From positions 1 through 64,000 of the forward strand of contig JAUNCG010000002.1 of assembly GCA_030526715.1 (NCBI GenBank): DNA of 64,000 bases. The letters are read 5' to 3'. This DNA is from Eubacteriales bacterium. Lineage in GTDB: Bacteria > Bacillota > Clostridia > Lachnospirales > Lachnospiraceae. The first letter of the stretch is position 1, and each line of letters starts with the position of its first letter. The position numbers and the translations under genes were made by a program. Under the pieces are notes generated by a model. The model worked only from the letters and a program-made list of their open reading frames with translations, was not told where the DNA came from and did not search any database. This document shows, one piece after another, positions 1-64,000 of the stretch.

Positions 1-965
1 TGAAAATGCCTCTCGTGATCAATCTGAGCTTTGGGAATAATTATGGCTCTCATGACGGCACCTCTCTGCTGGAATCCTATATAAACGAGATAGCAGCGAG
101 AGAACAGGTGACCATTGTGATAGGAGCGGGAAATGAGGGAAATGCCGGAGGGCATACCAGCGGGATTTTGAAAAGCGGTGACAGAGAAGCGGTAGAAATT
201 GCGGTATCGACCTATCAGATGGCTATGAATCTGCAAATATGGAAAAACTATGCGGATGAGTTTGAGCTGGAGGTACAGTCGCCGGGCGGACGACGCACGG
301 GGATTCTGGCAGAGACCAATGAGGTATCCAGATACCGCTTTGCGGAGGAGGGAACCGATCTTCTGGTATATTACGGAACTGCAAAGCCATACAGTATTTA
401 TCAGGAAATCTATTTGGAATTTATGCCGGTGGATACCTTTATCCGATCGGGGATCTGGACCGTAATGCTGTATGGGGTACGCAGCGCTGTGGGAGAATAC
501 CATATGTGGCTGCCGGTAGAGGCAGCGCTTGGGACATCCACGCGGTTTCTGCTGCCGCAGCCGGACACAACGATGACGATTCCGTCTACGGCAACTGCAG
601 CAGTCACGGTAGGGGCATATGACAGCAATCAGGAGACCTATGCGGATTTTTCAGGAAGAGGGTTTACCCGGGAGACCAGACAGGTGAAGCCTGAACTGGT
701 GGCTCCGGGAGTGAACATCCGGTCAGCGGCGGCGGGCGGCGGACTGACGGTAAAGAGCGGCACCTCCATGGCGGCTCCCATGGTGAGCGGTGCGGCAGCT
801 ATGCTGATGGAGTGGGGAATCGTCAGAGGCAATGATCCATTCCTCTATGGACAGAAATTAAAGGCCTATCTTTTGCGGGGAGCCAGACAGCTTCCGGGGG
901 AAAATATACCCTCGAAGAAAACCGGGTTCGGCGCTCTGTGTCTGCGCAACAGTATTCCGGGATAG
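1..965 (+). CDS. Subtilisin-like serine protease (S8), 5' end missing
   Basis: The gene enters from the left edge; reading is open from base 1, so the ATG at 6 is probably internal. The visible 319 residues hold the second half of a peptidase S8 domain: GAGNEGN with the oxyanion Asn at about residue 43, and SGTSMAAP with the nucleophile Ser at about residue 254. The catalytic Asp and His must lie upstream. The NLSFG...GSHDGTS stretch resembles clostridial Csp-type/S8 proteases, some of which process the germination lytic enzyme SleC. No C-terminal extra domain or anchor is present. Whether it is a spore Csp protease or a generic intracellular subtilase cannot be decided from this fragment. 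Confidence 0.88.
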   Translation, partial: KMPLVINLSFGNNYGSHDGTSLLESYINEIAAREQVTIVIGAGNEGNAGGHTSGILKSGDREAVEIAVSTYQMAMNLQIWKNYADEFELEVQSPGGRRTGILAETNEVSRYRFAEEGTDLLVYYGTAKPYSIYQEIYLEFMPVDTFIRSGIWTVMLYGVRSAVGEYHMWLPVEAALGTSTRFLLPQPDTTMTIPSTATAAVTVGAYDSNQETYADFSGRGFTRETRQVKPELVAPGVNIRSAAAGGGLTVKSGTSMAAPMVSGAAAMLMEWGIVRGNDPFLYGQKLKAYLLRGARQLPGENIPSKKTGFGALCLRNSIPG

Positions 966-1028
966 AATCAAAAACTGTTTACCATATGCGACTGAGTCGT
1001 CACATATATTCATATATCATTATACTAA

Positions 1029-1058
1029 AAAAGCGGATGACCGAAATCACCCGCTTTT
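1029..1058 (+). terminator. Probable terminator after the subtilase gene
   Basis: AAAAGCGG pairs with CCGCTTTT, and the stem extends inward through TGA/TCA after one mismatch. The A-run before and T-run at the end of the stem fit a rho-independent terminator, although the U-tract is short. The rest of 966-1141 shows no gene. Confidence 0.5.
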
Positions 1059-1141
1059 ACCCGAAACTATGCCAACAGATATTTCCATCAGTCAGAGGAG
1101 GAGCCGATACTGACGATGATGGAAGTACGATAAAATAACTA

Positions 1142-1170
1142 TTGAGAAATAGCATATTCAATGGTAGAAT
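1142..1170 (+). promoter_or_regulatory. Sigma-A-type promoter
   Basis: TTGAGA (1142-1147), 17-bp spacer, TAGAAT (1165-1170). It lies about 40 bases upstream of the membrane protein gene starting at 1210. Confidence 0.65.
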
Positions 1171-1209
1171 GGATGGTGATTTATTTAACAAACAGGAGGG
1201 AGAAGGAGT

Positions 1210-2310
1210 ATGTTATTTCAACTCTATGGCAGTACATCTGCCACACAGCTGTTAGGCTGGGTTCTTGTCTTCGTCGGATTGATCGTGATGAACGAGATCG
1301 GAAGAAGAACCAAAATCGGAGGAATGTTAATTTTCGTAATCATTCCAATCATCCTGACAGTGTATTTTATCGGCATTCAGTTTGGAATGTTCGGTGGACA
1401 CGGCAACCAGACGTATCAGTATATGAATGGATGGTTCCATTACTTTAAGCTGTATGCGGCAGACATCGGATGCGTAGGCTTCATGATGATCAAGTACAAA
1501 TGGGGTATCGGCAAGCAGCATTGGTTCAAGGCTTTTCCGTGGCTCATCGTTGCCGCAAATATTTTGATCGCAGTAGTTTCTGATATGGAATCGGCGATCA
1601 ATGCGTTCAAGGTGACCGGCAATTTTGCAGGCGCATGGTGGGCGTCCAATGAAGGTGTATTCCTTTACGGAGGATGGTGGAACATCGTGAATGCGCTGGC
1701 AGGCGTACTGAATATTTTCTGTATGACTGCATGGTGGAATGTATTTACATCCAAGGATCAGAAGGATATGGTATGGCCGGATATGACGATCTGGTTCATC
1801 ATAGCGTATGATCTCTGGAACTTTGAATATACATATTCCAATCTGCCGACACACACATGGTACTGCGGCGTTGCGCTTCTTCTGGCTCCGACATTTGCAA
1901 ACGCATTGTGGAACAGAGGCGCATGGATTCAGAACCGCGCCAACACGCTGGCTATCTGGTGTATGTTTGCACAGGTGTTCCCGCTGTTCCAGCTGAGCAA
2001 GACGTTTTCCGTTTTGCCGTCTGTTTATGCAGGAGCAACTGCGAACGGTATTACGGCCTTGGATATGTATGACAAGGCGATCTCAGTTTATAACAGCGGT
2101 GTGAATACTTCTGCGGAGGTTATGCAGAATTTTGGAATCACGGCCAATCCGACCGCGCAGGGCGTCGTAGCGCTGCTTGCGTTGGCGGCCAATGTGATCT
2201 GCCTTGCGGTGATCATCAAGAGAAGCTGTAAGACAAAGACAAATCCATATACCAATGATGTATGGGTTGGAACAAGAGACTATGAGGAAGCTCTTGCAAG
2301 AGTGGAGTAA
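1210..2310 (+). CDS. Polytopic membrane protein, DUF5692-like
   Basis: A 366-residue, very hydrophobic protein with roughly eight to nine predicted membrane spans and many Trp and Tyr residues. It has no signal peptide and no catalytic motif that I recognise. It resembles the uncharacterised DUF5692 family of Firmicutes, a call from memory that a profile search should confirm. The ATG at 1210 was chosen because AGGAGGG / AAGGAG lies just upstream. It has its own promoter and a strong terminator, so it is probably monocistronic. Function unknown; no nearby gene suggests a pathway. Confidence 0.75.
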   Translation: MLFQLYGSTSATQLLGWVLVFVGLIVMNEIGRRTKIGGMLIFVIIPIILTVYFIGIQFGMFGGHGNQTYQYMNGWFHYFKLYAADIGCVGFMMIKYKWGIGKQHWFKAFPWLIVAANILIAVVSDMESAINAFKVTGNFAGAWWASNEGVFLYGGWWNIVNALAGVLNIFCMTAWWNVFTSKDQKDMVWPDMTIWFIIAYDLWNFEYTYSNLPTHTWYCGVALLLAPTFANALWNRGAWIQNRANTLAIWCMFAQVFPLFQLSKTFSVLPSVYAGATANGITALDMYDKAISVYNSGVNTSAEVMQNFGITANPTAQGVVALLALAANVICLAVIIKRSCKTKTNPYTNDVWVGTRDYEEALARVE

Positions 2311-2318
2311 TAACGAAC

Positions 2319-2349
2319 AAAAAGGGATAGCGATGAGCTATCCCTTTTT
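2319..2349. terminator. Bidirectional terminator between convergent genes
   Basis: A 13-bp perfect stem (AAAAAGGGATAGC with its complement) around a 5-base loop, with A-run on the left and T-run on the right. It serves the membrane protein gene on plus and carB on minus. Confidence 0.9.
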
Positions 2350-2366
2350 CGTTAAAACGATTTTGA

Positions 2367-5300
2367 TTATTTATCTTTGATCTGCGCATGCAGTGTCTGC
2401 AGAGAATGTACCTCTCCGTTGCCGTGCTTCTGTACGTACAGGATACCCTCTACCGTAGCCTTTGCGGCTGCGATGGTGGTCATGTAAGGAACCTTCTCTT
2501 TGATGGCAGCCTTACGCAGATAGCTGTCATCATGGGAGCTGTCCTTGCCGACCGGAGAGTTGATGATAAGATCGATCTTACCATTGGTGATCAGGTCGAG
2601 AACATTCGGTCGTCCCTCATAGAGCTTCTTTACCAGCTCTGCATCGATACCTGCCTCGCGGATCAGCTCACAGGTAGTTCCGGTAGCGAGGATCTTGAAG
2701 CCGGCCTTGTCAAAGCCCTTGGCAACCTCTACGACCTCAGCCTTATCCTTACGGTTTACACTGATCAGTACCGTACCGCTAAGCGGCAGCTTGGACTGAG
2801 CAGCCTCCTGTGCCTTGAAGAAGGCTTCGCCTGCGGATTCGGACAAGCCGAGCACTTCTCCGGTAGAACGCATTTCCGGTCCGAGGATCGGATCGACCTC
2901 TTGAAACATATTAAACGGGAAGACGGCTTCCTTTACACCGTAGTACGGAATATGCTGTTCTGTCAGGGTCGGAACCGGTGACGGGCGACCTGTCAGATCT
3001 GCGGTGATGATATCCGTGGCAAGCGGCACCATACGGATGTTGCAGACCTTGGAAACCAGCGGAACGGTACGGGATGCACGTGGGTTGGCCTCCAGCACAT
3101 AAACTTTATCTTTTTCGATCGCATACTGCATATTCATCAGACCCTTGACATGCATTTCCTCTGCGATCCTTCTGGTATACTCCTTGATCGTCTTTACATT
3201 CTCCGCGGAGATATGCTTGGACGGGATAATGCAGGCAGAGTCGCCGGAGTGTACACCCGCAAGCTCGATATGCTCCATGACAGCCGGTACAAATGCATGA
3301 GTACCATCGCTGATGGCGTCGGCCTCGCACTCCATAGCGTGATTGAGGAAGCGGTCGATGAGGATCGGACGATCCGGGGTAACACCGACTGCAGCCTTCA
3401 TATAGCCGATCATGCTCTCATCATCATAGACGACCTCCATACCGCGGCCGCCAAGTACATAGGACGGGCGAACCATCACCGGATAACCGATCCGTGCGGC
3501 AATGGCAAGAGCTTCCTCGACGGTAGTAGCCATGCCGGATTCCGGCATTGGAATCTCAAGCTTCTCCATCATGGCGCGGAACAGATCACGATCCTCTGCC
3601 AGATCGATGACGGATGGGGAGGTTCCCAGAATGCGGACACCGTTCTTTTCAAGATCGGCGGCGAGATTCAGAGGAGTCTGACCGCCGAACTGAGCGATCA
3701 CGCCCACCGGTTTTTCTTTATTATAAATGCTGAGCACATCTTCGAGCGTCAGCGGTTCAAAATACAGCTTATCAGAGGTATCATAGTCGGTGGAAACGGT
3801 CTCCGGATTACAGTTGACGATGATCGTTTCAAAGCCGAGCTTCTTCAGGGCAAGAGCAGCGTGAACACAGCAATAGTCAAACTCGATACCCTGTCCGATA
3901 CGGTTCGGACCGCCGCCGAGGATCATGACCTTCGGCTTGTCGGTTACCGGATTCTTGTCCGCAGCATTGTAGGTAGAGTAGTAGTATGCGTTATCCTTGG
4001 TGCCGCTGACATGGACACCCTCCCATGCTTCCTCCACACCGAGCTGCTGACGATGATTCCGTACCTCATCCTCCGAGATCTCAAGGATCTGACTGAGATA
4101 TTTGTCAGAGAAGCCATCCTTCTTTGCCGCGGTCAGAAGCTCGTCGGAGGGTAAGGCTCCCTTGAAGGCCAGCAGAGCATTCTCCTCTTCAACCAGCTCT
4201 TTCATCTGCTGAATAAACCACGTCTTGATCTTGGTGATGTCATAGAGAGCCTGAATATCGGCACCCTTGCGCAGCGCTTCATACATAATGAAATGACGAT
4301 CACTGGAGGGAGTGACCAACAGCTTCAGAAGCTGTTCCTTTGTCATAGCCTCGTATTTTGCGATGTGGCCGAGTCCATAGCGACCGGTCTCCAGACTGCG
4401 GATAGCCTTCTGAAAGGCCTCCTTATAGGTCTTACCGATACTCATGACCTCACCGACCGCGCGCATCTGTGTGCCGAGCTTGTCCTCGACGCCCTTGAAC
4501 TTTTCAAAGGCCCAGCGTGCGAATTTGATTACTACATAGTCGCCGTCCGGAACATACTTATCCAGAGTACCGTATTTACCGCACTCGATATCCTTCAGAG
4601 TCAGTCCGCATGCCAGCAGAGCGCTCACAAATGCGATCGGGAAACCGGTAGCCTTGGAAGCCAGCGCGGAGGAACGGGATGTTCTCGGATTGATCTCAAT
4701 GACGATGATACGATCGGAGACAGGATCGTGAGCGAACTGGACATTCGTTCCACCGATAACCTGTACGGATTCAACGATCTTGTAGGCCTGCTCCTGCAGA
4801 CGCTTCTGGGTCTCCTCGGAGATCGTGAGCATCGGAGCGCTACAGAAGGAGTCGCCGGTATGTACGCCGAGAGGATCGATGTTCTCGATAAAGCATACCG
4901 TGATCATATTGCCGTCTGCATCACGGACAACCTCCAGCTCCAGCTCTTCCCAGCCTAAGATAGATTCCTCTACGAGTACCTGACCGACAAGACTGGCCTG
5001 AAGACCGCGCTCGCAGACGACCTTTAATTCTTCCTTATTATAAACGAGTCCGCCGCCGGCGCCGCCCATGGTGTAAGCCGGGCGAAGTACGACCGGATAA
5101 CCGAGAGAATTCGCGATACGAAGTGCATCCTCTACCGTGTAGGCAACTTCGCTGCGCGCCATCTCAATGCCAAGCTCGTTCATCGTATTCTTAAACTCGA
5201 TACGATCCTCACCGCGCTCGATGGCATCGACCTGAACGCCGATAACCTTCACATTGTATTTGTCCAGAATACCTTCTTTTGCCAGCTCGGCACAAAGATT

Positions 5301-5588
5301 CAGACCGGATTGACCGCCAAGATTCGGAAGTAAGGCGTCCGGACGCTCTTTGGCGATGATCTGCTCCATACGGCTGACATTCAGCGGCTCAATATAAGTG
5401 ACATCTGCAGTCTCCGGATCCGTCATGATGGTTGCCGGATTAGAATTTACCAGTACGATCTCGTATCCGAGCTTCTTCAGAGCCTTGCAGGCCTGAGTAC
5501 CGGAATAGTCAAACTCACAGGCCTGTCCGATGATGATCGGACCGGAACCGATAATGAGAACTTTGGAAATGTCGTTTCTTTTTGGCAT
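2367..5588 (-). CDS. carB: Carbamoyl-phosphate synthase large subunit
   Basis: This 1073-residue protein uses ammonia, bicarbonate and two ATP to make carbamoyl phosphate for pyrimidine and arginine synthesis. It has the full-length family layout: two homologous ATP-grasp halves (about residues 1-400 and 550-935), an oligomerisation segment between them, and a C-terminal MGS-like allosteric domain (from about 935; NSPVGKDSSHDDSY visible). The N-terminus (KVLIIGSGPIIIGQACEFDY) is canonical. An AGGAGGT site precedes the ATG. The glutaminase subunit carA is not adjacent, so it must be elsewhere. It lies 63 bases downstream of proA on the same strand and may be co-transcribed from the proA promoter. 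Confidence 0.97.
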   Translation of the reverse strand: MPKRNDISKVLIIGSGPIIIGQACEFDYSGTQACKALKKLGYEIVLVNSNPATIMTDPETADVTYIEPLNVSRMEQIIAKERPDALLPNLGGQSGLNLCAELAKEGILDKYNVKVIGVQVDAIERGEDRIEFKNTMNELGIEMARSEVAYTVEDALRIANSLGYPVVLRPAYTMGGAGGGLVYNKEELKVVCERGLQASLVGQVLVEESILGWEELELEVVRDADGNMITVCFIENIDPLGVHTGDSFCSAPMLTISEETQKRLQEQAYKIVESVQVIGGTNVQFAHDPVSDRIIVIEINPRTSRSSALASKATGFPIAFVSALLACGLTLKDIECGKYGTLDKYVPDGDYVVIKFARWAFEKFKGVEDKLGTQMRAVGEVMSIGKTYKEAFQKAIRSLETGRYGLGHIAKYEAMTKEQLLKLLVTPSSDRHFIMYEALRKGADIQALYDITKIKTWFIQQMKELVEEENALLAFKGALPSDELLTAAKKDGFSDKYLSQILEISEDEVRNHRQQLGVEEAWEGVHVSGTKDNAYYYSTYNAADKNPVTDKPKVMILGGGPNRIGQGIEFDYCCVHAALALKKLGFETIIVNCNPETVSTDYDTSDKLYFEPLTLEDVLSIYNKEKPVGVIAQFGGQTPLNLAADLEKNGVRILGTSPSVIDLAEDRDLFRAMMEKLEIPMPESGMATTVEEALAIAARIGYPVMVRPSYVLGGRGMEVVYDDESMIGYMKAAVGVTPDRPILIDRFLNHAMECEADAISDGTHAFVPAVMEHIELAGVHSGDSACIIPSKHISAENVKTIKEYTRRIAEEMHVKGLMNMQYAIEKDKVYVLEANPRASRTVPLVSKVCNIRMVPLATDIITADLTGRPSPVPTLTEQHIPYYGVKEAVFPFNMFQEVDPILGPEMRSTGEVLGLSESAGEAFFKAQEAAQSKLPLSGTVLISVNRKDKAEVVEVAKGFDKAGFKILATGTTCELIREAGIDAELVKKLYEGRPNVLDLITNGKIDLIINSPVGKDSSHDDSYLRKAAIKEKVPYMTTIAAAKATVEGILYVQKHGNGEVHSLQTLHAQIKDK

Positions 5589-5651
5589 TTTGTGACCTCC
5601 TCGTTTTTTGCTTTTTCTACTTTATCATATTAAAAAAAGATTTTCAATTGC

Positions 5652-6938
5652 TTATTCAACATCAAGGTCCTGAAAATGAAACTGTCGTATGCCACTCGCA
5701 TAATCGCCTACGATATTGCCGTTGCCGAAAAGCTGGTACTTGTAGGTGCATAGTCCCTCCAGCCCTACCGGCCCTCTGGCATGCAGCTTGCCGGTGCTGA
5801 TGCCGACCTCGGCGCCGAAGCCGTAGCGAAAGCCGTCTGCAAAGCGGGTGGAGCAATTCTGATACACCCCTGCGGAATCCACATAGCGCATGAACTGTTC
5901 GGCAGCATCCGCATTTTCTGTCAAAATGGCGTCCGTATGATGGGAACCGTAGCGGTTGATGTGATCGATCGCTTCCTCGATGCTGTCCACAAGCTTTATG
6001 GAAATGATAAGATCCAGATATTCTGTGGAGAAATCCTCCTCCTTTGCAGGCAGGCAGTCGATCAGCCTGCGAATCTCCTGCGTGCCGCGCACCTCGACCT
6101 TCGCATCACGCAGCGCCTGATACAGAGGCGGAAGCAGGGCATCCGCGATATCCCGGTGGATCAGAAGCGTCTCCGCAGCATTGCAGGCTGCGGTATACTG
6201 TGATTTGGCATCCACGATCACGGGGATCGCTTTGGCAATATCAGCGTCTTTGTCCACATAAATGTGGCAGATGCCGTCGGAATGTCCCATGACAGGGATC
6301 TGACTGTGCTCCATGATATAGCGTACAAAGGCATTAGAGCCCCGCGGGATCAGCAGATCAACGGACTCGTGGCAGGAGAGCAGCTCGTTGATCTCGCTGC
6401 GTGCCTCTGCCTGAAACATACAGCTCTCGGGAAGCCCGCCTTTGACAGCAGCCTGATGAATCAGCGCAAAGAGACAGCGGTTGGTGTGCATGGTCTCGCT
6501 TCCGCCTTTCAGAATGACACAATTGCCGCTCTTCAGGCACAGCGATGCGATCTGCACCAGAGCATCCGGACGAGCCTCAAAGATGACGCCGATGACACCG
6601 ATAGGACAGCTCACACGCTCCAGAAGCAGATCAGAATCCAGCTCGCGTTTTAACTGAATTCTGGCCAGAGGATCCGGCAGGGCGATCAGATCATGAATCC
6701 CCCGGATCACGTCAGTTAACTTATGCTCATCAAATCGCAGCCGCTTCATCACCTGAGCGGAAACGCCATCCTGCTCAGCAGTCTGTAGATCCCGGGCGTT
6801 GGCGCCCAGAATCTCGTTCTTGTGCGAGAGCAGCGCCTGTGCGATCAGCTCCAGAGCATGATCGCGTACTTTGGCAGGCGTGGCGGCCAGCTTAGGACTG
6901 TCGAGTTTCATTTGTGCGGCTTTTTCCTGAATAGTCAT
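5652..6938 (-). CDS. proA: Gamma-glutamyl phosphate reductase (glutamate-5-semialdehyde dehydrogenase)
   Basis: The second step of proline synthesis: NADPH reduction of glutamyl-5-phosphate to the semialdehyde. The 428 residues are the normal family length. The aldehyde-dehydrogenase-type active site is seen as YTAACNAAETLL, with the catalytic Cys inside it. AAGGAGGT precedes the ATG. proB, usually adjacent, is absent; the gene is instead followed by carB. A divergent promoter pair separates it from the LytTR regulator gene. Confidence 0.96.
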   Translation of the reverse strand: MTIQEKAAQMKLDSPKLAATPAKVRDHALELIAQALLSHKNEILGANARDLQTAEQDGVSAQVMKRLRFDEHKLTDVIRGIHDLIALPDPLARIQLKRELDSDLLLERVSCPIGVIGVIFEARPDALVQIASLCLKSGNCVILKGGSETMHTNRCLFALIHQAAVKGGLPESCMFQAEARSEINELLSCHESVDLLIPRGSNAFVRYIMEHSQIPVMGHSDGICHIYVDKDADIAKAIPVIVDAKSQYTAACNAAETLLIHRDIADALLPPLYQALRDAKVEVRGTQEIRRLIDCLPAKEEDFSTEYLDLIISIKLVDSIEEAIDHINRYGSHHTDAILTENADAAEQFMRYVDSAGVYQNCSTRFADGFRYGFGAEVGISTGKLHARGPVGLEGLCTYKYQLFGNGNIVGDYASGIRQFHFQDLDVE

Positions 6939-7025
6939 GGGAACCTCCTTGCTGTTTCTGATAAATGTTGTGAAAACATAGCTGGTGCAGTGATAGGTAA
7001 TGTAAGCGTATTTATATTTAAGGAC

Positions 7026-7054
7026 AGTATACCGCCGCTAAGACGAAAGTGCAA
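7026..7054 (-). promoter_or_regulatory. Promoter of proA(-carB)
   Basis: On the minus strand, TTGCAC (plus 7049-7054), 17-bp spacer, TATACT (plus 7026-7031). It lies back to back with the promoter for the response regulator gene. Confidence 0.75.
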
Positions 7055-7066
7055 TTGTGTTTTCGG

Positions 7067-7095
7067 TTGCGGGAAATACAGATTCTATATATAAT
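7067..7095 (+). promoter_or_regulatory. Promoter of the LytTR/GHKL operon
   Basis: TTGCGG (7067-7072), 17-bp spacer, consensus TATAAT (7090-7095). No copy of the GH3-type direct repeat is seen here, so no autoregulation through that site is evident. Confidence 0.75.
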
Positions 7096-7146
7096 AGAAA
7101 GAAATGCGATCTGATTTTGGATATTGCATGAAACAGAGGTGGAGCT

Positions 7147-7854
7147 ATGATCAGAATAGCGATAGTGGAAGATGAAGATCTCTATGTCAATCAATTGACA
7201 GAATACCTGCAGGAATACCAGAAGACGCAGGGCGAAGAGATCAGTGTTACGGTATATCGTGACGGCGATGCCATCACATCAAAATATAAAGCGCAGTTTG
7301 ACATTATCCTGATGGATATTCAGATGAAGTTTGTGGACGGAATGACGGCGGCAGAGGAGATCCGCAAGGTAGATTCTCAGGTGATCATCATTTTTATTAC
7401 CAATATGACACAGTATGCGATCCGGGGGTATGAGGTGGACGCGCTGGATTATATTCTGAAGCCGGTGTCGTATTTCGCATTCTGTGAGCGTCTGGGACGC
7501 GCCATTGCCAGATTGAAGAAGAGAACCAGCAGCTTTATTACCATTCCGGTGAAGGGCGGGATCCTGCGTCTGGAGACTGCGGACATCTATTATGTAGAGA
7601 GTCAGGGACATAATCTGATCTATCACACGGGAAACGGAGATTATATTGCGCCGGGAACTATGAAGTCTGCGGAGGAGGAGCTGGGAGATTACAGCTTTTC
7701 CAGAGGAAATAAATGCTATCTTATCAATCTGGAGCATGTGGATGGAATACAGGATAAGTGCGCGCAGATAAAGGGACAGAAGCTGCAGCTGAGCCGTCCG
7801 CGCCAGAATGCATTTATGCAGGATCTTACGAAATATTGGGGAGAGATGAAATGA
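7147..7854 (+). CDS. LytTR-family response regulator
   Basis: A 235-residue regulator. The N-terminal receiver domain has the acidic pair Glu8-Asp9 and phosphoacceptor Asp57 (ILMDIQM). The C-terminal half (about 135-235) is a LytTR DNA-binding domain, as in AgrA/VirR-type regulators that bind pairs of 9-bp direct repeats. GGAGCT precedes the ATG. Its stop overlaps the kinase start by four bases (ATGA), so the pair is translationally coupled. No agrB/agrD-like peptide gene is seen nearby. The three GH3 genes downstream carry paired direct repeats of LytTR type in their promoters, so these are its likely targets (inference). Confidence 0.93.
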   Translation: MIRIAIVEDEDLYVNQLTEYLQEYQKTQGEEISVTVYRDGDAITSKYKAQFDIILMDIQMKFVDGMTAAEEIRKVDSQVIIIFITNMTQYAIRGYEVDALDYILKPVSYFAFCERLGRAIARLKKRTSSFITIPVKGGILRLETADIYYVESQGHNLIYHTGNGDYIAPGTMKSAEEELGDYSFSRGNKCYLINLEHVDGIQDKCAQIKGQKLQLSRPRQNAFMQDLTKYWGEMK

Positions 7855-9182
7855 TAGAGATGAAAATGCTGCCGGACATTCCACGCATTTATACGGCATT
7901 GGCGGAGTGGCTGGCTTGCGTGATCTGTCTGATGGAGGTGAAGCCGAGGCTGGAGATCAAAAAAAACAGGGCTTTATCGGTGGGGGTGCTGGCTTTGCTG
8001 GCTGCATTTCTCGTACTGACTCCGGGTCTGCAGAATGTTCTATGGATTCTCTGTATGATGGTCGCGCTTGGGATCATGTACGCATTTATCTATGTTGGAG
8101 CTGAGGTGAATTGGAAGGACGCGGCATATTATTGTGCGAGAGCGTTCGTTCTGGCAGAATTTGCGGCATCGCTGGAGTGGCAGATCGATTGCTATGCCTC
8201 AAGATATCTGAAGGCGGACAGCATCGTATGCCATATGCTGGTGCTGGCAGGTACCTATACAGTAGTGTTTACTCTGGGCTTACGCCTATACGGGCGATAC
8301 CGTGAGGGTGAGGAAGCGCTGAACGTCACCAATGGAGAATTGCTTTCTTATATTATTATCGGAGTCGCGGTGTTCAGTATGAGTAATATGGGCTTTGTTT
8401 CCGGTGGGACGATCTTCGGGGGAAGCTATGCGGAGGAGATTTTTAATGTGAGAACGCTGGTAGATCTGGGAGGTGTCGCCATCATGTACGCTTACCATGT
8501 GCGCCGGGCGGATATGCGGGTGCGCCGTGAGCTGGAGAGCGTGCAGAGTATACTGCACAACCAGTATGTACAGTATCGCCAGTCCAGAGAAGCCATGGAG
8601 GTCATCAATTATAAGTATCATGACCTCAAGCACCACATCATCGCGCTGCGTGCGGAGGAGGATGATCAGAAGCGCAATGCATATCTGGATCAGATGGAAG
8701 TGGAGCTGCAGGATTATGAGTCCCAGAACAAGACGGGAAATAAGGTACTGGATGTGCTGCTCGCCACCAAGGGACTATATTGCAAAAAGCATGGGATCAC
8801 CATGACAAATGTGGTGGACGGCGCCTTGTTTGATTTCATGAACACCATGGATATCTGTTCCATTTTTGGTAATGCGCTGGATAATGCGATAGAGTGCGTG
8901 CTGAAGATAGGCGATAAACAGAAACGTCTGATTCATGTATCGGCGTTTTCTCAGAAGAATTTTCTGATTATCCGTTTTGAAAACTATTATGAGGGTACGG
9001 TGGAGCTCGGCACAGATCTGCCTGCCACGACCAAGGAGGATTCCAGATTCCACGGATATGGACTGAAGAGTATTCGTTATACGGTGCAGAAGTACGGAGG
9101 AGCGGTGGATCTGAGTACACAGGATCAGTGGTTTAATCTGAAAATATTGATACCGATGCAGCATATGTCCGAGACCGTATGA
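7851..9182 (+). CDS. GHKL-type (AgrC-like) sensor histidine kinase
   Basis: A 443-residue membrane kinase. The first about 200 residues form about six hydrophobic spans, the sensor region, of unknown ligand. A linker helix follows, then the H-box YHDLKHH with phosphoacceptor His257. The GHKL ATPase domain has the N-box GNALDNAIE (about 341) and the G-box FHGYGLKSI. The start at 7851 overlaps the regulator's stop; a longer upstream frame was rejected because it would run deep into the regulator gene. It is the cognate partner of the LytTR regulator, and the next genes downstream encode GH3 glycosidases. Confidence 0.93.
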   Translation: MIEMKMLPDIPRIYTALAEWLACVICLMEVKPRLEIKKNRALSVGVLALLAAFLVLTPGLQNVLWILCMMVALGIMYAFIYVGAEVNWKDAAYYCARAFVLAEFAASLEWQIDCYASRYLKADSIVCHMLVLAGTYTVVFTLGLRLYGRYREGEEALNVTNGELLSYIIIGVAVFSMSNMGFVSGGTIFGGSYAEEIFNVRTLVDLGGVAIMYAYHVRRADMRVRRELESVQSILHNQYVQYRQSREAMEVINYKYHDLKHHIIALRAEEDDQKRNAYLDQMEVELQDYESQNKTGNKVLDVLLATKGLYCKKHGITMTNVVDGALFDFMNTMDICSIFGNALDNAIECVLKIGDKQKRLIHVSAFSQKNFLIIRFENYYEGTVELGTDLPATTKEDSRFHGYGLKSIRYTVQKYGGAVDLSTQDQWFNLKILIPMQHMSETV

Positions 9183-9203
9183 TGATACGGTCCCGGGCTT
9201 TTT
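9168..9203 (+). terminator. Terminator overlapping the kinase stop codon
   Basis: GACCGTAT, loop GATG, ATACGGTC, with the stem extending into CCG/CGG and then TTTTT. The kinase TGA stop sits between stem end and loop. It separates the two-component operon from the first GH3 gene. Confidence 0.75.
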
Positions 9204-9213
9204 GCTTTCCGGG

Positions 9214-9243
9214 CAGTTCATGCGAAAATAAAGCAATTTATGC
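9214..9243 (+). promoter_or_regulatory. Candidate LytTR operator upstream of GH3 gene 1
   Basis: Direct repeats CAGTTCATG (9214-9222) and CAATTTATG (9234-9242) are separated by exactly 11 bp, 20 bp start to start. The same arrangement occurs upstream of both other GH3 genes. A possible -10 (TAGTAT, 9273-9278) lies 30 bp downstream with no good -35, as expected for an activated promoter. Confidence 0.6.
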
Positions 9244-9345
9244 AATTTTGCGTAGGTACAAGAAAATTCTGTTAGTATCTTATAAGAAAACTATGAAAAT
9301 AATACTCAGAAAAGAGAAACTACTATATATAAGGGAGGACGCAAA

Positions 9346-11778
9346 GTGAAACATCAGGATTTGTTATCCAAAATGACACTGGAAGAGAAGGCAGCCATCC
9401 TCAGCGGAAAATCGGTGTGGGAGAGCAGAGATATTGCACGTCTGGGCATTCCGTCCATCGTATGTTCGGATGGCCCTCACGGTATCCGCAGACAGGCGGG
9501 AGCCGGAGACCATCTGGGATTGAACGCATCTTTGCCGGCTACCTGCTTCCCGACGGCAGCGACCATGGCGAACAGCTGGGATGAGAAGCTGGGAGAAGAG
9601 GTCGGCGCTGCGCTGGGCGAGGAAGCGGCGGTACAGGGCGTGAATGTACTTCTCGGTCCGGGATTGAATATTAAGAGAAGTCCGCTGTGCGGACGTAATT
9701 TTGAATACTTCGCAGAGGATCCGTATCTGGCAGGTAAGATGGCGGCAGCCTATGTGAAGGGAATCCAGAGTCAGGGCGTCTATGCGTGTCCGAAGCATTT
9801 TGCGGTAAACAGTCAGGAGCTTCGCCGTATGGCGATGAATTCTGTGATAGATGAGCGTACTCTTCGCGAGATCTATCTGACCGGATTTGAGATAGCCGTA
9901 AAAGAGGCAAACGCGAAGACGATCATGTCCAGCTATAATGAGGTCAATGGTGTTTATGCCAATGAGAGTAAGCATCTTCTGCAGGAAATTCTCCGTAAAG
10001 AATGGGGCTTTGACGGCATCGTGATTACAGACTGGGGCGCATCCAACGATCATACGCTGGGTGTGGCAGCAGGCTCCAATCTGGAGATGCCCGCGCCGGG
10101 GCTGGATTCCGCCCGTGAGATCTGTAAATCTGTCGAAGAGGGCAGACTGACCATGGCGGAGCTGGACGAGGCGGTGGATGATCTGCTGGATGTGGTGCTT
10201 GTACTTGCGCAGAATGCGATGAACAAGCCGGCGGGCTTTGACGCGAAGGCACATCATGAGCTGGCGAGAAGGGCGGCACAGGAGAGCGCAGTGCTTTTGA
10301 AGAATACGGATAATATTCTGCCGCTGAAGCCGAAGAGCAGAGTGGCGCTGATCGGTGATTTTGCTGTAGAGCCGAGATATCAGGGAGCAGGCTCCTCCAT
10401 GGTAAATGCGACAAAGGTTGACGCTATGGAGAAGCTGGTGGGTGAATATGATCTGCAGGTGATCGGTATCAACCGCGGATATCAGAGAGACGGTAAGGAG
10501 GATGCGGTGCTGAAAAAGGCAGCGCTGGATCTGGCGGGCATGGCGGACATCGTTATTTATTGCTTTGGTCTGGACGAGCTGAGTGAGTCTGAGGGACTGG
10601 ATCGTACCCATATGCGTATCCCGCAGAATCAGATCGAGCTTCTGGAGGCGATTGCGCAGATCAATCCGAATATTGTGGGCGTGCTCAGCGCGGGCTCTGC
10701 CATCGAGATGCCATGGCAGTATTGCTGCAAGGCGATCCTGCACGGATATCTGAACGGACAGGCAGGTGCAGGCGCGATGCTCGATATTCTGACCGGTAAG
10801 GTGAATCCTTCCGGACGTCTGAACGAGACCTATCCGGTGCGCTATGAGGATACTCCGGCATTCCGCAATTTCCCGAGTACAGAGCGTAATTCCGAATATC
10901 GTGAGAGTCTTTTTGTGGGGTATCGTTACTATGATACCGGGAAAATCCGTGTGCAGTATCCGTTCGGTTACGGTCTGTCCTATACCTCCTTTGAGTACTC
11001 AGATCTCAGAGCGGAAAAAGATGGTATCGTGTTTACTCTGAAAAATACCGGTCTGCGCGATGGTGCCGAGGTGGTGCAGATGTATGTATCTCTTCCGGAC
11101 GCGAAGGTATTCCGTCCGGAGAAGGAGCTGAAGGGCTTTAAGAAGGTATTTCTGAAGGCCGGGGAGAGCTGTGAGGTACACATTCCGTTTGATGATAAGA
11201 CCTTCCGCTACTGGAATGTGAAGACGAACGACTGGGAGGTAGAGCCGGGGCTCTATAAGATCATGGTGGGCGCCTGTGTGGCAGATATTCGTCTGAAGGG
11301 CAATGTGCAGGTGCAGGGAACCGACGCGCCGCTTCCGTATGATATGAAAAAGATGCCGACGTATTACAGCGGTTTGATCCAGCAGGTTGATGATGAGGAA
11401 TTCACAGAGCTGCTTGGTCACCCGATTCCGAACGGTAAATGGAGCGGAGAGCTTACGGAGAATGACGCGATCTGTCAGATGTATTACGCAAAGAGCGGTC
11501 TGGCACGTCTGATTTATCGCATTCTTACAAATATAAAGAAAAAGAGCGAGGCGAAGGGCAAGCCGGATCTGAACATTCTGTTTATCTATAACATGCCGTT
11601 TCGAGGGATTGCCAAGATGACCGGCGGTGCCGTGAGCATGCATATGGTGAAAGGAATGGTGGAAGTGGTGAATGGACATTTCTTCAGGGGAATGGGTAAG
11701 ATCATCGGTGGTTTCTTTGAAAATTCCAGAGCCAATAAGGCATATGAAAAACGCTTATCAAGTGAGAATGACGCATAA
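9346..11778 (+). CDS. Glycoside hydrolase family 3 beta-glucosidase, cytosolic
   Basis: An 810-residue retaining beta-glycosidase, probably releasing glucose from the non-reducing end of beta-glucosides. Domain order is the usual GH3 N-terminal barrel (about 1-300; nucleophile Asp229 in VITDWGAS), GH3 C-terminal domain (about 310-560) and a fibronectin-III-like domain (about 585-665). A roughly 110-residue C-terminal extension of unknown role follows. No signal peptide is seen, so it acts in the cytosol on imported glycosides. The start is GTG at 9346, with AAGGGAGG upstream. It is the first gene after the LytTR/GHKL operon, has the shared direct-repeat operator, and is followed closely by a GtrA-like gene. 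Exact substrate cannot be read from sequence. Confidence 0.93.
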   Translation: MKHQDLLSKMTLEEKAAILSGKSVWESRDIARLGIPSIVCSDGPHGIRRQAGAGDHLGLNASLPATCFPTAATMANSWDEKLGEEVGAALGEEAAVQGVNVLLGPGLNIKRSPLCGRNFEYFAEDPYLAGKMAAAYVKGIQSQGVYACPKHFAVNSQELRRMAMNSVIDERTLREIYLTGFEIAVKEANAKTIMSSYNEVNGVYANESKHLLQEILRKEWGFDGIVITDWGASNDHTLGVAAGSNLEMPAPGLDSAREICKSVEEGRLTMAELDEAVDDLLDVVLVLAQNAMNKPAGFDAKAHHELARRAAQESAVLLKNTDNILPLKPKSRVALIGDFAVEPRYQGAGSSMVNATKVDAMEKLVGEYDLQVIGINRGYQRDGKEDAVLKKAALDLAGMADIVIYCFGLDELSESEGLDRTHMRIPQNQIELLEAIAQINPNIVGVLSAGSAIEMPWQYCCKAILHGYLNGQAGAGAMLDILTGKVNPSGRLNETYPVRYEDTPAFRNFPSTERNSEYRESLFVGYRYYDTGKIRVQYPFGYGLSYTSFEYSDLRAEKDGIVFTLKNTGLRDGAEVVQMYVSLPDAKVFRPEKELKGFKKVFLKAGESCEVHIPFDDKTFRYWNVKTNDWEVEPGLYKIMVGACVADIRLKGNVQVQGTDAPLPYDMKKMPTYYSGLIQQVDDEEFTELLGHPIPNGKWSGELTENDAICQMYYAKSGLARLIYRILTNIKKKSEAKGKPDLNILFIYNMPFRGIAKMTGGAVSMHMVKGMVEVVNGHFFRGMGKIIGGFFENSRANKAYEKRLSSENDA

Positions 11779-11799
11779 AAGGGAATGGAGGAGTTTGAA

Positions 11800-12360
11800 A
11801 TGACAGGAATCAAAAAAGCATGGTCCGGATTTGTAGAAAAACATCCGGGTCTTGCAGAGTGGATAAGAGAGGGCGGACTGTTCGTCATCGTCAGCAATCT
11901 GATCACGGTATTAAAATATCTGTTACTGCAGTTTTTGCCGAAGGCATTTCAGAGCCTTCCGATGGTATCCTTCGGATGGCCGGCCAAGACGGTGACTTTG
12001 CTGGGCGAGACCTTTGAATGGAATATCATCGGATATGACGTTGCCCATGGAGGATTGCCATATTTCTGCGCATATATGGTAGCCATGATTGTGGGTGAGT
12101 GCATCAACTTCCCGATTCAGAAGAACGTTGTTTTCCGAAGCAAGGGTCATTTGGGAAAACAGATCGGCTGGTATGTATTGGCTTTTATTGCCATCACATG
12201 TATTGTGAATTCCATCAACTGCGTCTGGGTGGCGGTAGCCGGACAGTTTGTACCGGACTTTATCTACAATATCGGAACCACCGTGCTCAACGGCGGAGTT
12301 TCCATGATCATTTTCTTCTTTGTGAATAAGATCATCTTTCCGAATACAGAACATAAATAA
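11800..12360 (+). CDS. GtrA-like membrane protein
   Basis: A 186-residue protein with about four membrane spans and the GtrA-like layout (motif NFPIQKNVVFRS near the middle). Family members are often linked to moving lipid-linked sugars or to cell-surface polysaccharide synthesis, but most are uncharacterised. The ATG at 11800 was preferred over one at 11785 because the GGAGG at 11788-11792 is then correctly spaced. It lies 21 bases after the GH3 gene, so it is probably in the same operon. A strong terminator follows. Confidence 0.8.
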   Translation: MTGIKKAWSGFVEKHPGLAEWIREGGLFVIVSNLITVLKYLLLQFLPKAFQSLPMVSFGWPAKTVTLLGETFEWNIIGYDVAHGGLPYFCAYMVAMIVGECINFPIQKNVVFRSKGHLGKQIGWYVLAFIAITCIVNSINCVWVAVAGQFVPDFIYNIGTTVLNGGVSMIIFFFVNKIIFPNTEHK

Positions 12361-12369
12361 ATACAGATG

Positions 12370-12410
12370 AAATGTGCCGGAGCGTGAGTGTTCCGGCACA
12401 TTTGCATTTT
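12370..12410 (+). terminator. Terminator after the GtrA-like gene
   Basis: A perfect 12-bp stem (AAATGTGCCGGA with its complement) around a 10-base loop, followed by TTTGCATTTT. Confidence 0.85.
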
Positions 12411-12435
12411 GGCTACCTGAAAAACAGAGATATCG

Positions 12436-12464
12436 TTGACAACGCGTATAAAGTCTGTTTGAAT
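12436..12464 (+). promoter_or_regulatory. Probable promoter of the DUF1622 gene
   Basis: Consensus TTGACA (12436-12441), 17-bp spacer, weaker TTGAAT (12459-12464). Confidence 0.5.
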
Positions 12465-12496
12465 AAAAGTATCAATTTGGAGAAAGGAGGAACGGT

Positions 12497-12874
12497 GTGC
12501 CGGGAGTTTTGGGTTTCTTTGAGCAGGTGCTTGATTATCTTGTGGAGAGTGGTATCCTGATTTTTGAATATATCGGAGTCGGGATCATTATTCTGACATG
12601 TCTGGTCAGCTTCTATAAATATGTACGTCGGGAGGCAGATACAAGGATCTATCTGGCGAAAGGGCTAGCTATGGGACTGGAGTTCAAGCTGGGAAGCGAG
12701 ATCCTGCGAACCGTCATTGTACGGGAGTGGGCGGAGATCGCCATTGTGGCGGGAATTATCTGCCTTCGTGCTGCCCTGACCTTCCTGATCCACTGGGAGA
12801 TTCATCAGGAGATGAAGGAGCAGCCCGGGGAACATGTTTCAGGAAAGACGGAAGATGAAATGCACAAAAAGTAG
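12497..12874 (+). CDS. DUF1622-like small membrane protein
   Basis: 125 residues with three hydrophobic segments (about 15-38, 50-70 and 75-98) and a charged C-terminal tail. The layout, an early span then KGLAMGLEFKLGSEILRT and REWAEI, matches the uncharacterised DUF1622 membrane family. The start is GTG at 12497, with AAAGGAGG six bases upstream. It has its own promoter and sits between GH3 operons; any link to them is by position only. Confidence 0.75.
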   Translation: MPGVLGFFEQVLDYLVESGILIFEYIGVGIIILTCLVSFYKYVRREADTRIYLAKGLAMGLEFKLGSEILRTVIVREWAEIAIVAGIICLRAALTFLIHWEIHQEMKEQPGEHVSGKTEDEMHKK

Positions 12875-12930
12875 ATATATTTATTGTGCATCATATCTAA
12901 AAAATGAAAATAATGTAAAAATGATGTCAA

Positions 12931-12959
12931 CAATTCATGCAAAAAAACAACAGTTTATG
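12931..12959 (+). promoter_or_regulatory. Candidate LytTR operator upstream of GH3 gene 2
   Basis: CAATTCATG (12931-12939), 11-bp A-rich spacer, CAGTTTATG (12951-12959): same geometry as the other two GH3 operators. A possible -10, TATATT (12991-12996), lies 31 bp downstream. The -35 position reads CTTTGG and is poor. Confidence 0.6.
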
Positions 12960-13118
12960 AAAGAATACTTTGGCCTGCTAAATTCTATGCTATATTCTTA
13001 GCATTGTTAAGACAAAGTGGAGAAAATATCTCGTGTATATTTTTCACGAAAGTCAGACAAAATGGCAGAAAGGAATCTAACCCATCATTTCTTTCAGCGA
13101 AAAAAGGAGGAGAAAACT

Positions 13119-16067
13119 TTGAAGCAGAGAAGAAAACAGTTGTTATCTCTTTTGTTGGTTCCGACGATTGCACTGAGCCTGACGGCCTGCAGCGGTTCCA
13201 CTCCGAAGGAGACAGAGGCACCGACCACTGAGGCAGCAACCGAGGCAGCAACGACCGAGGCTGAGACAGAGGAGGCTACCACTGAGGCGGCAACCGAGAC
13301 TGAGACAGAGGCAGTTACTACAGAGGCAGCTACCACTGAGGCGGCTGAGGAAGCTGATCCGTACGCAGCTGCAGCAGATGCGAACACCGATGATCCGTAT
13401 GCGCAGGCAGCAGACGCGAATACCGATGATCCGTATGCACAGGCAGCAGATGCAAACGAGGATGACCCGTATGCACAGGCAGCAGATGCTCAGGAGACAG
13501 AGAAAGCTACCGAGGCAGTAACAGAGACAGAGACCGAGGCTGTTGAGGAGAATTACGTTCCGGAGCCGAGCGCAGATGCGAAATATACGGTTACCGTTAC
13601 AGATGACAACTGGATCAAGATCGAGAATGAGGACGGAGATACTCTCGGACTTTCTCAGACCTCCGGTGTGAAGATCATCGAGGAAGACGGTTATGCATTC
13701 AAGGATATGAACCAGAACGGCAAGCTGGACGTGTATGAGGACTGGAGAAAGTCTACAGAAGAGCGTGTTGAGGATCTGGTAAGCCAGATGAAGGGCGAAG
13801 AAATGGCAGCGATCCTGACACATGGCGGTTGGGGAAGCTTCACTACAGAGCCGCTGGCAGAGGATGACGGTTCTTATACTTATCTGATGCAGGGTGGACG
13901 CGGAGGCGTTACCAGAAGCATCGGACAGGGCGGCGAGGCTCACGCACAGTGGACCAACCATATTCAGGAGGTTGCTGAGAGCTGCTTCTACGGTGTTCCG
14001 GCTATGATCTCCATCGACCCGTCCAGCATTTCCGGACTGGTTGAGACTGTGGCACTTGGATCTACCATGGATACAGAGCTGGCAGCTAAGATCGGCGAGA
14101 CCACCGCAAAGGAATATCGTGCAGCAGGTGTAAGCGCACTGCTCGGGCCGCAGGTTGACATCGCTTCTCCGATGATGAGCCGTGCAGGCGGTACCTACGG
14201 TGAGGATCCGCAGCTTACTCTGGATATTGCGACAGCATACGTAAATGCTATGCAGTCCACCTATGATGAGAACGGTGAGGACATTGGATGGGGCAATGAG
14301 TCTGTATTCTGCTTTACGAAGCACTTTGCTGGCGCAGGCGCAACCGAAGGCGGACGTGACGACCATGCAAATGGCGGACGTTATGCAATCTTCCCGACCA
14401 ACAATCTGGAAGCACACCTGATCACCTACTTCGACGGCGTATTCAATCTGCCGGGCAAGACAGGTTCCTCAGGTATCATGACACAGTATGCAATCGACGT
14501 GGATTCCGAGGGTAACCCGATCGGCGGCGAGTGGGCAGGTGTTTACAATCCGTATCTGAACGGTATGCTGGACGAGTTCGGCTATGATAGCCTGAAGATC
14601 ACTGACTGGGGCGTATTCCAGTTCGCAGGTGTCTGGGGCGCAGAGAGCATGCAGGAGCCGGAGCGTGTAGCAGCAGGATGGGAAGCTGGCGCGAACCTCC
14701 TCGGCGGTTACGGCAACGTAGAGAATGCGATTGCAGCATACAACGTACTTGTTGAGAAGGACGGTCAGGAAAAGGCTGACGAGATCGTTGGCCATGCAGC
14801 CGGAAACTTCTTTGAGGTAATGATGAACCTTGAGATGTTCGAGGAGCCGTACAGCGATTCTGCAGCAGCAGGTGAGATCGTAAACGGTGATGACGCTATG
14901 AATTATGGTGTTGAGACTCAGAAGCAGTCCGTAGTCATGATTAAGAACGACGGCACCATCAAAGAGGGCGGCAACGGTAACGACAAGCCGACTGTATATG
15001 TTCCGTATGTATACAACACAGGCTTCAGCGTATCATGGATGAGCGGTATTTCCGAGGGAACACCGTCATGGACACCGGGCATGGATCTTGACAAGCTTGG
15101 TCAGTATTTCAATGTAGTGACGGATACCCTTGGCGATCCGACAGGTGAGGAAGACGCTGACGGCAACAAGGCTTACACCAAGGATGATCTGACTCGTGCA
15201 ACCGCAGAGGAGATCGCTGAGTGCGATTATGTTTTGGTTGGTATGGATAACGCTTACAGCATGTCCTATGAGGCACTGGCAACAGGCGCGCTTTGGGGCA
15301 ATACAGAGCCGGCAGAGGGCGTAGAGCAGGCTTGGTATCCGGTATCCCTGCAGTACGGTGAGTACAAAGCAGAAACTGCTCCGGAGACCTCTCTTGCAGG
15401 AAAGACTCTGGAGGATGGCTCTAAGGAGAATCGTTCCTATAAGGGACAGACCGCTCCGGCAGCAGCAAACTACGGCGATCTTGAGGCTCTTGAGTATGCA
15501 GCAGAGGCAGCAGGCGATGACATTCCGGTGATCGTATCCATGAAGATGGAGCGCGGTATGGTTTGGAGCGAGGTTGAGCCGCTGGCTGACGTTATTCTCG
15601 TAACCTACAACAACAAGATGGAAGATGCAGTAGCAGATATCGTCCTTGGCAATACCGATCCGAACGGTCTGTTGATTTTCCAGCAGCCGAAGGATATGGA
15701 GGCAGTAGAGGCACAGATGACAGACGTTCCGCGTGACATGGAGTGCTATGTTGACGCTGATGGCAACACCTATGACTTCGCATTCGGTCTGAACTGGGCT
15801 AGTGTGATCAACGACGAGCGCGTGGAGAAGTACAGTGCAGCGCCGCTGGCTAAGGTTACAAACTTCGACTATGTAGCATATGCAGAGAAGAACGGCGTAG
15901 CAGTTGCAGACGCAGCAGAGGAGGCTGAGACTGAGGAGGCTACCACAGAGGCAGTATCTGAGGAGGAGACTACCGAGGAGGCTACTACAGAAGCAGCATC
16001 TGAGGAAGAGACCACGGAGGAAGCTACCACAGAGGCAGCTGAGACCGAGTCTGAGACAGCAGCATAA
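13119..16067 (+). CDS. GH3 family beta-glucosidase-type lipoprotein with low-complexity ends
   Basis: A 982-residue lipoprotein. The start is TTG at 13119 because AAAAGGAGG lies eight bases upstream and it opens directly onto a signal peptide ending at the lipobox SLTAC (Cys about 25). Residues about 28-150 are a Thr/Glu/Ala-rich spacer containing four 12-residue DPYAQAADANTD-type repeats. A GH3 catalytic region follows, with nucleophile Asp496 (KITDWG) and a preceding calcium-loop-like stretch DMNQNGKLDVYEDW. The last about 45 residues are three TEEATTEA...EEE repeats. The enzyme is inferred to be held on the outer membrane face and to cut extracellular beta-glucans or glycosides. No carbohydrate-binding module was recognised. 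Transcription is probably under the shared direct-repeat operator. Confidence 0.9.
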   Translation: MKQRRKQLLSLLLVPTIALSLTACSGSTPKETEAPTTEAATEAATTEAETEEATTEAATETETEAVTTEAATTEAAEEADPYAAAADANTDDPYAQAADANTDDPYAQAADANEDDPYAQAADAQETEKATEAVTETETEAVEENYVPEPSADAKYTVTVTDDNWIKIENEDGDTLGLSQTSGVKIIEEDGYAFKDMNQNGKLDVYEDWRKSTEERVEDLVSQMKGEEMAAILTHGGWGSFTTEPLAEDDGSYTYLMQGGRGGVTRSIGQGGEAHAQWTNHIQEVAESCFYGVPAMISIDPSSISGLVETVALGSTMDTELAAKIGETTAKEYRAAGVSALLGPQVDIASPMMSRAGGTYGEDPQLTLDIATAYVNAMQSTYDENGEDIGWGNESVFCFTKHFAGAGATEGGRDDHANGGRYAIFPTNNLEAHLITYFDGVFNLPGKTGSSGIMTQYAIDVDSEGNPIGGEWAGVYNPYLNGMLDEFGYDSLKITDWGVFQFAGVWGAESMQEPERVAAGWEAGANLLGGYGNVENAIAAYNVLVEKDGQEKADEIVGHAAGNFFEVMMNLEMFEEPYSDSAAAGEIVNGDDAMNYGVETQKQSVVMIKNDGTIKEGGNGNDKPTVYVPYVYNTGFSVSWMSGISEGTPSWTPGMDLDKLGQYFNVVTDTLGDPTGEEDADGNKAYTKDDLTRATAEEIAECDYVLVGMDNAYSMSYEALATGALWGNTEPAEGVEQAWYPVSLQYGEYKAETAPETSLAGKTLEDGSKENRSYKGQTAPAAANYGDLEALEYAAEAAGDDIPVIVSMKMERGMVWSEVEPLADVILVTYNNKMEDAVADIVLGNTDPNGLLIFQQPKDMEAVEAQMTDVPRDMECYVDADGNTYDFAFGLNWASVINDERVEKYSAAPLAKVTNFDYVAYAEKNGVAVADAAEEAETEEATTEAVSEEETTEEATTEAASEEETTEEATTEAAETESETAA
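13356..13499 (+). repeat. Four 36-bp in-frame tandem repeats
   Basis: Four consecutive 12-codon units reading DPYA(A/Q)AADAN(T/E)D, the last ending AQET. They form part of the surface spacer of the GH3 lipoprotein. Copies 2 and 3 encode identical peptides with a few silent changes, so copy number may vary between strains. Confidence 0.9.
15930..16064 (+). repeat. 42-bp in-frame repeats at the GH3 lipoprotein C-terminus
   Basis: Two full 14-codon units (TEEATTEA(V/A)SEEET) and a third diverged unit give an acidic, Thr-rich tail up to the stop codon. The composition mirrors the N-terminal spacer. Confidence 0.85.
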
Positions 16068-16088
16068 GAAATGATAGTTCGTTAATAA

Positions 16089-16128
16089 AGCGGGGGATTC
16101 ATTCGAAAGCTCGAATGAATCCCCCGCT
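16089..16128. terminator. Bidirectional terminator between convergent genes
   Basis: A perfect 18-bp stem (left arm 16089-16106, loop AAGC, right arm 16111-16128), then GATTTTG. It lies between the GH3 lipoprotein gene and the flavoprotein gene on the other strand. Confidence 0.9.
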
Positions 16129-16165
16129 GATTTTGTCCTTAAAAACAGTTATTTAAAATTGCTGT

Positions 16166-18697
16166 TTATGGATTGTCTGCTGTAATCGTGTTTGCTGCTG
16201 TTCTGCCGGAAACAAAGATTTCAACAATTGCATTTCCACCAAGTCGGTTACCGCCATGGATGCCGCCGGTTACTTCACCTGCTGCGTAGAGACCTTCGAT
16301 GATGTTGCCATCAGCATCAAGTACATGACGTTCTGTATCAACAGAGAGACCGCCCATTGTATGATGTGTGGATGGTGCCATGATGCGAATACGAAGAAGA
16401 ACGCCATCTAATGTATAGGTTTCAGGATCATAGTTATCTGTATCATCAAGTTCTGCATGACCGATCAGATTAGATGCCTGTGCTTTTGCAATTTCCGGCT
16501 GTTCGCCTGCCATGATTGCACGGTCATACGCTTCGATCGTCTCATAGATTGTTGCGGGATCTGCTTCCATTCCAAATTCATCAAGAACGCTCTGAAGCTC
16601 CTCCTGACTGCTTACAAAGTATACTCTGCCATCAACCTGATTGTGGCTTGCGACCGGTGTACCTGAAGAATAATCATCATATGGATACGGTCTTCCAATC
16701 GGAACATCACCATTAGAGAACTCAAGGAATACGCCCTGTGCTCCGTTTACTTCAACACCATTCTGGAATTCGCCAAGAGAAAGAACATCACGCTCAGCGG
16801 ATTCATTAACAAAACGTTTCCCTGTCGTCGGGTTGATGTAGGCAGCATACTGTCCGCCACCAAATGCAAGATTACCATTATCGATCCAAGAGATCGGCAT
16901 CATCTGTGCCCAACCGGTACCGATTGTTGCTGCGCCGGCTTCTTCACCCATCACGATACCATCACCTACAAGAGAAGAACGGTTTGTTGTCTTTGTTGCA
17001 TCTGTAATGTAGCTCGGATCCCAGTAAGCATTCGTATCCTGAACCATCTGGATATTTGCTGCATAACCACCGGTTGCAAGAATGACACCCTTGTTAGCAT
17101 GAACAGTTACTTTTGTTCCATCATACATGGTTCCGACAATACCGGTAACCTTACCATCTTCTACAATGAGATTTTCAGCTTTTGTACGAGTCATGATCTT
17201 ATTGTCAGCAGCAGTCTCAGAAGTATGAAGCAGTGTGTTTAATGTCGGAGCAAAATATGCGCCCCAGTTTCCGCTTTCTTCCATTTCACCATCACCATCG
17301 ATATCAGCACCAAGCTGACGATTTTCTCTGTACCAGAGAGCACCAATGAGGATAAGAGCATCGCCGTCTGCGAACTTAGCGCCCTGATCTTCCAGCCAAA
17401 TCTTCAGATCATAGCCTCCTTTTACAAACTGTGTTACCAACGCAACATCACCATAGATCCATTCTGACTTATCAGCACTCTGACGAAGTCCACCATAGTA
17501 TGTCTGGAAAATATGAAGATTGTCTGTAGAAAACAGTGTGATTTCATTCTCCGGAATACCTGCATCGAGCTTTGGCTGTGCCCATTCAAGATATTCTTTG
17601 ATTTCAGCCTTAAGCTCCTGCAGTACCGGAAGATATTCTCCGTGAACACCCTGCTTGCTGAGTTCGTCAATTTCTCCCGCAACATATTCATGGTCGATAA
17701 AATAGTCACCATTGAATTCTTCTTCAGACCAATCAGCGATTTTTTTCAAAACATCGATATTACCCTGCGTAGACATAACCTTGTCGTAGGTCTGTCCATC
17801 GTAATCCCAAACGGCCTGAGTAGCATCAGGATCAGCTGCATCCCATACAAGATATGGCATCGTAGCTTGGAACTGACCACCTGAAACAAGTGTGTTGCCA
17901 CCGATTTCAGCATTTTCCTCCACCACAAGAACAGATTCTCCGTTCATTGCTGCCTGCGCTGCAGCACCCATACCGGCACCACCTGCACCAACAACGACAA
18001 CATCAACGGTCTCTTCGATATCTGCCTGTGCTTCATGAACTACTGTATTATCTTTAAAGGTATCCATGTCAGTTGCACCGGCCTGTTCAGCTGCATCATT
18101 TACAGCTGCTTTCACAGCTCTGGATGTAAAGGTTGCGCCGGAAACAGAGTCAACACCGGAACCATTTGCTTCGATCATATCTTCAAACATGATATCAAAT
18201 GCCGGAGTCCCGACATGAGCTGTTTCATTGCTTTCTATAACCTCAATATTTTCGATTGCTGAATCTGTAAAGGTAACAACGATGGAAACCGGTCCATTGT
18301 AGCCCTCACCAACACCTGTATATGCGCCGGGTGTGAAGCTGAGTTCTCCTGCTGCTTCTGCTTTTTCCTCTGTTCCATCGGCAAGCGCTTTTGCGGCAGC
18401 TTCTTTTACTGCGCCTGATGTAATGCTTGCACCTGCAACGCCATCGATCTCAGCGCTCTGCGCACTGAGAATCTGTTCAACGAGCTCGTCTACAGCTGCG
18501 CCTCCGATTTCCGGTGTTTCATCTGGAGCATCGATCGCTACATCCGTGATAGTGTCACCATCTTTTGTGATCGTGACAGTAACCTTTCCGCCGAAACCGT
18601 CTGCGTTGCCAACAGCTTCTTCTGCGGAAACAATCATACCGGATGTCATGGAGAGTGCCATAATACCAAGTAATGCCTGAAGTGTTTTGTTTCTCAT
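16166..18697 (-). CDS. Secreted FMN/FAD-dependent reductase, fumarate/urocanate-reductase-like
   Basis: 843 residues: signal peptide (about 1-25), two FMN-binding domains (about 30-110 and 120-205), then an FAD_binding_2 domain (GAGGAGMGAA dinucleotide loop near 238; STHHTMGG and GGIHGGNRLGGNA near the end). Each FMN domain carries the ApbE-type attachment motif (DGVAGASITS and DSVSGATFTS), so two covalent FMNs are expected. No haem motif is seen. Known relatives reduce fumarate, urocanate or unsaturated aromatic acids outside the membrane as electron acceptors; the substrate here cannot be told. GGAAAGGAG precedes the ATG. The gene looks AT-richer than the flanking GH3 genes, a possible sign of separate origin. 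No ApbE or electron-donor gene is in the window. Confidence 0.9.
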   Translation of the reverse strand: MRNKTLQALLGIMALSMTSGMIVSAEEAVGNADGFGGKVTVTITKDGDTITDVAIDAPDETPEIGGAAVDELVEQILSAQSAEIDGVAGASITSGAVKEAAAKALADGTEEKAEAAGELSFTPGAYTGVGEGYNGPVSIVVTFTDSAIENIEVIESNETAHVGTPAFDIMFEDMIEANGSGVDSVSGATFTSRAVKAAVNDAAEQAGATDMDTFKDNTVVHEAQADIEETVDVVVVGAGGAGMGAAAQAAMNGESVLVVEENAEIGGNTLVSGGQFQATMPYLVWDAADPDATQAVWDYDGQTYDKVMSTQGNIDVLKKIADWSEEEFNGDYFIDHEYVAGEIDELSKQGVHGEYLPVLQELKAEIKEYLEWAQPKLDAGIPENEITLFSTDNLHIFQTYYGGLRQSADKSEWIYGDVALVTQFVKGGYDLKIWLEDQGAKFADGDALILIGALWYRENRQLGADIDGDGEMEESGNWGAYFAPTLNTLLHTSETAADNKIMTRTKAENLIVEDGKVTGIVGTMYDGTKVTVHANKGVILATGGYAANIQMVQDTNAYWDPSYITDATKTTNRSSLVGDGIVMGEEAGAATIGTGWAQMMPISWIDNGNLAFGGGQYAAYINPTTGKRFVNESAERDVLSLGEFQNGVEVNGAQGVFLEFSNGDVPIGRPYPYDDYSSGTPVASHNQVDGRVYFVSSQEELQSVLDEFGMEADPATIYETIEAYDRAIMAGEQPEIAKAQASNLIGHAELDDTDNYDPETYTLDGVLLRIRIMAPSTHHTMGGLSVDTERHVLDADGNIIEGLYAAGEVTGGIHGGNRLGGNAIVEIFVSGRTAANTITADNP

Positions 18698-18889
18698 TAA
18701 TATCTCCTTTCCTTATGATAATAAATTTAGTGCTTCGTTATAATGTTAACAAAAATGTTTGATGCTTTCAAGCATTTTATTGAATTTATTCTGAATCCAA
18801 TTCATTTCTTTGTGAAAAAAGTATATATTGATGCCTTTGTTTTTGAAATATATAGTTTGAAAAAAGTATATGTTATGCAACAGCTTTTG

Positions 18890-18918
18890 CAGTTCGTGCA
18901 AAAAAGCAACAATTCATG
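18890..18918 (+). promoter_or_regulatory. Candidate LytTR operator upstream of GH3 gene 3
   Basis: CAGTTCGTG (18890-18898), 11-bp A-rich spacer, CAATTCATG (18910-18918). Candidate -10 TAAGAT (18950-18955) lies 31 bp downstream, the same distance as for GH3 gene 2; no good -35. The remaining 18698-18889 holds the flavoprotein's upstream region (AT-rich, with a short ATGCTT/AAGCAT hairpin) and no gene. Confidence 0.6.
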
Positions 18919-19021
18919 AAAAAAGGAATTTCGGGGAATAAATATATGATAAGATTTTTCCAAAATCACGGGATCGTTGTGGGAAAAGTGCGGTATCGTG
19001 AAAATAAAAGGAGGAGAAAAA

Positions 19022-22000
19022 ATGGTTAATTTCTTAGCAGGACTTCTTGGCCCGTTTGTGACGAGTCTCGGAGTCAGTGAGGCAGACTTACTTTCCTATC
19101 TCACACAGTTACAGGGTTACATTACAGGAATTCTGGTGGCTATCGTGGCGCTGATCGTGATCCTGATCGCAGCTCACTGGGCAAAAAAAGGTTTCCGTCA
19201 TGTAATTCGCTGGGAAGCAGTGATGGCGTTTTTTGTAGCGATTCTGGTAATGGTGAACTCGATCTGCTACGGACCGATGTATGCCAATGTTTCCGGTTTT
19301 CTGAACGCATCCAAGGCGGATCTCACAGAAGAGACTGTGAAGCAGAGTGAGGATATCATCAAGAGGATCGGTGAGGAAGGTATCGTTCTGGTGAAGAACA
19401 ACGGACTTCTTCCGCTGACGGAGGAGAAAAAGAGCTTGAACGTATTCGGTTGGGATTCCGTAAAACCGATCTTTGGCGGTACAGGTTCCGCAGGTTCTCA
19501 TACCGGCGACTCTGTCGGCATTCTGAAATCTCTGCAGGATGCGGGCTTTGCAACGAATGAGACGCTCACGAAGCTGTATACAGACTATGCACAGGAACGT
19601 CCGACGATTTCCATGCAGGCACAGGACTGGACACTTCCGGAGCCGACCGTAGACAGCTATACCGATGATCTGATGAATGAGGCAAAGGATTTCTCCGATA
19701 CCGCAGTGATCGTGATCGGTCGTTCCGGCGGTGAGGGTGCGGATCTTCCGAAGGACATGAATGCCGTGATACATGGTACTTATAATCCGGGTCTTCAGGT
19801 TTCCGCAGCGCCGGCAAACTGGCGTTATATGAATGCACATTATACCAACAATGGTAACTATGATGATTTTGAGGAAGGCGAGTCCTACCTTGAGCTGTCT
19901 GTTACCGAGGAGCAGATGGTTGAGAAGGTCTGCTCTGAGTTTGACAACGTTATCGTTGTGATCAACGCAAACAACACGATGGAGCTTGGCTGGGTAGATG
20001 AGTATGAGCAGATCGGCGCGGTACTTCTGGCACCGGGTGCAGGTCAGACCGGATTTGCGGCGCTGGGCGAGATCCTGAACGGTTCTGTGAATCCGTCCGG
20101 TAAGACGGCAGATACTTACGTAAAGGATCTGACCAGAACTCCGTACTACTACAATGTAGGTAACTTCTCTTACATGAATGCCGATGATCTGAAGCAGAAG
20201 TTTGCTGCGGCAGACGGCGCATACGAGGGAAATATCGCTTTTGTAAATTATGTAGAGGGTATCTATGTAGGCTATAAGTTCTTTGAGACCGCAGCAGTAG
20301 ATGGTCTGATGAAGTATGAAAATTATGTACAGTATCCGTTTGGCTACGGTCTGAGCTATACGACCTTCGAGAAGTCCATGGAAAACTTTAAGGACAATGG
20401 AGATACCGTTAGCTTTGATGTGAAGGTGACCAACACCGGCGATGTTGCAGGTAAGGATGTCGTAGAGGTTTACTTTACACCGCCTTACACGAATGGCGGG
20501 ATTGAGAAGGCTGCTGTGAATCTGATCCAGTTTGAGAAGACCGGAGAGATCAAGCCGGGTGAATCCGAGACAGTTTCCTTTGAGCTTGCGAAGGAAGATA
20601 TGGCTTCCTATGATTCTGAGGGACTGAAGCTTCAGGGCGGCGGATATATTCTGGAGGCAGGCGAATATGTAATTTCTGTTCGCTCTGATTCTCATACCGT
20701 CATTGCCGAGGAAGCTTTTGAGGTCGATGACGATATTGACTACAGCACAGAAGGACGTTCTACAGATAAGATTGCGGCAACCAACCAGTTTGAGGAATAT
20801 TCCCGTGGTGACTTTGTACAGTTGTCCCGTAAGGACAAGTTCGCAAATTATATGGAAGCAATCTCTGCTCCGGCGAAGGAAGCGTACAATCTTTCCGATG
20901 AGCTGCGTGCAGCAGTAACGGCAAATGCATTCGGTTCTTATGATCCGAGAGATTATGACAATGCGGATGATGAGATGCCGACAAGCGGCGCGGAGAATGG
21001 TCTGACACTGTATGACCTGAAGGGCGTGGATATTGATGATGCAAAGTGGGATACGCTTTTGGATCAGATGACCTTTGCTGAGATGGTAAATCTCGTAAAT
21101 GTCGGTGGATGGCAGACGGTAGAGGTCGCTTCTGTCGGCAAGATCGCAACATCCGATTGTGACGGACCGGCCGGTCTGAACAACTTTGTTACCAAGACTT
21201 ACGGTACCTCCTATCCGTCAGAGGTTCTTCTGGCACAGTGCTGGAGCAAGCAGCTGGCATACGAGGTAGGACAGTCCATGGGTCAGGAATTTGCAGATGC
21301 GAAGAACTTCGGCTGGTATGGACCGGCGATGAATACACATCGTTCCGCATTTGCAGGACGTAACTTTGAGTACTACTCAGAGGATGGCGTACTTGCAGGC
21401 TACCTTGCAATGAATCAGGTGAACGGCGCTGCTGAGAAGGGCGTATATGCTTACATTAAGCATCTTGCGCTGAATGATCAGGAGACAAACCGTGAGGCCT
21501 TCCTCATGACCTTTGCTTCTGAGCAGGCGATCCGTGAGACGTATCTGAAGCCGTTTGAGATCTGTATTAAGGGCTTCAAGGGAGTGTCTCAGGCGGTAAT
21601 GTCCTCCTACAACTGGATTGGAACCAAGCCGTCCTGCGCAAACAACGATCTGCTTCAGACCGTACTTCGCGGGGAGTGGGGCTTCAAGGGCATGGTGATC
21701 ACAGACTATGCAGGCTCTTATGGTTACATGATCTCTGACCATGCAGTAAGAAACGGCAACGATCTGATGCTCGGATACGGCAGTGCTTCTTCCACACAGT
21801 TCCCGATTGAGAGTGCGACTGTGACAAAGGCGCTTCGTACTTCCAGCAAGAATATCATGTATACGATCGTAAACAGCGGCTATTATGCAGACGGCAATCC
21901 GGTAGGCGGCATGTCCAATATGGATAAGCTCTTCCTGAAAGTCAATGTAGGCTGCGGTGTCGTGATCGCACTGATCGCGATTCTGGTACTGGTTCGCTAC

Positions 22001-22045
22001 TTCCTTAAGAAAAAGAAAGCTGCGAAGACAGAGAATGCAAAATAA
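19022..22045 (+). CDS. Membrane-anchored GH3 glycosidase with permuted domain order
   Basis: 1007 residues. The ATG at 19022 is set by AAAGGAGG upstream. Two membrane spans lie at about 35-58 and 70-90, and a third at the C-terminus (about 972-995), followed by a Lys-rich end. The GH3 C-terminal-type domain comes first (VLVKNNGLLPL near 120; PFGYGLSYT near 435), then a fibronectin-III-like domain. The catalytic barrel comes last (SDCDGPAG near 705; nucleophile Asp895 in VITDYAGS). This reversed order is known for some rumen beta-glucosidases, such as Butyrivibrio BglA; anchoring at both ends is less usual. The enzyme domain is inferred to face outward. It carries the shared direct-repeat operator. 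Confidence 0.9.
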   Translation: MVNFLAGLLGPFVTSLGVSEADLLSYLTQLQGYITGILVAIVALIVILIAAHWAKKGFRHVIRWEAVMAFFVAILVMVNSICYGPMYANVSGFLNASKADLTEETVKQSEDIIKRIGEEGIVLVKNNGLLPLTEEKKSLNVFGWDSVKPIFGGTGSAGSHTGDSVGILKSLQDAGFATNETLTKLYTDYAQERPTISMQAQDWTLPEPTVDSYTDDLMNEAKDFSDTAVIVIGRSGGEGADLPKDMNAVIHGTYNPGLQVSAAPANWRYMNAHYTNNGNYDDFEEGESYLELSVTEEQMVEKVCSEFDNVIVVINANNTMELGWVDEYEQIGAVLLAPGAGQTGFAALGEILNGSVNPSGKTADTYVKDLTRTPYYYNVGNFSYMNADDLKQKFAAADGAYEGNIAFVNYVEGIYVGYKFFETAAVDGLMKYENYVQYPFGYGLSYTTFEKSMENFKDNGDTVSFDVKVTNTGDVAGKDVVEVYFTPPYTNGGIEKAAVNLIQFEKTGEIKPGESETVSFELAKEDMASYDSEGLKLQGGGYILEAGEYVISVRSDSHTVIAEEAFEVDDDIDYSTEGRSTDKIAATNQFEEYSRGDFVQLSRKDKFANYMEAISAPAKEAYNLSDELRAAVTANAFGSYDPRDYDNADDEMPTSGAENGLTLYDLKGVDIDDAKWDTLLDQMTFAEMVNLVNVGGWQTVEVASVGKIATSDCDGPAGLNNFVTKTYGTSYPSEVLLAQCWSKQLAYEVGQSMGQEFADAKNFGWYGPAMNTHRSAFAGRNFEYYSEDGVLAGYLAMNQVNGAAEKGVYAYIKHLALNDQETNREAFLMTFASEQAIRETYLKPFEICIKGFKGVSQAVMSSYNWIGTKPSCANNDLLQTVLRGEWGFKGMVITDYAGSYGYMISDHAVRNGNDLMLGYGSASSTQFPIESATVTKALRTSSKNIMYTIVNSGYYADGNPVGGMSNMDKLFLKVNVGCGVVIALIAILVLVRYFLKKKKAAKTENAK

Positions 22046-22055
22046 ATGATTTGAC

Positions 22056-22104
22056 AAAGGGTACCGATAAACTCCGATGGAGTTTGTCGGTACCCTTTAA
22101 AATG
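22056..22104. terminator. Strong terminator between GH3 gene 3 and purC
   Basis: A 20-bp near-perfect stem starting AAAGGGTACCGA, with a three-base loop, ending CCCTTTAAAAT. It lies between convergent genes and probably works both ways. Confidence 0.85.
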
Positions 22105-22125
22105 TCTATGGGTGCTGGGTATGAA

Positions 22126-22998
22126 TTACTCCAACGGCTTTCCGGTCAGCAGCTCATAGGCCTGCAGATACTTACCGATGGTCTTCTCCACGATATCCTC
22201 AGGCAGCGTCCAGTTGTTATCCGGATTTGCCTTCAGCCAGTCGCGGGCAAACTGCTTGTCGAAGGACGGCTGTCCGTGACCCGGCTCATAACCGTCAGCC
22301 GGCCAGAAGCGGGAGCTATCCGGAGTCAGCATCTCGTCACCGATGACGATATTGCCGTTCTCGTCCAGACCAAACTCAAACTTGGTGTCGGCAATGATAA
22401 TGCCGCGGCTCAGGGCGTAATCCGCGCACTTCTTATAAAGAGCGATCGTGCAGTCGCGGAGCTTTGCAGCATACTCTTCGCCCTTACCCGGAAAATACTT
22501 TTCCAGATGAGCGATGCTTTGCTCATAAGAGATATTTTCATCATGGTCGCCAATCTCAGCCTTCGTAGAAGGTGTGTAGATCGGTTCCGGCAGCTTGTCC
22601 GATTCTTTCAGTCCTTCCGGAAGCCTGATTCCGCAGACGGTACCATCCTTCTGATAGCTGACCCAGCCGCTTCCGGTGATATATCCGCGCACAATACACT
22701 CGATGGGAAGCATGTTCAGCTTCTTGCACATCATGCTGTTGCCGTCAAACTTCGGCTGATGGAAGAACTCCGGCATATCCTTGACATCCGCGGAGATCAT
22801 ATGGTTCGGCAGAATATCCTGCGTAAAATCAAACCAGAACTTGGACATCTGTGTCAGTACGGTTCCCTTCTTAGTTACTACATTGTTCAGAATAACATCA
22901 AAGCAGCTGATGCGGTCGGTCGCAACCATGATCAGGCTGTCGCCGTTATCATAGATCTCACGAACCTTACCTTCTTTGATTGGCTTCATAGATTCCAT
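22126..22998 (-). CDS. purC: Phosphoribosylaminoimidazole-succinocarboxamide synthase
   Basis: 290 residues. It joins aspartate to CAIR with ATP in purine synthesis. The N-terminal KEGKVREIY and IVRGYITGSGW with the SAICAR-synthetase layout identify it. At about 290 residues it is the longer, yeast Ade1-like form rather than the 235-residue form. The ATG at 22998 was preferred over one five codons upstream because GAGGAG overlaps the latter and is correctly spaced for the former. It stands alone here; purB and purA are 39 kb away on the other strand. Confidence 0.95.
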   Translation of the reverse strand: MESMKPIKEGKVREIYDNGDSLIMVATDRISCFDVILNNVVTKKGTVLTQMSKFWFDFTQDILPNHMISADVKDMPEFFHQPKFDGNSMMCKKLNMLPIECIVRGYITGSGWVSYQKDGTVCGIRLPEGLKESDKLPEPIYTPSTKAEIGDHDENISYEQSIAHLEKYFPGKGEEYAAKLRDCTIALYKKCADYALSRGIIIADTKFEFGLDENGNIVIGDEMLTPDSSRFWPADGYEPGHGQPSFDKQFARDWLKANPDNNWTLPEDIVEKTIGKYLQAYELLTGKPLE

Positions 22999-23150
22999 AG
23001 TTTTTCTCCTCATGTAATAAATTCAAAATGTTTACAGTATATAGTTAAACAGATTTTACGGAAAAAATCAATTCACAAAATAAAAAAACAGACTTTCTTC
23101 TAAATTAAATATATTGTATGATAACGAAAGAAAATATTTGAGGTGAGAAC

Positions 23151-24524
23151 ATGAAATTTGATACCGGAAAAAAACTGTTATCAACAACACAGATCATCAT
23201 TCTGGCGTTTTTTGGAGCGATTCTGGTAGGGACGCTGTTACTGATGCTGCCGTGCTCTGCGGCGAGCAAAACCGTGACGCCGTTTCTCGACGCACTGTTT
23301 ACCGCAACGACCTCCGTGTGTGTAACAGGGCTGGTGACAGTAACCACCGCGACGCATTGGAGCCTGTTTGGTAAAATACTGATACTGCTTTTGATCCAGA
23401 TCGGAGGACTGGGTGTGATCACTATGACCACGCTGATCTTCATGATGCTGAGACGCAGAATATCTCTTGGATACCGGAAGCTTCTGGAGGACAGCTTTAA
23501 TCTGGATACCCTGTCTGGTATCGTTGCATTTTTGAAAAAAGTGGTACTGGGAACGCTGATCGTAGAAGGAATCGGAGCAATCTGCTGCCTGCCGGTATTT
23601 GCAAAAGACTATGGGTTAGGGAAAGGAATGTGGATCTCTGTTTTTCATGCAATATCTGCATTCTGCAACGCTGGGATCGATATTATTGGCGACAGCAGTC
23701 TGATGCCCTATGTCCACCATGTCTGGATGAATCTGGTGACCTCGGCTCTGATCATACTGGGGGGTATTGGATTTATCGTATGGTGGGATGTTGCGGGACT
23801 GGTGAGAAGACGACTGGGAGGAGCTTGCGGTAATAAAGGTACAGTGAGAAAAATATCGCTGCATAGTAAGGTGATTCTGGTTGTAACTGCATCGCTGCTG
23901 GCCGTGGGGACCTTGGGTTATTTTATATTTGAATATCATAACAGTGCGACGATTGGGGAGTTTGGCTTTGGAGAAAAGATACTTGCATGTTTTTTTCAAT
24001 CGGTAACGACCAGAACCGCAGGCTTTGCCGCTATTTCACAGAAAGGCCTGACACCTCCCTCTGTGCTGCTGACGTGTCTGTTGATGCTGATCGGGGGCTC
24101 CTCTACGGGAACAGCCGGAGGCGTAAAGACCGGAACGATTGCAGTGCTCATTCTGGCAGTAGCAGCAACGGTAAGAGGGCAGGAGGATGTGACTGTTTTC
24201 AGGAGGAGAATACCGCTGAACGTAGTGCGCAAATCCTTCGCGGTGGTGAGCGTCAGTATCGGCTTCAGCATCCTTGCGTTTTTTTTACTGTTTTTATTTA
24301 CCGGCGGCTCGGCGCAGGATATTTTGTTTGAGGTCTACAGCGCGCTTGGAACCGCAGGCTTATCGAGGGACTTTACAGCAAGTCTGAGTACCGTCGGTAA
24401 GCTGATCATCTGTGTGTGTATGTTTCTGGGGAGAGTGGGTCCCATGTCGATGGTGCTGGCATTTACCATGAGAAATACCCCGGAGTCTACAAGATATGTG
24501 GAAGAAGAAATTACAGTGGGCTAA
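23151..24524 (+). CDS. trkH: TrkH/KtrB-type potassium uptake membrane subunit
   Basis: 457 residues forming the ion-conducting subunit, with four repeated membrane-pore-membrane units. The selectivity-loop motifs are recognisable, e.g. TTSVCVTGL near 60, SAFCNAGID, TRTAGFA and SALGTAGLS. The length is closer to KtrB than to long TrkH. GAGGTGAG precedes the ATG. The regulatory RCK subunit follows 25 bases downstream, so the two form an operon. Confidence 0.95.
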   Translation: MKFDTGKKLLSTTQIIILAFFGAILVGTLLLMLPCSAASKTVTPFLDALFTATTSVCVTGLVTVTTATHWSLFGKILILLLIQIGGLGVITMTTLIFMMLRRRISLGYRKLLEDSFNLDTLSGIVAFLKKVVLGTLIVEGIGAICCLPVFAKDYGLGKGMWISVFHAISAFCNAGIDIIGDSSLMPYVHHVWMNLVTSALIILGGIGFIVWWDVAGLVRRRLGGACGNKGTVRKISLHSKVILVVTASLLAVGTLGYFIFEYHNSATIGEFGFGEKILACFFQSVTTRTAGFAAISQKGLTPPSVLLTCLLMLIGGSSTGTAGGVKTGTIAVLILAVAATVRGQEDVTVFRRRIPLNVVRKSFAVVSVSIGFSILAFFLLFLFTGGSAQDILFEVYSALGTAGLSRDFTASLSTVGKLIICVCMFLGRVGPMSMVLAFTMRNTPESTRYVEEEITVG

Positions 24525-24549
24525 GCAATATAACAGGAGTGATAAGAGA

Positions 24550-25209
24550 ATGAAGAAAAATTTTGCCGGAAAAAAATCATATGCCGTGTTCGGTATGGGA
24601 GAGTTTGGAAAAAGCGTTGCGCTGGAGCTGGCAAAGACCGGCGCGGATGTGATGGCAATTGACAGTCGGGAGGATGAACTGGCGGAGATTGCCGAGTATG
24701 TGACGGAAGCACGAGTGATGGACGCAACAGACGTTCGTGCGTATGAAAAGCTGGGATTGTCGAATATGGATGCGGTGGTGGTTGCCATTACTGGGAATAT
24801 GGATGCTACACTGATGGCGATTCTGCAGGCAGTGGAGGCGGAGGTGTCGGACATCGTGGTAAAGGCTCTGAATGATATTCAGGCTAAGATCTTTTGCAAG
24901 ATCGGGGCGACACAGATCATTACCCCGGAAAAAAGCGAAGGAATTCGTCTGGCAAGAACTCTGGCACGGTCTGATATATTTGAGTTTATAGAGCTTAGGG
25001 AAAACATCTGCATGCTGGAAATTTCTATGAAGAAAGAGTGGATCAACAAGACATTGGTGGAATTGAATCTGCGTGACCGCTATCGAATCAATGTGATTGC
25101 AGTTGTCCGGAATGGGGCAGCGAATATGGTCGTGGAACCCCAGACCAGACTGTTGGAGAACGATCATCTTGTGATCGTGACAGATAAGAAAAATATAAAA
25201 AAAATCTGA
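24550..25209 (+). CDS. trkA: TrkA/KtrA-type potassium uptake regulatory subunit
   Basis: 219 residues, cytosolic. The RCK_N Rossmann domain (GMGEFGKSVA nucleotide loop, acidic Asp after strand 2) is followed by an RCK_C ligand domain from about 140. The complex gates the TrkH pore with nucleotides. The ATG at 24550 was chosen because AGGAG lies ten bases upstream; a longer frame into trkH lacks a ribosome site. The stop codon is inside a terminator stem shared with the convergent gene. Confidence 0.94.
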   Translation: MKKNFAGKKSYAVFGMGEFGKSVALELAKTGADVMAIDSREDELAEIAEYVTEARVMDATDVRAYEKLGLSNMDAVVVAITGNMDATLMAILQAVEAEVSDIVVKALNDIQAKIFCKIGATQIITPEKSEGIRLARTLARSDIFEFIELRENICMLEISMKKEWINKTLVELNLRDRYRINVIAVVRNGAANMVVEPQTRLLENDHLVIVTDKKNIKKI

Positions 25210-25230
25210 GACTTAATGTCCCAGATTTTT
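25200..25230. terminator. Compact bidirectional terminator containing both genes' stop codons
   Basis: AAAAATCTGAGAC pairs with GTCCCAGATTTTT (one mismatch) around loop TTAAT. The trkA TGA lies in the left arm, and the stop of the convergent DUF624 gene lies in the loop. Confidence 0.85.
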
Positions 25231-25905
25231 GAATGCAGATCCGTCGAAGGTCGTCTCTTTTGGCGCGGATTCTTCTGTCTCCTCCGGAACATATTTGTCA
25301 AAGATACGCACAAGGAACCACGAGTTGAACAGAGCAATCAGGGAGCATCCGCACATCAGCCAGATCAGCAGACCATAGGTGAGGGTATAGCCATTCAGTA
25401 AGGTCACGAATACGGCAGCCACGGAAACCACCAGCATAACCAAAGTCTGAGGAAGATGACGAATGGACATCAATGCGGCATTCCTCACGGTATTAAGACT
25501 GGTGTTGTAGAATCTGGACAGTACCGGGAAAAGATACTGCAGTAGAATCGCAGTCAGCGTAGCAATCATCAGCAGTCCCATTCGCAGAGCTGTCATGAGG
25601 GAACCCTCCATGGCATTCATGATACGAAAATCGACAAACAGAATGCTCATAAATACCAGCAGGACGAGCCAGATCAGAGTCGCCTGCTTGAAATTCTGCT
25701 TAAAGGATTTGAAAAATCCACGGAGAATATAGGTCTCCTCGTTGCGTACCATCTTCAGCGTCATATAGTAGAGAGCTGTCCATGCGGCACCGATGGTGAA
25801 GACGGGGATACAGCAGAGTAGAAAAATGAGATTCAAAATAATAAGATCGGCCAGTCGGCTTAAAGCACGGAACAGGCCGTTATCCATATTGAATAATCTA
25901 TCCAT
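25213..25905 (-). CDS. YesL-like (DUF624) membrane protein
   Basis: 230 residues with about five to six membrane spans. The N-terminus MDRLFNMDNG and LLCCIPVFTIGAAWTA are typical of DUF624/YesL, a family often found near carbohydrate ABC transporters and of unknown function. The ATG at 25905 follows AAGGAAGG; a longer upstream frame would pass through the promoter. It is monocistronic here and shares a terminator with trkA. Confidence 0.88.
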   Translation of the reverse strand: MDRLFNMDNGLFRALSRLADLIILNLIFLLCCIPVFTIGAAWTALYYMTLKMVRNEETYILRGFFKSFKQNFKQATLIWLVLLVFMSILFVDFRIMNAMEGSLMTALRMGLLMIATLTAILLQYLFPVLSRFYNTSLNTVRNAALMSIRHLPQTLVMLVVSVAAVFVTLLNGYTLTYGLLIWLMCGCSLIALFNSWFLVRIFDKYVPEETEESAPKETTFDGSAFKNLGH

Positions 25906-25939
25906 AGTGATTGCCTTCCTTTTATAAGATACTGGCTTT

Positions 25940-25968
25940 AGTATAGCGGAAATGCGCAGAAAATGCAA
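25940..25968 (-). promoter_or_regulatory. Promoter of the DUF624 gene
   Basis: On the minus strand, TTGCAT (plus 25963-25968), 17-bp spacer, TATACT (plus 25940-25945). Confidence 0.7.
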
Positions 25969-26001
25969 CGTAGTGAAATATAAAAAAACTATGAAACGGA
26001 C

Positions 26002-26030
26002 TTGACTTTGCAAAAATCGTAGGTTACTAT
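26002..26030 (+). promoter_or_regulatory. Promoter of the ileS T-box transcript
   Basis: TTGACT (26002-26007), 17-bp spacer, TACTAT (26025-26030). It lies just upstream of the T-box stem I. Confidence 0.75.
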
Positions 26031-26047
26031 TAGAGACGATATTAAAA

Positions 26048-26350
26048 AGCAAAGACGAAGAGAGTACATCTATATGTTTCTATATATTTAGGAAGCAACA
26101 CGATGATCTCAGCGAGTCGGGGAGGGTGAGAGCCCGATATCGGTAGGATAGATGGAAAATCACTTCTGAGCTGCACAGTCGAGTGCTGTGGATACAACGC
26201 AGGTTCTGTATGAGATGAGAGCAAGGTGTATTTACCCAAGACATTAGATTGTGACGGTTGCCCACCGTTATGAGGGACGCATATGTTGGTATGAAGTAAC
26301 AGGTGGTACAGCGAGATTCTCGTCCTTTTACGGATGAAGGATCTTTTTTT
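26048..26350 (+). ncRNA. T-box riboswitch (isoleucine, AUC specifier)
   Basis: A leader of about 300 bases before ileS. Stem I begins with GAAGAGAGTA and closes with CACTTC. The likely specifier is ATC at 26159-26161 followed by A (isoleucine codon). The T-box core AGGTGGTACAGCG is at 26301-26313. The terminator is 26315-26350: GATTCTCGTCC, loop TTTTAC, GGATGAAGGATC, then seven T. Uncharged tRNA-Ile should stabilise the antiterminator and turn on ileS and probably glgP behind it. Confidence 0.93.
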
Positions 26351-26392
26351 ATAACTGTTTCCGCTGTTATGCAAGAAAGAGAGGAGTTAATC

Positions 26393-29300
26393 ATGTACGA
26401 GAAAGTTTCGACGAATCTGAATTTCGTGGAGCGAGAGAAGGAGACCAGAAGATTCTGGGATGAGAACCATATCTTCGAGAAGAGTATTGACAGCCGCAAA
26501 GAGGGCGAGACCTATACCTTCTATGACGGACCACCTACGGCGAACGGCAAGCCGCACATCGGTCACGTATTGACGCGTGTTATCAAGGATATGATTCCGA
26601 GATATCATACCATGAAGGGTCAGATGGTTCCGCGTAAAGCCGGATGGGATACCCATGGACTGCCGGTAGAGCTGGAGGTTGAGAAGCTGCTGGGTCTGGA
26701 CGGCAAGGAGCAGATCGAGGAGTACGGTCTGGTACCGTTTATCGACAAGTGTAAGGAAAGCGTTTGGAAATACAAGGGAATGTGGGAGGATTTCTCCGGT
26801 ACCGTTGGATTCTGGGCGGATATGGATAACCCGTATGTTACGTATCATGATGATTATATTGAGTCTGAGTGGTGGGCGCTGAAGACGATCTGGGACAAGA
26901 AGCTTCTGTACAAGGGCTTCAAGATCGTTCCGTACTGCCCGCGCTGCGGTACTCCGCTGTCCGCACAGGAGGTGGCACAGGGGTATAAGGACGTCAAGGA
27001 ACGTTCTGCAGTCGTTCGCTTTAAAGTGAAGGGTGAGGATGCATATATCCTTGCATGGACCACTACGCCATGGACCTTGCCTTCCAATCTGGGTCTTTGC
27101 GTAAATCCGGACGAGACCTATGCAAAGGTAAAATGTGCAGACGGATATACCTATTATATGGCAGAGGCACTTCTGGATACTGTACTCGGCAAGTTTGCAT
27201 CCGAGGATGCTCCGGCATATGAGATCCTTGCAAAATATACCGGTAAGGAGCTGGAGTACAAGGAGTATGAGCCGCTGTATGATTGTGCGGGCGAGGCTGT
27301 GAAGAAGCAGCGCAAGAAAGCACATTATGTAGTATGTGACAATTATGTAACTCTGAGCGATGGTACCGGTGTAGTTCATATCGCACCGGCTTTTGGTGAG
27401 GACGATAACAGAGTCTGCCAGAAGTATAACATGCCTTTTGTACAGTTTGTGGATGGCAAGGGTAATATGACAGAAGAGACTCCGTTTGCAGGTCTGTTTG
27501 TAAAGAAGGCAGATCCTGAGGTATTAAAGGAGCTTGAGAGCCGCGGCCTGTTGTTTGACGCGCCGAAGTTTGAGCACAGCTATCCGCACTGCTGGAGATG
27601 CGATACTCCGCTGATCTACTATGCGCGCGAGTCATGGTTTATCAAGATGACCGCAGTAAAGGAGGATCTGATCCGCAACAACAACACGATCAACTGGATT
27701 CCGGAGAGCATTGGTAAGGGACGTTTCGGCGACTGGCTGGAGAATGTACAGGACTGGGGCATTTCCCGTAACCGTTACTGGGGTACTCCGCTGAACATCT
27801 GGGAATGCGACGACTGCGGCCATCAGCATTCCATCGGCAGCCGTCAGGAGCTGTTTGAGATGAGCGGCGACGAGAGAGCGAAGACCGTAGAGCTGCATCG
27901 CCCGTATATCGATGAGATCACCATCACCTGTCCGGAATGCGGCAAACCGATGCACCGTGTACCGGAGGTGATCGACTGCTGGTTTGATTCCGGAGCAATG
28001 CCGTTTGCACAGCACCATTATCCGTTTGAGAATAAAGAGCTGTTTGAGCAGCAGTTCCCGGCACAGTTTATTTCCGAGGCAGTCGATCAGACCCGCGGAT
28101 GGTTCTACTCTCTGCTGGCAGAATCTACACTGTTATTTAACAAAGCGCCGTACGAGAATGTGATCGTCCTCGGACATGTACAAGACGAGAACGGACAGAA
28201 GATGAGTAAATCTAAGGGGAATGCGGTCGATCCGTTTGATGCGCTTGAGACCTACGGTGCAGATGCGATCCGCTGGTATTTCTACATCAACAGCGCTCCG
28301 TGGCTTCCGAACCGTTTCCATGGCAAGGCAGTACAGGAAGGTCAGCGTAAGTTCATGGGTACTCTGTGGAATACCTATGCATTCTTTGTACTGTATGCGA
28401 ACATTGACAATTTTGATGCGACCAAATATACATTAGACTATGACAAGCTGTCTGTCATGGATAAGTGGCTTCTTTCCAAGATGAATACGATGATCCAAAG
28501 TGTAGACAACAATCTGGCAGCTTACAAGATTCCGGAGACGGCAAGAGCGCTGCAGGAGTTCGTAGATGATATGAGTAACTGGTATGTACGCCGCAGCCGT
28601 GAGCGTTTCTGGGCGAAGGGCATGGAGCAGGATAAGATCAACGCGTACATGACGCTGTATACGGCTCTGGTCAATGTTGCGAAGGCAGCGGCTCCGATGA
28701 TTCCGTTCATGACAGAGGATATTTATCGCAACCTTGTATGCACACTTGACAAATCCGCGCCGGAGAGTGTACATCTGTGTGATTTCCCGATCGCAGATAC
28801 AGCGCATATCGATAAAGAGCTTGAGGCCAATATGGATGAGGTTCTGAAGATCGTCGTTCTGGGACGTGCAGCGAGAAACGCTGCAAATATCAAGAACCGT
28901 CAGCCGATCGCCAACATGTTTGTGAAGGCTCCGGTAGTTCTTGATGAGTTCTTTACCGAGATCGTCCGCGATGAGCTGAATGTCAAGGCGGTAAGCTTCA
29001 AGGAGGATGTGAGCGGTTTTGTTTCTTACACGTTTAAGCCGCAGTTAAAGACCGTGGGACCGAAATACGGCAAGCTTCTCAACGGTATCCGTCAGGCGCT
29101 TGCTGACATTGACGGTCAGGCAGCTATGGCTGAGCTGAAGGCGCAGGGAGCACTTCACCTTGACATTCAGGGAGAGACTGTTGTATTATCAGAAGATGAT
29201 TTGCTGATTGATACCGCGCAGTCGGTGGATTATGTGACAGAGCAGGATAATGAGATCACTGTAGTTCTGGAGACGAGGATGACTCCGGAGTTGATCGAGG

Positions 29301-29548
29301 AAGGCTTCGTAAGAGAGCTTGTCAGCAAGGTGCAGACCATGAGAAAGGAAGCCGGCTTCGAGGTGATGGACAGAATTGTGATCTATGCGAAGGACAATGA
29401 ACGTATCACAGAGATCCTGAAGAAAAATGCGGAGACAGTAACATCAGAGGTACTCGCAGACGATATCATTTTCGACGCTGTCAATGGTTATGTGAAGGAC
29501 TGGAATATCAATGGCGAAAAAGTAACCTTGGCTGTTGAAAAGCAATAG
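26393..29548 (+). CDS. ileS: Isoleucyl-tRNA synthetase (long, IleS2-like)
   Basis: 1051 residues. It charges tRNA-Ile and edits valine. HIGH is at 55-58 (ANGKPHIGH), the CP1 editing domain lies in the first half, KMSKS at about 603-607 and the anticodon-binding domain at about 690-850. A long C-terminal region without the zinc finger of E. coli-type enzymes follows. Length and sequence (RKAGWDTHGLPVE, VPYCPRCGTPLS) resemble the IleS2/eukaryote-like class that includes mupirocin-insensitive enzymes. The start at 26393 has GAGGAG upstream; in-frame upstream codons belong to the T-box. glgP follows after 16 bases. Confidence 0.96.
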   Translation: MYEKVSTNLNFVEREKETRRFWDENHIFEKSIDSRKEGETYTFYDGPPTANGKPHIGHVLTRVIKDMIPRYHTMKGQMVPRKAGWDTHGLPVELEVEKLLGLDGKEQIEEYGLVPFIDKCKESVWKYKGMWEDFSGTVGFWADMDNPYVTYHDDYIESEWWALKTIWDKKLLYKGFKIVPYCPRCGTPLSAQEVAQGYKDVKERSAVVRFKVKGEDAYILAWTTTPWTLPSNLGLCVNPDETYAKVKCADGYTYYMAEALLDTVLGKFASEDAPAYEILAKYTGKELEYKEYEPLYDCAGEAVKKQRKKAHYVVCDNYVTLSDGTGVVHIAPAFGEDDNRVCQKYNMPFVQFVDGKGNMTEETPFAGLFVKKADPEVLKELESRGLLFDAPKFEHSYPHCWRCDTPLIYYARESWFIKMTAVKEDLIRNNNTINWIPESIGKGRFGDWLENVQDWGISRNRYWGTPLNIWECDDCGHQHSIGSRQELFEMSGDERAKTVELHRPYIDEITITCPECGKPMHRVPEVIDCWFDSGAMPFAQHHYPFENKELFEQQFPAQFISEAVDQTRGWFYSLLAESTLLFNKAPYENVIVLGHVQDENGQKMSKSKGNAVDPFDALETYGADAIRWYFYINSAPWLPNRFHGKAVQEGQRKFMGTLWNTYAFFVLYANIDNFDATKYTLDYDKLSVMDKWLLSKMNTMIQSVDNNLAAYKIPETARALQEFVDDMSNWYVRRSRERFWAKGMEQDKINAYMTLYTALVNVAKAAAPMIPFMTEDIYRNLVCTLDKSAPESVHLCDFPIADTAHIDKELEANMDEVLKIVVLGRAARNAANIKNRQPIANMFVKAPVVLDEFFTEIVRDELNVKAVSFKEDVSGFVSYTFKPQLKTVGPKYGKLLNGIRQALADIDGQAAMAELKAQGALHLDIQGETVVLSEDDLLIDTAQSVDYVTEQDNEITVVLETRMTPELIEEGFVRELVSKVQTMRKEAGFEVMDRIVIYAKDNERITEILKKNAETVTSEVLADDIIFDAVNGYVKDWNINGEKVTLAVEKQ

Positions 29549-29564
29549 AGACAAGGAGAGGCAA

Positions 29565-32027
29565 ATGAGCAAGAAATTTAACAAGAAACAGTTTATCAGC
29601 GAAGTAAAGGCAAATGTCAGAGCTCTTTACCGTAAGAATCTGGAAGAAGCTACACAGCAGCAGATCTTTCAGGCAGTTTCTTACGCAGTGAAGGATACCA
29701 TCATTGACAACTGGCTGGCAACGCAGGAGACCTACGAGGAGAAGGATCCGAAGTATGTTTACTATATGTCCATGGAGTTCCTGATGGGACGAGCTCTGGG
29801 AAATAACCTGATCAATCTCACAGAGTATGAGGAAGTGAAGGAAGCGCTTGCGGAGATCGGTTTTGATCTGAACGTGATCGAGGATCAGGAGCCGGATGCG
29901 GCTCTCGGCAACGGCGGTCTCGGTCGTCTGGCAGCATGCTTTTTGGATTCTCTGGCAAGCCTTGGCTATCCGGCATATGGCTGTGGTATCCGTTACCGCT
30001 ACGGTATGTTTAAGCAGAAGATCGAGGATGGCTATCAGGTAGAGGTTCCGGATAACTGGTTAAAGGATGGCAATCCGTTTGAGCTCCGTCGTCCGGAATA
30101 TGCAAAAGAAGTAAAATTCGGCGGCTATGTGCGTGTGGTTTATGATGAGAAGACCGGACGCAACCATTTCGTACAGGAGGGTTATCAGTCTGTACGTGCT
30201 GTGCCGTATGATTTTCCGATCGTTGGCTACAACAACCATGTGGTAAATACACTGCGCATCTGGGATGCAGAGGCAGTGACCGATTTCCAGCTCGATTCCT
30301 TTGATAAGGGCGATTATCGTAAGGCCGTTGAGCAGGAGAACCTTGCACGCAATATCGTTGAGGTTCTTTATCCGAATGATAACCACTATGCAGGTAAAGA
30401 GCTGCGTCTGAAGCAGCAGTACTTCTTTATTTCCGCAAGTGTACAGGCTGCGATTGCAAAATATAAAAAGAAACACAGCGATATCCGTAAGTTCTATGAG
30501 AAGGCTACCTTCCAGCTGAACGATACGCACCCGACCGTAGCGGTTGCAGAGCTGATGCGTATCCTGTTGGATGAGGAAGGCCTGACTTGGGAAGAGGCAT
30601 GGGATGTGACCACAAAGACCTGTGCTTACACCAACCACACCATCATGGCAGAGGCTCTGGAAAAATGGCCGATCGAGCTCTTCTCCAGACTGCTCCCGCG
30701 TGTATACCAGATCATCGAGGAGATCAACCGCCGCTTTGTGGCTGAGATCGAGGCGAGATATCCGGGGAACTTCGAGAAGGTGCGCAAGATGGCGATCATC
30801 TTTGACGGTCAGGTGAAGATGGCACATCTGGCTATCGCGGCAGGCTATTCTGTAAACGGTGTAGCGCGTCTGCATACCGAGATCCTTGAGAAGCAGGAGC
30901 TGAAGGACTTCTATGAGATGATGCCGGAGAAGTTTAACAATAAGACGAATGGTATCACACAGAGACGTTTCCTGCTTCATGCGAATCCGCTTCTGGCAGC
31001 ATGGGTGACCGATCATATCGGTGATGAGTGGGTGACCGATCTCCCGCAGATGGCGAAGCTGAAGGTATATGCGGATGACAAGAAGGCACAGCAGGAGTTC
31101 ATGAATATCAAGTATCAGAACAAGGTGCGTCTTGCGAAGTATATTCAGGAGCATAACGGTGTGACGGTAGATCCGCGCTCTATCTTCGATGTACAGGTGA
31201 AGAGACTGCATGAGTACAAGCGTCAGCTGCTGAACATTCTGCATGTGATGTATCTGTACAATCAGATCAAGGATCATCCGGAGATGGATTTCTATCCGAG
31301 AACCTTTATCTTCGGTGCAAAGGCAGCAGCAGGCTATCGCCGTGCGAAGCTGACGATTAAGCTGATCAACAGCGTTGCCGATGTGATCAACAACGATGCT
31401 TCTATTAATAATAAGATCAAGGTGGTCTTCATTGAGGATTACCGCGTATCTAACGCAGAGTGGATCTTCGCTGCGGCAGATGTCTCTGAGCAGATCTCTA
31501 CAGCATCCAAGGAGGCATCTGGAACCGGTAATATGAAGTTCATGCTGAACGGCGCTCCGACGCTGGGAACCATGGACGGCGCAAATGTTGAGATCGTGGA
31601 AGAGGTTGGCGAGGAGAATGCGTTTATCTTCGGTCTGAGCTCTGATGAGGTCATCAACTATGAGAACAATGGTGGTTATTATCCGGAGAATATCTTCAAC
31701 AGCGACCCGGATATCCGTCGCGTACTGATGCAGCTGATCAACGGCGAATATTCACAGGACGATCCGGAGAGATTCCGTGAGATCTATGATTCTCTGCTGA
31801 ACACCAAGAGCAGCGACCGTGCGGATACGTACTTCATTCTGGCAGACTTCAAGTCCTACGCAGCGGCTCAGAAGCGTGTCGAAGAAGCATACCGTGATGA
31901 GGCTCGTTGGGCGAAGATGGCAATGCTGAACACAGCATGCAGCGGCAAGTTCACATCTGACCGTACCATCCAGCAGTATGTCGATGAGATCTGGAAGCTC
32001 GAAAAGATGACCGTGAAGGTTAAATAA
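29565..32027 (+). CDS. glgP: Glycogen/maltodextrin phosphorylase
   Basis: 820 residues, GT35 family. It releases glucose-1-phosphate from alpha-1,4-glucans. Visible signatures are AALGNGGLGRLAACFLDS near 115 and the PLP site EASGTGNMKFMLNG, whose Lys binds the cofactor. AAGGAGAG precedes the ATG. It starts 16 bases after ileS with no terminator between, so it is probably read from the T-box-controlled transcript. That would couple glycogen breakdown to isoleucine starvation, unless an internal promoter exists. Confidence 0.96.
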   Translation: MSKKFNKKQFISEVKANVRALYRKNLEEATQQQIFQAVSYAVKDTIIDNWLATQETYEEKDPKYVYYMSMEFLMGRALGNNLINLTEYEEVKEALAEIGFDLNVIEDQEPDAALGNGGLGRLAACFLDSLASLGYPAYGCGIRYRYGMFKQKIEDGYQVEVPDNWLKDGNPFELRRPEYAKEVKFGGYVRVVYDEKTGRNHFVQEGYQSVRAVPYDFPIVGYNNHVVNTLRIWDAEAVTDFQLDSFDKGDYRKAVEQENLARNIVEVLYPNDNHYAGKELRLKQQYFFISASVQAAIAKYKKKHSDIRKFYEKATFQLNDTHPTVAVAELMRILLDEEGLTWEEAWDVTTKTCAYTNHTIMAEALEKWPIELFSRLLPRVYQIIEEINRRFVAEIEARYPGNFEKVRKMAIIFDGQVKMAHLAIAAGYSVNGVARLHTEILEKQELKDFYEMMPEKFNNKTNGITQRRFLLHANPLLAAWVTDHIGDEWVTDLPQMAKLKVYADDKKAQQEFMNIKYQNKVRLAKYIQEHNGVTVDPRSIFDVQVKRLHEYKRQLLNILHVMYLYNQIKDHPEMDFYPRTFIFGAKAAAGYRRAKLTIKLINSVADVINNDASINNKIKVVFIEDYRVSNAEWIFAAADVSEQISTASKEASGTGNMKFMLNGAPTLGTMDGANVEIVEEVGEENAFIFGLSSDEVINYENNGGYYPENIFNSDPDIRRVLMQLINGEYSQDDPERFREIYDSLLNTKSSDRADTYFILADFKSYAAAQKRVEEAYRDEARWAKMAMLNTACSGKFTSDRTIQQYVDEIWKLEKMTVKVK

Positions 32028-32035
32028 ATAATACG

Positions 32036-32062
32036 TATAATCAAAGACCCTCCGCATACAAT
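32036..32062 (+). promoter_or_regulatory. Candidate sigma-E promoter of spoIID
   Basis: GTATAAT (32035-32041), 13-bp spacer, then CATACAAT (32055-32062), which matches the B. subtilis sigma-E -10 consensus exactly. The -10 lies in the 5' arm of the glgP terminator, so the predicted start (about 32068) is in the 3' arm. Confidence 0.5.
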
Positions 32063-32080
32063 AGTATGGGAGGGTTTTTT
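32048..32080 (+). terminator. glgP terminator that carries the spoIID ribosome site in its 3' arm
   Basis: CCCTCCGCATAC (32048-32059) pairs with GTATGGGAGGG (32064-32074, one bulge), then six T directly followed by the spoIID ATG at 32081. GGAGGG in the 3' arm is the spoIID ribosome site, so read-through RNA would hide it. Confidence 0.8.
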
Positions 32081-32953
32081 ATGGAAAAAAAGATAGAACG
32101 TACACTGGCTCTGATATTACTTTTTTTGGCACTTCCCTGTGCCCTGATTATGCTGCTGGGAGGTCGGATGGAGAAGGTATATCGCACGATTCAGGATGAG
32201 GCGGCTTATATTTCCGTGCAGACCGGGCAGGGAATACGGGATATGAATCTGGAGGAATATGTCATCGGCGTGACGGCGGCGGAGATGCCGCAGAGCTATG
32301 AGCCGGAGGCTGTTAAGGCACAGATGGTGCTTACCCGTACAAATCTATATCGCAGCAAAGAGGAGGGGAAGGTCTGGCAGGGCGCTTATGTTCCACTGAC
32401 AGAATTGGAAGCGGCCGGTGTAGCGGACAAGTTTCTGAAGGCGCAGGAGGCCACGAAGCAGCAGATACTGACCTATGAGGGTGAGCCGGTGATGGCATCT
32501 TTTCATGCACTCAGTGCGGGGAATACCAGAAGCGGTGAGGAGACATTTCAGAATGAGGGGTATCCTTATCTGAAATCAAAGGCATGTCCGTCAGATAAAC
32601 GCGCAGATGACTATGAATGCCGTGTGCAGATCGCAGATGACTGGCGAGGGCTTACGGTGGTAAAAAAAGACAGTGCGGGTTACGTGCAGCAGGTGCAGAT
32701 CGGGGATGCCATATATTCCGGTGAAGAATTTCGCAATCTGCTCGGGCTGCCCTCGGCACATTTTCAGGTGGACGAGCGAAAAGAAGGCATTTTTTTGAAT
32801 ATTCAGGGAATCGGTCATGGCATCGGTATGAGTCAGAACACAGCGCAGGAGATGGCGTTGTCCGGGAAAAAATATAAAGAGATTCTCGGATATTTTTTTG
32901 AAGGTACCGGACTGCATAAGCTTTCGGTATCTGAATTGGCGGATATCAAATAG
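32081..32953 (+). CDS. spoIID: Stage II sporulation protein D (lytic transglycosylase)
   Basis: 290 residues: one N-terminal membrane span (about 7-28), then the SpoIID domain. The catalytic Glu is in TAAEMPQSYEPEA and the conserved GIGHGIGMSQ lies near the end. SpoIID cuts glycan strands during engulfment of the forespore, with SpoIIM and SpoIIP. ATG 32081 was chosen over one at 32066 because GGAGGG then lies six bases upstream. It is followed by spoIIQ, as in Clostridioides difficile. Expression is expected in the mother cell from a sigma-E promoter. Confidence 0.93.
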   Translation: MEKKIERTLALILLFLALPCALIMLLGGRMEKVYRTIQDEAAYISVQTGQGIRDMNLEEYVIGVTAAEMPQSYEPEAVKAQMVLTRTNLYRSKEEGKVWQGAYVPLTELEAAGVADKFLKAQEATKQQILTYEGEPVMASFHALSAGNTRSGEETFQNEGYPYLKSKACPSDKRADDYECRVQIADDWRGLTVVKKDSAGYVQQVQIGDAIYSGEEFRNLLGLPSAHFQVDERKEGIFLNIQGIGHGIGMSQNTAQEMALSGKKYKEILGYFFEGTGLHKLSVSELADIK

Positions 32954-32971
32954 AAATGTGAAGTTTTCGGT

Positions 32972-33000
32972 GCATATTTCCCCTGTTTGTGGAAACGATA
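32972..33000 (+). promoter_or_regulatory. Candidate sigma-F promoter of spoIIQ
   Basis: GCATA (32972-32976) fits the sigma-F -35 (GYWTA); 14 bp later GGAAACGATA (32991-33000) fits most of the GGNNANAHTR -10. The spacer is one or two bases shorter than usual. spoIIQ is a sigma-F gene in known spore formers. Confidence 0.4.
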
Positions 33001-33061
33001 TGTATATGGTAACGACAGTTGAAGTTACAAAATCATATGGAAGATCAAACGAGGTGACGGT

Positions 33062-33946
33062 ATGCAAAAAGAAAAGATTTTGGAGATCCTGAGAAAACGG
33101 GGAACACTGGGGGTATTTACGCTCTGTCTGGTGGGGGCGGTGGCGTTTGCAACATATCAGACGGGCTATGACAGCAGAAATGCGACGCCTGATTCGGCAG
33201 TGGTCGGGAACGAAGGCACAATCAATGACGCAAAGCAGGACGCCGTAAATGAAGATGTGAGAGAATCGGAGCATGTGGCAGCGTCTACGAATGATGTAAA
33301 AGCCCAGATCGGAGTGAACGATCAGAATGCAGACAGACAGAAAATCCGTCCTATGATCTCAGAACATCAGCGGGAAGCGAAGGAGGCTGCCAGACAGAAT
33401 CAGACACAGACGGAGTCGGAAAAAGAGACGCAAACAGAGATACAAACAGAAACGCAGGCAGAAGGATCGGAGGCAGCTACGGTAGATGTCTCCTCCGGAA
33501 ATGTAGAGGCACAGCTGCAGCCAACGGTGAATTTTGATGAGGATATGAAGCTGACGTGGCCAGCTGCAGGTACAGTGCTGATGGATTACAATATGAGCTC
33601 TACAGAATATTTTCAGACCTTGAATCAGTATAAGTATAATCCGGCGCTGATCATCAGCAGTGAAGTAGGCAATCAGGTAATCGCTTCTGCCAGAGGCATC
33701 GTTGAGAGCATCGGCACAAATGAGGAGACCGGCACTACGCTGGTATTGAATCTCGGAAATAATTACACGCTGACATACGGTCAGCTAAAAGAGGTGACTG
33801 TGGCGGAGGGAGACGTGGTAGAGCAGGGACAGCTTCTGGGTTATGTCAGTGAGCCGACAAAATATTATTGCGAGGAGGGCAGCAATCTTTACTTTGCCAT
33901 GAAGAAAGATGGGCAGGCGGTGGATCCGTTTTTGTATCTCGAATAA
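33062..33946 (+). CDS. spoIIQ: SpoIIQ-like LytM/M23-fold protein with degenerate active site
   Basis: 294 residues: one membrane span (about 14-34), a Glu/Thr-rich linker (about 110-155), and a LytM/M23 fold from about 163 (LTWPAAGTV). SpoIIQ in the forespore pairs with SpoIIIAH in the mother cell to form a channel. The zinc ligands are lost: where active M23 enzymes have HxH near the end, this has Asn275 and Tyr277 (NLYFAMKKDG), and the SHL-type His is Gln241 (TYGQL). It should therefore be structural, like B. subtilis SpoIIQ and unlike the reported zinc-binding C. difficile protein. GAGGTGAC precedes the ATG. Position right after spoIID supports the call. Confidence 0.88.
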   Translation: MQKEKILEILRKRGTLGVFTLCLVGAVAFATYQTGYDSRNATPDSAVVGNEGTINDAKQDAVNEDVRESEHVAASTNDVKAQIGVNDQNADRQKIRPMISEHQREAKEAARQNQTQTESEKETQTEIQTETQAEGSEAATVDVSSGNVEAQLQPTVNFDEDMKLTWPAAGTVLMDYNMSSTEYFQTLNQYKYNPALIISSEVGNQVIASARGIVESIGTNEETGTTLVLNLGNNYTLTYGQLKEVTVAEGDVVEQGQLLGYVSEPTKYYCEEGSNLYFAMKKDGQAVDPFLYLE

Positions 33947-33968
33947 AAAATAAGATCGCATAATCTTA

Positions 33969-34009
33969 CAGGGATTTCTGCACGTGCAGCGTGTGGAGAT
34001 CCCTGTTTT
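33969..34009 (+). terminator. Terminator after spoIIQ
   Basis: CAGGGAT pairs with ATCCCTG and the stem continues with wobble pairs to a TGCAG loop; CTGTTTTG follows. Confidence 0.7.
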
Positions 34010-34045
34010 GTAAAGATGAAAAAACAATAAATCTGCAAAGTTTTA

Positions 34046-34074
34046 TTGCAAAAAAGAAATAAATATGTTATATT
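34046..34074 (+). promoter_or_regulatory. Promoter of the first Big_2/NlpC-like gene
   Basis: TTGCAA (34046-34051), 17-bp spacer, TATATT (34069-34074), followed by an AT-rich leader with repeated TAATAT words and no gene. Confidence 0.65.
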
Positions 34075-34160
34075 ACGTAATAAATATGTAATATTTGGAA
34101 AAGAACATGTTGTAGTGAATAGCAGCATACGCTATTGACAGGATTTGGGGAGGAAGAAAA

Positions 34161-35324
34161 TTGAGAAAATTTAAAAACATGGCGGGGATCGCATTGATGT
34201 TCGTGCTGATATGTATGCTGACCACAGGAGTTTCTGCGGCAAGGATCAATCAGACAAAGCTGACGCTGAATGTAGGAGATATCTATGAGTTTAAGATGCT
34301 GGATACTCTTGAAGCGGCACAGTGGCGAAGCTCCAGCTATGTGAAAGCAAGTATTGATACGCAGGGACGTCTGGTTGCACGCAAAAAAGGTACTGTGACC
34401 ATCACGGCGAGGATCGACGGAGAAGAGTATACCTGTAAGGTGAAGATCAAACAGCCGGTAGCGGATATTGTTCTGAACAAGACGGAGCACACGCTGCAGC
34501 CGGGCAAGAAGGTAAAGCTCAAGGCCAGCGTCGTGCCTTCCAATGCGAACAATAAGAACATTATATGGAAGAGCAGCAACACCAGTATTGCGACGGTCAA
34601 TACCAAGGGGAAGGTCAAAGCAAAGAAGAACGGAGTGGTAACGATCACGGCGGTGGCGAAAGATGGCAGTAGGTCTTCTGCATCCTGTACCATTACGGTG
34701 GCGTCCGGCACAGTGCCTCCGGTACAGACAACGACTGTGACCGCAGCACCGGGACAGGCTTCGGCAAGAGCACTGCAGTACCTTGCAATCTTACAGAGCT
34801 ATTCCAATCAGGTGGTGACGGATCAGGCTCGCGGTATTACATGGAAGTATAATAGCAGCTATGAGAATCATTCCACATTTGCGGCAGAGCAGAAGAAGGC
34901 GCTGACGAAGAATACTCCCGCATACAGTAACTGTGCGCAGCTGGTACGCTGGGGGCTGCGGGATCTGGGACTTTTGAACGGCAAGCAGGTGTTCTGGAGC
35001 GTCTGGAGCGGTGGTAAGGCATACTTTAATTTTAATGCGGCGATCAAGAATGACTGGACGAATTTCACGAATAACTTCGAGATCATCACGGTAGACAAGA
35101 CGCCTGCACAGCTGGAGGCAGAGGGGAATCTTCTTCCGGGAGATATCTGCGGCTGGAACGGCGTACAGCATACAAATGTATACGCGGGCAACGGTCTCTG
35201 GTATGAGGGCGGCCGCCTGAGTAATGTGGTAAACGGAATATATACCGGTTTCGGACCGGTCAAAAGCTTAGGCATGACACCGTCCGGAGGAAAGACGATC
35301 CACCAGATTCTGAGAATTAAGTAG
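34161..35324 (+). CDS. Secreted Big_2-domain protein with NlpC/P60-like C-terminus (copy 1)
   Basis: 387 residues. The start is TTG at 34161 with GGGGAGGAAG upstream, opening a signal peptide (cut after about residue 26). A bacterial Ig-like Big_2 domain follows (about 105-190; SSNTSIATVNTKGKVKAKK). A C-terminal domain from about 205 carries Cys258 in SNCAQLVRW and His337 in GWNGVQHTNVYAG, spaced as in NlpC/P60-type papain-fold peptidases or amidases. The likely role is cell-wall binding and cleavage, though the domain is divergent. No sortase or lipid anchor is seen. The next gene is a diverged tandem copy. Confidence 0.82.
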   Translation: MRKFKNMAGIALMFVLICMLTTGVSAARINQTKLTLNVGDIYEFKMLDTLEAAQWRSSSYVKASIDTQGRLVARKKGTVTITARIDGEEYTCKVKIKQPVADIVLNKTEHTLQPGKKVKLKASVVPSNANNKNIIWKSSNTSIATVNTKGKVKAKKNGVVTITAVAKDGSRSSASCTITVASGTVPPVQTTTVTAAPGQASARALQYLAILQSYSNQVVTDQARGITWKYNSSYENHSTFAAEQKKALTKNTPAYSNCAQLVRWGLRDLGLLNGKQVFWSVWSGGKAYFNFNAAIKNDWTNFTNNFEIITVDKTPAQLEAEGNLLPGDICGWNGVQHTNVYAGNGLWYEGGRLSNVVNGIYTGFGPVKSLGMTPSGGKTIHQILRIK

Positions 35325-35359
35325 TATCTGCAGAGAAAGAAAAATAGGAGGGCACTGCA

Positions 35360-36658
35360 GTGAGAATAGGTAAGAGACTTGGAATATTTGCATTTCTGCT
35401 TCTTCTGGTATGCATGATGCCAATGGGGGCTCTGGCGGCAAAGGAAGGCCTAAACAAGAAGAATGTAACGCTGTATGTCGGGCAGGAAACCAGAATCAAG
35501 GTGAAAAATGCCAGTCGTAAGGTAGAATGGTCTACCAACGCCCCGGGTAAGCTGGATCTGAAAAACGGATGGATCGCAGCCAGAAGCAGGGGAAAGGCAA
35601 AGGTACGGGCGAAGGTCGGGAAAAAGACCTATAAATGTACGGTGCTTATCAAACAGCAGGTGACATCGATCACACTCAATCAGGGATCGGGACGCATGGC
35701 TATCGGAAAATGGATGAAGATGAATCCGACGGTTCTGCCGGTCAATGCAGATGATCAGAAAATTATCTGGAGCAGCAGTGATAAGTCGATCGCTAAGGTG
35801 AACAAGAAAGGGAATGTCAAGGCATTGTCTAAGGGGACGGTAACTATTACGGCGACGGCTGCGGATGGCTTCGGAGCAACGGATTCATGGGAGATCACGG
35901 TGATGACGCAGGAAGAGCTGGAGGAGCTGGAGCGTCGGGAGGCTGCAAGTCAGCCGTCACCGCGTGCGCTTCAGTTTCTGAATATTCTTCAGGAATACTC
36001 AGCGCAGGTAGCAGTAGATGCAGCCAGAGAGGGAGCAGATAAGCTGCTCTGGGTCTATGACGCTTATTATGGAAGCGAGGGCGTGACATGGGAGATCGAA
36101 CGCGCGAATGCACAGAATCGCGGCGGAGTGAATAATCAGAAGATTAAGAAGGTAGTGGATCCTGTGACTGGACAGGAGAGTACAACGGTCGATCAGGGAG
36201 CTCAGATTGCGTATACGAACTGCGCGCTGCTTCTTCGATGGGCACTGAAGGATCCGCGGCTGGCGCTTTTGAGTCCTTCAGAGAGCTTTTGGAGCAAATG
36301 GGAGGGCGGTAAGGCGTGGTTCTATTTCAACGGACCTTTGAAGAAAAATCTGGAACATTTTTATGAGAACTTCGAAGTGATTACCGTGGATAAGACGCCT
36401 GCGCAGCTGGAGGCAGAGGGCAATCTTCTTCCGGGAGATATCTGTGGCTGGAATGGAATGCAGCATACGAACGTGTACGCAGGGAATCATACATGGTACG
36501 AGGGCGGCCGTGTAAGCGGAGGCTCCTATCAGACGGTTATGATCGGAGGAAAGAATAAGAAGGATAAATATGTCTTCAAGACCTTTGGACCGGTCACCGG
36601 TGTCGGTATGATACCGTCCAGAGGAAGAACCATTCATCAGATTATTCGAATAAAATAG
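35360..36658 (+). CDS. Secreted Big_2-domain protein with NlpC/P60-like C-terminus (copy 2)
   Basis: 432 residues, a paralogue of the preceding gene. GTG start at 35360 with AGGAGGG upstream; signal peptide to about residue 27; Big_2 domain (about 95-185; SSSDKSIAKVNKKGNVKA). The catalytic-type domain has Cys288 (YTNCALLLRW) and His369 (GWNGMQHTNVYAG). The block VDKTPAQLEAEGNLLPGDI is identical in both copies. This copy has about 35 extra residues between the Ig-like domain and the Cys, plus a short insert near the end. The genes lie 35 bases apart, so they are one operon made by tandem duplication. The stop codon is the first part of the repeat element that follows. Confidence 0.82.
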   Translation: MRIGKRLGIFAFLLLLVCMMPMGALAAKEGLNKKNVTLYVGQETRIKVKNASRKVEWSTNAPGKLDLKNGWIAARSRGKAKVRAKVGKKTYKCTVLIKQQVTSITLNQGSGRMAIGKWMKMNPTVLPVNADDQKIIWSSSDKSIAKVNKKGNVKALSKGTVTITATAADGFGATDSWEITVMTQEELEELERREAASQPSPRALQFLNILQEYSAQVAVDAAREGADKLLWVYDAYYGSEGVTWEIERANAQNRGGVNNQKIKKVVDPVTGQESTTVDQGAQIAYTNCALLLRWALKDPRLALLSPSESFWSKWEGGKAWFYFNGPLKKNLEHFYENFEVITVDKTPAQLEAEGNLLPGDICGWNGMQHTNVYAGNHTWYEGGRVSGGSYQTVMIGGKNKKDKYVFKTFGPVTGVGMIPSRGRTIHQIIRIK

Positions 36659-36775
36659 CATAGAGCCATGCATCTCGAAAATGCTACGCATTTCCTCGAT
36701 GTTTGGCATTCGCCAAATGATACGTAAAAAAAGAAATCATCCATGTGAGCAAGCTCGGATGATCTTTTTAGATAA
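36657..36775. repeat. 119-bp repeat element, truncated copy
   Basis: The first copy of a structured repeat, nearly identical to 36776-36875. It contains TTTGGC/GCCAAA and AAATGC/GCATTT mini-hairpins. A terminator hairpin follows (ATCATCC 36736-36742, GGATGAT 36757-36763, then CTTTTT), serving the upstream gene. It lacks the right terminal inverted repeat of the second copy. Confidence 0.85.
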
Positions 36776-36777
36776 AG

Positions 36778-36914
36778 CATAGAGCCATGCATCTCGAAAA
36801 TGCTACGCATTTCCTCGATGTTTGGCATTCGCCAAATGATACGTAAAAAAAGAGATCATCCATGTGAGCAAGCTCCCGGATGATCTCTTTTTTTACGTAT
36901 CGCATGGCTCTATG
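36778..36914. repeat. 137-bp palindromic element with 13-bp perfect terminal inverted repeats
   Basis: CATAGAGCCATGC (36778-36790) is matched by its complement at 36902-36914. Inside is a perfect 23-bp inverted repeat (36839-36861 and 36878-36900) around a 16-base loop, with A7 on one side and T7 on the other: a strong two-way terminator. No coding capacity. It lies between the plus-strand gene and the minus-strand tRNA genes and resembles a MITE/REP-type element. Confidence 0.85.
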
Positions 36915-36925
36915 AGCATACAAAG

Positions 36926-36996
36926 AGCGGGTGATGGGAATCGAACCCACGTATCCAGCTTGGAAGGCTGGTGTTCTACCATTGAACTACACCCGC
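36926..36996 (-). tRNA. tRNA-Gly (anticodon TCC)
   Basis: A 71-base cloverleaf on the minus strand: acceptor GCGGGTG/CACCCGC, anticodon arm CCAGC-CTTCCAA-GCTGG, T-loop TTCGATT. Discriminator is T and CCA is not encoded (CTTTG follows). Only one base separates it from the tRNA-Phe CCA upstream. Confidence 0.97.
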
Positions 36997-36997
36997 A

Positions 36998-37073
<76 letters not shown>

Positions 37074-37389
37074 GAATAAGATAAAAGCACAAGCAAGCGA
37101 TAGATTCAAATTGATAAACTCGCTGCAAGCTTGCTTGGATAAGAGTTTATTGATTTGAAGATATTAGTTTGATTGTATTTGCAATCAAACGTACATCGAG
37201 AGAACTTGTTCTCGAGATGCGCTTGCGTAGCATCCACAAACATCCTTGAAATGAATTTACAATCTATCCCAAACATTTTTGTGTTGCGCTTGCGCAGTAT
37301 CCATAAATATCTTTACGATGGATTTGCGCTTACAAGAAGGCATTATATAGTATCTGTGTCCGTCTGTCAAGCGAAAATTATGAAATGTT
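37074..37389. other. AT-rich non-coding stretch with inverted and imperfect direct repeats
   Basis: No credible gene. It holds TAAACTC/GAGTTTA (within 37110-37150) and a perfect 9-bp hairpin (37167-37175 with 37182-37190). It also holds a GAGAAC/GTTCTC hairpin near 37198-37211 and a 42-bp imperfect direct repeat (37219-37260 and 37286-37327). On the minus strand it shares the words GCATCTCGA, ATGCTACGCA and CTCGATG with the palindromic element on the other side of the tRNAs. A possible tRNA promoter on minus is TTGATT (plus 37183-37188), 16 bp, TAATAT (plus 37161-37166). Confidence 0.5.
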
Positions 37390-37418
37390 TTGCGCTTTTG
37401 TAAGAGATGTGTTATACT
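37390..37418 (+). promoter_or_regulatory. Promoter of cysE
   Basis: TTGCGC (37390-37395), 17-bp spacer, TATACT (37413-37418). Confidence 0.7.
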
Positions 37419-37429
37419 GTCTAAAATTG

Positions 37430-37472
37430 TGAGTCTGGGGAAGAACTCAGATACCCCGCTCCATCTGAGAGG
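37430..37472 (+). promoter_or_regulatory. Structured cysE leader with mutually exclusive stems
   Basis: TGAGT (37430-37434) can pair with ACTCA (37445-37449). CTCAGAT (37446-37452) can pair with ATCTGAG (37463-37469). The two stems compete. GGGG (37437-37440) and CCCC (37454-37457) can add a pseudoknot-like pairing. The second stem overlaps the ribosome site GAGAGG (37467-37472), so folding could switch translation. It matches no riboswitch family I know. Confidence 0.4.
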
Positions 37473-37477
37473 TATAC

Positions 37478-38410
37478 ATGGAACAGTTGGTTACATCTAT
37501 ATTAAAAAGCTATGGATCTCATCCGGTGATCTGCAATGTGGATTCTGACAGCAGACTGGATCAGGAGATCATTATTGAGATTTTGAATAATGTCCGGCGA
37601 GTGCTGTTTCCCGGATATTTTGAGACGAAGCGGCTGCACTGCAGTACGATTTCCTACCATGTGGGAGAGCTGCTGGAGGATATCCAGTATAAGCTGACCA
37701 GACAGGTACGCAGAGCGTTGGCACATCAGCGTGATGTCATGTCCACACCGGAGGAGAATGCACGCAGAGCGGTACAGATCGTGCGGACATTTCTGGAACG
37801 TCTGGTTCCCTTACGGGAAACGCTGGCGAAGGATGTACAGGCGGCATATGATGGGGATCCGGCGGCGTACAACACGGATGAGGTCATTTTTTCCTATCCG
37901 GGAGTATTTGCCATTACCGTGAACCGTATCGCTCATGAGCTGTATGCGCTCGGCGTTCCGATGATTCCGAGGATCATGACCGAGTATGCCCACAATCTTA
38001 CGGGAATCGATATTCATCCGGGGGCGACCATCGGAGAATATTTTTTCATAGATCACGGAACCGGTGTGGTGATCGGTGAGACTACGATCATCGGGAATAA
38101 TGTCAAAATTTATCAGGGAGTGACGCTTGGAGCGCTCTCCACGCGAGGTGGACAGAGCCTGCGCAACTGCAAACGTCATCCGACACTGAAGGATAATGTT
38201 ACGGTATATTCCGGTGCCTCCATTCTGGGAGGAGACACCGTGATCGGAGAGGGAGCGGTCATTGGCGGCAATGCATTTCTGACCTCTTCGGTGCCGGATC
38301 ATACAAGAGTCAGCATCAAGAATCCGGAGCTGCAGTTTCGGCGTGGGGGGAATATTTCCACGCAGGAGATCAGACAGGAGGGGTTCTTCAACCGTAAGGA
38401 ACAGGACTAG
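37478..38410 (+). CDS. cysE: Serine O-acetyltransferase
   Basis: 310 residues. It makes O-acetylserine from serine and acetyl-CoA, the first step of cysteine synthesis. An alpha-helical N-terminal half is followed by a left-handed beta-helix of hexapeptide repeats (IDIHPGATIGEYFFIDHG, TGVVIGETTIIGNNV), with the active-site His in DHGTG. The N-terminus is longer than in E. coli CysE, as in the clostridial/EpsC-like group. GAGAGG precedes the ATG, and the leader is structured. cysK is not adjacent. Confidence 0.94.
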   Translation: MEQLVTSILKSYGSHPVICNVDSDSRLDQEIIIEILNNVRRVLFPGYFETKRLHCSTISYHVGELLEDIQYKLTRQVRRALAHQRDVMSTPEENARRAVQIVRTFLERLVPLRETLAKDVQAAYDGDPAAYNTDEVIFSYPGVFAITVNRIAHELYALGVPMIPRIMTEYAHNLTGIDIHPGATIGEYFFIDHGTGVVIGETTIIGNNVKIYQGVTLGALSTRGGQSLRNCKRHPTLKDNVTVYSGASILGGDTVIGEGAVIGGNAFLTSSVPDHTRVSIKNPELQFRRGGNISTQEIRQEGFFNRKEQD

Positions 38411-38495
38411 AGGACGGAAGACGCAGATAAGCATGGCACGCAGTCATAGAAATATCGATGACTGCGGGTACAGATAGATATGAGGAGGATGAAAA

Positions 38496-39788
38496 ATGAC
38501 ACCGTACAGAGAACTGACAATGGAACAACTGACAGAAGAGAAGACGCTTTTGGAGAAGAAATTTGCGCGCATCAAAGCACAGAATCTTCATCTGGATATG
38601 TCCAGAGGCAAGCCCTCCGAAGCGCAGCTTGATCTGGCTATGGGTATGATGGACGTATTGAGCAGTACCTCCAATCTCAAATGTGAGGCCGGTGTGGATT
38701 GCCGTAACTATGGAGTGCTTGACGGTATCCCGGAGGCGCAGGAGCTTCTGGCTGATATGACCGAGGTTCCGGCTAATCAGATCATCATCTATGGCAATTC
38801 CAGTCTGAACGTTATGTTTGATACCGTAGCCCATTCCATGACGCACGGTGTTATGGGCAGTACCCCGTGGTGTAAGCTGGATAAGGTGAAGTTTCTTTGT
38901 CCGGTTCCGGGATATGACAGACATTTTGCCATCACAGAGTATTTTGGAATTGAGATGATCAATATTCCGATGACCGAGGATGGTCCGGATATGGATCTCG
39001 TGGAAAAATATGTGAATCATGACGAGGCTGTAAAGGGTATCTGGTGCGTTCCGAAGTATTCGAATCCGCAGGGTATTACTTACTCAGACGAGACAGTACG
39101 CCGCTTTGCGCGTCTGAAGCCGGCGGCGAAGGATTTCCGCATTTTCTGGGACAATGCCTATGGCATCCATCACCTGTATGATGATAAGCAGGATCATCTG
39201 ATCGAGATCCTGATGGAGTGCAAAAAAGAGGGAAATCCGGATATGGTTTATAAGTTTTGCTCCACCTCCAAGATCAGCTTCCCGGGTTCCGGTGTGGCAG
39301 CTATGGCGGCCTCCCCGGCGAATCTGGAGGATATTCGCAAGCATATGCGTATCCAGACCATTGGCCATGACAAGCTGAACCAGCTGCGTCATGTGCGTTA
39401 TTTCAAGGATATCCACGGCATGGTGAAGCACATGAGAAAACATGCGGATATTCTTCGTCCGAAGTTTGAAGCGGTACTGAATATACTGGATGATGAATTG
39501 GGCGGGCTGGAGATCGGCAGCTGGATCCGTCCCCGCGGCGGTTATTTTATCTCTTTTGACGCACTTCCGGGATGTGCGAAAGCGATCGTTGCGAAGGCAA
39601 AGGAGGCAGGAGTTGTGATGACCGGCGCCGGCGCGACCTATCCGTACGGCAAGGATCCGCAGGACAGCAATATCCGTATTGCGCCATCCTTCCCGACACC
39701 GGAAGAGCTGGCGATTGCGGCGGAGATCTTCGTACTCAGTGTGAAGCTTGTCAGTCTGGACAAGTACATTGCAGAGAAGGCATCATAG
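38496..39788 (+). CDS. Class I aminotransferase, aspartate-type (subgroup Ic)
   Basis: 430 residues, PLP-dependent. It resembles the atypical aspartate aminotransferases of subgroup Ic (PF12897 type): DMSRGKPSEAQLDLA at the N-terminus, CVPKYSNPQG and the PLP Lys in STSKISFPGSG. It probably transfers the amino group of aspartate to 2-oxoglutarate; other amino donors are possible. AGGAGG precedes the ATG. It lies 85 bases after cysE and may be read with it, then ends at a strong terminator. Confidence 0.88.
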   Translation: MTPYRELTMEQLTEEKTLLEKKFARIKAQNLHLDMSRGKPSEAQLDLAMGMMDVLSSTSNLKCEAGVDCRNYGVLDGIPEAQELLADMTEVPANQIIIYGNSSLNVMFDTVAHSMTHGVMGSTPWCKLDKVKFLCPVPGYDRHFAITEYFGIEMINIPMTEDGPDMDLVEKYVNHDEAVKGIWCVPKYSNPQGITYSDETVRRFARLKPAAKDFRIFWDNAYGIHHLYDDKQDHLIEILMECKKEGNPDMVYKFCSTSKISFPGSGVAAMAASPANLEDIRKHMRIQTIGHDKLNQLRHVRYFKDIHGMVKHMRKHADILRPKFEAVLNILDDELGGLEIGSWIRPRGGYFISFDALPGCAKAIVAKAKEAGVVMTGAGATYPYGKDPQDSNIRIAPSFPTPEELAIAAEIFVLSVKLVSLDKYIAEKAS

Positions 39789-39837
39789 AATAGTGGGGAA
39801 GCACTGAATGAATCAGTGCCTCCTTAGGTGAATGCGG

Positions 39838-39881
39838 CAGGCAGTCCCGGCTGATGTACAGCGGAGGCTGTCTGTTTTTTT
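39838..39881 (+). terminator. Terminator after the aminotransferase gene
   Basis: A 16-bp stem with wobble pairs (left 39838-39853, right 39859-39874), loop ATGTA, then seven T. A separate small hairpin, GCACTGA/TCAGTGC, lies at 39801-39819. Confidence 0.9.
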
Positions 39882-40003
39882 GTCGAAAACACATAATAAA
39901 CACAATTTTATGTTAACCTATACATAGCTGTGCATGTACTTTATTTCTTAAAATTTTCATAATTTGATTGTGAAAAAAATAAGATATGGAAGAGATGATA
40001 GGC

Positions 40004-40032
40004 TTGTATTCTTTCGTGCGTTTCGGTATACT
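40004..40032 (+). promoter_or_regulatory. Promoter of ddl-murF
   Basis: TTGTAT (40004-40009), 17-bp spacer, TATACT (40027-40032). The surrounding 39882-40117 is AT-rich with no gene. Confidence 0.65.
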
Positions 40033-40117
40033 TATTTATATGGACTGTAGAGCAGGAAAGTCTGAGATGTGATACATGAGCACACAGTCAATGAAATAGG
40101 ACATAAGGGGAAGATAT

Positions 40118-41143
40118 ATGAAGATAGTAGTTTTGGCAGGCGGAACGAGTACAGAGCGTGCAATATCGATCGTTTCCGGAACAAAGGTCTGCGAGGCTCT
40201 CAGGAGCAGAGGACATCAGGCGATCCTAATCGACGTATTCTGCGGAAAAGAGGGACTGCAACCGAAGGAAGCATTTACGACAGAGTACGATCTGGAAAGC
40301 GAAGTTGCATACATAGAAGGATTTAACGATCAGATCGAGAAGCTTCAGGAGGAGCGCAGAGAGTTTTTCGGTCCTCAGGTACTGGAGGTGTGCCGGGAGG
40401 CGGATGTGGTATTTATGGCGCTGCATGGCCTCTGCGGAGAGGACGGTAAGATTCAGGCGACCTTTGATCTGATGGGGATTGCGTATACCGGCAGCGGATA
40501 TCTTGGCAGTGCTCTGGCTATGGATAAGGCGATTACGAAGCAGCTGTTCCGGGAGAACGGTGTACCGACGCCGGCGGGGATGATCCTGAAGAAGAGCGAT
40601 CCACGTCCTGCCTTTGCAGAGCTGGATATGGAGTTTCCGTGCGTGGTGAAGGCACCCTGTGGGGGATCTAGCGTCGGAGTTTATATCGTGGAGGATGAGG
40701 CTGCATTCGCGCAGGCGCTTGAGGACTGCTTTGCGTTGGAAGAAAAAGCGGTAGTGGAGGCATATGTCAGGGGACGTGAGTTTTCCGTTGGAGTCGTAGA
40801 CGGCAAGGCATATCCCATCATTGAGATCGCGCCGCTGGTAGGATTTTATGATTATCACAACAAATATCAGGCGGGAAGTACCGTGGAGACCTGCCCGGCA
40901 GAGCTGAATGAAGAGCTGACTGCACGGATGCAGAGGTATGCGGAGGAGGCCTACCGGGCGCTCCGACTGGAGAATTATGCCCGCATGGACTTTATGATGG
41001 ATGAACAGAATCGTATGTATTGTCTGGAGGCGAATACGCTTCCGGGAATGACGCCCACCAGTCTGCTTCCACAGGAGGCGGCAGCTCTCGGGATGTCGTT
41101 TGCGCAGCTGTGTGAGCTGCTGATCAATGTGTCTATGAAGTAA
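40118..41143 (+). CDS. ddl: D-alanine--D-alanine ligase
   Basis: 341 residues, ATP-grasp ligase. It joins two D-Ala for peptidoglycan precursors. Visible are the N-terminal GGTSTERAIS, HGLCGEDGKIQ, SALAMDKAITKQLF, the ATP-grasp KAPCGGSSVGV and the metal-binding EANTLPGMTPTSLLP. AGGGGAAG precedes the ATG. murF, which uses its product, follows 34 bases downstream. Confidence 0.97.
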   Translation: MKIVVLAGGTSTERAISIVSGTKVCEALRSRGHQAILIDVFCGKEGLQPKEAFTTEYDLESEVAYIEGFNDQIEKLQEERREFFGPQVLEVCREADVVFMALHGLCGEDGKIQATFDLMGIAYTGSGYLGSALAMDKAITKQLFRENGVPTPAGMILKKSDPRPAFAELDMEFPCVVKAPCGGSSVGVYIVEDEAAFAQALEDCFALEEKAVVEAYVRGREFSVGVVDGKAYPIIEIAPLVGFYDYHNKYQAGSTVETCPAELNEELTARMQRYAEEAYRALRLENYARMDFMMDEQNRMYCLEANTLPGMTPTSLLPQEAAALGMSFAQLCELLINVSMK

Positions 41144-41177
41144 CGGCTGAGAACAGAGAGCGTATGAAAGAGGATAT

Positions 41178-42560
41178 ATGAAAAATATGACATTGGAGAA
41201 TATCGCAAGAGCCTGCGGCGGTATTTATTATGGATCAGAAGAGAGCAGGAAGAAAGAGGTGGCGGATATCGTCACGGACAGCCGGGAGGCGAAGGAGGGC
41301 AGCCTCTTTATCGCGATCCGGGGGGAGCGCGTGGATGCGCATCGCTTCATTCCGGCAGTATTCGCGCAGGGAGCGCTGTGTGTGATTTGTGAAGAAGCGC
41401 CGAAGGAGGCTGCGGGAGCTTACATTGTAGTAGAGTCTTCCCTGCAGGCGGTGAAGGACATTGCAGAGTTTTACCGACAGCAGCTGGATATCCGGGTGAT
41501 TGGAATTACAGGAAGTGTGGGTAAGACCAGCACCAAGGAGATCATCGCGTCCGTACTGGCGGAGAAATACAACGTGCTCAAGACACAGAAGAATTTTAAC
41601 AATGAGCTGGGGCTGCCGCTGACGATCTTCCGTCTCAGGGAAGAGCATGAGGTGGCGGTACTGGAGATGGGGATCAATCACTTCGGCGAGATGCACCGCC
41701 TAAGTAAAGTGGCGCGTCCGGACTATTGTGTGATCACCAACATCGGGCAGTGTCATCTGGAGTTTCTGGGAGACCGTGACGGCGTACTGCGTGCAAAGTC
41801 GGAGATCTTTGATTATCTCTCTGCGACGGGCAGGGTGATCCTGAACGGAGATGATGACAAGCTGGCTACTGTGACAGAGGTACACGGCATCAGACCGTTG
41901 TTCTTCGGCTGCGATATAGACAGATATGTGCCTAAGGATGTTTACGCGGATCAGATAGAATATCTTGGCCTGAAGGGTGTGCGCTGCCGTATACATGTGG
42001 GGGAGCAGGAATTTACTGTGACGATCCCGATTCCGGGATACCATATGGTGCTGAATGCGCTTGCGGCCACGGCGGTGGGACGCACGCTTGGATTAACGAC
42101 GGAGGAGATCGCAAGGGGAATCGAAAAGCTGGAGACGCTGGGAGGACGCCTGCATATGATCGAGCATGAAGGTGTCACCGTGATCGATGACTGTTATAAT
42201 GCTAATCCGGCCTCTATGAAGGCTTCCCTTCGTGTGCTCGCCAATGCGCCGGGACGTAAGATCGCGATTCTGGGCGATATGGGGGAGCTCGGTGAGGAGG
42301 AGCTTGCGCTGCATCGGGAGATCGGCGCCTTTGCGGCAGAGCTCGCGCTCGATGAACTGATCTGTGTAGGCGCTCTGAGCGAGGGGATGGCACAGGCTGC
42401 CAAGGCGGTCAAAGCGGACATGAAGATCCTCTGGACAGAGCAGCTGGAGGACGCGCTTTCGCAGATCCCGGAGGAGATCCGTCCGGGAGATTATGTATTG
42501 GTAAAAGCATCGCACTTTATGCATTTTGAAAAAGTAGTGGATGTTTTAACAAAGGAGTAG
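41178..42560 (+). CDS. murF: UDP-N-acetylmuramoyl-tripeptide--D-alanyl-D-alanine ligase
   Basis: 460 residues. It adds D-Ala-D-Ala to the UDP-MurNAc tripeptide in the cytosol. The three Mur-ligase domains are present: N-terminal (about 25-95), central ATPase with P-loop GITGSVGKTSTKE (about 110-120) and C-terminal (about 315-455; DDCYNANPASMKASL). AGAGGAT precedes the ATG. It forms an operon with ddl. Confidence 0.97.
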   Translation: MKNMTLENIARACGGIYYGSEESRKKEVADIVTDSREAKEGSLFIAIRGERVDAHRFIPAVFAQGALCVICEEAPKEAAGAYIVVESSLQAVKDIAEFYRQQLDIRVIGITGSVGKTSTKEIIASVLAEKYNVLKTQKNFNNELGLPLTIFRLREEHEVAVLEMGINHFGEMHRLSKVARPDYCVITNIGQCHLEFLGDRDGVLRAKSEIFDYLSATGRVILNGDDDKLATVTEVHGIRPLFFGCDIDRYVPKDVYADQIEYLGLKGVRCRIHVGEQEFTVTIPIPGYHMVLNALAATAVGRTLGLTTEEIARGIEKLETLGGRLHMIEHEGVTVIDDCYNANPASMKASLRVLANAPGRKIAILGDMGELGEEELALHREIGAFAAELALDELICVGALSEGMAQAAKAVKADMKILWTEQLEDALSQIPEEIRPGDYVLVKASHFMHFEKVVDVLTKE

Positions 42561-42620
42561 AATCCATAAAATAGAGGGGTTTTATTTCTGAGAATAAAAG
42601 GGGTAGAGGAGGAAACAAAC

Positions 42621-44441
42621 ATGAAGAAAAAACTTTTAAGCAGTACGCTGTTGGCGCTTTCACTGGCGCTGGGATGTGCAGTACCGGCCATGGCGGACAG
42701 CCGCAAGGTAGTGACTCTTGGCGCTGATCTGACCACAGAGCAGCAGAATACGATGATGCGCTATTTTGGTGTGACTTCGGACGCGGTGGATATGATCTAT
42801 ATAACAAACACTGATGAAAGAAATCACCTTGGCAGCTATGTGCCGATCGAGCAGATCGGTACCCACACATTCAGCTGCGCACTGGTATCACCGACATCCT
42901 CCGGCGGTATTCAGGTAAAGACTGCGAATCTGAGCTGGGTAACCTGCAATATGATCGCATCGACACTGTCCACCTCCGGTGTGACGAACTGTCAGGTAGT
43001 TGCGGCGTCTCCGTTTGTAGTATCCGGTACCGGTGCGCTGACGGGCGTTATCATGGCGTATGAGAATGCCAATAGGACGACGCTGGATGCCACCAAGGTG
43101 GACTTGGCGAATCAGGAGCTGGTAGTGACAGGTACGCTGGCCAATGATGTGGGACAGAGTCAGGCAACGGCCGTGATCAATGAGACGAAGCTGCAGGTAA
43201 TCGAGAATAACATCACAGATATCGGCGAGATCAACAATATCATTAACAATGTATCCAATGACTATAATGTGACCGTGAATCCGGATCAGACGCAGCAGAT
43301 CGCAGCGCTGATGTCAGAGATCGCGCAGCAGGAGTATGATATTGTACAGCTGAAGGCGACTTTGGAGCGTGTGCAGGCGAACGTAGCTGCAGATGCCGGA
43401 GCGAGCGCCGAGGTACAGCAGGCGGCCGAGGATGCAGCGGTGAAGGCCGAGGCAGCAGCTGCTGAAGCAAACGCACAGACGCAGGAGGCAGAGCAGTCCG
43501 GCGGATTCTTAAGTAATCTTTTCGGCGGCGGCTCAGACACGGAGCAGACAGAGTCAGAGGAAAGCATTCTGGACAATACAAATGTGGAAGCACTCGAGGA
43601 AGCGGCAGGCGGTCTGACCGTAAATGAGGGCGATACGACCTCCACTGTACAGGAGCAGGCAGAGGAACAGCAGGCTCAGAGTGAAGACTTCGGTATTCCG
43701 GCGGCAACAGGAGATGATTCCTTTACGGTTGACACACCGCAGGAACTGCCTGCAGACGAAGGCGAGACTATACAGACAGATCCGGCTGCAGTGGACGGTA
43801 CAGAGCCGGAGACGACAGCTGTGGACGGCGTGGCATCTGAGCCGGAGCTGAAGGAAGAGGATCTGACAGATCCGACGAAGAAAGCGCTCTATGATGAGGT
43901 GAAGTCTGGACTGGAGGATACGATCAAGACGACCATATCCGATGAGAGTGGTACGGTAGTGTCTCTGTCCGACAGCGCGGCGACAGAGCTTCCGAAAATG
44001 CTCGAGGAGCATCTGTTAAAGATACTGGTGAAGGGTGTAGATGCGGTTGCTCAGGAGGAAGCGGCAGATACCAGTGTTCCGGCAGGAATCGATGTCATGC
44101 TGGAGACGGCGGTAGACGCACCGGATAAGCACTATGAGGATGCACAGCTGGCACAGATGGATCGCTACGTCAGAAAACTGGTATTCTGGGATCCGAAGGA
44201 GATTCTGGCAGACAGCTATCTGGAAGAGTCGGATGAGATTTTCCTTTACAATCAGATCATGAAGGTTCTAGAGAAGGCTTATAAGGTAGAGCCGGAGACA
44301 GAGACTGTGGGAGAGACAGTAGAGGAGATGCCTGCGCCAGCAGAGGAAGCACCTGCAGAAGAAATACCGGCAGCAGAAGACGCAGTAGATCCGGCAGCGG
44401 ATGAGTTTGCGGATTTCGTTGAGGAAACCGGAAGCTTCTAA
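42621..44441 (+). CDS. Secreted DUF1002 protein with long acidic tail
   Basis: 606 residues: signal peptide (AMA cut at about 25), then the DUF1002 domain (about 30-255; ITNTDERNHLGSYVP, SSGGIQVKTANLSWVT, VVSGTGALTG). DUF1002 proteins such as B. subtilis YpuA are extracytoplasmic and of unknown function. From about 270 it becomes Ala/Glu/Thr/Asp-rich low complexity, with a more folded-looking segment at about 410-560 and a Pro/Glu-rich end. The tail makes it roughly twice the usual family length. GGAGG precedes the ATG. It is 60 bases after murF and may be cotranscribed. Confidence 0.85.
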   Translation: MKKKLLSSTLLALSLALGCAVPAMADSRKVVTLGADLTTEQQNTMMRYFGVTSDAVDMIYITNTDERNHLGSYVPIEQIGTHTFSCALVSPTSSGGIQVKTANLSWVTCNMIASTLSTSGVTNCQVVAASPFVVSGTGALTGVIMAYENANRTTLDATKVDLANQELVVTGTLANDVGQSQATAVINETKLQVIENNITDIGEINNIINNVSNDYNVTVNPDQTQQIAALMSEIAQQEYDIVQLKATLERVQANVAADAGASAEVQQAAEDAAVKAEAAAAEANAQTQEAEQSGGFLSNLFGGGSDTEQTESEESILDNTNVEALEEAAGGLTVNEGDTTSTVQEQAEEQQAQSEDFGIPAATGDDSFTVDTPQELPADEGETIQTDPAAVDGTEPETTAVDGVASEPELKEEDLTDPTKKALYDEVKSGLEDTIKTTISDESGTVVSLSDSAATELPKMLEEHLLKILVKGVDAVAQEEAADTSVPAGIDVMLETAVDAPDKHYEDAQLAQMDRYVRKLVFWDPKEILADSYLEESDEIFLYNQIMKVLEKAYKVEPETETVGETVEEMPAPAEEAPAEEIPAAEDAVDPAADEFADFVEETGSF

Positions 44442-44483
44442 GTATACGAGTATTCAGAGGATATTCTGATAAGAGCTATAGAA

Positions 44484-44525
44484 CACCCCCCGCGGGAGAT
44501 CAGGCGATCTTTCGCGGGGGGTTAT
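44484..44525. terminator. Strong terminator between convergent genes
   Basis: CCCCCCGCG pairs with CGCGGGGGG and the stem continues to GATC/GATC around AGGC; TTATTT follows. Confidence 0.85.
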
Positions 44526-44562
44526 TTCGTGACAACGGATCCTATGAAAACGATAGGAGCTG

Positions 44563-45306
44563 TTATTTCTTAGATGATGTTCGCTGCGTATGCTGCTCAA
44601 GCATCTGCGCGATTGCCCTCTGGGTATAGGCGCCGAGGAATTTCTTGTCTTCCCGGGAAAGCTCCTTTGGATAAATGGGCTTTCCATATTCCAGAATGAC
44701 GTGAGCCGGACGGATCTTCGGGTATTGATTTTCGAAGATACCGGCAGAATTGGTGATGGCTATGGGGATAATCGGATAGCCGGTCTTCTCGGCCATCTTC
44801 AGACTGCCTTCCTTGAACGGCATCATCTCCGTGCCTTTATTTCGGGTACCCTCAGGGAAGATACACATGGAGATCCCGTTCTTCATCTGCTCGATACCGG
44901 TGAGGATAGTCTTGAGTCCCTGACGGATGTCCTGACGGTTCAGAAACAGGCAGTAGAGACGCTTCATCCAGATAGAGAGCAGCGGAATCTTTTCCATGCT
45001 GTCCTTCGCTACGTAGCCGGTCAGACCCGGACAGCGACAGTAGGTAAGCAGAATGTCAAAATAGCTTCTGTGATTACCTACATAGAGAACCGTCTGATCC
45101 TTTGGTACATTTTCAAAACCGATGACCTCAATCTTTGCTCCGGTCTCCCACAGGATAAACCGAAATACCGCCTGAATGATCCTCAGGGAAGAGATGTCAC
45201 GTGCGTAGGGATGGAACCTGCCGATGATCCATTCCACAAGCAGAAGCGGGATAGAGAGGATCAGGAATCCGACGACAGTGATGCATACAATGATAAATCT
45301 GATCAT
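44563..45306 (-). CDS. plsC: 1-acyl-sn-glycerol-3-phosphate acyltransferase
   Basis: 247 residues: an N-terminal membrane segment (about 5-27), then the acyltransferase domain with the catalytic NHRSYFD (HX4D) and phosphate-binding FPEGTRNKG. It makes phosphatidic acid from lysophosphatidic acid at the membrane. AGGAAGG precedes the ATG. It is divergent from the HAD phosphatase gene, with separate promoters. Confidence 0.94.
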   Translation of the reverse strand: MIRFIIVCITVVGFLILSIPLLLVEWIIGRFHPYARDISSLRIIQAVFRFILWETGAKIEVIGFENVPKDQTVLYVGNHRSYFDILLTYCRCPGLTGYVAKDSMEKIPLLSIWMKRLYCLFLNRQDIRQGLKTILTGIEQMKNGISMCIFPEGTRNKGTEMMPFKEGSLKMAEKTGYPIIPIAITNSAGIFENQYPKIRPAHVILEYGKPIYPKELSREDKKFLGAYTQRAIAQMLEQHTQRTSSKK

Positions 45307-45342
45307 AACATTGCCTTCCTATTTTTATTCATTTTTGGTATT

Positions 45343-45371
45343 AGTATACAAAAGTTCTTTCTGACTTGCAA
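45343..45371 (-). promoter_or_regulatory. Promoter of plsC
   Basis: On minus, TTGCAA (plus 45366-45371), 17-bp spacer, TATACT (plus 45343-45348). Confidence 0.75.
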
Positions 45372-45382
45372 GAAAAATGTAT

Positions 45383-45411
45383 TTGAAGCCCCCTTTGGTG
45401 CATGGTACAAT
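45383..45411 (+). promoter_or_regulatory. Promoter of the HAD phosphatase gene
   Basis: TTGAAG (45383-45388), 17-bp spacer, TACAAT (45406-45411). Confidence 0.7.
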
Positions 45412-45441
45412 GAACACATTGTACGGGCAAGGAGGAGAAAA

Positions 45442-46092
45442 ATGAATCGAAAATATCTGTTGTTTGATCTGGATGGCACCTTGACGGATTCCGAGGAAGG
45501 AATCACCAAATGTGTGGCCTATGCATTGGAGCATTTCGGAATCCATGAGACGGATCAGGGAATGCTGCGGAAGTTCATCGGGCCGCCGCTGATGGATTCC
45601 TTTATGGAATATTATGGATTTTCAGAGGAGATGGCGCTGGAGGCGACGGAAAAATATCGCGAAAGATTCGGCAAGATCGGACTTTTTGAAAACACAGTAT
45701 ATGAGGGGATACCACAGCTGCTGGCAGAGCTGCAGGCGTCCGGAAAGAAACTGATTCTTGCGACCTCCAAGCCTCTGATGTATGCGAAGAAAATTATGGA
45801 GCGTCATGGTCTGGCGAAGTATTTTTACGATATGCAGGGACCGGAGATGGATGGTACCCGCAATCGCAAGGAGGAAGTAGTAGCCTATGCCCTGCAGGTG
45901 AACCATATCGAGGATGTGACAGAGGCTGTGATGATCGGTGACCGTTTGCATGATATTGTGGGAGCCCGAGCCTGCGGACTGGACTGCATCGGAGTGCTGT
46001 ACGGCTTCGGTGACAGGGAGGAGCTGGAGCATTATGGTGCGACACAGATCGTAGAGACCGTGGAGGAGCTGGGACGCATTTTGGAAATATAA
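45442..46092 (+). CDS. HAD-superfamily phosphatase, phosphoglycolate-phosphatase-like
   Basis: 216 residues, HAD subfamily IA. The nucleophile motif FDLDGTLTDSEEG is at about 8-20, a helical cap at about 20-85, motif II ATSKP, and motif IV VMIGDRLHDIVGA. Close relatives are annotated as phosphoglycolate phosphatase or pyrophosphatase PpaX; the substrate is uncertain. The ATG at 45442 has GGAGGAG upstream; a much longer open frame over plsC was rejected. Confidence 0.9.
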   Translation: MNRKYLLFDLDGTLTDSEEGITKCVAYALEHFGIHETDQGMLRKFIGPPLMDSFMEYYGFSEEMALEATEKYRERFGKIGLFENTVYEGIPQLLAELQASGKKLILATSKPLMYAKKIMERHGLAKYFYDMQGPEMDGTRNRKEEVVAYALQVNHIEDVTEAVMIGDRLHDIVGARACGLDCIGVLYGFGDREELEHYGATQIVETVEELGRILEI

Positions 46093-46161
46093 AGAACCGC
46101 ACATATCGCGCACAGACGCTTCATAGACATAGTAAAAAGTGATGTGCAGGATAAGAGAACG

Positions 46162-46578
46162 ATGCGGAGAATATGGAAATGGTCAATACTGATAGTGACA
46201 ATACTGTTTGCCGGCCTTATGCTGTGGGGCTGCGGTGAGGTGAAGAAGCCGAAGAAGCTGCGGGATCTTGATTTTACGGTGCTGGCGCCGGAGCAGATTC
46301 CGGCGGCATTGACAGAGGTGATCGATGAGAACAAGGCTACGGAGATGAAGCTCAGCTATCAGAAGGAGGGCTTTCTCTACATAGCAAGAGGCTTTGGAGA
46401 ACAGACTACCGGAGGATACAGTATCGCAGTGGACGAATGCTGTCTGTCTGAGGATGGGATCCATGTAACATTTCGCCTGATCGGACCCGCCTCAGATGCG
46501 AAGATGAAGGAGGAGGTATCCTACCCCTATGTAGTGATCAAGCTGGAAGCAATAGACGGAACCATACAGTTTGATTAG
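46162..46578 (+). CDS. PrcB-C-domain-like lipoprotein
   Basis: 138 residues: a lipoprotein signal (LMLWGC, Cys about 24), then a domain with GGYSIAVDECCL and YPYVVIKLE that resembles the PrcB C-terminal domain, found in a Treponema protease complex and in many secreted proteins. Function here unknown. ATG 46162 was preferred over GTG 46144, which has no ribosome site; the site for 46162 is itself weak (AGGA). It ends just before a terminator hairpin. Confidence 0.68.
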   Translation: MRRIWKWSILIVTILFAGLMLWGCGEVKKPKKLRDLDFTVLAPEQIPAALTEVIDENKATEMKLSYQKEGFLYIARGFGEQTTGGYSIAVDECCLSEDGIHVTFRLIGPASDAKMKEEVSYPYVVIKLEAIDGTIQFD

Positions 46579-46588
46579 AAAAATATAT

Positions 46589-46617
46589 TCATAAGCAGAA
46601 CCCTCTGCGCATAGTCT
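46589..46617 (+). promoter_or_regulatory. Candidate sigma-E promoter of sipL
   Basis: TCATAAG (46589-46595), 14-bp spacer, CATAGTCT (46610-46617). The -10 lies within the 5' arm of the hairpin before sipL. Confidence 0.4.
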
Positions 46618-46650
46618 GCTAAGAGACAGACCATGCGGGAGGGATTTTTT
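46601..46650 (+). terminator. Terminator hairpin carrying the sipL ribosome site in its 3' arm
   Basis: The left arm from CCCTC to GTCTG (46601-46618) pairs with the right arm 46627-46643, ending GGGAGGG. ATTTTTT and the GTG start at 46651 follow at once. The arrangement is the same as before spoIID. Confidence 0.7.
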
Positions 46651-48219
46651 GTGGAGATTTTAAAGAAAAAGATTCGAATGATGTTTGAAAAATGCAGTGT
46701 AGTAACGCAGGTGACTCTGGATGAGGACAGTAACGTGCCGGACAGTCAGCCGGATGTGGAGCGAATCATCCAGAAATCGGCGGTCGTGAAGGTGGAGGAT
46801 ATCCGCACATCTACAGATCGCGTGAGCATCACGGGAGCATTGCAGGTGAAGGTGCTGTATCTGGCGGACACGACCGAGCACCAGCTGCAGCGACTAAATA
46901 TGACCTTGCCTTTTGCCGAGACGCAGATGCTGGAGGGATGCTCCGGAGAGGAAGGGGTCCATGTGCAGTGGGATATCGAGGATGTCACGGTGAAGCTTAT
47001 CAACTCAAGAAAGCTGAGCGTGCGAGCGCTGCTGGTGTTTACTTCGGCCTTGAAGGAGGCCCGTGAGGCGACGGCGGCGGTGGAGGTTCTGGGAGTACCG
47101 GAGCTGAGTGTACAGCAGCGCACGCTGGAGCTTCTGCAGCCGGTCACTCAGAAGAGGGACGTTCTTCGCGTGAAGGAGGAGCTGTCGGTTCCCTCCAATA
47201 AGCCGGACATTGCGGATATTCTGTGGGGCAATCTGGAACTGCGGGGCACGGATATCCGAATAAAAGAGGGAGCCTTTGATGTGCGGGGAGAGCTGTTTGT
47301 CTTTGTACTCTATGAGGGAGAGGATGAGGGAAAAAGCCGTCAGTGGATGGAGACAGCTCTGCCGTTCCAGATGCGGGTGGAATGTGAGCTGTGTTCTGCG
47401 GAGCAGATCGCGCAGATTGGAGTGAAGCTTGCCGAGAGCAGTGTGGAGGTCGGTGCGGACGAGGATGGGGAGCGAAGACGGATCATGCTGGAGGCGGTGC
47501 TGAATCTCGACATCAAGCTCTATCAGGAGGAACAGGTCAGCATTGTGGAGGATGTCTATACACCGGTACGGGAGCTGGTCCCGGTGCGGGAAGAACAGAC
47601 CTGTGAGAGTCTGCTCATGAAAAATACTTCCCGGATTCGAAGCACGGAAAGGATCCGGTTGGACAGTCGGCAGCCAAGGATCCTTCAAATCTGCAGCAGT
47701 CAGGGAGCCGTCAGGATCGATGATACGAAAATGACAGAAAAGGGGATCCGGGTAGAAGGCGCTGTTCTGGTGAATACGCTGTATGTGACGGCGGACGATC
47801 TGATTCCTTATGCGGTGATGGAGGGCGCGGTACCCTTTTCCCAGATTATCGAGGCAGAGGGAATTACGGAAAACTGCAGATATGATATCCATACCGAGCT
47901 GGAGCAGCTCTCCGTAAATATGACGGACAGTGAAGAAATCGAGGTGAAATCCAGTGTCAGCCTGTCGGCATTTGTAGTGCGGGTACGCCGGGAAGCCTGT
48001 ATAGTGGAGATTGAAGAACGCGAGCAGGATCTGAAAAAATTACAGGAAATACCGGGCATTGTTGGTTACGTTGTACAGCCGGAGGATACGCTGTGGAAAA
48101 TAGCGAGAACATATTATACGACACCGGATCGGATCTGTTCCCTGAATCAGATAAAAGAGACAGACCTTCAGCCCGGCATGGGGCTGATACTGCTGAAAAC
48201 AGTCAATGGTGGTGATTGA
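46651..48219 (+). CDS. sipL: SipL-like spore-coat morphogenetic protein (SPOCS repeats + LysM)
   Basis: 522 residues. It contains repeated DUF3794/SPOCS regions (VTLDEDSNVPDSQPDVERI near 20; a second NKPDIADILWG near 190; a third near 330-450) and a C-terminal LysM domain (about 472-518; QPEDTLWKIARTYY). In C. difficile, SipL (about the same length and layout) binds SpoIVA and is needed for coat assembly, replacing SpoVID. GTG 46651 was chosen over an ATG at 46633 because GGGAGGG then lies seven bases upstream and the N-terminus matches the family. Its start region is a terminator-type hairpin with a sigma-E-like promoter. Confidence 0.88.
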   Translation: MEILKKKIRMMFEKCSVVTQVTLDEDSNVPDSQPDVERIIQKSAVVKVEDIRTSTDRVSITGALQVKVLYLADTTEHQLQRLNMTLPFAETQMLEGCSGEEGVHVQWDIEDVTVKLINSRKLSVRALLVFTSALKEAREATAAVEVLGVPELSVQQRTLELLQPVTQKRDVLRVKEELSVPSNKPDIADILWGNLELRGTDIRIKEGAFDVRGELFVFVLYEGEDEGKSRQWMETALPFQMRVECELCSAEQIAQIGVKLAESSVEVGADEDGERRRIMLEAVLNLDIKLYQEEQVSIVEDVYTPVRELVPVREEQTCESLLMKNTSRIRSTERIRLDSRQPRILQICSSQGAVRIDDTKMTEKGIRVEGAVLVNTLYVTADDLIPYAVMEGAVPFSQIIEAEGITENCRYDIHTELEQLSVNMTDSEEIEVKSSVSLSAFVVRVRREACIVEIEEREQDLKKLQEIPGIVGYVVQPEDTLWKIARTYYTTPDRICSLNQIKETDLQPGMGLILLKTVNGGD

Positions 48220-48243
48220 CTTTTGTATAAAAAATGGTACAAT
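48216..48243 (+). promoter_or_regulatory. Promoter of ispE-gntR
   Basis: TTGACT (48216-48221, overlapping the sipL stop), 16-bp spacer, TACAAT (48238-48243). Confidence 0.65.
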
Positions 48244-48349
48244 CATTTTGTATACAAAGTGCTTACAGGGTAATATGGTTTATGAGAAAAAGATATCGGT
48301 ACCGCAGGTGAAGCGCGGGCGGTGAGAGATTCTTGAAGAGAGGTACAGT

Positions 48350-49246
48350 ATGAAGGAACTGCGGCTCAGAGCAAGGGCAAAGATTAATCTCGGACTGGAT
48401 GTGGTTCGGAAGAGAGACGATGGATACCACGAGGTGCGCATGATCATGCAGACGATCAATTTATATGATAAGATCCTGCTGCAGAAGCGCAGGAAGCCCG
48501 GAATCACGGTGACGACGAATCTGGGATTTCTTCCAGTGAATCAGGATAATCTGGTCTATAAGGCAGCGCAGCTGTTGATGGATGAATTTTCTGTGGAGGA
48601 AGGATTGAACATTGATCTGCAGAAGTACATACCGGTGGCGGCCGGTATGGCAGGGGGAAGCTCCGACGCGGCTGCAGTGCTCGTGGGAGTGAACCGGATG
48701 TTCCGGCTGGGATTGTCGAAGCAGGAGCTCATGGAGCGTAGTGTGAAGATCGGGGCAGATGTCCCATTCTGTGTGATGAGAGGAACGGCGCTGGCGGAGG
48801 GGATCGGTGAGAAGCTCACACCGCTGCCGGAGCTGCCGGACTGCTTTATCCTGATCGCGAAACCGAAGGTTTTTGTATCCACAAAATTTGTCTACGGGAA
48901 CCTGAAGGCGAATGAGCTGAAGGAGCATCCGCAGATCGACGCACAGATCGATGCGTTGAACAGAGACGATCTTCATGCGGTTGCCAAATATATGGGGAAT
49001 GTACTGGAGACGGTGACGATTCCGGAGTATCCGGTGATCGAGGAGATCAAGCGCACCATGCTGGATCACGGTGCGCTCAATTCCATGATGAGCGGCAGCG
49101 GACCGACGGTCTTCGGATTGTTTGAAAAGAGGGAGGATGCTCAGAAGGCTTATAATGCACTGCTGCGGGGCGAGGACGCGAAGCAGGTCTATCTTATAGA
49201 GCAGAGCAGCTGCCGGAGAGTACGGAGGAAGAAGGATGAACGATAA
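48350..49246 (+). CDS. ispE: 4-diphosphocytidyl-2-C-methyl-D-erythritol kinase
   Basis: 298 residues, GHMP kinase. It phosphorylates CDP-methylerythritol in the MEP isoprenoid pathway. The GHMP ATP motif PVAAGMAGGSSDAAA is at about 97, KINLGLDV at the start and MSGSGPTVFG near 250. AAGAGAGG precedes the ATG. Its end overlaps the gntR start by 11 bases, a pairing common in Clostridia. Confidence 0.96.
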   Translation: MKELRLRARAKINLGLDVVRKRDDGYHEVRMIMQTINLYDKILLQKRRKPGITVTTNLGFLPVNQDNLVYKAAQLLMDEFSVEEGLNIDLQKYIPVAAGMAGGSSDAAAVLVGVNRMFRLGLSKQELMERSVKIGADVPFCVMRGTALAEGIGEKLTPLPELPDCFILIAKPKVFVSTKFVYGNLKANELKEHPQIDAQIDALNRDDLHAVAKYMGNVLETVTIPEYPVIEEIKRTMLDHGALNSMMSGSGPTVFGLFEKREDAQKAYNALLRGEDAKQVYLIEQSSCRRVRRKKDER

Positions 49247-49928
49247 TTTTCATGTCGACATGAATGAATATCTGCCGCTGCGGGATGTGGTATTTCATAC
49301 CCTGCGCAATGCGATATTGAAAGGAGAGCTCAAGCCCGGAGAACGTCTGATGGAGATCCAGCTGGCACAGAGACTCGGCGTGAGCCGGACGCCGGTGCGT
49401 GAGGCCATCCGGAAGCTGGAGCTGGAGGGACTGGCGATCATGATTCCGCGAAGAGGCGCTATCGTGGCGGAGATCACGATTCAGGATCTTGAGGATGTGC
49501 TGGAGGTGCGTGAGGCTCTAGAGGAGCTGGCAGTGCAGAAGGCCTGTGACTATATGACCGATGAGCAGCTCAAGGAGCTGAAAAAAGCTGCGGATGACTT
49601 CAAGCGTGCTGCAGAGGAGGCAGACCTGATGGCGCTGGTGGAGACGGATATGCGTTTCCATGAGACGATTTATCAGTCTACCAACAATCGACGTCTTCAG
49701 CAGACTCTGACGAATCTGAGAGAGCAGATGTATCGTTATCGTATGGAATACCTCAAGGATAAGCGCGCGTATAAGACGCTGATCGAGGAGCACAATACGA
49801 TTCGCCGTGCGATCCGCAAGAAGGATAAGGGAAAATCCGGCAATGCCATGCGCGAGCATATCAAGAACCAGAAGCTGGCCATCATTCGCAGTCTGAAGAT
49901 GCAGGAAAAGGAAAAAGGAGCCGAATAG
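49236..49928 (+). CDS. GntR-family transcriptional regulator (FCD subfamily)
   Basis: 230 residues: an N-terminal winged helix (about 12-75; LAQRLGVSRTPVREAIRKLE) and an all-helical FCD ligand domain (about 85-215). FCD regulators usually respond to small organic acids, amino acids or sugar acids; the ligand here is unknown. GAAGG precedes the ATG, and the start lies inside the end of ispE, so translation is coupled. Confidence 0.93.
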   Translation: MNDNFHVDMNEYLPLRDVVFHTLRNAILKGELKPGERLMEIQLAQRLGVSRTPVREAIRKLELEGLAIMIPRRGAIVAEITIQDLEDVLEVREALEELAVQKACDYMTDEQLKELKKAADDFKRAAEEADLMALVETDMRFHETIYQSTNNRRLQQTLTNLREQMYRYRMEYLKDKRAYKTLIEEHNTIRRAIRKKDKGKSGNAMREHIKNQKLAIIRSLKMQEKEKGAE

Positions 49929-49964
49929 TATTCGGTGTATAAATGATAGAGATATGGTTATCTT

Positions 49965-49998
49965 AAAAGAGGAGGACAAAAGTCTATCCTCTTTTTTT
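49965..49998 (+). terminator. Terminator before the gerA operon
   Basis: AAAAGAGGA (49965-49973) pairs with TCCTCTTTT (49987-49995), with a GAC/GTC inner stem, then a run of seven T. Confidence 0.8.
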
Positions 49999-50039
49999 GT
50001 ACCAAGATCAAAGCTTATGAGATGGAAAGGCTGGTGACT

Positions 50040-51155
50040 ATGGAGATACCACAGGCAGAGTCGGAGAAGGCTCTTCGAGGCTCCAGAGAAGCATTTACGG
50101 AAGATCTGAAGGAAAATAAATCCCTGCTTACGAAGCGCATCGCAGATCCCGGACTTGTATTTCTTGAAAAGCGTCTTGGAACCAGAACGGAGACGGGATG
50201 CTGTCTTGCTTATATCAAAGATATCGCGCAGGCAGAGCTGATCGCCGGTGTAGAACAGAGTCTGGAGGAGTGGAAGCGGGACGAGATCATGGACAGCGGA
50301 GTACTGGAGCAGCTGATCAAAGAAAATCCCGGGTCGCCCTTTCCACAGTGTCAGATGACAGAACGTCCGGATCGGGTATGTCAGGCGCTTCTGGACGGAC
50401 GTATGGCGCTGCTGCTGGATCATTCCCCGCAGGCGCTGCTGCTTCCGGCGACACTGAATACCTTATTTCAGACCAGCGACGACTATTACCGCAGCTTCTG
50501 GATCGTGTCGTTCCTTCGGATCCTGCGGGCGGTTTGTGCATGGCTTGCTATCTTTCTGCCGGGATTTTATGTGGCGGTGACCTGTTTTCATACACAGATT
50601 CTGCCGACGCCGCTGATACTCGCAATGGCGAAGGCGCGGCAGGGGGTACCCTTCCCGTGCATCGTGGAGATCCTTTTGATGGAGCTGGCCTTCGAACTGA
50701 TCCGGGAGGCCGGTCTTCGTATGCCGGGAGCTATCGGGAACACGATCGGTATCGTGGGAGGACTGATCATCGGACAATCTGCCGTGAGTGCGGATCTTGT
50801 CAGTCCGATGACGGTGGTGATCGTGGCGCTTACGGCGCTGGGATCCTTCTGTATGCCGAATGAGGAATTCTCGGAGGCACTGCGGATGATCAAATATATC
50901 ATGCTGTTTCTGGGTGGCTTTTTTGGGATTTTCGGACTTGTGTTCGGAGGATATGTGCTGCTTTTGCATCTGGCAGAGCTGACGAGCTGCGGAATTCCTT
51001 ATCTCTATCCATATGTGGCAGGAGAGGTCAATGAAAACAAGGATCTGCAGGATGCGCTGATACGGGCGCCCATGACGGCGCTTTGGAAGCGGCCGTTATT
51101 TGCACGAAGAAGACAGAGGATACGTATGCGCCGGGAGGGAAAGGATGTTCGCTGA
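50040..51155 (+). CDS. GerA-family spore germination protein, short N-terminus
   Basis: 371 residues. It begins directly at the conserved RGSREAFTEDLKENKSLL segment, which in full GerAA/SpoVAF-type proteins is preceded by about 120 residues of a first cytosolic subdomain. It keeps the second subdomain (FPQCQMTERPDRVC near 100), then about five to six spans (170-345) including PMTVVIVALTALGSFCMPNEE. In germination receptors this subunit pairs with a GerB permease and a GerC lipoprotein, both following here. ATG 50040 was chosen because GGAAAGG is upstream; no in-frame start exists further up, where a stop at 49947 and a terminator intervene. Confidence 0.85.
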   Translation: MEIPQAESEKALRGSREAFTEDLKENKSLLTKRIADPGLVFLEKRLGTRTETGCCLAYIKDIAQAELIAGVEQSLEEWKRDEIMDSGVLEQLIKENPGSPFPQCQMTERPDRVCQALLDGRMALLLDHSPQALLLPATLNTLFQTSDDYYRSFWIVSFLRILRAVCAWLAIFLPGFYVAVTCFHTQILPTPLILAMAKARQGVPFPCIVEILLMELAFELIREAGLRMPGAIGNTIGIVGGLIIGQSAVSADLVSPMTVVIVALTALGSFCMPNEEFSEALRMIKYIMLFLGGFFGIFGLVFGGYVLLLHLAELTSCGIPYLYPYVAGEVNENKDLQDALIRAPMTALWKRPLFARRRQRIRMRREGKDVR

Positions 51156-52326
51156 AAACGGGAAAATATCAAAACAGGAGATGCGCAGTCTTCTGGTTCT
51201 GGGGTGGATCGGCAAACAGAGCCTGCTGTTTCCGATACTGCTGAAGTCTCTGTATGGATGGGAAAAGACGGCGGCGCTGCTGCTGAGTCTGGTGTGGATC
51301 GTTCTTTTTATATCGTTGCTGAAAAAGGTTAGAAAAAAAAGAGAAGCATCTATGCCGAAAGCGCATATGTATCTGATCGGAATCCCGTTTTTTTTCTATT
51401 TACTGAGCAATGAGCTGTATTTGATCCGTGTCACGGCGCGGGTGAGCGCGGTATGTATTTTGCCGGAAACCGGTGAGACGGCACTGTGCCTCCTTTTGCT
51501 GTTTGCCGCATGGATGGCGGAGGTAGGAGATGCGCAGAAACGGGGACGCGCGGCACAGGCGCTGTATCCTGTCGTGCTGATCGCGTTGCTGACGCTGATG
51601 ATAGCCGCTCTCTGGGGGATTCAGCCGACATACCTGTGGAAAGCGCTGAACGGGAACACAGAGGACGCGGTGAAAATGCTGCCGCCGACGTGGAGCGCCG
51701 GAGCTGTGGCAGATCTCATACAGACCTCTCCGGCGCTTGCAAAAGGAATCGCCGTGACAGGCGCCAGCTTGCTGTTGGCGGCATCCTTTGCGGAAATGGA
51801 GCTCCTGCTGTTTGAAAATATGTATATAGATTGCAGGACGATGAGGGGAAGCGTATTGCGGGTCATGGGAAGCATGTGCCTGCTGACGATACTGATGATC
51901 GGTTCCTTTGGCGCGACGCCGTTGAACCGTCTGGAATGGCCGGTGCCGGTACTTATGAGCAGTGTGAAGCTGCCGGGAGATTTTCTGCAGCGCTGGGATG
52001 TGATATTTCTTGCCATACTGCTGTTTGGTCTGTTTACGGCGATAAGCAGTGGACTGCATGGCCTGCACAGGATCGCCGGAGAACTGCTTCCGCGGCATTT
52101 GATGAGATTGCGCAGACCGGAGGCGGCGGGAATTCTGGTGCTGCTGTGCCTTATCGCAGTAGGAGAATATGAGCAGGCAGAATGGTTGTATCTGAAGCTG
52201 ACGCTTTGCATCATCGTACCGGTGATGACAGCAGTGCTGCTGATCATATGGGGGATGAGAACCGGAAACGAAAAAGAAACGCATACAAAAACGGAAATAC
52301 AGGACACAGGTGAGGCAGATAGATGA
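51145..52326 (+). CDS. GerB-family germination receptor permease
   Basis: 393 residues with about ten membrane spans, of the Spore_permease (GerAB) family in the APC superfamily. In other spore formers this subunit binds the germinant amino acid or sugar. The N-terminus (GKISKQEMRSLLVLGWIG) is typical. The ATG at 51145 has GGGAGGGAAAGG upstream and overlaps the gerA end by 11 bases. It is of normal length, unlike its two shortened partners. Confidence 0.85.
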   Translation: MFAENGKISKQEMRSLLVLGWIGKQSLLFPILLKSLYGWEKTAALLLSLVWIVLFISLLKKVRKKREASMPKAHMYLIGIPFFFYLLSNELYLIRVTARVSAVCILPETGETALCLLLLFAAWMAEVGDAQKRGRAAQALYPVVLIALLTLMIAALWGIQPTYLWKALNGNTEDAVKMLPPTWSAGAVADLIQTSPALAKGIAVTGASLLLAASFAEMELLLFENMYIDCRTMRGSVLRVMGSMCLLTILMIGSFGATPLNRLEWPVPVLMSSVKLPGDFLQRWDVIFLAILLFGLFTAISSGLHGLHRIAGELLPRHLMRLRRPEAAGILVLLCLIAVGEYEQAEWLYLKLTLCIIVPVMTAVLLIIWGMRTGNEKETHTKTEIQDTGEADR

Positions 52327-52346
52327 TATGAGAAAAGGCGGGATAA

Positions 52347-52868
52347 ATGAAAATGAATAGAAAAATCGGATTTCGAAAAGGACTTTGGGCAGGTGCAATC
52401 TGGATACTCACAGTGCTGCTGCTCACCGGCTGCAGTGCCAGAGATCTGGAGGATCGGACATTTCCGCAGGCCATGGAGGTGGAACTGGTGGAACAGGAGC
52501 TGCAGGGAGGCTTCGGAGAGCATACGGTGAGAGGAAGCAGCCTGCAGGAGCTGATAGAACGCTATCAGGCAGAGAGTGACAAGTATGTGGATCTGGGGCA
52601 TGTGAAGGTGCTGGTTCTCGGAACGCAATTGCTGGGACAGAAGGCACAGCTGCAAAGTCTGATGGAGGAAATGAATGCACAGCCTATACTCGCGCGGAAT
52701 ATACTGGTAGTGTCCTATAAATTTGCGGATGAGAAAAGCTGCCTGAAGAAGCTGGAAGAAAAAGGCATCGTTCCCGGAGAGTATCTGAGCGATCTCTACA
52801 AGAACAATCCCCAATATAAAAAACATGCGACGGCGACACTCGCTGAGGTGATCGCGGCAGTGCTATGA
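52347..52868 (+). CDS. GerC-like germination lipoprotein, single-domain form
   Basis: 173 residues: a lipoprotein signal (LLLTGC, Cys about 29), then a domain that follows the GerAC N-terminal domain (SARDLEDRTFPQAMEVE, near the usual WDxREIxD; KVLVLGTQLL; PILARNILVVSY). Full GerAC proteins have about 370 residues in three domains; domains two and three are absent and the frame ends cleanly. AAGGCGGG precedes the ATG. It ends three bases before the convergent aroK stop. Confidence 0.75.
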   Translation: MKMNRKIGFRKGLWAGAIWILTVLLLTGCSARDLEDRTFPQAMEVELVEQELQGGFGEHTVRGSSLQELIERYQAESDKYVDLGHVKVLVLGTQLLGQKAQLQSLMEEMNAQPILARNILVVSYKFADEKSCLKKLEEKGIVPGEYLSDLYKNNPQYKKHATATLAEVIAAVL

Positions 52869-52871
52869 ACG

Positions 52872-53381
52872 TCAGCTATTTTCCAAAAGAGCCTTCTCGA
52901 TGGAATGCACAACATTGCGCACATTGCTGTCACGCAGTTCAATGGTCAGATGCGCATAGCGCTCATAGAGAGGAACCCGCTCATCATAGAGCTCGCGCAG
53001 GGATTGACCCGGTCGAAAGGTAACTCCGCGTTTCGTAAGATCGCCGAGACGGTTGGCGATCGTAGGATAATCCGCCTTCAGATATACGACGGTACTGATC
53101 TCGCGCAGATGACGCATGGCCGCGTCGCTGTATACGGCGCTGCCACCGGTGGCGATGACGGCATGGGACACCTGAATATTGCTGTTCACACGCTCCTCCA
53201 CCCGGGCGAAGCCCTCATGTCCCTGAGCTTCGATGATCTGCCACAGCAGCAGCCCTTCTTCCTTTTGAATAAGAAGATCAGAATCGATAAAATCATAGCC
53301 GAGCACCTTGGCGAGCACGACGCCTACGGTACTTTTTCCTGCGCCCGGCATACCGATGAGGGTTACGTTATTTTTATTCAT
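52872..53381 (-). CDS. aroK: Shikimate kinase
   Basis: 169 residues. It phosphorylates shikimate in aromatic amino-acid synthesis. P-loop GMPGAGKST (10-18), shikimate-binding DFIDSD (about 32-37), ATGGSAVY, and the lid TKRGVTFRPG. AAAGGA precedes the ATG at 53381; a longer frame reaching 53615 would cross the promoter. Convergent with the ger operon with no room for a separate terminator. Confidence 0.95.
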   Translation of the reverse strand: MNKNNVTLIGMPGAGKSTVGVVLAKVLGYDFIDSDLLIQKEEGLLLWQIIEAQGHEGFARVEERVNSNIQVSHAVIATGGSAVYSDAAMRHLREISTVVYLKADYPTIANRLGDLTKRGVTFRPGQSLRELYDERVPLYERYAHLTIELRDSNVRNVVHSIEKALLENS

Positions 53382-53421
53382 AAAAAATCCTTTCGTAAAA
53401 ATATGTTTTGTTTCGTTTGCT

Positions 53422-53451
53422 ATTATATCAAAAAAGACTTGACAACCGCAA
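53422..53451 (-). promoter_or_regulatory. Promoter of aroK
   Basis: On minus, TTGCGG (plus 53446-53451), 18-bp spacer, TATAAT (plus 53422-53427). It overlaps the divergent promoter of the SGNH gene. Confidence 0.65.
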
Positions 53452-53470
53452 GGGGGGGGTGGGATAAAGT
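53439..53470 (+). promoter_or_regulatory. Candidate promoter with poly-G tract in its spacer
   Basis: TTGACA (53439-53444) and TAAAGT (53465-53470) are 20 bp apart, three more than ideal. The spacer contains eight G (53452-53459), T, then GGG. Loss of three G would give a 17-bp spacer, an arrangement seen in phase-variable promoters. Confidence 0.4.
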
Positions 53471-53514
53471 ATAGGATGAACATAAAGAGAAAAGCGTTAT
53501 AAGGAAGGGTAGAT

Positions 53515-54273
53515 ATGAAAAAGAAATGGTTTGGTATCGTGATCTGTATAGCAGTCCTCATAATGTGTATGCCATCGGCAGCGATCGCAAACAACCGGAC
53601 TTCGATATTATTCATCGGGAACAGCCTTACATTTCGCAGTAATTTTGTGGGTCAGTTTCGCTCGGTTTGCAAAAGCGCGGGGAAGAAGGTGTGGGTGGAC
53701 AGCTACGCGGTGGGAGGAAGCTATTTTTCAAAGTATGCGAATCGCTCCACGACCGTCGGCCGACAGGCATATCAGAAGATCCATTCGCGTAAATGGAATT
53801 ATGTAGTGCTTCAGGAGAACACGGACTGGATCACAGCGAGACCGGGCAGAAGCAAAAAAGCCGCGAAGACATTGATACGCTGGATCCGCGAGAAGAGCCC
53901 GGATGCACAGATCATCTATAATGCATCATGGGCGTATAAGCACGGATACCGGATGTTTGGAGAATTTTATACATTTTCCAAGAACCAGTCCCTACTGAAT
54001 AAAAACTACCGGATGCTTCAGGAAAAGTTCGGAGGAACCGTTGCCTACACCGGGAATGCATTTCGCAAATATAGAAAAAAATATAGCACTCCGGCGCTCT
54101 ATGTCAGCGACAACAACCATCCCACGACCGGCGGAGCCTATCTGGCAGCCTGCACGATATACGCGACTATGTTCGGTTCCACGGACGGGATCACCTATCG
54201 GGGAAGCTGCAGTGCGAAGACGGCCCGGCATATGAGACAGATCGCCGAGAGCGTATGTGAGCAGGTTCCGTGA
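53515..54273 (+). CDS. Secreted SGNH/GDSL-type hydrolase
   Basis: 252 residues: signal peptide (cut about 25), then an SGNH fold with the nucleophile Ser37 in FIGNSLTF, a Gly in VGGSY, Asn/Gln in LQENTDW and the catalytic pair Asp199/His202 (SDNNHPT). Such enzymes are often carbohydrate or lipid esterases; the substrate is unknown. The protein is unusually rich in Lys and Arg. GGAAGGGTAG precedes the ATG. It is controlled by the poly-G promoter upstream. Confidence 0.82.
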   Translation: MKKKWFGIVICIAVLIMCMPSAAIANNRTSILFIGNSLTFRSNFVGQFRSVCKSAGKKVWVDSYAVGGSYFSKYANRSTTVGRQAYQKIHSRKWNYVVLQENTDWITARPGRSKKAAKTLIRWIREKSPDAQIIYNASWAYKHGYRMFGEFYTFSKNQSLLNKNYRMLQEKFGGTVAYTGNAFRKYRKKYSTPALYVSDNNHPTTGGAYLAACTIYATMFGSTDGITYRGSCSAKTARHMRQIAESVCEQVP

Positions 54274-54525
54274 AAAGCTTGTAAGAAAAAAGAGTGTGGT
54301 GAGCTGATGAATGACCGTCTTCTCTGGGATCCAATAAAAGCTATGCATCGACTGCGAAAGCTTTAGGAATTGAAGATAAAAAGTCTGGGCAGCTAAGAGA
54401 GGTAGAGGACGAAAGGTCTGTGAACGGATAAAAATATTCCGTTTGCAGACCTTTCTGTGGTTGTTGAGAACGCTTTTTTATGATACACTGAAACAAGATT
54501 GCGGGAGGAGTATGGAATATTTGGA
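54274..54525 (+). other. Intergenic stretch with hairpin and a possible gene remnant
   Basis: A 17-bp stem AAAGGTCTG...CAGACCTTT (54412-54428 with 54438-54454) may be a terminator, though no long U-tract follows. Before it, a frame is open at 54315-54428 without a start (SYASTAKALGIEDKKS in the middle). It has a protein-like composition, so it may be a decayed gene end. A five-codon frame (54512-54529, MEYLE) overlaps the next gene's start as ATGA. Confidence 0.4.
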
Positions 54526-55176
54526 ATGAAAAAAGAGAAAACGCTGAGTAGGAGGCTGAACAGGCTTTTGCCAACGTACAGTATGGTTCCTCTGGTGACC
54601 GTTGTCCTGATGAATTTAATTGCGTATTTTGGGACAAGACTATTTACAACACAGATGTATCATCACAGCATGAAGCTGTTTATAGATGACTATATTCCAT
54701 TAAACACTTGGTTTATTTATGTATATATTCTGGCGTATATTCAGTGGATCATCGGCTTTTGGCTGATAGCGAGAGAAGAAAAAAGGTTTTGTTATCGGAT
54801 ATTGTACGGAGAAGTGATCGCCAAGATACTCTGTATGCTGTGCTTTATCTTTTATCCGACGACGATCGATCGTCCGGTGATCGTGGGGAATGATATTGCG
54901 GATGTACTGACGCGGATGATCTATGAGATGGATGCACCGGACAATCTGTTTCCGTCCATCCACTGTCTGGAGAGCTATATCTGCTTTCGTGCAGCGCTGG
55001 GGATGAAGAAGCGTTCGGGATGGTATATCGCCGTGAACTTTGTGTTTTCTGCGCTGGTTTTTGCTTCAACGGTGTGTTTAAAGCAGCATGTTGCGGTAGA
55101 TATGATCGGAGCGGTGCTGGCGGCTGAGCTTGGAATTATGATATCCGGGATCTGGATCAAGGTAAAGGAACGATAA
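54526..55176 (+). CDS. PAP2-family membrane phosphatase/transferase
   Basis: 216 residues with about five to six membrane spans. PAP2-superfamily motifs are seen at the end: PSIHCLES (near 144) and KQHVAVDMIGA (near 187); the first motif is degenerate. The family removes phosphate from phosphatidic acid or undecaprenyl-PP, or transfers lipid head groups. The start is uncertain: ATG 54526 has GGGAGG 17 bases upstream, and a five-codon leader frame overlaps it. It heads a likely lipid operon with the flippase-like, pssA and psd genes. Confidence 0.8.
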   Translation: MKKEKTLSRRLNRLLPTYSMVPLVTVVLMNLIAYFGTRLFTTQMYHHSMKLFIDDYIPLNTWFIYVYILAYIQWIIGFWLIAREEKRFCYRILYGEVIAKILCMLCFIFYPTTIDRPVIVGNDIADVLTRMIYEMDAPDNLFPSIHCLESYICFRAALGMKKRSGWYIAVNFVFSALVFASTVCLKQHVAVDMIGAVLAAELGIMISGIWIKVKER

Positions 55177-55179
55177 TTT

Positions 55180-56226
55180 ATGGGCAAGAAAAGAATCATG
55201 TGGAGCTGCGCATCGCTACTGATCGCGGTGCTGAGCGTCTGGCTGATCACACTGCAGAGCAGGAGCTTCTCGGTGGAGATCCTTCTGGAACAGATAGAGC
55301 AGATGAACAAATTCTGGCTGTGTATGGCTTTTGTGTCTACGTTCGGATTTATCTGGTTTGAGGGATATGCGCTTGTGCGGATCGTCAGACGGCTGGGCTA
55401 TGCCTCGAGCGGTCTGCAGGGGACGCTTTACGGTGCGGCGGATGTTTATTTTTCCGCTATCACACCTTCGGCTTCCGGTGGACAGCCGGCGAGCGCATAT
55501 TTTATGATGAGAGACGGGATGAGTGGTCCGGCGGTGACGACGGCGCTGCTGTTGAATCTAATCATGTACAGTCTGGCGCTTTTGACGCTGGGGATACCGT
55601 GTCTGATCTTTGGGGAGGTCGTGTTCGTTCAAATGTCATGGCTGTCTAAGCTGCTGATAGGAATCGGCGGGGTAGTTCTGGTAGCGTTAACGGTCATTTT
55701 TTATCTGTTGCTTTTTCGGGCAGAGCTGCTGTACGGAATCTGCAATTTTTTTCTGAAGCAGCTGGAACGGGTACGGCTGGTCCGGCATGGGGAGAGACGC
55801 AGAGAAAAGCTGAATCATACGATACATGACTATCGGCTGTGCGCGCAGATGATTGCGAAAAATAAAGGGATGCTCGCAGAAGCCTTTGGGCTGAATGTGC
55901 TGCAGAGGCTATCTCAGATGGGGGTCTCCTTTATGGTATTTATGGCGCTGGGCCGAGGACTGAAGCAGGCGGTCACGGCGATGGTCGTGCAGTGCTTTGT
56001 AGCGCTTGGCTCGAACAGTGTGCCGATTCCGGGAGGCATGGGCGCCGCAGATTATCTGATGCTCGACGGACTGAAAGCGCTGGTCGGTTCGAAGGCCGAT
56101 GTGAATATACAGCTGCTTTGCAGAGGAATTACGTTTTACAGCAGTGTACTTCTCGGAGGCATCATTGTACTTGTAGGATATTTTGTAGGGAAGAATAAGA
56201 AAAATAGGGAGAAAGCTTTATGTTAG
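55180..56226 (+). CDS. Flippase-like membrane protein (LPG-synthase transmembrane domain, UPF0104/YbhN-like)
   Basis: 348 residues with about eight membrane spans: the flippase-like domain of MprF without the lysyl-transferase part. Motifs such as ITPSASGGQPASAYFMM and PIPGGMGAADY are typical. The likely role is moving a lipid across the membrane, unproved here. AAAGGAACG precedes the ATG. The end overlaps the pssA start by seven bases, which ties it to phospholipid synthesis. Confidence 0.88.
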   Translation: MGKKRIMWSCASLLIAVLSVWLITLQSRSFSVEILLEQIEQMNKFWLCMAFVSTFGFIWFEGYALVRIVRRLGYASSGLQGTLYGAADVYFSAITPSASGGQPASAYFMMRDGMSGPAVTTALLLNLIMYSLALLTLGIPCLIFGEVVFVQMSWLSKLLIGIGGVVLVALTVIFYLLLFRAELLYGICNFFLKQLERVRLVRHGERRREKLNHTIHDYRLCAQMIAKNKGMLAEAFGLNVLQRLSQMGVSFMVFMALGRGLKQAVTAMVVQCFVALGSNSVPIPGGMGAADYLMLDGLKALVGSKADVNIQLLCRGITFYSSVLLGGIIVLVGYFVGKNKKNREKALC

Positions 56227-56915
56227 GATTTTATGATTATACGGTATGGCTGACATATTTATCGCTGATCTCAGCGGGAACAGGAATCATTGTGTGCCTC
56301 AATGGCAGCGGACATCCTTTTTTGGGAGTGTTTTTTCTGCTGATCTGTGGGCTGTGCGACGCCTTTGACGGGCGGGTTGCGAGAACCAAAAAGAACCGCA
56401 CACAGATGGAGAAGAATTTCGGGATACAGATCGATTCGTTGGCGGATATGGTGGCATTTGGTGTACTTCCGGCCTGCATCGGGAATGCGATGATCCGTGT
56501 GCTGCCGAGTCTGCCGGAGATTACCAGAATGCGCACGCAGAAGATGACAGAGTTCCCTTATTATGTGATCTGTGTCATGATCCTGATCTTCTATATGCTG
56601 ATGGCGTTGATACGTCTGGCGTATTTTAATGTGACGGAGGAAGAACGGCAGACGCAGGAGACGGAGGGCAGAAAATACTATGAAGGACTGCCGGTGACTT
56701 CCTCAGCGTTGATTTTTCCGCTGATCCTCACAATGCAGTACATATTGCCGATGGATGTGACACCGGCATATTTCCTGATGCTGATCGCGGTCGGCTGTGC
56801 TTTTGTATCGAAGATCAAGGTTCCGAAGCCGGGGCTGCGCGGTATTTTGACGATGGTTGCCGTAGGCTGTTTGGATTTTCTGCTTCTTGTCTGGAGAAGC
56901 GGGATTCTTAGATAG
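56220..56915 (+). CDS. pssA: CDP-diacylglycerol--serine O-phosphatidyltransferase
   Basis: 231 residues with about six to seven spans. The CDP-alcohol phosphotransferase motif is complete: CDAFDGRVAR, then GIQIDSLADMV, with the four metal-binding Asp. It makes phosphatidylserine. The next gene, psd, converts it to phosphatidylethanolamine, so the serine head-group assignment is supported by context. GGGAG lies upstream of the overlapping ATG. Confidence 0.92.
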   Translation: MLGFYDYTVWLTYLSLISAGTGIIVCLNGSGHPFLGVFFLLICGLCDAFDGRVARTKKNRTQMEKNFGIQIDSLADMVAFGVLPACIGNAMIRVLPSLPEITRMRTQKMTEFPYYVICVMILIFYMLMALIRLAYFNVTEEERQTQETEGRKYYEGLPVTSSALIFPLILTMQYILPMDVTPAYFLMLIAVGCAFVSKIKVPKPGLRGILTMVAVGCLDFLLLVWRSGILR

Positions 56916-56924
56916 GAGATCGAT

Positions 56925-57749
56925 ATGCTGCATTTTTTATATGAGACAGTACCGGGACGAAGTATATTGAAGTTCCTGACGATGCCTTGGATTTCCAGAG
57001 TCAGCGGAGCCGTTCTGGATCATCCGGTATCCAGAGTACTTATTCCGCGTTTTATAAAGCAAAATCAGATTGATATGAGGGAATTTATCCCTACGGATTA
57101 CAAGAGCTTCAATGAGTTCTTCTGTCGTCGGATCCGGCCGGAGAGGCGACCGATCGACCGGGAGGGCTCTTCATTGATCGCTCCGTGTGACGGTCTGCTC
57201 AGCATTTATAGGATCAAAGAGGGGCTGGTCGTTCCTGTTAAGCAGAGCAGATATTCCGTGGCTGATTTGCTCGGGGATGAAGAGCTGGCGCGCAGATATG
57301 AGGGAGGCACCTGTCTGGTATTTCGACTCTGCGTGAACCACTATCACAGATATGCTTATGTGGATGACGGGCGAAAGACTGAAAACGTCCATATTGCCGG
57401 ACGTCTTCATACGGTTCGTCCGATCGCTTTGCGGCAGGTACCGGTATTTACGGAGAATGCAAGAGAGTATACGCTGATCCATACAGATCATTTTGGCGAT
57501 GTGGTGCAGATGGAGGTCGGAGCCATGCTGGTAGGCAGGATTTGCAACCATATGGGAGCGGGGATCGTGAGAAGAGGTGGGGAGAAGGGCTATTTCCAGT
57601 ACGGAGGATCTACGGTCATCCTTCTGCTTCAAAAGGAGAAAGCGCGGTTTTCAAAGAAGCTCTATCAGGCGACAGCGGATGAGATCGAGATTCCGGTAAA
57701 GATGGGACAGAGAATATCGGTAGCTTCGCAGCAGGTGCGCGGGCAGTGA
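56925..57749 (+). CDS. psd: Phosphatidylserine decarboxylase proenzyme
   Basis: 274 residues. It makes phosphatidylethanolamine. Self-cleavage at GGST (Ser229) would yield a short alpha chain bearing the pyruvoyl group; this corresponds to the LGST motif of E. coli. Upstream motifs NEFFCRRIRPERRP and CVNHYHRYAY are present. AGGAGAT precedes the ATG, nine bases after pssA. The pssA-psd pair shows the organism can make PE, which not all Firmicutes do. Confidence 0.95.
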   Translation: MLHFLYETVPGRSILKFLTMPWISRVSGAVLDHPVSRVLIPRFIKQNQIDMREFIPTDYKSFNEFFCRRIRPERRPIDREGSSLIAPCDGLLSIYRIKEGLVVPVKQSRYSVADLLGDEELARRYEGGTCLVFRLCVNHYHRYAYVDDGRKTENVHIAGRLHTVRPIALRQVPVFTENAREYTLIHTDHFGDVVQMEVGAMLVGRICNHMGAGIVRRGGEKGYFQYGGSTVILLLQKEKARFSKKLYQATADEIEIPVKMGQRISVASQQVRGQ

Positions 57750-57781
57750 GAGGAGCGGCTACATGAAGATAAGAGAAGAAT

Positions 57782-58681
57782 ATGCGTAATATATATGAAA
57801 AAAAGAGGCTGAAGGTCATATGGATCATGATGGCTGTGATCGCGCTGATGTTCATTGCGGTGGGCTATGTTTTCGGTCAGAGCCGGTGTACCGTTACCCA
57901 GTACGGAGATATATCGGGAAATCAGGGACAGTTTTATGTGATCAGGAATCCGCAGGGGCTGATCTTGGTGGACGGTGGCTGGGCTGCAAATGAAGAGCAG
58001 GTACGCTCCGTCCTGAAAAAGAATGGAAACCATGTGTCGGCATGGATCCTGACACACCCGCATCCGGATCATATGGGAGCCTTTAATGAGATCTGGCAGA
58101 ATCCGGATGGGATCGAGATCGATGAGGTATACACGATCAATCTGGACTATGAGCTTTACAAAAAGTATGCCAGAGAATGGGATGAATTCGATATTTTTGA
58201 TACATTCGTGAATATCACGGCGGGAGATGAAAGGATCCATTATCTCTATGCCGGAGATGAGCTGGAGCTGATTGGGCTTCAGATGAAGGTGTTGCATGCC
58301 TATGATGACGAAGTGCCAAAGCTCAGTAAGGATCTGGCCAATGACGGCTCTATGATGTTCCGGCTGACGAATGAGAAGGAGAGCTTTCTGTTTTGCGCGG
58401 ATGTCGGCAAGAAGATGAGTAAGCGTATCAGAAAGATGTACGGTGAGTTTTTGAAGTGCGATTACATACAGATGGGGCATCATGGCAACGGAGGACTTTC
58501 GGCAAAGTTCTATCGGCAGACGCAACCGAAGGCAGCGTTTTTTGACGCACCACCGTGGTTGATGCATCCGCAGGACGAGAGCCTTGGATATACGACGCCG
58601 GAAAATGCAGATCTGATGGAATCCATGGGGGCAAAGATCTACGATTATCAGACCGCGCCCAATGAGATCGTTTTAAAATAA
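57782..58681 (+). CDS. Membrane-anchored metallo-beta-lactamase-fold hydrolase (ComEC-like)
   Basis: 299 residues: one N-terminal span (about 12-30), then an MBL domain with the metal motif THPHPDHMG, a central Asp in FCADVG and GHHGNGG near 225. It resembles the stand-alone version of the ComEC/Rec2 C-terminal domain; the substrate is unknown. The extracytoplasmic placement is inferred from the single N-terminal span. It is 32 bases after psd and probably the last gene of that operon. Confidence 0.82.
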   Translation: MRNIYEKKRLKVIWIMMAVIALMFIAVGYVFGQSRCTVTQYGDISGNQGQFYVIRNPQGLILVDGGWAANEEQVRSVLKKNGNHVSAWILTHPHPDHMGAFNEIWQNPDGIEIDEVYTINLDYELYKKYAREWDEFDIFDTFVNITAGDERIHYLYAGDELELIGLQMKVLHAYDDEVPKLSKDLANDGSMMFRLTNEKESFLFCADVGKKMSKRIRKMYGEFLKCDYIQMGHHGNGGLSAKFYRQTQPKAAFFDAPPWLMHPQDESLGYTTPENADLMESMGAKIYDYQTAPNEIVLK

Positions 58682-58704
58682 TTCATAGTAATGAAGAAAT
58701 ACAG

Positions 58705-58739
58705 AACCTCCGGAGCGAATGGTGCTTCGGAGGTTTTAT
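58705..58739 (+). terminator. Terminator after the MBL-fold gene
   Basis: AACCTCCGGAGC pairs with GCTTCGGAGGTT around GAATGGT-type loop bases, then TTATT. Confidence 0.8.
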
Positions 58740-58742
58740 TGC

Positions 58743-58771
58743 TTGACAGAAGGTTATGTGCATGATATGCT
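58743..58771 (+). promoter_or_regulatory. Promoter of the amino-acid ABC transporter operon
   Basis: Consensus TTGACA (58743-58748), 17-bp spacer, TATGCT (58766-58771). The start at 58891 leaves a leader of about 110 bases with no clear riboswitch. Confidence 0.75.
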
Positions 58772-58890
58772 ATACGAGATTTCACTGATTTAACATAGTA
58801 GAGTGAGAACGTGATAAATCAAAATGGGAAGTAGTGAAGCGGATGATGAATATCTGCTGGACGACGAAGAATATTCAGGAGGATACGAGT

Positions 58891-59685
58891 ATGAAGAAGA
58901 GAATGGCAATGTTGGTACTGGCAGGCCTTGTGGCAGGCATGATGAGCAGCGCAGTGATGGCAGCGGAGGATTCCGATAAGGCCTATGTGCAGGAGAAGGG
59001 TACGCTGGTAGTAGGTATCACAGATTTTGAACCGATGGATTACAAGAATGAGGACGGTGACTGGGTTGGCTTTGATGCAGATATGGCGAAGGCTTTTGCA
59101 GAGAAGCTCGGCGTGGAAGTAGAGTTTGTGGAGATCGACTGGGATAACAAGATTCTGGAGCTGGACGGCAAGACCATCGACTGTGTATGGAACGGTATGA
59201 CCTTGACGGATGAGGTGACCAGCGCCATGGACTGCAGCAATGCTTACTGTGACAATGCACAGGTCGTAGTTCTTCCGCAGGATAAAGCAGAGGAGTATAA
59301 GACCGTGGAGGATCTTGCGGAGCTGAACTTTGCAGTAGAGGCAGGCAGCGCCGGGGAAGCGGAGATCACCGCTCTCGAGTATAACGCAACACCGGTGAAG
59401 GCACAGTCCGACGCGCTCATGGAGGTAGCGGCAGGTACTTCCGACGCAGCTGTGATCGATGCGCTGATGGCAGGCGCGATGGTTGGGGAAGGCACCGGAT
59501 ATGCAGATCTGACCTATACCCTGAGCCTGAACAGTGAGGAATACGGCGTTGGCTTCCGTAAGGGCTCTGATCTGGTTGAGGAACTGAACGCATTCTTCGC
59601 AGAGGCTTATGAGGACGGCTCCATGCTGAAGATCGCTGAGGAGTATGGCGTACAGGCATCTATTATTGAGCAGAAGGCAGAGTAA
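58891..59685 (+). CDS. Polar amino-acid ABC transporter, substrate-binding protein
   Basis: 264 residues: signal peptide (AVMAAED, cut about 24), then a family 3 solute-binding domain (GTLVVGITDFEPMDY, VGFDADMAKAFAEKLG, DCVWNGMTLTDE). It should capture a polar amino acid at the cell surface; cystine/glutamine-type ligands are likely but not fixed. There is no lipobox Cys, so it may be held by an uncleaved signal or by its partner. ATG 58891 has AGGAGG upstream. First gene of a three-gene operon. Confidence 0.92.
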   Translation: MKKRMAMLVLAGLVAGMMSSAVMAAEDSDKAYVQEKGTLVVGITDFEPMDYKNEDGDWVGFDADMAKAFAEKLGVEVEFVEIDWDNKILELDGKTIDCVWNGMTLTDEVTSAMDCSNAYCDNAQVVVLPQDKAEEYKTVEDLAELNFAVEAGSAGEAEITALEYNATPVKAQSDALMEVAAGTSDAAVIDALMAGAMVGEGTGYADLTYTLSLNSEEYGVGFRKGSDLVEELNAFFAEAYEDGSMLKIAEEYGVQASIIEQKAE

Positions 59686-59687
59686 CT

Positions 59688-60374
59688 ATGGCATTGATCA
59701 TGGAACAGATGCCCATTGTTTTCGGGGCATTAAATGTAGGCTTTTTACAGACGTTAAAGCTGTTTATTGTGACGTTGATAGGATCACTTCCGCTGGGGCT
59801 GATCATCGCCTTCGGCTCGATGTCGGGTTTTCGCCCGCTGAAGTATTTTACAAAGCTGGTAATCTGGATCATCCGCGGTACGCCGCTGATGATCCAGTTG
59901 CTGATCGTATATTATTTTCCGGGACTGGTGCTCGGGAATTCTATCTGGGGCGGCGGCGAGAGCGGTCGCTTTCTGGCGGCGGCTGTGGCATTTATCTTTA
60001 ACTATGCGTGTTATTTTGCGGAGATCTATCGCGGCGGCATTCAGAGCATTCCGGTGGGACAGCATGAAGCCGGTAAGGTGCTCGGTATGACGAGGGTTCA
60101 GATCTTCTTCAGGATCACGCTGCTGCAGATGATCAAGAGGATCGTACCTCCGATTTCCAATGAGATCATCACATTGGTGAAGGACACGTCTTTGGCGCGC
60201 ATCATTGCGTTGCAGGAGATTATTTGGGCAGGTCAGGCCTTCATGAAGGGTTCACAGGGGATTTCCGGTGCAATCTGGCCGCTGTTTTTCACAGCGATCT
60301 ATTATCTCCTGTTCAGCGGTTTGCTGACGCTGCTGTTCGGAGCTCTGGAGCGCAAGCTGGATTATTTCAGGTAG
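59688..60374 (+). CDS. Polar amino-acid ABC transporter, permease
   Basis: 228 residues with about five spans, of the HisM/GlnP type. The EAA loop GQHEAGKVLGMTRVQIFFRI contacts the ATPase. It starts two bases after the binding-protein stop and forms a homodimer in this family. Confidence 0.93.
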   Translation: MALIMEQMPIVFGALNVGFLQTLKLFIVTLIGSLPLGLIIAFGSMSGFRPLKYFTKLVIWIIRGTPLMIQLLIVYYFPGLVLGNSIWGGGESGRFLAAAVAFIFNYACYFAEIYRGGIQSIPVGQHEAGKVLGMTRVQIFFRITLLQMIKRIVPPISNEIITLVKDTSLARIIALQEIIWAGQAFMKGSQGISGAIWPLFFTAIYYLLFSGLLTLLFGALERKLDYFR

Positions 60375-60386
60375 GAGGTGTCTGAC

Positions 60387-61175
60387 GTGGCAATTTTGGA
60401 AGTACAGCATATTGAAAAGCATTTTGGACATACCAGAGTGCTGCAGGATATCAATTTTTCACTGGAACAGGGACAGGCGCTTGCCATCATCGGTTCCTCC
60501 GGATCAGGAAAGACGACGCTGCTGCGCTGTCTGAACTTTCTGGAGCAGCCGGACAGCGGCAGGATTCTGGTGAATGGAGAGACGCTGTTTGATGCGGCAG
60601 ATCCTCTGACACAGCTGGAGAAGGATATCCGCAAGAAGCGTCTGCACTTTGGTATGGTATTTCAGTCGTTCAATCTGTTTCCGCAGTACACAGCGCTGCA
60701 GAATGTGATGCTGGCAGAGCAGCTTCTGGCGAAGGAACGACCGGATTTTAAGGAAAACAAAAGAGAAATATATGCACAGATCGAGGAGCATGGACGCAGT
60801 CTTCTGGCGCAGATGGGACTGTCCGAGCGTGCGGGTCACTATCCGCATCAGCTTTCCGGAGGACAGCAGCAGCGAGTAGCGATTGCGCGGGCGCTGGCGT
60901 TGAAGCCGGATATCCTGTGCTTTGATGAGCCGACCTCCGCACTGGATCCGGAGCTTACCGGAGAGGTATTGAAGGTGATCCGCGGGCTGGCGGATCAGAA
61001 GATCACCATGGTGATCGTGACCCATGAGATGGCCTTTGCCAGAGATGTGGCGAATCAGGTGATCTTTATGGACGGAGGTCTGATTCTGGAACAGGGGGAT
61101 GCGAGACAGGTGATCGAACATCCGCAGCAGGAGAGGACAAAACAGTTTCTGGCAAGATACTCGGGGAATGAGTAA
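60387..61175 (+). CDS. Polar amino-acid ABC transporter, ATP-binding protein
   Basis: 262 residues. Walker A GSSGSGKTT, signature LSGGQQQRVAIARAL, Walker B ILCFDEPTSALDP and the switch His in VTHEM. GTG 60387 is the start because AGGAGG (60373-60378) lies eight bases upstream; a GTG at 60378 overlaps that site. It completes the operon. No terminator is obvious before the purB promoter. Confidence 0.95.
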   Translation: MAILEVQHIEKHFGHTRVLQDINFSLEQGQALAIIGSSGSGKTTLLRCLNFLEQPDSGRILVNGETLFDAADPLTQLEKDIRKKRLHFGMVFQSFNLFPQYTALQNVMLAEQLLAKERPDFKENKREIYAQIEEHGRSLLAQMGLSERAGHYPHQLSGGQQQRVAIARALALKPDILCFDEPTSALDPELTGEVLKVIRGLADQKITMVIVTHEMAFARDVANQVIFMDGGLILEQGDARQVIEHPQQERTKQFLARYSGNE

Positions 61176-61244
61176 GACCCGGGTTTGGAACGGAGTCACA
61201 GTCTCTGGAATGGGCGTGTGGCTTCGTTTTTTCTTCCTTTTTTC

Positions 61245-61273
61245 TTGCTTTTCGCTTTTTTATGAGATATACT
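61245..61273 (+). promoter_or_regulatory. Promoter of purB-purA
   Basis: TTGCTT (61245-61250), 17-bp spacer, TATACT (61268-61273). Confidence 0.7.
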
Positions 61274-61320
61274 GCATTTGGAACAGATACAGTAAATATA
61301 TAGAAAGAAAAGGGATATTT

Positions 61321-62751
61321 ATGAACGATAGATACGTTAGCCCGCTCTCAGAGCGTTATGCCAGTAAAGAAATGCAGTACATTTTTTCGCCGGACATGAA
61401 GTTCCGCACATGGAGAAAGCTCTGGATCGCATTGGCAGAGACGGAAAAAGAATTGGGATTGGATATCACACAGGAGCAGATTGATGAATTGAAGGCACAT
61501 GCCGAGGACATCAATTATGAGGTGGCGAAGGAGAGAGAAAAGATCGTCCGCCACGATGTTATGTCTCATGTGTACGCATACGGAGTACAGTGTCCGAAGG
61601 CAAAGGGTATTATCCATCTTGGTGCAACCTCCTGCTACGTCGGTGACAACACAGACATTATCGTAATGTCTGAGGCGCTGAAGCTCGTGCGCAGGAAGCT
61701 GGTGAACGTGATCGCCGAGCTTGCAAAATTTGCTGATAAATATAAAGAGCTGCCGACGCTTGCATTTACGCACTTTCAGCCGGCGCAGCCGACTACCGTC
61801 GGTAAGCGTGCGACACTGTGGATGCAGGAGTTCCTGATGGATCTTGAGGATCTGAGCTATGTGATGAGTACGCTGAAGCTGCTCGGAAGCAAGGGAACCA
61901 CCGGAACGCAGGCAAGCTTTTTGGAGCTGTTTGACGGAGACCATGAGACGATCGATAAGATCGATCCGATGATCGCCGAGAAGATGGGATTCAAGGAATG
62001 CTATCCGGTATCCGGACAGACCTATTCCCGTAAGGTGGATACCAGAGTGCTGAACGTGCTGGCAGGCATTGCTGCAAGCGCGCACAAGTTCTCCAACGAT
62101 ATCCGTCTTTTGCAGCATTTGAAACAGGTGGAAGAGCCCTTCGAGAAGACACAGATCGGTTCCTCTGCCATGGCATATAAGAGAAATCCGATGAGAAGTG
62201 AGCGTATCGCTTCCCTGTCCCGCTATGTAATGTGTGATGCCTTAAATCCGGCGATCACCTCCGCGACACAGTGGTTTGAGCGTACATTGGATGATTCTGC
62301 GAATAAGCGCCTCTCTATTCCGGAGGGCTTCCTAGCCATCGACGGTATTATGGATCTGTGCCTGAACGTGGTAGATGGTCTGGTTGTTTATCCGAAGGTG
62401 ATCGAGAAGCAGCTGATGGCAGAGCTTCCGTTCATGGCTACGGAGAATATTATGATGGATGCCGTGAAGGCCGGCGGAGACCGTCAGGAGCTTCATGAAA
62501 GAATCCGCGAGCTGTCCATGGAGGCAGGTAAGACCGTGAAGGAAGAGGGTAAGGATAACAACCTGCTTGAGCTGATCGCGGCCGATTCGATGTTCAATCT
62601 GACAGAGGAGGATCTGCGTAAGTGCATGGATCCGGCGAAGTATGTGGGACGTGCGCCGCGTCAGGTGGAAGTATTCCTAAAGAATGTGGTAGATCCGATT
62701 CTTGAAGAGAATAAGGAGCTGCTGGGAATGAAAGCGGAGATTAATGTTTAG
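61321..62751 (+). CDS. purB: Adenylosuccinate lyase
   Basis: 476 residues. It splits SAICAR and adenylosuccinate in purine synthesis. The lyase signature SSAMAYKRNPMRSER is present, with HLGATSCYVGDN and FQPAQPTTVGKR. The length and N-terminus (DRYVSPLSERYASKEM) match the longer, eukaryote-like form common in Clostridia. AAAAGGGA precedes the ATG; an upstream in-frame extension into the ABC gene was rejected. purA follows 12 bases later. Confidence 0.96.
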   Translation: MNDRYVSPLSERYASKEMQYIFSPDMKFRTWRKLWIALAETEKELGLDITQEQIDELKAHAEDINYEVAKEREKIVRHDVMSHVYAYGVQCPKAKGIIHLGATSCYVGDNTDIIVMSEALKLVRRKLVNVIAELAKFADKYKELPTLAFTHFQPAQPTTVGKRATLWMQEFLMDLEDLSYVMSTLKLLGSKGTTGTQASFLELFDGDHETIDKIDPMIAEKMGFKECYPVSGQTYSRKVDTRVLNVLAGIAASAHKFSNDIRLLQHLKQVEEPFEKTQIGSSAMAYKRNPMRSERIASLSRYVMCDALNPAITSATQWFERTLDDSANKRLSIPEGFLAIDGIMDLCLNVVDGLVVYPKVIEKQLMAELPFMATENIMMDAVKAGGDRQELHERIRELSMEAGKTVKEEGKDNNLLELIAADSMFNLTEEDLRKCMDPAKYVGRAPRQVEVFLKNVVDPILEENKELLGMKAEINV

Positions 62752-62763
62752 GAGGAAGGTAAC

Positions 62764-64000
62764 ATGGTAGAAGCAGTAGTTGGAGCAAACTGGGGAGACG
62801 AAGGAAAGGGTAAGATTACCGATATGCTCGCAGAAAAAGCGGACATTATCGTGAGATTTCAGGGTGGTGCAAATGCAGGCCATACCATCGTCAATGATTA
62901 TGGTAAATTTGCGCTGCATACGCTTCCCTCCGGTGTATTTTATAATCATACGACGAGCATTATCGGCAACGGTGTGGCATTGAATATTCCGGTACTGATG
63001 AGCGAGATCAAGAGCATCGTGGATCGTGATGTTCCGATGCCGAAGATTCTGATCTCTGACCGCGCGCAGATCGTGATGTCCTATCACATTCTGTTTGATC
63101 AGTGTGAGGAGGAGCGTCTGGGCGGCAAGTCCTTCGGTTCCACTAAGTCCGGCATCGCGCCGTTTTATTCAGATAAATATGCAAAGATCGGTTTTCAGGT
63201 CAGCGAGCTGTTCGATGAGGAGCTGTTGAAGGAGAAGGTCGTGCGTGTGGCAGAGCAGAAGAATGTCATTCTGGAGCACCTGTATCATAAGCCGGCATTG
63301 AAGCCGGAGGAGCTGCTGGAGGAGCTGCACGGTTACCGTGATATGGTGGCGCCTTATGTATGCGATACCTCTGCATTCCTGTGGAAGGCTATTCAGGAAG
63401 GCAAAACGATTCTTCTGGAGGGACAGCTTGGCTCCCTGAAGGATCCGGATCACGGTATTTACCCGATGGTTACGTCTTCCTCCACATTGGCAGCATACGG
63501 TGCGATCGGCGCAGGTATACCGCCATATGAGATCAAGAAGATCGTGACGGTCGTGAAGGCATATTCCAGCGCCGTAGGCGCAGGCGCTTTCGTCAGCGAG
63601 ATCTTTGGTGAGGAGGCAGACGAGCTTCGCTATAGAGGCGGAGACGGCGGAGAGTTCGGAGCGACCACCGGACGCCCGAGACGTATGGGATGGTTTGATT
63701 GCGTGGCGTCCAAGTATGGCTGCCGTATTCAGGGGACGACAGATGTCGCATTTACCGTACTGGATGTACTGGGCTATCTCGATGAGATTCCGGTGTGTGT
63801 AGGATATGAGATCGATGGCGAGATGACGACAGACTTCCCGACCACCGCGAAGCTTGAGAAGGCAAAGCCGGTATTGGTGAAGCTTCCGGGCTGGAAATGT
63901 GATATCCGCGGTATCAAGAAGTACGAGGATCTTCCGGAGAACTGCCGTAAGTACATTGAATTCGTGGAGAAGGAGATCGGCTTCCCGATCACCATGGTAT
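62764..64000 (+). CDS. purA: Adenylosuccinate synthetase, 3' end beyond window
   Basis: 412 complete codons are visible and the frame is still open at the window edge; the family is usually about 430 residues. It converts IMP and aspartate to adenylosuccinate using GTP. GANWGDEGKGK holds the catalytic Asp; FQGGANAGHT, GSTKSGIAPFY, EGQLGSLKDPDHG and TTGRPRRMGWFD are also seen. GAGGAAGG precedes the ATG. In an operon with purB, whose product step follows directly. Confidence 0.97.
   Translation, partial: MVEAVVGANWGDEGKGKITDMLAEKADIIVRFQGGANAGHTIVNDYGKFALHTLPSGVFYNHTTSIIGNGVALNIPVLMSEIKSIVDRDVPMPKILISDRAQIVMSYHILFDQCEEERLGGKSFGSTKSGIAPFYSDKYAKIGFQVSELFDEELLKEKVVRVAEQKNVILEHLYHKPALKPEELLEELHGYRDMVAPYVCDTSAFLWKAIQEGKTILLEGQLGSLKDPDHGIYPMVTSSSTLAAYGAIGAGIPPYEIKKIVTVVKAYSSAVGAGAFVSEIFGEEADELRYRGGDGGEFGATTGRPRRMGWFDCVASKYGCRIQGTTDVAFTVLDVLGYLDEIPVCVGYEIDGEMTTDFPTTAKLEKAKPVLVKLPGWKCDIRGIKKYEDLPENCRKYIEFVEKEIGFPITMV

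Follow-up and report, generated by a model that had tools for sequence, protein, structure and literature searches.

A candidate developmental latch ahead of spoIID, combining a sigma-E-type promoter, a terminator-like hairpin and a ribosome binding site

The short intergenic region ahead of spoIID, in the 64-kb stretch of DNA analysed here (the window), which comes from a spore former that, judging by gene content, is probably a Lachnospiraceae-like bacterium of the class Clostridia, contains an element of about 38 nt that combines a promoter, a terminator-like hairpin and a ribosome binding site, and that quite probably works as a developmental latch. Polymerase arriving from the upstream gene, glgP, would transcribe the whole hairpin, and most of it should stop at the U-tract; in any RNA that passes this terminator the Shine-Dalgarno sequence (SD) is strongly predicted by folding to be locked in the stem, so that the RNA would go untranslated. 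Once sigma-E is active in the mother cell, polymerase would instead start inside the element, and the geometry of the promoter implies that the resulting RNA would lack the 5' arm and have its SD free. Termination, if working, and SD locking would therefore act in series on read-through RNA, the sigma-E RNA being untouched by both, and SpoIID would be made only after sigma-E activation. SpoIID is a peptidoglycan-degrading engulfment enzyme that should do harm if produced early. The same latch may be used in this genome at sipL, spoIVA and spoIIID, ahead of which the element is also present.

The glgP stop codon (32025-32027) and the spoIID ATG are separated by 53 bases, which hold the features listed in Table 1. 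The 5' side of the stem is formed by ACCCTCC (32047-32053), a bulged G (32054) and CATAC (32055-32059), the loop is AATA (32060-32063), and the 3' side is formed by GTATG (32064-32068) and GGAGGGT (32069-32075); flanking AAAGA and TTTTT allow the stem to be extended to 32043-32079. A first-pass annotation of this DNA had described a hairpin carrying the SD in its 3' arm and followed by T6 and the ATG, with an exact sigma-E -10 in the 5' arm, and the sequence of 32043-32081 agrees on both counts. The fold of the RNA spanning 32020-32110 (-25.1 kcal/mol, z = -5) was equalled in stability by 0 of 200 shuffles. As in intrinsic terminators, a stable GC-rich stem is immediately followed by T6, and as in sigma-E promoters, a CATANNNT-type -10 (CATACAAT) stands 13 nt from an ATA-core -35, within the allowed 13-15 nt. 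The match of this -35, GTATAAT, to the sigma-E pattern is imperfect, comprising the central ATA and five of seven positions; a sigma-E -35 with ATA is stated in PMC3789822. The hairpin is missing from the list produced by a simple terminator scan, probably because its stem is bulged, and a scan of the element against Rfam 15 found no described RNA family, the best matches (E = 0.11 and 0.81) falling far under the gathering scores. A second in-frame ATG, at 32066, lies within the 3' arm of the hairpin and is where the list of open reading frames begins the gene; the ATG at 32081, preceded by GGAGGG and T6, is the better candidate for the start.

Table 1. Coordinates of the spoIID and sipL elements and of their flanking genes in the window.
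Feature	Position	Strand	Basis
glgP, glycogen/starch phosphorylase; codirectional upstream gene, possible source of read-through	29565..32027	+	PF00343 E=0, TIGR02093; 29565 is the first in-frame ATG
GTATAAT, sigma-E-like -35 (ATA core), 13-nt spacer to -10	32035..32041	+	sequence
Hairpin, promoter -10 in 5' arm and SD in 3' arm; -21.9 kcal/mol	32043..32079 (core 32047-32075)	+	folding; covariation in relatives
CATACAAT, exact sigma-E-type -10, pairs with GTATG of 3' arm	32055..32062	+	sequence; CATA invariant in 19 relatives
Candidate sigma-E transcript start, 12-15 nt past C of CATA; leader ~11-14 nt	32067..32070	+	inferred from promoter geometry
GGAGGG, SD of spoIID and hairpin 3' arm	32069..32074	+	sequence, folding
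T6, U-tract of terminator-like hairpin and SD-to-start spacer	32075..32080	+	sequence
spoIID	32081..32953	+	TIGR02870 E=2e-54, PF08486 4e-14
TTCATAA, sigma-E-like -35, 15 nt ahead of CATAGTCT	46588..46594	+	sequence
Second copy of the element: hairpin (-24 kcal/mol), then T tract and GTG 46651	46597..46650	+	folding
sipL, coat morphogenetic gene, SPOCS domains and LysM	46651..48219	+	PF12673 E=2e-51 in three stretches, LysM 3e-12

The effect that the point of transcription start would have on access to the ribosome binding site was evaluated by folding RNAs initiated upstream of each element and RNAs beginning at the predicted start. For spoIID, the SD of the upstream-initiated RNA has an unpaired probability of 0.00 and costs 16.7 kcal/mol to open, versus 2.7 kcal/mol in RNAs beginning at 32067-32069, as anticipated by the first-pass annotation, which had the site paired in read-through RNA and free in a transcript without the 5' arm. 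The corresponding costs are 10.2 versus 3.6 kcal/mol for sipL, 19.7 versus 3.6 kcal/mol for spoIVA, and 5-8 versus 3.2 kcal/mol for spoIIID, the hairpin of which is weaker in this genome and has a separate terminator just upstream. The predicted sigma-E leaders, at about 12 nt, are short, and this was counted against the latch.

The recurrence of the element at spoIID orthologs was then assessed in 299 family genomes, almost every one from a different genus, and in eight genomes of the genus, among which 119 upstream regions were read. A loose test called for a hairpin of at least 8 bp and -9 kcal/mol with the SD in its 3' arm and CATANNNT in its 5' arm or loop, and a strict test for -13 kcal/mol and a T-run ahead of the start; shuffled controls held the -10 and SD in place. 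These folding tests and shuffles, together with a covariance model, took the place of loose DNA patterns (CATANNNT plus SD), for which chance matches dominated both within the own genome and across the family, in forward searches as in reversed controls. The loose test was passed by 43 of the 119 loci and the strict test by 32, against a shuffle mean of 0.5 and a maximum of 2. The build is hence present at only about a third of the family loci and is optional at spoIID. The distance from CATA to the start codon is mostly 24-32 nt, and for 41 of the 43 loci a transcription start set 14 nt past the C of CATA lies beyond the 5' arm, within the loop or the 3' arm. A -35 score of at least 6 was obtained for 63% of the family spoIID matches versus 8% of random positions, an enrichment of properly spaced ATA-type -35 sequences that marks CATA as a promoter element. 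Of the seven genus members with spoIID, five satisfy the loose test; in the other two (G003, G006) the hairpin retains the -10, and the probable SD and start are found some 30-40 nt beyond it, so that SD locking can be lost.

The first-pass annotation had also proposed searching other sporulation genes for a hairpin, SD, T-tract and start codon in this order, and the arrangement was found at sipL, spoIVA and spoIIID. In the sipL hairpin, CATAGTCT (46610-46617) occupies the 5' arm and GGGAGGG (46637-46643) the 3' arm. When all SD-bearing ORFs of 100 aa or more in the window were scanned, the element was located at two of 39, spoIID and sipL; in a control set of random loci it was located at 1 of 75 ORFs. 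Among relatives, in genomes that were chosen, with few exceptions, for having the spoIID element and whose fractions are therefore not family averages, it was identified at 15 of 28 spoIVA loci and 14 of 24 spoIIID loci with the strict test (shuffles, 0.4 and 0.1, respectively) and at 9 of 29 sipL loci with the loose test, including all four of the genus members. Most sipL loci without the element begin within a few nt of the end of the preceding ORF, as operon members would. For the control gene spoIIP, 0 of 30 loci presented the strict element and 4 of 30 the loose one, and for spoIIIAA a single locus of 27 passed the loose test. All four genes carrying the element here, spoIID, spoIVA, sipL and spoIIID, are expressed under sigma-E in C. 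difficile (PMC3789822).

A covariance model built from spoIID sequences only and run over 60 genomes gave two matches in the whole own genome, ahead of spoIID and spoIVA. In the own genome, occurrences of the element were thus counted from family searches and from this model search. The stronger matches in relatives are mostly at sporulation genes; they lie ahead of spoIID, spoIVA and the genes for SpoVAD, for a GerA protein, for a D-Ala-D-Ala carboxypeptidase and for a protein of 420 aa that carries a peptidoglycan-binding domain. Several weaker ones have no gene behind them and resemble plain terminators. Such recurrence at several key spore genes of relatives suggests, as far as sequence can tell, a shared safety catch on development. 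Among spoIVA loci from the same class but outside the family, the element was found at 0 of 30, so that the habit looks like an invention of the family, one spoIID in another family of the order (G074) being similar by eye.

The gene upstream of the element bears directly on the simplest competing account, in which the hairpin is no more than the upstream gene's intrinsic terminator; under tight packing its 3' arm and U-tract would happen to double as SD and spacer, with the 5' arm acting as promoter, and the translational locking would have no selected role. The spoIID hairpin is indeed commonest behind glgP (21 of 35 loci, versus 13 of 82 other loci), several glgP-spoIID pairs without the element have a separate terminator hairpin, and the two genus members mentioned above retain a promoter-hairpin that does not cover the SD. 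Against this, the element stays with spoIID in sister species in which a rubrerythrin-like or other gene replaces glgP, and it recurs behind unrelated genes at spoIVA (gpsA-like, cysK-like and others), spoIIID and sipL, while missing at the other genes of the window and at spoIIP; the gpsA, cysK and rubrerythrin labels were read by eye from C-terminal sequences. An excess of codirectional upstream genes at hairpin loci was dropped as evidence because its significance depends on the ORF caller (p = 0.0014 with one, p = 0.78 with another). Weighing both sides, we consider the terminator-only account unlikely. The first-pass annotation had named the hairpin the glgP terminator; since the element is kept with spoIID when the upstream gene differs, it is better viewed as belonging to the control region of spoIID. 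The remainder of that interpretation is supported wherever sequence can test it; termination, the transcript start and sigma-E dependence are inferred.

The inverted repeat might alternatively be a DNA operator over the sigma-E -10 for a dimeric regulator, such as a SpoIIID-like protein or another repressor, the RNA hairpin being incidental; the SpoIIID binding site at the B. subtilis spoIID promoter does span the -10 and -35 (PMC517825). Conservation of the hairpin was analyzed in an alignment of 19 short-hairpin spoIID sequences. Paired cells amounted to 93% of the alignment, versus 81.5% with shuffled partners and at most 65% in slid controls, and two-sided changes numbered 32 versus 9.1 in shuffles, with 0 of 500 shuffles matching the pairing and change figures. 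Pairing is kept through G-U pairs as well as two-sided changes. The arms differ in sequence and the loops range in length from 3 to more than 10 nt, whereas pairing, CATA, SD and T-tract are constant, and the maintenance of pairing despite variable arms and loops is the mark of a structure acting as RNA. Half-sites and spacing would have to be fixed if a dimer bound here, but what stays constant is the -10, the SD and the T-tract. With its arms covarying and its loop lengths varying, the repeat is very improbable as an operator, and this reading was rejected. Chance folding of a GC-rich SD near a CATA box in a GC-rich genome is scarcely credible, for although loose criteria do yield some false matches (4 of 30 at spoIIP), the excess over shuffles preserving the -10 and SD, the covariation and the gene specificity all speak against it.

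The logic of the proposed latch is already known. In phage T4, gene e (lysozyme), soc, 49 and I-TevI have a hairpin over the ribosome binding site with a late promoter in its 5' strand, and for gene e the hairpin-bearing RNA is translated 100-fold less and late transcripts begin inside the 5' strand (PMC3014915). The spoIID element resembles this type, as described there, in having its SD hidden in upstream-initiated RNA, a putative stage promoter (CATACAAT) in the 5' strand, a predicted late RNA that lacks this strand and would be translated, and a stage-specific start that would follow a change of sigma factor. It differs in that the T4 examples belong to a phage, depend on gp55 for the late promoter and have hairpins that are not described as terminators in the passage cited; the spoIID 3' arm leads directly to a T5-T6 tract followed by the start codon, and several genes of one bacterial regulon share the element. 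In B. subtilis, a large hairpin of 20 or more bp at sigG (spoIIIG) has been proposed to block translation of spoIIGA-sigE read-through RNA, and cannot form in RNA from PsigG (PMC5942855, Fig. 1D). Both cases involve a sporulation gene, a hairpin in read-through RNA only and the escape of RNA from the gene's own promoter. At sigG, however, the promoter is a forespore one (sigma-F/G), a single gene is concerned and the guard is against another sporulation operon, whereas here the neighbours are vegetative, the promoter is sigma-E-like and the element recurs at spoIID, sipL, spoIVA and spoIIID. Translational control at spoIIID also has a parallel in B. subtilis, where spoIIID translation needs an upstream small ORF, usd (Decatur et al. 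1997, as cited in PMC4474612); going by that citation, the usd block is relieved by translation of the upstream ORF, and here it would be relieved by the position of the transcript start. The element shares with intrinsic (Rho-independent) terminators a GC-rich hairpin and T-tract ending a codirectional gene, and departs from them in having a promoter -10 in one arm, an SD in the other and a start codon immediately after. A literature search, with many subscription journals outside its reach, found no description of such a promoter-hairpin-SD build. What is new is the union of this logic with a terminator-like U-tract and a sigma-E-type promoter, and its recurrence at several genes of one regulon across the family.

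The broadest reading of these data, to which we give even weight for and against, is that a spore-former lineage fused promoter, terminator and ribosome site in one cis element and uses it independently of neighbouring genes at several early mother-cell genes (spoIID, spoIVA, spoIIID, sipL and perhaps more), as a regulon-wide double lock of termination and SD occlusion that would be set only by the point of transcription start. In compact genomes, developmental genes directly follow vegetative housekeeping genes, which raises the question of how mistimed lytic or morphogenetic spore proteins are avoided despite leaky read-through. The element would be a simple answer requiring no extra regulator, in which the sigma factor sets the 5' end and the 5' end sets readability. 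Its signature could guide the search for tightly locked sporulation genes among uncultured bacteria, and the element itself could serve synthetic biology as a compact insulator-promoter-RBS design.

Several further observations were made along the way. In one genus member (L005, G003:C1) the spoIID hairpin is larger, with an inner hairpin of about 45 nt separating the CATA arm from the G-rich arm, which looks like an insertion into the loop. In the window, a perfect sigma-F-like promoter (GCATA-N14-GGAAACGAT, 32972-32999) lies 63 bases before a SpoIIQ-like M23 gene at 33062, and just 3' of spoIIQ are two adjacent genes (34161-35324 and 35360-36658) for paralogous secreted proteins with Ig-like repeats and a common C-terminal domain. 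A protein of about 420 aa that has a peptidoglycan-binding domain at its C-terminus and also contains a SpoIID/SleB-like stretch is encoded behind a latch-type hairpin three times (L417, L399 and L404, in G001, G021 and G020) and is probably an unrecognised sporulation protein. Latch-like hairpins also precede spoVAD (L395, G008) and a GerA-type gene (L396, G068), both probably forespore genes, a hint that the build may also serve other sporulation sigma factors. Lastly, SpoIVA is shortened to about 256 aa in this genus (L262, G000:C109:35000-38200, ORF from 1997; L263-L266 in four sister species), where only positions ~240-492 of the TIGR02836 profile are left and the N-terminal ATPase domain is missing. 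This ATPase is considered central to coat assembly, and the shortened protein, whose start still follows the latch hairpin, therefore deserves a study of its own.
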